A stretch of 20,735 nucleotides of DNA, taken from positions 6,809 through 27,543 of IMG/VR virus record IMGVR_UViG_3300003690_003189, one strand, 5' to 3'. Below the pieces are notes generated by a model. That model saw nothing but the letters and a program-made list of their open reading frames with translations, was not told where the DNA came from and did no database searches. Both the position numbers and the translations under genes were made by a program. Numbering within the stretch: position 1 is the first letter of the stretch; every line of letters starts with the position of its first letter. Of the stretch, positions 1 to 20,735 are shown piece by piece. The stretch comes from a virus.

Positions 1-183
1 TGGTATACACTTGCGATGCCGGACGGATACGAAAAGAAGTTTCAACCATCCAAGTGGGCCGAACTGCTGAGCACAGATGAAGAGTTCCGAGCGAAAGTTA
101 TAACGCTAATGGACGAAGAAGTAATCCAGAAGTTTGATAAACGCGAAGGTTCAGCCGATCAATTCTATTCAGATCCTGGATAA
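1..183 (+). CDS. 3' end of an unrecognised protein (partial)
   Basis: An open frame enters from the left edge and stops at TAA (181-183), giving the last 60 residues of a protein. The tail is charged and probably helical (…LMDEEVIQKFDKREGSADQ…), with no motif that I recognise. It ends 5 bases before the promoter at 189, so it closes the preceding transcription unit. Its codon use looks like that of the following genes. I do not assign a function; the upstream sequence is needed. Confidence 0.6.
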   Translation, partial: WYTLAMPDGYEKKFQPSKWAELLSTDEEFRAKVITLMDEEVIQKFDKREGSADQFYSDPG

Positions 184-188
184 AACGC

Positions 189-217
189 TTGACAGCCCTC
201 CTATAATACGTTATACT
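189..217 (+). promoter_or_regulatory. Sigma-70-type promoter upstream of the deaminase operon
   Basis: TTGACA (189-194), a 17-base spacer, then TATACT (212-217). The base two before the -10 is G, as in the other strong promoters of this window. Transcription would start near 224, giving a leader of about 20 bases before the ATG at 244. The spacer contains the left arm of an inverted repeat whose right arm is the ribosome binding site. Confidence 0.75.
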
Positions 218-240
218 TAAATATAAGCTTGTGGGAGGGC
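195..240 (+). repeat. Inverted repeat enclosing the -10 box and covering the deaminase RBS
   Basis: GCCCTCC (195-201) is the exact reverse complement of GGAGGGC (234-240). The right arm is the Shine-Dalgarno sequence of the deaminase gene. The left arm lies upstream of the expected start site, so only read-through RNA from upstream contains both arms and can hide the RBS; RNA from the local promoter cannot. The 32-base loop holds two shorter possible stems. This logic is inferred from the sequence. The known parallel is T4 gene e, whose early read-through RNA sequesters its RBS. Confidence 0.45.
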
Positions 241-243
241 TTT

Positions 244-687
244 ATGTCGACATGTGCCCGAGAATATGAATCGGAATATAGTGCAGAGAAATTCCATAAA
301 TATTCCGGTAAGACACGCCGATATATGGAACTAGCTAGCCGCATGGCGCATCGGTCTACATTTCCAGATTATCGCCATGGCGCCGTGTTGGTCAAGGGAT
401 CGATTCGAAATGTCTCCTTCAACAAGAACAATTATTGCGCGTTTGGCTCGCGGTTCCAACGAGAACACCAAGGAAAGACCACGCTCCACGCAGAACTGGG
501 CGCTATCCTAGGAATGGATCGCAGCATCACAGAAGGATCTACGGTGTATGTAGCCAGAGTAGGCCGCGAAGGAGAATACAAGCTCTCCAAGCCGTGCCAC
601 ATGTGCCACGAAGCCCTCAAGCATGTGGGTGTTAAGCGCGTTGTATATACGATTAATAATAAAATGGCAGGAAGTTATAAACTATGA
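244..687 (+). CDS. Zinc-dependent nucleotide/cytidine deaminase family protein
   Basis: A 147-residue protein of the cytidine/deoxycytidylate deaminase superfamily. The catalytic signature is visible: HAE at residues 82-84 (zinc ligand His82 and proton-shuttling Glu84), and PCHMC at 117-121 (zinc ligands Cys118 and Cys121). The most likely role is deamination of dCMP or a related pyrimidine in the cytoplasm to supply dUMP for thymidylate synthesis, which fits the dUTPase and RNR in this window. The exact substrate cannot be read from the sequence. I chose ATG 244 because GGGAGGG lies 4-5 bases upstream; an in-frame TTG at 229 is less likely. The stop overlaps the next start (ATGA). The N-terminal 25 residues are polar and not typical of dCMP deaminases, so another deaminase subgroup is possible. 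Confidence 0.82.
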   Translation: MSTCAREYESEYSAEKFHKYSGKTRRYMELASRMAHRSTFPDYRHGAVLVKGSIRNVSFNKNNYCAFGSRFQREHQGKTTLHAELGAILGMDRSITEGSTVYVARVGREGEYKLSKPCHMCHEALKHVGVKRVVYTINNKMAGSYKL

Positions 688-1640
688 AAAGAGTATTGAT
701 TATTGATGCTCTCAATATGTTTTTGAGAGCATATATTGTGGATCCATCACTATCAACGAATGGAGAGCCCATCGGAGGCTTCAAGGGCTCCCTTAAAATT
801 CTTCAAAAGCTTGTGCGTATGATTAAACCAAATGAAGTCGTAATTGTGTGGGATGGTCCGAATGGTTCGCGCAAACGCAGAGCCATGGATAAAAACTACA
901 AGGGAGGACGCAAGCCAATTCGTTTGAACAGAAACGTAAAAGCGCTCACAGAAAACGAGGAGATGCAAAATCGGGTTTGGCAGCAAACCCGCGCCATTGA
1001 ATATTTCAATGAAATGCCCATCATTCAAGTGATGATAGCAGAGGTAGAGGCCGACGATGTTGTCTCTTATCTCACACAAATGTCGTATTATGATGGATGG
1101 CAGAAGGTAATTGTTTCCAACGACAAGGATTTTTATCAACTTTGTGATGATGAAACAGTAGTGTATCGTCCCACTAGTGATATTGTTTATAATAAAAAGC
1201 GTATTGTGGAGGAGCTAGGAGTACATCCTCGTAATATGGCTCTCGCACGCGCTCTTGTGGGGGATGCATCTGACAATCTGCCGGGAATTAAGTCTGTAGG
1301 ATTTAAGAGCATTCAGCGCCGGTTAGGATTTTTGGCTGCAGACAAAGATTATAATATTGATGATGTGGTAGGATACTGTGAGAAAGTAGATAAAAAACTT
1401 AAATTTCATACAAATATTATCGAAGGCGAAAATATTATTGCACATAATTATAAAATGATGCAGCTCTATTCTCCGATGCTTTCAGTTCAATCAAAAGACT
1501 TTGTTCGAAACGCTATTGAGAATTTTAACTGTAGTTTCAATAAGATAGAAATCATAAAGAAAATGCGCGATGATGGTTTTGGGGAACTGAATTGGAAGGA
1601 CCTTGAACTGCATTTAAATAAAATCAATTCTGAGTGTTAA
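684..1640 (+). CDS. 5'-3' exonuclease / flap endonuclease (RNase H-like)
   Basis: A 318-residue member of the FEN/5'-3' exonuclease family, the group of T4 RNase H, T5 exonuclease and the DNA polymerase I small domain. Acidic metal-binding residues appear in the expected order: Asp8 (LIIDALN), Asp57 (VVIVWDG), Glu122/Asp124/Asp125 (EVEADDV), Asp147/Asp149 (SNDKDF), Asp194/Asp197 (VGDASDN). They are followed by the helix-hairpin-helix-like GIKSVGFKSI at 201-210. The likely role is removal of RNA primers and flaps on the lagging strand. This suits a DnaE-type polymerase, which has no 5' nuclease domain of its own. The start overlaps the deaminase stop by 4 bases, so the two are translationally coupled. 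Length is normal for phage members. Confidence 0.93.
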   Translation: MKRVLIIDALNMFLRAYIVDPSLSTNGEPIGGFKGSLKILQKLVRMIKPNEVVIVWDGPNGSRKRRAMDKNYKGGRKPIRLNRNVKALTENEEMQNRVWQQTRAIEYFNEMPIIQVMIAEVEADDVVSYLTQMSYYDGWQKVIVSNDKDFYQLCDDETVVYRPTSDIVYNKKRIVEELGVHPRNMALARALVGDASDNLPGIKSVGFKSIQRRLGFLAADKDYNIDDVVGYCEKVDKKLKFHTNIIEGENIIAHNYKMMQLYSPMLSVQSKDFVRNAIENFNCSFNKIEIIKKMRDDGFGELNWKDLELHLNKINSEC

Positions 1641-1645
1641 ATTGC

Positions 1646-1673
1646 TTGACTTTCGGACAGGTTCTGTTATATT
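1646..1673 (+). promoter_or_regulatory. Probable sigma-70-type promoter for the helicase gene
   Basis: TTGACT (1646-1651), a 16-base spacer, TATATT (1668-1673). The bases before the -10 are TGT, giving an extended -10 (TGn). It lies between the exonuclease stop and the helicase start, about 26 bases upstream of the TTG start codon. It is weaker than the other promoters, with one -35 and one -10 mismatch and a shorter spacer. Confidence 0.55.
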
Positions 1674-1698
1674 TAGTAATGCGAAGGCGGGATGAAAA

Positions 1699-3066
1699 TT
1701 GAACGAAAAAGTTAGCTTTAGTCGTTATGGAAAGGCCTTCCAAGAAGGCCTTGTTCAGATTATATATGAAGATCGCCCTTTTGCCGATCAAATTACCGAA
1801 GTACTCCATATACATTTCTTAGAATTGGAATACTTGCGCGTATTTATAGAGAAGATTATTAACTACCGCGATAGATACGCCACTCACCCTTCCGCCGAAG
1901 CTGTTATAACAATGCTGCGCACGGAACTTGACAACGAAGACAAAGTTGTACAGAAGCAAGTGCGTGATTATTTTGCCAAAATTACATGCAATGAGGCAAC
2001 TGATATAAAATATATTAAAGAGCAATCGCTTGATTTTTGCCGTAAGCAAAATTTGAAAGAAGCAATGCTCAAGTCAGTTAGCTTGTTGCAAACATGCTCC
2101 TTTGATGAAATTTCAAAGACAATCAATGATTCGCTTAAACTTGGCTCTGATAACAACTTTGGCTATGATTATATAGCTGATTTTGAACAGCGATTTGTTC
2201 CACGCCATCGGTTACCCATCACCACTGGCTGGAAAGAGATTGATGCTATCTGTGGCGGTGGCTTGGGTAAAAGCGAACTTGGGGTCGTCATTGCACCAAC
2301 TGGCGCCGGCAAGACTTTCTGCTTGGTGCACCTTGGCGCGCAAGGACTTAAAGAGGGAAAGGTGGTTGTCCACTACACCCTGGAACTTCAAGATACAATT
2401 ATTGCAAATAGATATGATAGCTGTTTAACAGGTTATCCGCTTTCTGATATTATTAACTTTAAAGAAGAAGTGTATGAAGAGATTAAAGATATGGAAGGGA
2501 GGCTTATTATTAAAGAATACCCTACCAAATCTGCGACGACAAATACTATTAAATCTCACCTTACTAGGTTGTTAAAGAGAGATATCAAGCCGGGGATGAT
2601 CATTGTGGACTATGCTGATCTTTTAAGACCGGTTACTGCAAGAAAAGAAAAGAGAAATGAACTAGAATCTATCTACGAAGATCTACGCGCAATATCAACA
2701 GAGTTTGCTTGCCCTGTGTGGACCGCATCACAGACGAATCGGTCAGGATTAAACGCAGAAGTCATTACAATGGAGCAGATTTCAGAAGCGTTCAGTAAGT
2801 GTTTTGTTGCTGATTTCATTTTTTCTGTTTCGCGTACAGTCGAAGACAAACAAAACAATCAAGGGAAAATTTTTATTGCAAAGAACAGGAATGGGCCTGA
2901 TGGTATCGTGTATGATATTTTCATGGATCCCAGCAGTGCAAAAATAAGAATCATGCCAAAAACAACAGTAAATGGAGCTATCCCACTAAACCCGGTTGCC
3001 CTAAGTGCAAGCATGCAAAAAGGGTTGCTACAAAACAAGTATGAAAAATTTAGAAAAAGGAAATAA
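1699..3066 (+). CDS. DnaB-like replicative DNA helicase
   Basis: A 455-residue RecA-fold ATPase of the DnaB/T4 gp41 type. A helical N-terminal region (about 1-150) resembles the collar domain of phage DnaB-like helicases. Then come Walker A APTGAGKT (199-206), Walker B MIIVDYADLL (300-309, Asp304), and WTASQTNRSG (341-350), which carries the sensor Gln345 and the Asn347-Arg348 pair typical of DnaB motif H3/H4. It would form a hexamer that unwinds the fork ahead of the DnaE polymerase. I start at TTG 1699, preceded by AAGGCGGG; an ATG at 1692 is in another frame that soon closes. No primase domain is fused. There is a promoter directly upstream. Confidence 0.92.
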   Translation: MNEKVSFSRYGKAFQEGLVQIIYEDRPFADQITEVLHIHFLELEYLRVFIEKIINYRDRYATHPSAEAVITMLRTELDNEDKVVQKQVRDYFAKITCNEATDIKYIKEQSLDFCRKQNLKEAMLKSVSLLQTCSFDEISKTINDSLKLGSDNNFGYDYIADFEQRFVPRHRLPITTGWKEIDAICGGGLGKSELGVVIAPTGAGKTFCLVHLGAQGLKEGKVVVHYTLELQDTIIANRYDSCLTGYPLSDIINFKEEVYEEIKDMEGRLIIKEYPTKSATTNTIKSHLTRLLKRDIKPGMIIVDYADLLRPVTARKEKRNELESIYEDLRAISTEFACPVWTASQTNRSGLNAEVITMEQISEAFSKCFVADFIFSVSRTVEDKQNNQGKIFIAKNRNGPDGIVYDIFMDPSSAKIRIMPKTTVNGAIPLNPVALSASMQKGLLQNKYEKFRKRK

Positions 3067-3082
3067 ATCAAAATGAGAACAA

Positions 3083-4966
3083 TTGAAAACATACGCAGAT
3101 TCAGATTATCCGATACTTTGCCGTCTCGACGAGTTTGATCCGGGTACCCCGGGCACCGAAGAGTGGTGGCAAACCTGCCGCCGAGTCGTGGAAGGAATGT
3201 TCAATATTCAAAAGGAACATGTTGTTCGTTTAGGACTCGAATGGAACGACAGCAAAGCACAGCAGACCGCCAAAGATGCTTATGAGCGTTTATTCAATTT
3301 AAAGTGGACCCCACCCGGCCGCGGCCTGTGGATGATGGGGACAAAGTTTGTGGAGGAGAAGACCGGAGCAGCTCTTTTTAATTGTGCGTTTCGAAGCACG
3401 AAAGAGCTTACGACAAAAGGGGGTTATTTATTTGCCTGGATGATGGATGCTTTGATGCTTGGAGTTGGTGTTGGATTTGACACGCTGGGCGCCGGAACAC
3501 TTACTATTAAAGAGCCTGAATACACAAGCGATACCCTCATTATTGATGATTCGCGCGAAGGCTGGGTAAACTCTGTTCACAGTTTGCTGGATGGATTTTT
3601 TCTTGGTTATAAAGTACCTAAATTTGATTATTCTGCAATTCGTGCTGCTGGTGCCAAGATTAATGGTTTTGGTGGCACGTCGAGTGGTGCTGAACCCCTT
3701 AAAGAACTTCATAAGAATTTGACCGATTTATTTTCGTCAAAGGTTGGAGAACCGATCACATCTGTTGATATTGTAGATACAGAGAATCTTATAGGTCGCT
3801 GTGTAGTAGCTGGTAATGTTCGCCGATCTGCGGCTCTTGCAATGGGCAACTATGACGACAAACGCTATTTAGAAATGAAGAACGATCAAGAGAAGCTATA
3901 CCACCATCGATGGGGCTCAAATAACTCATTTAATGCAGAGGTTGGTATGGATTATACATGGCATGCAAATCAGAGTAAGAACAACGGCGAACCCGGGTAC
4001 ATCTGGCTAAACAATGCTAAAACCCGTGGAAGATTTAAAGATAAAGAAAGGTTTGATGATATTAATGTTGCCGGTTTTAATCCGTGTGTAGAACAACAGC
4101 TTCACGATGGCGAGTGCTGTTGCTTAGTTGAGACTTTCCCGGCAAAGCACGATAGCTATGAAGACTATTTGAAGACATTAAAGTGTGCATATCTTTATGG
4201 AAAGACGGTTACTCTGGTGAATACACACTGGCCAGAAACGAATGCTATAATGCTCAAGAATCGCCGCATTGGGCTGTCACAATCTGGTATTGTCCAAGCA
4301 TTTAACAAGCACGGCCGCCGCACTATGTTGGGCTGGTGTGACAACGCATATGATCATATTCAGCAACTGGATAAAGAATATTCTGATTGGTTATGCGTCC
4401 CAAAGTCTATTCGAACAACCTCAATCAAGCCAAGCGGCACCGTGTCGCTTCTAAATGGTTCAACCCCTGGTATTCACTTCCCAGAAGACGAGTACTACAT
4501 TCGTCGGATTCGTTTTTCGAATGATTCCAAGTTGCTTGATGGCATCCGAGAAGCAAGATATGTGATTGAGAAAGACGAATATTCTCCCAACACGGTGTGT
4601 GTTGAGTTTCCCGTGCACGAACCCTATTTCCAGAAAGGAAAGCGGGATGTGTCACTGTGGGAGCAACTGGAAATCGCCGCACAATATCAATATTATTGGG
4701 CAGATAATGCAGTATCAGTAACTGTGACCTTCAAGGAAGAAGAGGCCGATCAACTCAAGAGTGCCCTAGAAATGTATGAAACCCGGCTAAAAGCAGTGTC
4801 GTTTTTGAAATATCAAAAGACAGGATATAAACAGGCGCCCTATGAACCGATTACAAAGAAAGAGTACGAAAAGAGAATAAAGAACGTTACACCAATTCAA
4901 CGAATTAAAACAAATGTTGCTGGAGTAGGGGCGGCATTTTGCGATGGAGAAAATTGTGAACTTTAA
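3083..4966 (+). CDS. nrdJ: Class II (adenosylcobalamin-dependent) ribonucleoside-triphosphate reductase
   Basis: A 627-residue protein that reduces ribonucleotides to deoxyribonucleotides with a B12-derived radical. It matches the monomeric RTPR type (Lactobacillus leichmannii, 739 residues) but is shorter. Active-site residues are visible: Cys101 (NCAF), NPCVE at 333-337 with the presumed thiyl Cys335 and Glu337, and Cys346 eleven residues later, the same spacing as Cys408/Cys419 in RTPR. A C-terminal CDGENC pair is the usual redox shuttle reduced by thioredoxin, and a thioredoxin-like gene is at 14291. The start is a TTG with a weak RBS; the nearby ATG at 3072 is out of frame. It overlaps the next gene by 23 bases. 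Needing cobalamin, it works with or without oxygen and depends on host B12. Confidence 0.93.
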   Translation: MKTYADSDYPILCRLDEFDPGTPGTEEWWQTCRRVVEGMFNIQKEHVVRLGLEWNDSKAQQTAKDAYERLFNLKWTPPGRGLWMMGTKFVEEKTGAALFNCAFRSTKELTTKGGYLFAWMMDALMLGVGVGFDTLGAGTLTIKEPEYTSDTLIIDDSREGWVNSVHSLLDGFFLGYKVPKFDYSAIRAAGAKINGFGGTSSGAEPLKELHKNLTDLFSSKVGEPITSVDIVDTENLIGRCVVAGNVRRSAALAMGNYDDKRYLEMKNDQEKLYHHRWGSNNSFNAEVGMDYTWHANQSKNNGEPGYIWLNNAKTRGRFKDKERFDDINVAGFNPCVEQQLHDGECCCLVETFPAKHDSYEDYLKTLKCAYLYGKTVTLVNTHWPETNAIMLKNRRIGLSQSGIVQAFNKHGRRTMLGWCDNAYDHIQQLDKEYSDWLCVPKSIRTTSIKPSGTVSLLNGSTPGIHFPEDEYYIRRIRFSNDSKLLDGIREARYVIEKDEYSPNTVCVEFPVHEPYFQKGKRDVSLWEQLEIAAQYQYYWADNAVSVTVTFKEEEADQLKSALEMYETRLKAVSFLKYQKTGYKQAPYEPITKKEYEKRIKNVTPIQRIKTNVAGVGAAFCDGENCEL

Positions 4967-5186
4967 TCATTTAATGGAAAAAAGAACTTTGAAGCGGCCA
5001 TGTCGCTCGCTTGGTTATCGCGAGTGCTATTATCAGCCTGTAGGCGAGGGCCGCGTAACCAGTGGCGCTCATGTGCATATTCAAATGAGATGTCGAAATT
5101 GTGGCCGTCGAGAGGATACTTTCTTATCGGAAAAACAATACAACACACATCGAAAAATATTACAAAAGGAAATAGGAAATGTTTAA
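4944..5186 (+). CDS. Small zinc-ribbon-like protein, function unknown
   Basis: Up to 80 residues. Cys20, Cys28, Cys50 and Cys53 (CRNCGRR), with His43 and His45 between them, suggest one bound zinc. The protein is basic (many Arg/Lys) and could bind nucleic acid, but no family is recognised. The start is uncertain: ATG 4944 lies inside the end of the RNR gene; GTG 4956 has GGAG 6 bases upstream; ATG 4974 has no clear RBS. All four cysteines remain with any of these starts. Its stop overlaps the co-chaperonin start by 8 bases. A link with RNR is suggested only by position. Confidence 0.6.
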   Translation: MEKIVNFNHLMEKRTLKRPCRSLGYRECYYQPVGEGRVTSGAHVHIQMRCRNCGRREDTFLSEKQYNTHRKILQKEIGNV

Positions 5187-5451
5187 CCCAGTAAATCGTT
5201 ACATCTTGATTGATGTGCCTGCAGTGCCCGGCACAACTCCCGAGTCGCTCATCGTACTCCCAGAGGACTATAAGCCGGAAGAAGAAAGGTTTGTTGAAGT
5301 CCTGGCGTTAAAAGCAGCACGAGATGTTAGATTCGATATAGAACTAGACGCAAAGCTTGTTGTTGACGGCTCTATGATTGAGGAAATAAGTGTTGGCGGA
5401 ACTATTTATAATGTTATTTTGGACAACTATGTCGTGGGAATAATTGAGTAA
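5179..5451 (+). CDS. GroES-like co-chaperonin (T4 Gp31 type)
   Basis: A 90-residue protein resembling Gp31/GroES. It begins with the characteristic strand 'NRYILIDVP', has a mobile-loop-like stretch (about residues 16-34) ending in SLIVLPEDYKP, and finishes with a short-strand barrel ending DNYVVGIIE. Such proteins cap the GroEL ring and enlarge the folding chamber; T4 Gp31 does this for the capsid protein Gp23. A phage GroEL gene starts at 20153, so this could be its dedicated partner, although the two genes are about 15 kb apart. An RBS (AGGAAATAGGAA) lies just upstream and the start overlaps the previous stop. Fast divergence of Gp31-like proteins keeps the confidence moderate. Confidence 0.75.
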   Translation: MFNPVNRYILIDVPAVPGTTPESLIVLPEDYKPEEERFVEVLALKAARDVRFDIELDAKLVVDGSMIEEISVGGTIYNVILDNYVVGIIE

Positions 5452-5467
5452 TGGAGGCGCAAAATGT

Positions 5468-6400
5468 ATGGACAAACACTTTTACAACGAAGCATCAGCC
5501 AAAAAACTTGGCTGGGAACCAAGCTGGTTTGGTGAAAAGTATTTTGACGATAAACTTGTAAGAGCGGTTAAGAAATGGCAGAAAGCCCGCGGCCTCGTCG
5601 GCGATGGCCTGGCTGGGCCGATGACCTTTCGTCGCTTATGGACTGAACGTCAAGCAGATATTGACGAATATAAGCCTAATGATTCTCATTATTCAAACTA
5701 TATCGTTTACAATGGAGAGTTTCACCCTATCGAGTGGGACAAGTTTGTGCTCTGGTCCGAGAAGGGAGGTCTAGAAACAAAAGCCGGCCACTTCTATAAT
5801 TATTCAGGGCGCCCCAAACGCAAGATTCGATATTTTGTAAATCACTGGGATGTATGTCTCAGTTCTGCTTCTTGCCAAAGAGTGCTCGATAAGCGCGGTA
5901 TCTCTGTTCACTTCTTAATCGACAACGACGGAACCATTTATCAGACATTGGATATGCAGCATGCAGCATGGCATGCCGGCTCATCGCGCACGAACCGGCC
6001 GTCTGTGGGAGTAGAAATTACGAACGCATATTATATAAAGTATCAAGATTGGTATGTAAAGAATGGCTTTGGTGAGCGACCGCTGGTGGAAGATGCCTGG
6101 GTGCACGGAAAAGAACTAGATCCGTTTTTGGGTTTTTATCCTCAACAAATAGAGGCGTTGAAGGCACTCTGGAAAGCAATAAACGGTGCAACGAATATTC
6201 CCTACGAAACGCCACTTAATCAATTTGATAACACATCCACAAAATATGAGCAAGATGTGGCATATGGAAAATTCTCTGGATTTGTCAGCCATTACCACAT
6301 TAGTAAATCAAAGATTGATTGTGCGGGTTTAGACATCAAGACGTTTTTAGATGAGACGAAATACGATATCGATATTCTGGAGACCATAAAAAACAAATAA
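5468..6400 (+). CDS. Endolysin: peptidoglycan-binding domain plus N-acetylmuramoyl-L-alanine amidase
   Basis: A 310-residue modular lysin. Residues about 25-58 form a peptidoglycan-binding repeat (DDKLVRAVKKWQKARGL…GLAGPMTFRRLW). Residues about 118-300 form an Amidase_2-type catalytic domain: zinc ligand His126 (VNHWD), the HFLIDNDGTIYQ strand, AWHAG (168-171), SVGVEITN, and a C-terminal SHYHISKSKIDCAG carrying the second His and the Cys/Asp ligand region. It would cut the amide bond between MurNAc and L-Ala in the cell wall at lysis. ATG 5468 is preceded by GGAGG. No signal peptide is seen, so export would need a holin; the membrane protein at 8204 is a weak candidate. The N-terminal position of the binding domain suggests a Gram-negative host, by analogy with modular lysins of such phages. 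Confidence 0.9.
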   Translation: MDKHFYNEASAKKLGWEPSWFGEKYFDDKLVRAVKKWQKARGLVGDGLAGPMTFRRLWTERQADIDEYKPNDSHYSNYIVYNGEFHPIEWDKFVLWSEKGGLETKAGHFYNYSGRPKRKIRYFVNHWDVCLSSASCQRVLDKRGISVHFLIDNDGTIYQTLDMQHAAWHAGSSRTNRPSVGVEITNAYYIKYQDWYVKNGFGERPLVEDAWVHGKELDPFLGFYPQQIEALKALWKAINGATNIPYETPLNQFDNTSTKYEQDVAYGKFSGFVSHYHISKSKIDCAGLDIKTFLDETKYDIDILETIKNK

Positions 6401-6444
6401 CTGGCACCTCGACGGTTTTGATGCAAGCAGACTAAGGAAATAGG

Positions 6445-7326
6445 TTGATTGAATACGACAAGATAGTAATCGGCAGTTCATTATCGGCGGTCTTGTATGC
6501 ATTCAGCAACAAATACCCTATCTTCTTTGCTGAAGAGCGCCGCCCATTTCGGTTTGATTATTTCCACCCTCACATAGATTTATCGTGTCTTAAGATTGGC
6601 GGAGCTGCCAAAAGTTTAACGACGTTTGATGGTGTTAAAATGGTGGGCCAGCCTAAAGAATTGCTGTGGGAAAGGCTGCTTTTCTTGTTGTCCCTTGATG
6701 GCAATGCCCCGCTATCAAATCTATGTCACAGCATAAGGTACGACGGCGACAGAGTGGTGTGCTCTAATGAATATTCTAAAATAATGGAATTTAAATTTAA
6801 TGAATGCATTTATTTCGGAGATGAAAAAAGTATAGGTTTTGTCAGCCAAAAAGGACTTGACGAAGATAGTTATGTATGCTATGATTATATTGCGTTCAAT
6901 AGAGGCGGCAAGCATGAAATCGACCATATTCGCACAAATGATGATTTTGTCAGCGAAATATGGTTTTATTCTTCCGACCGTATTGATGGAAATACTCCTG
7001 TTAGAGATGCTTGTGCGGTATCAAAGTTAACTGGAGATCAATTAGCAGACTTTGACTTTTCAGAAACCATGGCCCGCTTCAAGGTCGTTCACGAGATGGA
7101 ACAGCGAGGCATGAAAGGATTATTTGCAGGTGGATACACAACAGCAGGCAACCCCAAACATTACAAATTTAGAACAACTAGCATTAATCGCGAAACGAAT
7201 AAGCAAAGAAATGAATATGAGCCGCAAGCCACTAATATTAAAATTTCAAAAAGTAGCGACAAAGATTGGCTCAAAGATTTACCATCGGCTTGTGTGGCCT
7301 ACGATAGATTTTTGAGGCATTGGTGA
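6445..7326 (+). CDS. FAD/NAD(P)-binding-like protein, function unknown
   Basis: A 293-residue protein starting at TTG with AAGGA upstream. The N-terminus (YDKIVIGSSLSAVLYAF) has the hydrophobic strand, glycine turn and helix of a Rossmann dinucleotide-binding fold, but GxSxxA replaces the usual GxGxxG/A. An acidic residue follows after the second strand (FFAEERRP), where FAD enzymes bind ribose. The overall look recalls the UDP-galactopyranose mutase type of FAD protein, but I cannot identify catalytic residues. A conserved-looking C-terminal segment (LADFDFSETMARFKVVHEME) is unassigned. The stop overlaps the next gene (GTGA), so the two products probably act together. Function remains open. 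Confidence 0.55.
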   Translation: MIEYDKIVIGSSLSAVLYAFSNKYPIFFAEERRPFRFDYFHPHIDLSCLKIGGAAKSLTTFDGVKMVGQPKELLWERLLFLLSLDGNAPLSNLCHSIRYDGDRVVCSNEYSKIMEFKFNECIYFGDEKSIGFVSQKGLDEDSYVCYDYIAFNRGGKHEIDHIRTNDDFVSEIWFYSSDRIDGNTPVRDACAVSKLTGDQLADFDFSETMARFKVVHEMEQRGMKGLFAGGYTTAGNPKHYKFRTTSINRETNKQRNEYEPQATNIKISKSSDKDWLKDLPSACVAYDRFLRHW

Positions 7327-8207
7327 GCAAACTTCATCTAGCTGGTGTCATACCCATCGCGAACCTTAAGTCAGACTTTAATTTGGCGACACCTGAAATA
7401 CTATTGCCAGTAAACACTGGGTTTACAGCAATACAAAAGTCTGTGTTTGAGTGCGCCATGGCAGGCTGCAATACCATATGGATTGTAGCAAATGATGATT
7501 TGGCTCCCATTGTGAGAAATGTGGTTGGAGAATGGACGTATGATCCTGTATATTATTCAAGATATAGTAAGTTTAGTTCGGAGGAAAGAAAAGAAATACC
7601 TATTTATTATGTCCCTGTTCACCCCAAAGATCGCGACCGTCGTGATTCGTATGGATGGTCAGTTTTATATGGGGCATATTCCGCATGGAAGGTGGCATTC
7701 AAAATATCACAGTGGCTAACACCAGACAAATACTATGTATCTTTTCCAATGTCGGCATATGACATATACAATATACGAGAACACAGACAACTTATTTCTC
7801 ACAAAGAGAATAACTTTTTTTTAAGCTATGACGGCGAAACCGTCAAAAATAATAAACCAATAGCATTCACATTCACAGGAGAAGATTTTAAACAATGCAG
7901 ACGTTCGGTAAACAAACAAACAACCCGGGAGTATTTACCCCCTTTACCCGGCCAACAGTACCCCACCCAGAAGATACCTTTGAGTCAGAGGTGGAGCGCC
8001 CGCCACTTCGATTTCCAGACGGTGTTCAAGAAAGTGAGCGAGAAGAATGCGACAAAGATCGATCTTGATTGGTATTACGACATTTCTAGTTGGACTGGAT
8101 ATCGGAATTTTCTTGCATCAGATTTTTATATAGAAAAACCTCCCGATCACTTGACAAAGCCTCACAAACACGTTAAGATACCATATAAAGAGAGTGAAAA
8201 AGTATGA
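7323..8207 (+). CDS. Nucleotidyltransferase / GT-A-like protein, tentative
   Basis: About 294 residues. The N-terminal half looks like a Rossmann/GT-A nucleotide-sugar fold: a first strand (LAGVIPIA), a long segment ending in IQKSVFECAMAGC, then the strand TIWIVANDDLAPIV, as in sugar-1-phosphate nucleotidyltransferases that bind NTP between the first and second strands. The canonical GxGTR loop is not seen, so activity is uncertain. I chose GTG 7323 (4-base GTGA overlap with the previous stop, GAGG upstream) over TTG 7320. It is coupled at both ends to its neighbours. With the FAD-like protein it may make or attach a sugar-like modification; that is inference only. Confidence 0.5.
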   Translation: MSKLHLAGVIPIANLKSDFNLATPEILLPVNTGFTAIQKSVFECAMAGCNTIWIVANDDLAPIVRNVVGEWTYDPVYYSRYSKFSSEERKEIPIYYVPVHPKDRDRRDSYGWSVLYGAYSAWKVAFKISQWLTPDKYYVSFPMSAYDIYNIREHRQLISHKENNFFLSYDGETVKNNKPIAFTFTGEDFKQCRRSVNKQTTREYLPPLPGQQYPTQKIPLSQRWSARHFDFQTVFKKVSEKNATKIDLDWYYDISSWTGYRNFLASDFYIEKPPDHLTKPHKHVKIPYKESEKV

Positions 8208-8512
8208 AGCCGTTACGATGGCTTAAGCATCGGTTGGGCCATAAGCTTGAACACCTTAAGCCAAGTCATCTCATGGACGTAATAATGGACCATGGAATTG
8301 CGCTAGTTATAATAATAGTGGTGTGGGAAATTATTGAAGATATTCTTTTTCCGCTTATGTTCATCTGGCTCGGCAAAAACGTTAACGCATGGTTTTTGAC
8401 AGGAGCACCGCTAAGCTGGTTTTTATGTCTTCACCCAATTGCAGTCCCTGTTTTATGGGGAATTTGGATCAAACTTTCAAGGAGAAACAGTGAGAAATCA
8501 ATCCAAGATTAA
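8204..8512 (+). CDS. Small membrane protein (holin-like?)
   Basis: 102 residues with a basic amphipathic N-terminus (about 1-25), a strong transmembrane segment at about 31-53 (GIALVIIIVVWEIIEDILF), one or two further hydrophobic stretches at about 55-93, and a basic tail. This size and topology are compatible with a class II or III holin, and an endolysin lies 2 kb upstream, but many phage membrane proteins look alike. It overlaps the previous stop (ATGA) and the dnaE start by 23 bases. It could equally anchor the products of the two preceding genes. No family is recognised. Confidence 0.55.
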   Translation: MKPLRWLKHRLGHKLEHLKPSHLMDVIMDHGIALVIIIVVWEIIEDILFPLMFIWLGKNVNAWFLTGAPLSWFLCLHPIAVPVLWGIWIKLSRRNSEKSIQD

Positions 8513-8996
8513 ATTTGTTGGCTTGCATGCACATAGCGTGGCAGGTTCAATTTTTGACGCCATAGGATACCCACAGGCGCATATGGATTTCGCATATGAG
8601 AATGGCTGTGATGCCCTCGCGCTGACCGATCATGGGAACATGAACGGACTGCCATATCAGGTATTGCATGCCAAGAACATGAAGGCAGAAGGAAAGGACT
8701 TCAAGCCGATATTCGGTTGCGAGGCCTACTTCACTCCGTCTATTGCAGAATGGAGAGAAGCATATGATAAGGCGATGGAAGATAAGAAGAAAGCGCGCTC
8801 CATCAAGAAGGATGAACAATCGGGAGCCACCATTGAAGATGAGGGCGATAGCAAGAGGATACAGTCGATCCTAAAACGTCGTAGGCATCTTGTATTAGTA
8901 GCACAGAATCAAACTGGTCTTAACAATTTGTTTAAGCTTGTGTCAGAGAGCTACAAAGCTGAGAATTTCTATCGGTATCCGCGCATTGACTGCTGA
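8490..8996 (+). CDS. dnaE: DNA polymerase III alpha subunit, N-terminal fragment (PHP domain)
   Basis: The first 168 residues of a DnaE-type (family C) DNA polymerase, starting at GTG 8490 with AAGGAG 6 bases upstream. It carries the PHP-domain start: LHAHS (about residues 12-16, His13/His15), ALTDHGNMNG, and IFGCEAYFT, followed by a charged linker rich in Lys/Asp/Glu. The frame then runs into TGA (8994-8996) because of the 34-base duplication at 8958-9025. Removing one repeat copy joins this frame to the next and gives one protein of 1142 residues, the normal DnaE size. As written, this is a truncated product lacking all polymerase residues. Confidence 0.85.
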   Translation: MRNQSKIKFVGLHAHSVAGSIFDAIGYPQAHMDFAYENGCDALALTDHGNMNGLPYQVLHAKNMKAEGKDFKPIFGCEAYFTPSIAEWREAYDKAMEDKKKARSIKKDEQSGATIEDEGDSKRIQSILKRRRHLVLVAQNQTGLNNLFKLVSESYKAENFYRYPRIDC

Positions 8997-11952
8997 GAAT
9001 TTCTATCGGTATCCGCGCATCGACTATGCACTCCTAGAGAAGTACAATGAGGGCATTATCGCCGCGTCAGCATGCCTAGGAGGCGTTTACGCTGGCAACT
9101 ACTGGGAGCACCGGGAGGAAGGTCCCGAAGCCGTCCTAGAGGCAATGCGCGCGTCTACAGAGCGTATGGTGGATATCTTCGGAGATCGCTGGTATGCCGA
9201 GATCCAGTGGAACAACATCAAAGAGCAACACGAACTAAATCAATACATCATTCAGGTTGCACAAGAGTTCGGCGTAAAGCTGATCACGACAGCCGACAGT
9301 CATTACCCCAACCCTGATGCTTGGAAGGACCGTGAACTTTACCGGTGCCTCGGTTGGCTTGGCAAAGGACGTCCGTCGTGGGCTGAAGAAGAGTCGCAAC
9401 TTCCTGCCGGCGTTGAAGAAATCGGATATGAGTTGTATCCAAAGAACGGCGACCAGATCTGGGACAGCTATAAGCAATATGCAAAGTCGTGTGGTTTTGA
9501 ATACGACGATGCAGTCGTTTTGGAGAGCATTGAAGAGACATATCGAATTGCTCATGAGCGAATTGAAACCTTTCTACCCGACAACACTGTACGCTTGCCA
9601 GAGTTTGTTGTTCCGGCCGGCTACACAGCAACACAGGCGCTTGTACAATATGCACTTGAAGGCCTGAAAGAGTATGGACTACACACCAACAAAGAATATA
9701 CGGATCGGTTACGACGGGAGCTAGGGGTTATTGATGATCGTGGGTTCTCCAAATACTTCTTGACAATGAAATCCATTGTTGACGTAGCAACTAACATGAT
9801 GCTCGCCGGCCCCGGAAGAGGATCAGCGGCCGGCTCGCTCGTAGCTTATGCCCTGGGTATCACGCAGGTTGATCCCATCAAGCATGGGCTCCTATTTTCT
9901 CGTTTCCTTCGCTCGGACGCTACTGATTATCCGGACATCGATTATGATGTGTCCGATAGTATGACTCTTAAAGAAAAGTTGGTAGAGATGTGGGGTGAGG
10001 ATTGTGTTGCACCCATTTCAAATTGGAACACGTTGCAGCTTAAGTCTCTGGTCAAAGATATTTCAAAGCTTTATAACATTCCATTCACAGAGGTTAACAC
10101 CGTTACATCTATCATGATGCGCGAGGCGCTCCCAGAAGCAAAAAAGAAGCACGGTATCAAGGCGGGTGTTTATACTCCCACCTGGGAAGAGGTGATGGAG
10201 TTCTCCCCGTCGCTGCAGAAGTATCTCACACAGCATCCAGCCGTGAAGACGCACGTTGAGGGTCTTATTGGTCAGGTGCGCTCATGCTCACGCCACGCCG
10301 GCGGTGTTGTGATTGCAGAGGATTTAGACAAGAACATGCCACTTATTAATTCTGGCGGTGTTCGACAGGCACCGTGGGCAGAGGGACAGAACGTTCGACA
10401 CCTTGAGCCCATGGGTTTTATTAAGTTCGATCTGCTTGGGCTCTCGACGCTAAAGATGATGGAGGGTTGCATCGAGCACATTCTGCGTCGTCACCACAAC
10501 ATCGAAGAACCAACGTTTGCACAAATTCGAGAATACTATAACAACAATCTTCATCCAGATGTAATTGATCTGGAGAATCAAGAAGTATATGAGAATATCT
10601 TTCACGCTGGCAAATGGGCTGGTGTATTTCAGTTCACAGAGCAAGGAGCACAAAAGTTCTGTACTCGCGTGAAGCCCCGCAATATTATTGATGTATCGGC
10701 CATCACCTCTATCTATCGACCAGGGCCTTTGTCGGCCAACGTGCATGATGAATATGTGGAGGCTAAGGAAAGCCCCCACCACATCAAATATCTTACAGAT
10801 GAGTCACGCGAGATCACACAAGAGACCTTTGGCTTCCTCATCTTTCAAGAGCAGATCGCTCTCTTAGCCCACAAGCTAGGTGGCTTAACTCTTGATGAAG
10901 GCAACATGCTTCGCAAAGTATTGACCAAGAAGGGAACCGGCAAGAGGAGCGTCAAGGCCAAGCTGCACGATAAGTTCATTACAGGATGCAGCAAGAAGGG
11001 CATCGCGAGAGACGAAGCACAGTCAGTGTGGGATAAGTTTGAATTCTTCTCGGGATATGGTTTTAACAAGTCGCACGCAGTATCATACAGTATCATCTCC
11101 TTCCAGTGTGCATGGTTGTGGAACTACTACCCCGCAGAGTGGATGGCGGCATTCTTGGACAAGGAGCCCGAGACCAGAAAAGAAAAGGCAATTAACATTG
11201 CAAAGAAGTTTGGGTTTGATATCGCGCCCCTTGACGTGAATAAGTCAGGCACAGTGTGGGAGATTAGTGAAGATGGAAAGACTTTGATTCAGCCCCTCAC
11301 CTCTATCAAGGGACTTGGAATGGCTGCCATCGAGCAAGTGTTGGACAATCGACCGTTCATGAATGCAGAGGATCTATTATTTCGAGAAGGGGTGTCCTAT
11401 AGCAAGCTGAACAAGAAAGCCCTCGATGCATTATGTCGAGGCGGGGCTCTTGATAATATCGTAGACGATAGATTTACAGGTCGCAAGCACTTTTGGTCAA
11501 CATGTGTTGTTGAGCGCCCGAAAAATCTGAAGAAGTTTAACGAAAATTTGGAACTGTACAGACCCGAGGGCGATTTTACGGAAGAAGAGATCATTCAGTT
11601 TAAGACTGATTTGACCGGCATATTCCCCATGAATTTGGTTATCACTCCTGAAACTATTGAGAAGTTACAAGAGAAGTTTGTTCCTCCAATTTCTGAATAC
11701 GAGACAGATCTTCAGTTGTGCTGGTTTATTCCGCGTAAGATTGTATCAAGGAAGACAAAGAATGGCAAGCTTTATTGGATCGTTGAAGTGATTGATTCGA
11801 ATAACGAGCTTACTAAGATTCGATGCTGGGGAGTAAAGCCCGATAAGGATCGTATTCACCTTAACCGTCCCTATATGGCACATCTAAAGTACGATCCAAA
11901 CTGGGGATTCAGTACCTACGCCATCGGAAAAACATTTAGACAACTAGGATAA
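8938..11952 (+). CDS. dnaE: DNA polymerase III alpha subunit, main catalytic part
   Basis: The remainder of the phage family C polymerase. The open frame begins at 8938, but homology starts at the second repeat copy (8992). Motifs in order: AASACLGG and ITTADSHYP of the PHP domain; GPGRGSAAGSLVAYALGI; YPDIDYD with two presumed catalytic Asp; SRHAGGVVI; FIKFDLLGL with the third Asp; IYRPGPLSANV; FLIFQEQIA; SGYGFNKSHAVSYSI; YYPAEWMAA; and the helix-hairpin-helix region SIKGLGMAAIEQVL. A C-terminal region (LCWFIPRKIVSR…WIVEVIDSN) resembles the OB fold. This enzyme would be the replicative polymerase with the helicase at 1699. It lacks its own start and RBS because the frame is broken upstream. 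The next gene follows after 3 bases. Confidence 0.93.
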   Translation: MCQRATKLRISIGIRALTAENFYRYPRIDYALLEKYNEGIIAASACLGGVYAGNYWEHREEGPEAVLEAMRASTERMVDIFGDRWYAEIQWNNIKEQHELNQYIIQVAQEFGVKLITTADSHYPNPDAWKDRELYRCLGWLGKGRPSWAEEESQLPAGVEEIGYELYPKNGDQIWDSYKQYAKSCGFEYDDAVVLESIEETYRIAHERIETFLPDNTVRLPEFVVPAGYTATQALVQYALEGLKEYGLHTNKEYTDRLRRELGVIDDRGFSKYFLTMKSIVDVATNMMLAGPGRGSAAGSLVAYALGITQVDPIKHGLLFSRFLRSDATDYPDIDYDVSDSMTLKEKLVEMWGEDCVAPISNWNTLQLKSLVKDISKLYNIPFTEVNTVTSIMMREALPEAKKKHGIKAGVYTPTWEEVMEFSPSLQKYLTQHPAVKTHVEGLIGQVRSCSRHAGGVVIAEDLDKNMPLINSGGVRQAPWAEGQNVRHLEPMGFIKFDLLGLSTLKMMEGCIEHILRRHHNIEEPTFAQIREYYNNNLHPDVIDLENQEVYENIFHAGKWAGVFQFTEQGAQKFCTRVKPRNIIDVSAITSIYRPGPLSANVHDEYVEAKESPHHIKYLTDESREITQETFGFLIFQEQIALLAHKLGGLTLDEGNMLRKVLTKKGTGKRSVKAKLHDKFITGCSKKGIARDEAQSVWDKFEFFSGYGFNKSHAVSYSIISFQCAWLWNYYPAEWMAAFLDKEPETRKEKAINIAKKFGFDIAPLDVNKSGTVWEISEDGKTLIQPLTSIKGLGMAAIEQVLDNRPFMNAEDLLFREGVSYSKLNKKALDALCRGGALDNIVDDRFTGRKHFWSTCVVERPKNLKKFNENLELYRPEGDFTEEEIIQFKTDLTGIFPMNLVITPETIEKLQEKFVPPISEYETDLQLCWFIPRKIVSRKTKNGKLYWIVEVIDSNNELTKIRCWGVKPDKDRIHLNRPYMAHLKYDPNWGFSTYAIGKTFRQLG
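8958..9025 (+). repeat. 34-base imperfect tandem duplication breaking dnaE
   Basis: Positions 8958-8991 and 8992-9025 are identical except 8987 T versus 9021 C. In both copies the affected codon encodes Ile (ATT/ATC), so the difference is synonymous. Thirty-four is not a multiple of three, so the duplication shifts the frame and creates a stop at 8994. Deleting either copy restores a continuous DnaE. The synonymous mismatch points to two strain haplotypes joined during assembly, though a real duplication is possible. Confidence 0.95.
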
Positions 11953-11955
11953 AAC

Positions 11956-12333
11956 ATGAACGTCATAAAATATTTTAGTCCGCTCTTAAAAGAGCCTGCT
12001 TTAAAAGATGATCTGCCGACTATTATCCGAGTACGAAAATTTGACGAGACTGCAGCTAAAGAGTTCACCATCCTAATGATGAAGGCACAAAACACAGGCC
12101 AACCATATATCCCTGTGATCATCGATAGCTACGGGGGTCAGGTTTATAGCTTAATGTCTATGATTTCGGATATTAAACATTCGAAGGTTCCGGTAGCTAC
12201 CATTGCACAAGGGAAGGCCATGTCCTGTGGGGCCATTCTTTTTAGTTTTGGGGCAGAAGGTCATCGATACATGGATCCGTATACTCAATCGAAAGGTATA
12301 CCAGATGATGGCCGAGAATTGCGCGCAAGATAA
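11956..12333 (+). CDS. ClpP-like serine protease, N-terminal fragment (frameshifted)
   Basis: 125 residues as read, of which about the first 110 are ClpP-like. Visible: IPVIIDSYGGQVYS (the oxyanion-forming DSxGG element) and GKAMSCGAILFSFGAEGHRYM with the nucleophile Ser90. After MDPYT the frame continues into unrelated residues and stops. The catalytic His, normally some 25 residues after Ser in a MIH-type motif, is missing. The rest of the fold lies in another frame from 12284. Start ATG 11956 is 3 bases after the dnaE stop. An intact protein would form barrel-shaped proteolytic complexes with an ATPase or act as a head-maturation-type protease; as written it is inactive. Confidence 0.75.
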   Translation: MNVIKYFSPLLKEPALKDDLPTIIRVRKFDETAAKEFTILMMKAQNTGQPYIPVIIDSYGGQVYSLMSMISDIKHSKVPVATIAQGKAMSCGAILFSFGAEGHRYMDPYTQSKGIPDDGRELRAR

Positions 12334-12478
12334 AGATTATTTTTTAAATATCATTCACGAAAAAAGCCATGCAGATTGGTTTTTAGCTGCTGAGGAGGCA
12401 ATGGAACACAATTTAGCAAACCATCTATATATTCCAGAGTTAAAAATACATGTTGATGTAACATTTGATTTTAAGTAA
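12284..12478 (+). pseudogene. ClpP-like protease, C-terminal fragment in shifted frame
   Basis: From about 12284 the second frame encodes LNRKVYQMMAENC…, the handle helix and C-terminal part of ClpP. It includes ADWFLAAEEAMEH, where the Asp aligns with catalytic Asp171 of E. coli ClpP. Between the nucleophile Ser and this Asp only about 51 residues can be counted across the join, against 74 in E. coli and 76 in the paralogue at 17739. So about 25 residues (near 74 or 77 bases, a number not divisible by three) are missing, including the His. An ATG at 12305 could start a separate short product, but it has no clear RBS. Stop is TAA 12476-12478. Confidence 0.7.
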
Positions 12479-12508
12479 GGTTAGTCGGCGTCCACGCCAA
12501 AAAACAAA

Positions 12509-12643
12509 ATGAAAAAAACAGAGAAACGAAAGAAAAAGACGAGTATTGGAAATTCTCCATTCACAAAATATAAGCGACCCGGCCCGTATGGAGGCAACAA
12601 GGGATATAAAAAGAGATATAGAGGTCAAGGCAAGAAGCGTTAA
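12509..12643 (+). CDS. Very small, highly basic protein
   Basis: A 44-residue frame from ATG 12509 to TAA 12643, beginning MKKTEKRKKKTSIGNS and ending in a Gly/Lys/Arg/Tyr-rich tail (GPYGGNKGYKKRYRG…). Nearly half the residues are Lys or Arg and there is no hydrophobic core, so it is likely disordered and nucleic-acid or ribosome binding. The frame ends neatly before the non-coding stretch and codon use is like its neighbours, which supports a real gene. However, no good RBS is visible: the bases before the ATG are A-rich. No family assigned; I considered ribosomal protein bS21-like but see no real match. Confidence 0.5.
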   Translation: MKKTEKRKKKTSIGNSPFTKYKRPGPYGGNKGYKKRYRGQGKKR

Positions 12644-12701
12644 CGATTATTTAAATTAAATTAACAAAAGACATGCCAGCATACTAAAGAGTACCCCTAA
12701 C

Positions 12702-12729
12702 TTGATCCCGACACAGAGGGCGTTATAAT
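12702..12729 (+). promoter_or_regulatory. Candidate promoter inside an inverted repeat
   Basis: TTGATC (12702-12707), a 16-base spacer, and a perfect TATAAT (12724-12729) preceded by GT. The -10 lies in the loop of the inverted repeat GAGGGC (12716-12721) / GCCCTC (12743-12748). The 247-base stretch between the basic protein and the next gene has no convincing reading frame; a 13-codon frame at 12735 has no RBS. RNA from this promoter would start near 12736 with AAAGCCCTCC close to its 5' end, complementary to the RBS of the deaminase gene at 234-243. Confidence 0.4.
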
Positions 12730-12825
12730 ACTTCATGAAAAAGCCCTCCAAGAAAAACTTTGTAAACATTAGATGACAAAGTCCGTAACGTAAATATTTG
12801 GCTCACAAATTTTTAACAATAACAC

Positions 12826-12854
12826 TTGACAGGCACTGCAGGTCTTGTTATACT
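12826..12854 (+). promoter_or_regulatory. Strong sigma-70-type promoter for the nucleotide-metabolism operon
   Basis: TTGACA (12826-12831), a 17-base spacer, TATACT (12849-12854), with TGT before the -10 (extended -10). Transcription would start near 12861, about 30 bases before the ATG at 12891, which has a strong AGGAGGG RBS. The genes from 12891 to 16611 follow with overlaps and no visible terminator, so this promoter probably drives all nine. Confidence 0.78.
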
Positions 12855-12890
12855 AATACAGTAATCAAAGCCAAAACCGTAGGAGGGAAA

Positions 12891-13148
12891 ATGGCAACCA
12901 CAAACGAAGAAAAGAAACAATATGTTAAGGAGTATATTCGATCCTTATCAGCAATCGAAGAGTGCATCGAGCCCTACCAAGAGCAAAAGCGTGAACTACG
13001 CTCAGAGTTCCGAGAGAACGGATGGCTCAACACGGACGAGATCCGAGCAGCAGTAAAGGCTTATCGTCTTTATAAGCAAAAGTACAATATTGATGAGGTG
13101 GTGGAGAACTTTACTCTTATCAGCGGCGGGAATTCGGATGATAGTTGA
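12891..13148 (+). CDS. Small helical protein, possibly GapR-like (DUF2312)
   Basis: An 85-residue protein starting at ATG 12891 with the perfect RBS AGGAGGG 4 bases upstream; an in-frame start at 12798 would precede the promoter and is rejected. It is almost wholly helical and charged: a long helix (EEKKQYVKEYIRSLSAIEE) continuing to KRELRSEFRENG, then a second helix from about residue 48 (TDEIRAAVKAYRLYKQKY). The two-helix pattern with a glycine-tryptophan turn recalls GapR/DUF2312 coiled-coil proteins, which clamp overtwisted DNA, but the match is by pattern only. First gene of its operon; overlaps the dUTPase start by 11 bases. Confidence 0.6.
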   Translation: MATTNEEKKQYVKEYIRSLSAIEECIEPYQEQKRELRSEFRENGWLNTDEIRAAVKAYRLYKQKYNIDEVVENFTLISGGNSDDS

Positions 13149-13596
13149 GTACGCAAAGGTGCGCGAGTCGGTATATACACCTTCTCGCGCCAACCCGTCA
13201 GATGCCGGCTTAGACGTATTCTACTCGCCAGAAAATCTCCATAGCAAAATGTACATTGCCACGAACACGAGCCGCATTATTCCAACAGGTCTAAAGTTCG
13301 CCATTCCGCACGGCTATATGCTGGAGGTAAAGAATCGCTCCAGCGTGGCAGCCAAGCGACATTTGCTCATTGGGGCCTGTGTGATTGATTCGGGATACGA
13401 AGGCGAGGTATTTGTTAATCTTCACAATGTGGGAGTAGAAAGTCAAACTCTTAAACCGGGCGATAAGATCGCTCAACTCGTCATGACGCCAGTTGTGCAT
13501 TTTCGTCCGGTTGAAACGACAGAGGATACATTATATAATTATCCAATGACAATCAGTTCTCGCGGCCCCGGCGCGCTTGGGAGCACAGATGGATAG
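13138..13596 (+). CDS. dut: dUTPase (deoxyuridine 5'-triphosphate nucleotidohydrolase)
   Basis: A 152-residue trimeric-type dUTPase that converts dUTP to dUMP and pyrophosphate, keeping uracil out of DNA and feeding dTMP synthesis. The motifs are visible: I SDAGLDVF (21-28); II NRSSVA (67-71, RSSxA type); III GACVIDSGYEGEVFV (79-93), with catalytic Asp84 and Tyr87; IV KIAQLV (110-115); V SRGPGALGSTDG at the C-terminus. Motif V normally reads RGxGGFGSTG; here the uracil-stacking Phe is replaced by Leu and one Gly by Ala, a mild oddity. I chose ATG 13138 because the family starts near this strand, though the RBS is weak. It overlaps both neighbours. Confidence 0.9.
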   Translation: MIVEYAKVRESVYTPSRANPSDAGLDVFYSPENLHSKMYIATNTSRIIPTGLKFAIPHGYMLEVKNRSSVAAKRHLLIGACVIDSGYEGEVFVNLHNVGVESQTLKPGDKIAQLVMTPVVHFRPVETTEDTLYNYPMTISSRGPGALGSTDG

Positions 13597-14062
13597 TAAT
13601 ACAAAAGTCGTGATGTTTTCGTCTAAGAACAGCGACTGGGAAACTCCACAAGATTTTTTTGATAAACTCAATTGGCGCTTCGGACCCTTTGATTTGGATC
13701 CTTGCGCGGAACCTACCAACACTAAGTGTGCCAACTTCTTTACAGAAGTCGAAGATGGACTAGTCAAGAACTGGGAAGGGCACACCTCGTTTGTTAATCC
13801 GCCATACGGAAGAGGTATTGAAAAATGGATTCAGAAAGGATATGAGGAATCACACAAGCAACACACCAAAGTTGTGATGTTGATCCCTTCCCGCACCGAT
13901 ACAAAATATTGGCACAAGTATATAATGAAGGCAGACGAGGTTTATTTCATTAAGGGTCGACTTAAGTTTGGAGACAGCGAGAACAGTGCTCCTTTCCCAT
14001 CGGCAGTGGTGGTGTTTGATGGAAGCAATAAACAACAAGTGTTTGGAGCAATAAATCGATGA
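13589..14062 (+). CDS. dam: Phage-type DNA N6-adenine methyltransferase (Dam)
   Basis: A 157-residue protein of the short phage Dam family. It begins with WETPQDFFDKL (17-27), continues with FDLDPCAEPTNTKC (34-47), which forms the AdoMet/substrate side, and NPPYG (70-74), the catalytic DPPY-type motif, then a WI-K helix and the segment KVVMLIPSRTDTKYWH. It methylates adenine in DNA, probably within a GATC-like site, protecting the phage from host restriction or marking its DNA. No restriction partner is seen, so it is an orphan methylase. ATG 13589 overlaps the dut stop by 8 bases; the stop overlaps the next start (ATGA). Confidence 0.9.
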   Translation: MDSNTKVVMFSSKNSDWETPQDFFDKLNWRFGPFDLDPCAEPTNTKCANFFTEVEDGLVKNWEGHTSFVNPPYGRGIEKWIQKGYEESHKQHTKVVMLIPSRTDTKYWHKYIMKADEVYFIKGRLKFGDSENSAPFPSAVVVFDGSNKQQVFGAINR

Positions 14063-14301
14063 ATCGCGAGACACGCCGACACCTGGAAAAGAAAATAGGA
14101 AAGGATGCCACAAAAAATGCAGCCGAAAAAATAGTTCAGTTTGGGAACCTTCCAGAAAAATGCGATGCATGCCACGAATCATTTGACAAAAAAGACAAAG
14201 TCATGGTACAATCATGGCGTGTCGTAGTAAGACAAGAAACAGTTAGATTATTTTGTCCAACTTGCATACAAAAAGTAGAGGAGTTAGCAAATGGCAGTTA
14301 G
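14059..14301 (+). CDS. Small protein with two CxxC motifs
   Basis: 80 residues. A basic helical N-terminus (1-30) is followed by CDAC (Cys35, Cys38) and CPTC (Cys66, Cys69), separated by strands (KVMVQSWRVVVRQETVRLF). This is a probable zinc ribbon or treble-clef fold with a single zinc. Function is unknown; it could bind nucleic acid or act as a redox/zinc partner of the thioredoxin-like protein encoded next. It overlaps the Dam stop (ATGA) and the next start by 11 bases. Confidence 0.6.
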   Translation: MNRETRRHLEKKIGKDATKNAAEKIVQFGNLPEKCDACHESFDKKDKVMVQSWRVVVRQETVRLFCPTCIQKVEELANGS

Positions 14302-14662
14302 CAGACTTTCGGAAAAGGCGCTAAAGAAGATTATAGCCGGCAAAACCAACGTGCCGGCAACGTGCGTTGTTAAATTTTATTCAAATACGTGTCCAATGTG
14401 TCACAATCTTAAAGAGTATTACGAGGATATATCAGAGGACAAGAAGTATTCTGATTTATATTTTTTCGCCTTTAATCTAGATGATGGCCATAAAATTGAG
14501 AAACTTTTAAATTTTGAGGGTACCCCTACCATCGTTTTGATGCGCACAACATCTACACCACAAAAACCAAAAATAAGGATCATGCAAGATCCGGAAGAAC
14601 CCAACGAAAAGACATGGTACAAGACCAAAGACATTTGCAAATTTATTGACAAGGAGAAATAA
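14291..14662 (+). CDS. Thioredoxin-like protein
   Basis: A 123-residue thioredoxin-fold protein. The active site is CPMC (34-37) after the strand TCVVKFYSN, and the cis-proline is at 79 (EGTPTIV), both in the expected places. CPMC replaces the usual CGPC, which normally alters the redox potential. It carries a longer C-terminal segment (about 85-123) than phage glutaredoxins. The natural use is to reduce the C-terminal cysteine pair of the class II ribonucleotide reductase, as T4 thioredoxin does for its own RNR; this is inference. A good RBS (GAGGAG) precedes the ATG. The TAATG junction couples it to the next gene. Confidence 0.83.
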   Translation: MAVSRLSEKALKKIIAGKTNVPATCVVKFYSNTCPMCHNLKEYYEDISEDKKYSDLYFFAFNLDDGHKIEKLLNFEGTPTIVLMRTTSTPQKPKIRIMQDPEEPNEKTWYKTKDICKFIDKEK

Positions 14663-15006
14663 TGTCACAACAAATAGTACAATCATCAACACTATATCTT
14701 AAATCTAAGGCTATTGAATCTTATACAATAATTAAAGATCTTTTAAAACAGCCGCCCGAGGAAGGTATAGCCGAGAAGATTGCAGCAGAAGCCCTGAAGT
14801 TGGCCCAGCTAGAGAGTGCAATGATTACCATTCAACAATATTTTGGAAATACGCGACCGCCAGTTGAAGGAAAGGCCGCGCCTCCTTCGCCGGAAGCTGA
14901 GCAAAAGACACAAAAAGTAACACCTGAGATATCTCCGACCTATAGGCGCTCTCTTGAAAAAGAAAAAATAAAGGAAACGCTAAAGAAGGAAAAGAAATCA
15001 TCATGA
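14662..15006 (+). CDS. Unknown protein with helical N-terminus and basic tail
   Basis: 114 residues. The first 55 or so are predicted helical (SKAIESYTIIKDLLKQ, IAEKIAAEALKLAQLESAMI). Then come a Pro/Ala-rich linker (RPPVEGKAAPPSPEAE) and a Lys/Glu-rich end likely to form a short charged helix. There is no catalytic motif and no recognised family. Its start overlaps the thioredoxin stop by one base (TAATG) and its stop overlaps the IMPDH-like start (ATGA). The layout suggests a small adaptor or oligomerising protein. Confidence 0.55.
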   Translation: MSQQIVQSSTLYLKSKAIESYTIIKDLLKQPPEEGIAEKIAAEALKLAQLESAMITIQQYFGNTRPPVEGKAAPPSPEAEQKTQKVTPEISPTYRRSLEKEKIKETLKKEKKSS

Positions 15007-16037
15007 AGAACAATTGTTTGTCTTATGATGATGTGTTGTTAGTACCCCAATACTCTGATATTCGGACACGTACAGAGATTGATCTATCTGCTCGCCTAGG
15101 TCCTGATTTGAAATTAAGTTTGCCGATTATCGCCTCCCCCATGGATACGATTTCTGAATCTGCCATGGCATTAGCAATGGATAAACATGGGGGGACTGCC
15201 ATCATTCACAGATATAACACTATTGAACAACAAGCGCGCCATATTTCGATAGCACGCGATTCATGCACCTCCCACAAAGTAATAGTGGGAGGTGCAATTG
15301 GAATTAATGATGATTTTTTGACGCGCGCTAAAATTTTAATGGCTGTTGGGGTTGATTTTTTGTGTATTGATGTGGCTCATGGCCACCATATTTTAATGAA
15401 AGAGGCTCTCTCGTTGCTGCGACAAAACTTTGGAGAAAATGTGCACATAATGGCAGGAAACATTGCCACCTTAGAGGGCGTCAACGATCTTGCAGATTGG
15501 GGTGCTGATTCTGTTCGTTGCAATATTGGCGGTGGTTCAATTTGTTCCACACGTGTCCAGACGGGCCATGGCCTTCCAGGCCTCCAAACCATTTTTGAAT
15601 GTGCCAAGACAGATCGCGATGTAAAAATCATTGCAGACGGCGGCATTAAAAATTCTGGAGATATTGTAAAAGCTCTTGGCGCTGGTGCCGATGCAGTTAT
15701 GGTGGGATCTTTATTGGCTGGAACCGATGAATCACCAGGGAAGATTTTTGAAGAAAGAGATGGCACCCGATGGAAGGTATATCGCGGAATGGCCAGCAAA
15801 GAAGCCCAACTTAAGTGGCGCGGAAAATACTCATCTTTTGAGGGAATTTCTTCCAGGGTGCCTTATCGCGGCCGTGTTGGAAAAGCGTTAGAAGAACTAG
15901 AGAGAGGAATTCGTTCCGGCTTGTCTTACTCAGGCACTCGCACAATCGAAGAATTTCATGCAAAAGCCAAGTTTGTTCAACAGTCCCCTTCCGGTCTTTA
16001 CGAAAGCAAAACGCATATTACAGAAAGGAAATGGTAG
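15003..16037 (+). CDS. IMP dehydrogenase / GMP reductase family enzyme without CBS domains
   Basis: A 344-residue TIM-barrel enzyme. Motifs: LSYDDVLLVPQYS at the N-terminus; PIIASPMDT (41-49); the catalytic loop GGGSICSTR (176-184) with nucleophile Cys181; ADGGIKNSGDIVKALGAG; the phosphate-binding GSLLAGTDESPG; YRGMAS; and a flap-like region ending VPYRGRV. GTDESPG and YRGM favour IMPDH (IMP to XMP, the gateway to guanine nucleotides), while the length and lack of a CBS pair are like GMP reductase (GMP to IMP). The CBS pair, which in IMPDH regulates the enzyme through ATP/GTP, would sit near residues 85-92, and here the chain runs straight through. The likely role is remodelling the purine pool during infection. 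ATG 15003 overlaps the previous stop. Confidence 0.88.
   Translation: MKNNCLSYDDVLLVPQYSDIRTRTEIDLSARLGPDLKLSLPIIASPMDTISESAMALAMDKHGGTAIIHRYNTIEQQARHISIARDSCTSHKVIVGGAIGINDDFLTRAKILMAVGVDFLCIDVAHGHHILMKEALSLLRQNFGENVHIMAGNIATLEGVNDLADWGADSVRCNIGGGSICSTRVQTGHGLPGLQTIFECAKTDRDVKIIADGGIKNSGDIVKALGAGADAVMVGSLLAGTDESPGKIFEERDGTRWKVYRGMASKEAQLKWRGKYSSFEGISSRVPYRGRVGKALEELERGIRSGLSYSGTRTIEEFHAKAKFVQQSPSGLYESKTHITERKW
15264..15296 (+). repeat. Perfect 12-bp hairpin inside the IMPDH-like gene
   Basis: TGCACCTCCCAC (15264-15275), a 9-base loop, then GTGGGAGGTGCA (15285-15296), an exact inverted repeat. Eight of twelve pairs are G-C, so it should form readily in RNA. It is not followed by a T-run, so it is not a normal terminator. 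It encodes residues about 88-98, directly beside the point where IMPDH usually carries its CBS domains. The function is unknown; it could slow ribosomes, protect RNA or mark an old insertion/deletion site. Confidence 0.6.
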
Positions 16038-16363
16038 GGATGCATGAGATAGATTATGGTAATCTAACCAAGAGGATAGTTTTTACTGAAAATGATCATC
16101 GGCATGCCAAGCTTCTCATTAGACTTAAGCACGATGGCTTGCGCCAATCTGAATTCTTTCGTTGTATTATAACGGGATATCTTGAGGGCGATGAGCGCAT
16201 ACAAAATTTTGTAGACGAAATTAAACAGCAATCAAAAAAACACACAACCAAGTCAAGACAGCTGCATGATAAAGGAAAAGAGGCAGCCAAAAGTATAGGG
16301 CTGAACAAGAAAGAGATAGAAAATATATTTGATTTACTAGAAGAGGAAAACCCAGAGCTATGA
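16031..16363 (+). CDS. Ribbon-helix-helix-like protein, candidate regulator
   Basis: 110 residues from ATG 16031; ATG 16040 with GGTAGGG upstream is an equally good start. A short strand KRIVFTEND (14-22) is followed by a helix (HRHAKLLIRLKHDG), a LRQSE turn and a second helix (FFRCIITGYLEGD). This strand-helix-helix order and spacing recalls the Arc/MetJ DNA-binding fold, which dimerises and places the strand in the major groove. The C-terminal half (55-110) is a charged, probably coiled-coil region. Assignment is by pattern only. It overlaps the IMPDH-like stop and is coupled (ATGA) to the sigma-4-like gene, suggesting a regulatory pair. Confidence 0.55.
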   Translation: MVGMHEIDYGNLTKRIVFTENDHRHAKLLIRLKHDGLRQSEFFRCIITGYLEGDERIQNFVDEIKQQSKKHTTKSRQLHDKGKEAAKSIGLNKKEIENIFDLLEEENPEL

Positions 16364-16611
16364 AGGAGTATGGCTTAAGAAGCTGTTCAAAACAGTGTAT
16401 AAACAAGAAGGCAGCATGCGAGCAACAGAGTTGCCGTCACTGGATTGATTACCCTACAGATTATAACTGTTGTTTAATTGCAGTCTATGAAAACGGGCCG
16501 CTCACATTGCGCGCAATAGGCGAGCGCCTAGGAATATCTTTCGCCAGAGTTAAACAGATAGAAACAGCGGCCCTTCTAAAGATGAAAAAAAATCGCTTGC
16601 TTATTGAGTAA
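16360..16611 (+). CDS. Cys-rich protein with sigma-70 region 4-like helix-turn-helix
   Basis: 83 residues in two parts. Residues 1-38 hold six cysteines (9, 13, 20, 25, 37, 38) and a conserved-looking CRHWIDYP, a possible zinc or Fe-S site. Residues 48-76 (LTLRAIGERLGISFARVKQIETAALLKMKK) have the sigma-70 region 4.2 pattern: L-EIG--LG-S--RV-QIE--AL-KLR. In sigma factors this helix-turn-helix reads the -35 box and binds the RNA polymerase beta flap. With no region 2 it cannot be a full sigma factor. It may be a phage transcription activator or appropriator acting at -35, or a regulator with a metal switch. Last gene of the metabolic operon, just before the probable structural block. Confidence 0.7.
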   Translation: MKEYGLRSCSKQCINKKAACEQQSCRHWIDYPTDYNCCLIAVYENGPLTLRAIGERLGISFARVKQIETAALLKMKKNRLLIE

Positions 16612-16647
16612 ACATAAGATTTTATGGACAATAAGAAAAAAAAACAC

Positions 16648-16655
16648 TATTTATA
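16648..16655 (+). promoter_or_regulatory. TATTTATA element before the acidic protein gene
   Basis: After an A9 run, the 73-base gap 16612-16684 contains TATTTATA, 30 bases before the ATG and followed by the RBS AAGGAG (16671-16676). No TTGACA/TATAAT pair is seen here, unlike before the other transcription units. It might be the -10 of a phage-specific late promoter. Its reverse complement is TATAAATA, the T4 late motif, but on the wrong strand. Weak. Confidence 0.25.
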
Positions 16656-16684
16656 TTTGAGTTAGATTTTAAGGAGAATTCACA

Positions 16685-17257
16685 ATGGCTCGTAAGACAC
16701 TTTTAACAGAAACAGAAATTCGTCGCTTTCTAAAGCTAGCTAGCGTGGGCGCGATAAATGATGCAAAAATTTCAGAATATGGCGGGGAACGGCACGAAGA
16801 AGACGAGCTAGCCATGGCCGACGAACCGGCCGACGTAGGAGGAGAAGTTGACGATCTTGACGCTCTCGATGTCGAAGACGACGTTCCAATGGACGACCTA
16901 GAAGGCGAAGGCGAAGGTGCTGGTGAAGCGGAAGATCTTGTTAGCCGTATTGTTGATGATCTACAACAGCTTGCTGCCTTAGCAGACGTCGATGTTGACG
17001 TCGAACACGAAGACGAGGCCGATCTAGAGGAGCCCGTTGGTGATGAAATGCCCGAGCTGGAGGTACCCCTCGATGCCGGCCCCGGCGAGGAAGTCGCAGA
17101 AGTCCCTGGTGGCGGCTCTATGCGCTATGAAAACCAAGATCAGATTGTAGCTGAGGTCGCTCGCCGAGTTGTGGCGCGCCTGCAGCAACAGCAAGCAAAA
17201 GAAGAAACCGCGAACGTCATCGCGGAACGAATTATTAAGCGTCTAACTAAAAACTAA
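16685..17257 (+). CDS. Highly acidic protein, possibly scaffold/prohead core
   Basis: 190 residues. The N-terminus (LLTETEIRRFLKLASVG) is an amphipathic helix. Residues about 35-140 are dominated by Asp, Glu, Gly, Ala and Val with very few basic residues, so this part is disordered and strongly negative. The C-terminal 45 residues form two amphipathic helices (QIVAEVARRVVARLQQQQ and ANVIAERIIKRLTK). Acidic, helical-ended proteins of this size are common among phage prohead cores and scaffolds, and the neighbours include a ClpP-like protease that could digest a core; this is inference. A strong RBS (AAGGAG) is 8 bases before the ATG. The GC-rich, repetitive acidic codons differ from the rest. 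A terminator follows 37 bases after the stop. Confidence 0.6.
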   Translation: MARKTLLTETEIRRFLKLASVGAINDAKISEYGGERHEEDELAMADEPADVGGEVDDLDALDVEDDVPMDDLEGEGEGAGEAEDLVSRIVDDLQQLAALADVDVDVEHEDEADLEEPVGDEMPELEVPLDAGPGEEVAEVPGGGSMRYENQDQIVAEVARRVVARLQQQQAKEETANVIAERIIKRLTKN

Positions 17258-17264
17258 TTTTAAT

Positions 17265-17293
17265 TTGACATTTGCTTTACGAGAAGTTATAAT
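17265..17293 (+). promoter_or_regulatory. Consensus sigma-70-type promoter
   Basis: TTGACA (17265-17270), a 17-base spacer, TATAAT (17288-17293): a perfect match at both boxes. Transcription would begin near 17300, inside the left arm of the terminator hairpin at 17295-17325. It serves the membrane protein, ClpP-like protease and 566-residue protein downstream. Confidence 0.8.
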
Positions 17294-17294
17294 G

Positions 17295-17327
17295 AAATGG
17301 CCACCTGAGAATTCGGTGGCCATTTTT
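17295..17327 (+). terminator. Rho-independent terminator overlapping the promoter start site
   Basis: AAATGGCCACC (17295-17305) pairs perfectly with GGTGGCCATTT (17315-17325) around a 9-base loop, followed by a T-run to 17327. It ends transcripts of the acidic protein gene. RNA from the promoter at 17265 starts inside the left arm, so it keeps only part of the stem (about 6-7 pairs), which may weaken termination and leave a 5' hairpin. Confidence 0.85.
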
Positions 17328-17341
17328 CTATAGAGGGTTTT

Positions 17342-17746
17342 ATGTTTGAATGGTTGTCTTATTTGTTGATATTTGTTTTTGGGTATGCAACGTGTTGGGC
17401 ATTTTATTTTCTTAGAGGGTCGCAAATTAGTCTTTTGCTTCTCCGATCGGCGCATATAGTGTACATATCAATAATGATCAAGGCGTTAGAGAATCTTTTT
17501 TATTCGCGAGAAATAGCACTAGAGCACATGCTCAAAACGGGTAAAAATAGCACGCACATTAGTTCTTTTGAGATTAGATTTGAAGAAGACACGAAGATGC
17601 TCAAGAAGCGCTCCATAGAGTTATTGATTTCTCTTCATCCATCTTTTTTTAGGAAGGTTATTGAATTCGAAGATTGGTCGACTGCAATACAATATCTTAC
17701 TGAAAATAAAGAAAGCGCTTTACAATTTTGGGAAAAGAATGATTGA
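17342..17746 (+). CDS. Membrane-anchored protein of unknown function
   Basis: 134 residues. A hydrophobic N-terminal segment (about 3-25, WLSYLLIFVFGYATCWAFYFL) followed by Arg suggests a single membrane anchor with the body in the cytoplasm. The remainder is helical and soluble-looking (ALENLFYSREIALEHMLK, DTKMLKKRSIELLISLHPSFFRKVIEFEDW). No known motif. The start has AGAGGG upstream and is the first gene after the promoter at 17265; its stop overlaps the ClpP-like start by 8 bases, so the pair may work together, for example placing the protease at the membrane. Confidence 0.6.
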   Translation: MFEWLSYLLIFVFGYATCWAFYFLRGSQISLLLLRSAHIVYISIMIKALENLFYSREIALEHMLKTGKNSTHISSFEIRFEEDTKMLKKRSIELLISLHPSFFRKVIEFEDWSTAIQYLTENKESALQFWEKND

Positions 17747-18389
17747 TAAAATAAAAGAAAAAATTAATACCTTCATTTCAGCACCAGCCAAAGAAGGTAC
17801 CCCCGAAGATAAAAAGATTGTAGTTATTGATCCAGCCCCACCCGCGCCCCCTTCGGAACCAGACATGAGAGTGGTTGGACTTTTTGCAGATGTGGCAGAA
17901 GATAAGGTTGCAGAGCTTGTTCATGCGTTATTGTATTTGAATGAGCTGAACATGGTAGAAAATGAAAAGGACAAAAAACCAATAGAGTTTTATCTTTCTA
18001 CATATGGAGGCGCCGCCGATGATATGTTTGCTCTTTACGATACAATGCGTTATATCCAACAAAATAGCGAAATTCACACCATTGGTATGGGGAAGGTTAT
18101 GTCAGCAGGTGTGCTGCTTTTGGCCGGCGGCACAAAAGGCAAGCGAAAGATAGGAAAGCACTGTCGAGTAATGCTGCATTCCGCTATAGCTGGGAGCCAC
18201 GGAACCCTCCCCAATTTGATTAACGAGATGGAAGCACTCCAAGATTTACAGGAAAGCTATATAGAAGCTTTAGCTAGCGAAACAAACATGACAAAAGAAG
18301 ATATTAAAAATATGTTGGAACGCAAGGTTAACGTCTATTTATCTGCAGAAGAAGCTGTGAAATTAGGCATAGCTGATATAATTATTTGA
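17739..18389 (+). CDS. ClpP-like serine protease, intact, with Ser-His-Asn triad
   Basis: 216 residues of the S14 (ClpP) family. After a Pro-rich N-terminus (1-41) come FYLSTYGGAADDM (84-96), GKVMSAGVLLLAGG with nucleophile Ser122, and VMLHS with His147. The third triad position, aligned by YLSAEEAVKLG with E. coli FLSAPEAVEYG, is Asn198 rather than Asp. ClpP1 of Listeria also has Asn here and works within a mixed barrel. The product likely forms a heptameric barrel in the cytoplasm, working with a host ATPase or alone as a capsid-assembly protease. It is a paralogue of the broken ClpP at 11956. ATG 17739 is chosen over in-frame starts inside the upstream gene; RBS GGAAAAG. Confidence 0.88.
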   Translation: MIDKIKEKINTFISAPAKEGTPEDKKIVVIDPAPPAPPSEPDMRVVGLFADVAEDKVAELVHALLYLNELNMVENEKDKKPIEFYLSTYGGAADDMFALYDTMRYIQQNSEIHTIGMGKVMSAGVLLLAGGTKGKRKIGKHCRVMLHSAIAGSHGTLPNLINEMEALQDLQESYIEALASETNMTKEDIKNMLERKVNVYLSAEEAVKLGIADIII

Positions 18390-18397
18390 GGTTTTGA

Positions 18398-20098
18398 ATG
18401 TCTACGTTAAGCGAGATCCTGCAAGAAGAATACATCAAGAAGATCGGGGAACTAGATCTGAAGATGTTGATGGAAATGGTGGAAGAGGTATTTGAGTCTG
18501 TTCCTCACCTCTCTGAAGAAGTGTCTGCTCCTGCCTCACTCGCAAGTCAGAGCGACGATGCCGCATTGGAAATGATCTTAAAGATGATTCCCGACATTGC
18601 TGTATCAGAAATCGGATGGTCAGATGTGAGGACGACAGAAAAGGGGGTCGAAATTAAGGGCCCCCAGCGCCGATTGCTTGAAGACTATCTGAATAACATA
18701 CGAGGAAACGACCTTGCCGAGAAGATTGCAGGCCTGTCTCAGTTCTATACTAATGGTGCAGGACTAATTTCTGAACAAGCAGGTGAAGACCGCACTAAGA
18801 GAATTGTTCAAGCAATTTCATATCTTGTTTTCTATAAAACGTTGACAAAAGTAATTACAAACTTTAACGCATCCTCCGCAGGGTTTAGTTTTGAGTCGTT
18901 CCTCGCTGCTCTTGTGAATGGGCGCCAAATTCCAGTTGGCACAGGAACGATCGCTGACTACACCGATCGTTCTTCGGGCGAAGAAACTCCAGTAAGCCTT
19001 AAACTTTATAAGGAAGGGCAGTTGGAAGTCGGCGGCAGCTTTACAGATTTAGTTAACGATCTTGTAACTCCAAAATATATGGGAATAGGTGGCGGCATGC
19101 GCTATGTGATCTGCACTAAAGAGATGGATCCCAATCTAAAGGATTTAGAGCAAGAGGGCAAAATTAATTTTTATCAATTCGACTTTACTCTTCAAAACGT
19201 GATGGATATTTTGTCTGAGTCACGCTTGAATGAGGTTATTCGATTGCCTAGCGTAGTATTGAGCGCTATTCAGGCTGGTCAACAAGCCGGCGCCGGCGAA
19301 AGACTCGGACTGGCAGCTAAAGATAAAAAGCTTTCCGCTGAAGAGTTAACACCTAAATTCAACGACGAAATGTGGAAGCAGATAAAAACAATCGTCGATA
19401 ACGAAGACTCTCCCCTTCGACAGTTTGGAGAAGACGACATGAAGAAGTTGTTGGACGAGTTGAACTGGGAAAAGAATGATGAGATATTTAATAATAACAA
19501 AGTTCGGGGTTCAGGCGCCTTGAACAGTAAACTTATATTCAAGCTTGTCAAGAGATTGTATTCCGACATCGATGGCGATGGAAAGCTGGAATTCTTGGTG
19601 AGTATGCGTGATGCAATTCTCGATGCCAACTTAGAAGTTATTGCATCCCAATTGGCGACAGCCAAAAAGAGCCAACGGAAACAGCAGATCGTGCAAATGA
19701 TCTCGGATGGCGAGTTCCTCTCCCCAGAGGAATCGGCCCGCGAATATAAGGTGTTGGGAGAATCCCAGAAGAAACAAGCACTTTTAAATACTCTCGGATA
19801 CTTGGAGACTCACCACTTTGCTTTAAATCAAACACAATCGACAAACCCTGGAGAGCCCACAAACACGCTGAACCTGGGCTCGATTATGGTTGGCCGACGT
19901 ATGGTTGCCAACGCCATGGAGAATGTTCGAGAACTTCTTAACGAAGAGGTATACGAAATCTTTCAGTCACTTCAGCTTCTTTCAGATAGTTTAAATGAAT
20001 TTTTCGCTGGTGGATTAGAAAATGATGAGCTTGCGACGTCTGCTATTGGAAACGCAGAAAACATTAGTTCGAAAGAAATATTAAAAACCGACAAATAG
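18398..20098 (+). CDS. Large unknown protein with PD-(D/E)XK-like and EF-hand-like motifs
   Basis: 566 residues, mostly helical, probably virion-associated by context. Residues about 160-222 show the order of a restriction-endonuclease-like core: FESFLAALVNG (Glu166), a Gly-rich link, IADYTD (Asp187), PVSLKLY (Lys202) and GSFTDLVNDL. This resembles E-x…D-x…(S)xK, though the strict PD…ExK is not met. Residues 390-401 (DIDGDGKLEFLV) look like a calcium-binding EF-hand loop, DxDGDGxLE, but the twelfth residue is Val instead of Glu/Asp. The N-terminus (LSEILQEEYIKKIGELD) resembles that of other phage structural proteins. An internal virion or DNA-packaging role is possible. Start ATG 18398 with TGAGG upstream; 8 bases after the ClpP-like stop. 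Confidence 0.6.
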   Translation: MSTLSEILQEEYIKKIGELDLKMLMEMVEEVFESVPHLSEEVSAPASLASQSDDAALEMILKMIPDIAVSEIGWSDVRTTEKGVEIKGPQRRLLEDYLNNIRGNDLAEKIAGLSQFYTNGAGLISEQAGEDRTKRIVQAISYLVFYKTLTKVITNFNASSAGFSFESFLAALVNGRQIPVGTGTIADYTDRSSGEETPVSLKLYKEGQLEVGGSFTDLVNDLVTPKYMGIGGGMRYVICTKEMDPNLKDLEQEGKINFYQFDFTLQNVMDILSESRLNEVIRLPSVVLSAIQAGQQAGAGERLGLAAKDKKLSAEELTPKFNDEMWKQIKTIVDNEDSPLRQFGEDDMKKLLDELNWEKNDEIFNNNKVRGSGALNSKLIFKLVKRLYSDIDGDGKLEFLVSMRDAILDANLEVIASQLATAKKSQRKQQIVQMISDGEFLSPEESAREYKVLGESQKKQALLNTLGYLETHHFALNQTQSTNPGEPTNTLNLGSIMVGRRMVANAMENVRELLNEEVYEIFQSLQLLSDSLNEFFAGGLENDELATSAIGNAENISSKEILKTDK

Positions 20099-20101
20099 AA
20101 T

Positions 20102-20130
20102 TTGACACAATTTCAAAAAGAGGTTATAAT
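20102..20130 (+). promoter_or_regulatory. Perfect consensus promoter for groEL
   Basis: TTGACA (20102-20107), 17 bases, TATAAT (20125-20130): exact consensus. It starts 4 bases after the preceding stop codon and about 22 bases before the GroEL ATG. The start site would be near 20137. Having its own strong promoter separates groEL expression from the genes before it. No heat-shock CIRCE-type repeat is seen. Confidence 0.82.
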
Positions 20131-20152
20131 GTATATGATCCATGAGGTATAA

Positions 20153-20735
20153 ATGAGTCGCGCTTATGACGATAACCAAACACTACAACAAAAGATAATG
20201 AATGGCGCAAACAAGCTGGCGGACAATGTTGCTTCCACGCTTGGTCCGCGCGGACGGAATGTTCTATTGCAAGAGAAAGGAAAGACACCTTTTATTACAA
20301 AAGATGGAGCAACAGTCGCAGCGTTTGTTGCTTGTGATGATCCTTTTGAAAATGCAGCGGCGCAAGTGATTAAACAAGCAGCAGTAGAGACAAACAGTGA
20401 AGCTGGCGATGGTACAACGACTGCCACGGTAATTGCCCGCGCGATCTTTCAGGAGGCCCAAAGATTTGTGGCGTCCGGCGTTTGCCCGATAGAACTGCAA
20501 AGAGGAATTAACCTGGCGACAAAAGAGGTGCTTAACAATCTAACAGAGATGTCTACACCAGTCCGCACGCTATCAGATATTGAACATATTGCTACTATCT
20601 CTGCTAATAATGATGAATCCATCGGTAAACTAATTGCTATGGCGGTTGATCGCGTGGGCCAAGATGGTTCTATTACTATTGAAGAATCGCGCTCTCTTGA
20701 AACATCCCTAGATGTAACCGAGGGATTCAAAGTCA
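20153..20735 (+). CDS. groEL: Phage-encoded GroEL chaperonin, N-terminal part (runs off the window)
   Basis: The first 194 residues of a 60-kDa-type chaperonin; the frame is open to the right edge. The equatorial-domain nucleotide site is intact: TLGPRGRNVLL (29-39), ITKDGATVA with Asp51, and GDGTTTATV starting at residue 85, with Asp86 matching the catalytic-loop Asp87 of E. coli GroEL. ISANND and DGSITIEES are also recognisable. It begins MSRAYDDNQTL, shorter and different from the usual MAAKDIKFG start. The RBS TGAGGT is upstream of ATG 20153. The partner is probably the Gp31-like gene at 5179. Phage-borne GroELs are known in some large phages (for example Pseudomonas phage EL). It folds phage proteins in the cytoplasm. 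Confidence 0.95.
   Translation, partial: MSRAYDDNQTLQQKIMNGANKLADNVASTLGPRGRNVLLQEKGKTPFITKDGATVAAFVACDDPFENAAAQVIKQAAVETNSEAGDGTTTATVIARAIFQEAQRFVASGVCPIELQRGINLATKEVLNNLTEMSTPVRTLSDIEHIATISANNDESIGKLIAMAVDRVGQDGSITIEESRSLETSLDVTEGFKV

Follow-up and report, generated by a model that had tools for sequence, protein, structure and literature searches.

Rab GDI/REP is a known case in which the GR2 fold of flavoproteins is put to a use other than FAD. GMPPA, a non-catalytic subunit of GDP-mannose pyrophosphorylase, binds its ligand rather than making it and works via its partner (PMC11228364), and phage RB69 builds on hydroxymethylcytosine (PMC6024577). The locus described here encodes, side by side, a GR2-type protein (A) and a nucleotidyltransferase-fold protein (B); a literature search found no description of this pair or of the phage group that carries it. 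In the reading we prefer, the genes of A and B are inseparable and are expressed along with the replicative polymerase, and their products most likely form one complex.

The locus lies in a 27.5 kb virus record (IMGVR_UViG_3300003690_003189), from which a stretch of 20,735 nt (record positions 6,809 to 27,543), hereafter the window, was analysed. The features concerned, in window coordinates, are:

6445..7326, + strand: gene A, TTG 6445 to TGA 7326, 293 aa; fold of GR2-type flavoproteins, GxGxxG loop lacking
7323..8207, + strand: gene B, GTG 7323 to TGA 8207, 294 aa; RmlA/IspD-type nucleotidyltransferase fold without GGxGTR, the K or the metal D
7323..7326, + strand: A/B stop-start overlap GTGA, from the sequence; adjacency and overlap are kept in relatives
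8204..8512, + strand: gene C, ATG 8204 to TAA 8512, 102 aa, small membrane protein; an optional member of the block
8204..8207, + strand: B/C stop-start overlap ATGA, from the sequence
8490..11952, + strand: dnaE (DNA polymerase III alpha), GTG 8490 start inside C; frame broken at 8958-9025

The first-pass annotation had described three genes coupled by GTGA and ATGA overlaps, and the frames of A, B and C listed above confirm this arrangement. The open reading frame of B opens at TTG 7320, but the starts of its orthologues (M-S-x-x-H-L-A-G) match the position of GTG 7323, and with this start the A/B overlap is exactly GTGA. As the GTG start of dnaE falls within C, the coupled block is A-B-C-dnaE; an endolysin gene lies upstream of it in the window. 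The dnaE frame exceeds 1100 aa in 164 of 196 relatives. In the window a 34-bp sequence is duplicated in tandem at 8958-9025 (the copies being 97% identical), which shifts the frame and splits it into 8490-8996 and 8938-11952; either mutation or assembly error would explain the duplication. Further downstream, within 11956-12478, a ClpP-like frame ends at 12333 and an overlapping second frame (12203-12478) resembles its continuation, probably a second frameshift in the same contig as the dnaE break. The window also encodes a 90-aa protein (5179-5451) that reads as a GroES-type co-chaperonin, without a profile match, and is conserved in most relatives; a 344-aa protein with an IMP dehydrogenase/GMP reductase domain (15003-16037; PF00478, E 7.8e-107), conserved near dUTPase and DNA methyltransferase; and a GroEL-like frame that begins at 20153 (20153-20735).

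The structures of A and B were predicted with AlphaFold2 from alignments of 64 and 65 sequences, respectively. The model of A (pLDDT 88.2, pTM 0.83) has the GR2 flavoprotein fold, and VIA-align matches it to UDP-galactopyranose mutase (UGM; 4u8k, Z 13.0, rmsd 4.0, 256 residues), renalase (Z 13.0, 232 residues) and REP-1 (Z 11.7). The ranking of subfamilies differs between methods: Foldseek places flavin monooxygenases and halogenases first (E 4.8e-8 and weaker), VIA-align renalase and UGM. Since every fold match is of FAD type, the predicted model settles the fold of A, though not its subfamily. Membership of the UGM family cannot rest on sequence, as a profile comparison with E. coli Glf aligned 17 columns only; no Pfam family, GLF included, matched A even at an E-value limit of 10. 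Two unnamed BFVD proteins also match A well (A0A516M785, E 1.5e-21, 25% identity; and A0A516LBJ9). Where the GxGxxG loop is expected, A reads G-S-S-L-S-A in the window and typically G-S-S-L-x-A among relatives, the second Gly being present in 2% of 120 unique sequences and the third in none. The acidic residue that ends strand 2 and contacts the ribose is not kept across the family, position 30 being E in 44%, Q in 14%, K in 13% and D in 10%; the window's own A has E30. A has probably lost the customary mode of FAD binding. Residues D147, G154, D160, F174, R179, D188, S193 and R249 are invariant across diverged members.

The model of B (pLDDT 86.3, pTM 0.85) has the nucleotidyltransferase fold, matching the RmlA-type glucose-1-phosphate thymidylyltransferase 3hl3 (VIA-align Z 18.4, rmsd 2.8, 208 residues) and IspD (1ini, Z 17.5). 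In a profile comparison, residues 7-73 align to RfbA/GalF (E 1.8e-4, probability 48.6), with nothing comparable among the cross pairs; Pfam NTP_transferase stays below its cut-off, with weak matches in 5 of 65 B members (best E 0.036). The alignment sets G-I-I-L-A-G-G-S-G-T-R of RfbA against G9-V-I-P-I-A-N-L-K-S-D19 of B, such that the window's B has A14-N15-L16-K17-S18-D19 in place of GGxGTR, and K-Q-L-L-P against E26-I-L-L-P. Over 114 unique sequences, position 19 (the catalytic Arg) is D, E, T, N or S, the listed residues including neither Arg nor Lys, and position 26 (the Lys before LLP) is mainly E, D, S, W, A or N, with no Lys listed. The site of the metal-binding Asp, at the end of the fourth main strand, reads F142-P143 (F 100%, P 97%, otherwise S), an equivalence drawn from strand order rather than superposition. 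The alignment of the loop positions could be off by one. Residues H6, G9, P12, E44, C45, W54, D75 and P76 are invariant across diverged members, and C50 and D104 are conserved at 99%; these residues are scattered over the fold rather than clustered where strand ends shape the pocket. An ordinary nucleotidyltransferase encoded elsewhere in the same phage family (L236:1103-1825) retains a GEGSR loop.

Both departures that had led the first-pass annotation to call the proteins off-family, GSSLSA in place of GxGxxG in A and the missing GxGTR loop in B, hold throughout the family (120 and 114 sequences), as statements about sequence motifs and not as measured losses of activity. Its two fold assignments also stood up to the fold searches it had named, with A inside the FAD/NAD folds, in the FAD GR2 group, and B inside the nucleotidyltransferases.

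A-B is carried by large phages, most of them marine, that make up an uncultured family. Scans of IMG/VR returned 245 relatives of A (by profile) and 99 of B, on contigs that reach 194-203 kb, and in a collection of bacterial and archaeal genomes only four binned contigs match, all with the same phage gene order. By tblastn, A and B had no match in 50,697 phage records, and their diverged members likewise found nothing among phages. No Pfam or PHROG family was found for A or B, and searches of Pfam, PHROGs and PDB sequences, with single sequences and family alignments, gave nothing useful except the weak nucleotidyltransferase matches of B. One chromosome record that bears the label of a WOR-3 MAG (L205; CP070664.1, positions 1-11021) opens with genes of the A-B phage family, which suggests that this stretch of the assembly is phage or mis-joined.

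A and B are adjacent in the 216 loci that have both, which are not all independent, with a gap of -109 to +5 bp in all except L050, whose A frame is broken; the loci were collected through A or B, so that phages of this group lacking the pair would escape view. The pair nearly always lies directly upstream of dnaE, often overlapping it. Most loci preserve the order exonuclease, DnaB, RNR, endolysin, A, B, dnaE, and diverged lineages without endolysin or RNR at this spot still have A, B and dnaE together. Co-occurrence across phages, a check that the first-pass annotation had proposed, shows A and B to be inseparable and next to dnaE, whereas its statement that three genes are tied together holds for C in the window's clade only. 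Of 196 loci having B and dnaE (a redundant set), 55 include C, which lies upstream of A in L193; C was rejected as a general member of the unit, and its own profile matches are weak (DUF7420, E 0.0054, below its cut-off; phrog_2313, E 0.061). Where C is absent, the spacing from B to dnaE is mostly about 20 bp or less and in other loci about 200 bp.

Other genes occur at this position in some relatives. Between endolysin and A, L041 (4135-4746) and about 100 other loci encode a putative secreted metallopeptidase of matrixin type, which is absent from the window. To judge from sequence reading, A is preceded in single lineages by iron-sulphur assembly-like genes and by a gene resembling isocitrate lyase (L168:7299-7998, L170:7405-7710, L171:654-1880), and in L223 (5298-7271) it directly follows a ThyX-like gene that an intein appears to interrupt.

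Comparison of the window with five relatives gave dN/dS values of 0.11-0.14 for A and 0.08-0.12 for B, which indicate purifying selection. Taken with the invariant residues, these values of about 0.1 identify A and B as maintained proteins rather than decaying genes, and taken with the adjacency in 216 loci they argue that the association did not arise by chance. Both proteins evolve much faster than the polymerase (mean distances 0.71 for A and 0.58 for B, against 0.24 for DnaE). A mirror-tree analysis did not single out A-B, whose distances co-vary no more strongly (partial r 0.39) than those with unrelated neighbours, several other pairs giving 0.42-0.63.

Sugar-related genes are found both beside the pair and elsewhere in these genomes. 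In one sister lineage (L209-L214 and L217-L219; 9 loci) an RfaE domain II-like nucleotidyltransferase gene (TIGR02199, E 1.3e-15, below its cut-off; PF01467, above its cut-off) immediately precedes A, with an overlap in L214; its confinement to this lineage suggests that it probably reflects one event. An RfaE-type orthologue is present in all four genomes of 194-203 kb, tens of kb or more from A-B, and all five of the largest genomes have a tandem pair of GT4-type glycosyltransferase genes, also tens of kb away. Beside the GT4-type pair are epimerase and cytidylyltransferase-like genes in L238 and GDP-mannose dehydratase, cytidylyltransferase and NTP transferase genes in L236, so that in the two clusters read the neighbouring genes are of heptose or GDP-mannose type. 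Of the four 194-203 kb genomes, two alone have glycosyltransferase family 2, and a mannose-6-phosphate isomerase-type cupin is encoded upstream of A in L220 and L221. We take these genes as a general sugar context, in which a sugar-nucleotide link for A-B is weakly favoured but not proven. The thymidylate synthase family includes dCMP hydroxymethylase. A search of eight records, including four of 194-203 kb, revealed no gene of this family, and DNA hypermodification via a hydroxymethylated pyrimidine is for this reason not favoured. The joint role in making or attaching a sugar nucleotide suggested in the first-pass annotation is accordingly upheld in part: the folds are right and the sugar-gene context is circumstantially in agreement, but the residues for binding the FAD pyrophosphate and for nucleotidyl transfer are absent across relatives.

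The reading we prefer, and hold tentatively, is that A and B are two enzyme folds, produced together, which have been re-tooled or are non-catalytic and which bind a nucleotide or sugar nucleotide. B would keep a nucleotide, sugar nucleotide or sugar phosphate in its old pocket without the usual metal-dependent transfer, its D-S-Y-G-W-S stretch being placed about where RmlA has the substrate-binding D-G-L-A-Q-A, and A would act as its partner, supplying or shaping a second site; an effect on DNA, envelope or metabolites may follow. The predicted folds, the profile match of B to RfbA/GalF, the loss of catalytic loops in both folds, the signs of maintenance by selection, the inseparability of the pair next to dnaE and the sugar context count in support, and GMPPA (PMC11228364) and GDI/REP are precedents for non-catalytic or non-FAD use of such folds. 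Against it count the co-variation of A and B, no stronger than with unrelated neighbours, the scatter of the conserved residues of B away from its pocket, and the RfaE-type neighbour being confined to one lineage; unusual loops, too, can still bind FAD or nucleotides. It is also conceivable, if doubtful, that the two folds, A having given up FAD and B its catalytic residues, form a new kind of complex with a new conserved site (D147, D160, R179, D188, S193 and R249 of A; H6, E44, C45, C50, D75, D104 and D109 of B) and carry out a new reaction or signalling tied to replication.

We favour the re-tooled, ligand-binding pair over three other explanations. The proteins could be active sugar-nucleotide enzymes with diverged motifs, B activating or transferring a sugar phosphate, A interconverting or oxidising the sugar, and a phage glycosyltransferase attaching it to DNA, tail or host envelope; the folds, the RfaE-type gene that overlaps A in L214 and adjoins it in eight other loci, the cupin gene upstream of A and the GT4-type genes with their heptose- or GDP-mannose-type neighbours all speak for this. 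We nonetheless consider it doubtful, given that the catalytic residues of both folds are missing across relatives while L236:1103-1825 keeps its GEGSR, that the eight records yielded no thymidylate synthase-family gene and that the glycosyltransferase genes are distant from A-B. The folds proposed in the first-pass annotation are right and its sugar-nucleotide guess is possible, but, judged from the sequence motifs, the enzymes as normally understood are absent. The place directly upstream of dnaE, often overlapping it, which persists even where endolysin or RNR has been lost from the flank, could instead indicate a non-enzymatic scaffold or regulator of the replisome or another early protein, made with the polymerase; the absent catalytic loops and the same non-catalytic precedents are compatible with such a role, but the argument is one of gene order, A and B evolve much faster than DnaE, and we regard this as unlikely. 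Fast evolution, ligand-binding folds without catalytic motifs and a position among replication genes would also suit a pair that acts early in counter-defence or host takeover by sequestering either a nucleotide signal or a sugar-nucleotide enzyme of the host; throughout the family, however, A-B is found at a fixed position, as most accessory counter-defence genes are not, which makes this explanation improbable.

A-B is thus an undescribed, apparently core gene pair of a widespread uncultured phage group. If our preferred reading of a re-tooled pair is true, it would offer a clean case of two different enzyme folds jointly turned into something else, and a handle on how these phages, while replicating, act on the nucleotides or sugars of the host. 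The pair is also a warning that fold alone is insufficient to annotate such genes as UDP-galactopyranose mutase or sugar nucleotidyltransferase.

Compared with described systems, B resembles ORF053c of the DNA-arabinosylating phage RB69, a nucleotidyltransferase-fold protein, the predicted structures matching at E 2.1e-4; the RB69 pathway has a hydroxymethylcytosine basis (PMC6024577), whereas no thymidylate synthase-family gene turned up in the eight A-B phage records. With RmlA, GalU and IspD, B shares the fold and the N-terminal profile alignment, but the signature Gly, Arg, Lys and metal Asp are all replaced. Flavin monooxygenases and flavin-dependent halogenases give A its best Foldseek E-values, although with TM-scores of 0.36-0.49 on the query, about 10% identity and an FAD loop that A is missing. 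UDP-galactopyranose mutase (GLF) and renalase match the fold over nearly the whole of A, and the N-terminus Y-D-x-I-x-x-G-S-x-L is common to A and E. coli Glf; A differs from both in being shorter, in lacking GxGxxG and the conserved Glu after strand 2, and in having no Pfam match. Rab GDI/REP shares the GR2 fold with A (REP-1, Z 11.7) and shows no other resemblance, as it serves the eukaryotic handling of prenylated Rab proteins. GMPPA (PMC11228364) is, like B, a non-catalytic form of the nucleotidyltransferase fold to judge by the motifs of B, but its partner is a catalytic paralogue, whereas the partner of B, A, has a different fold.
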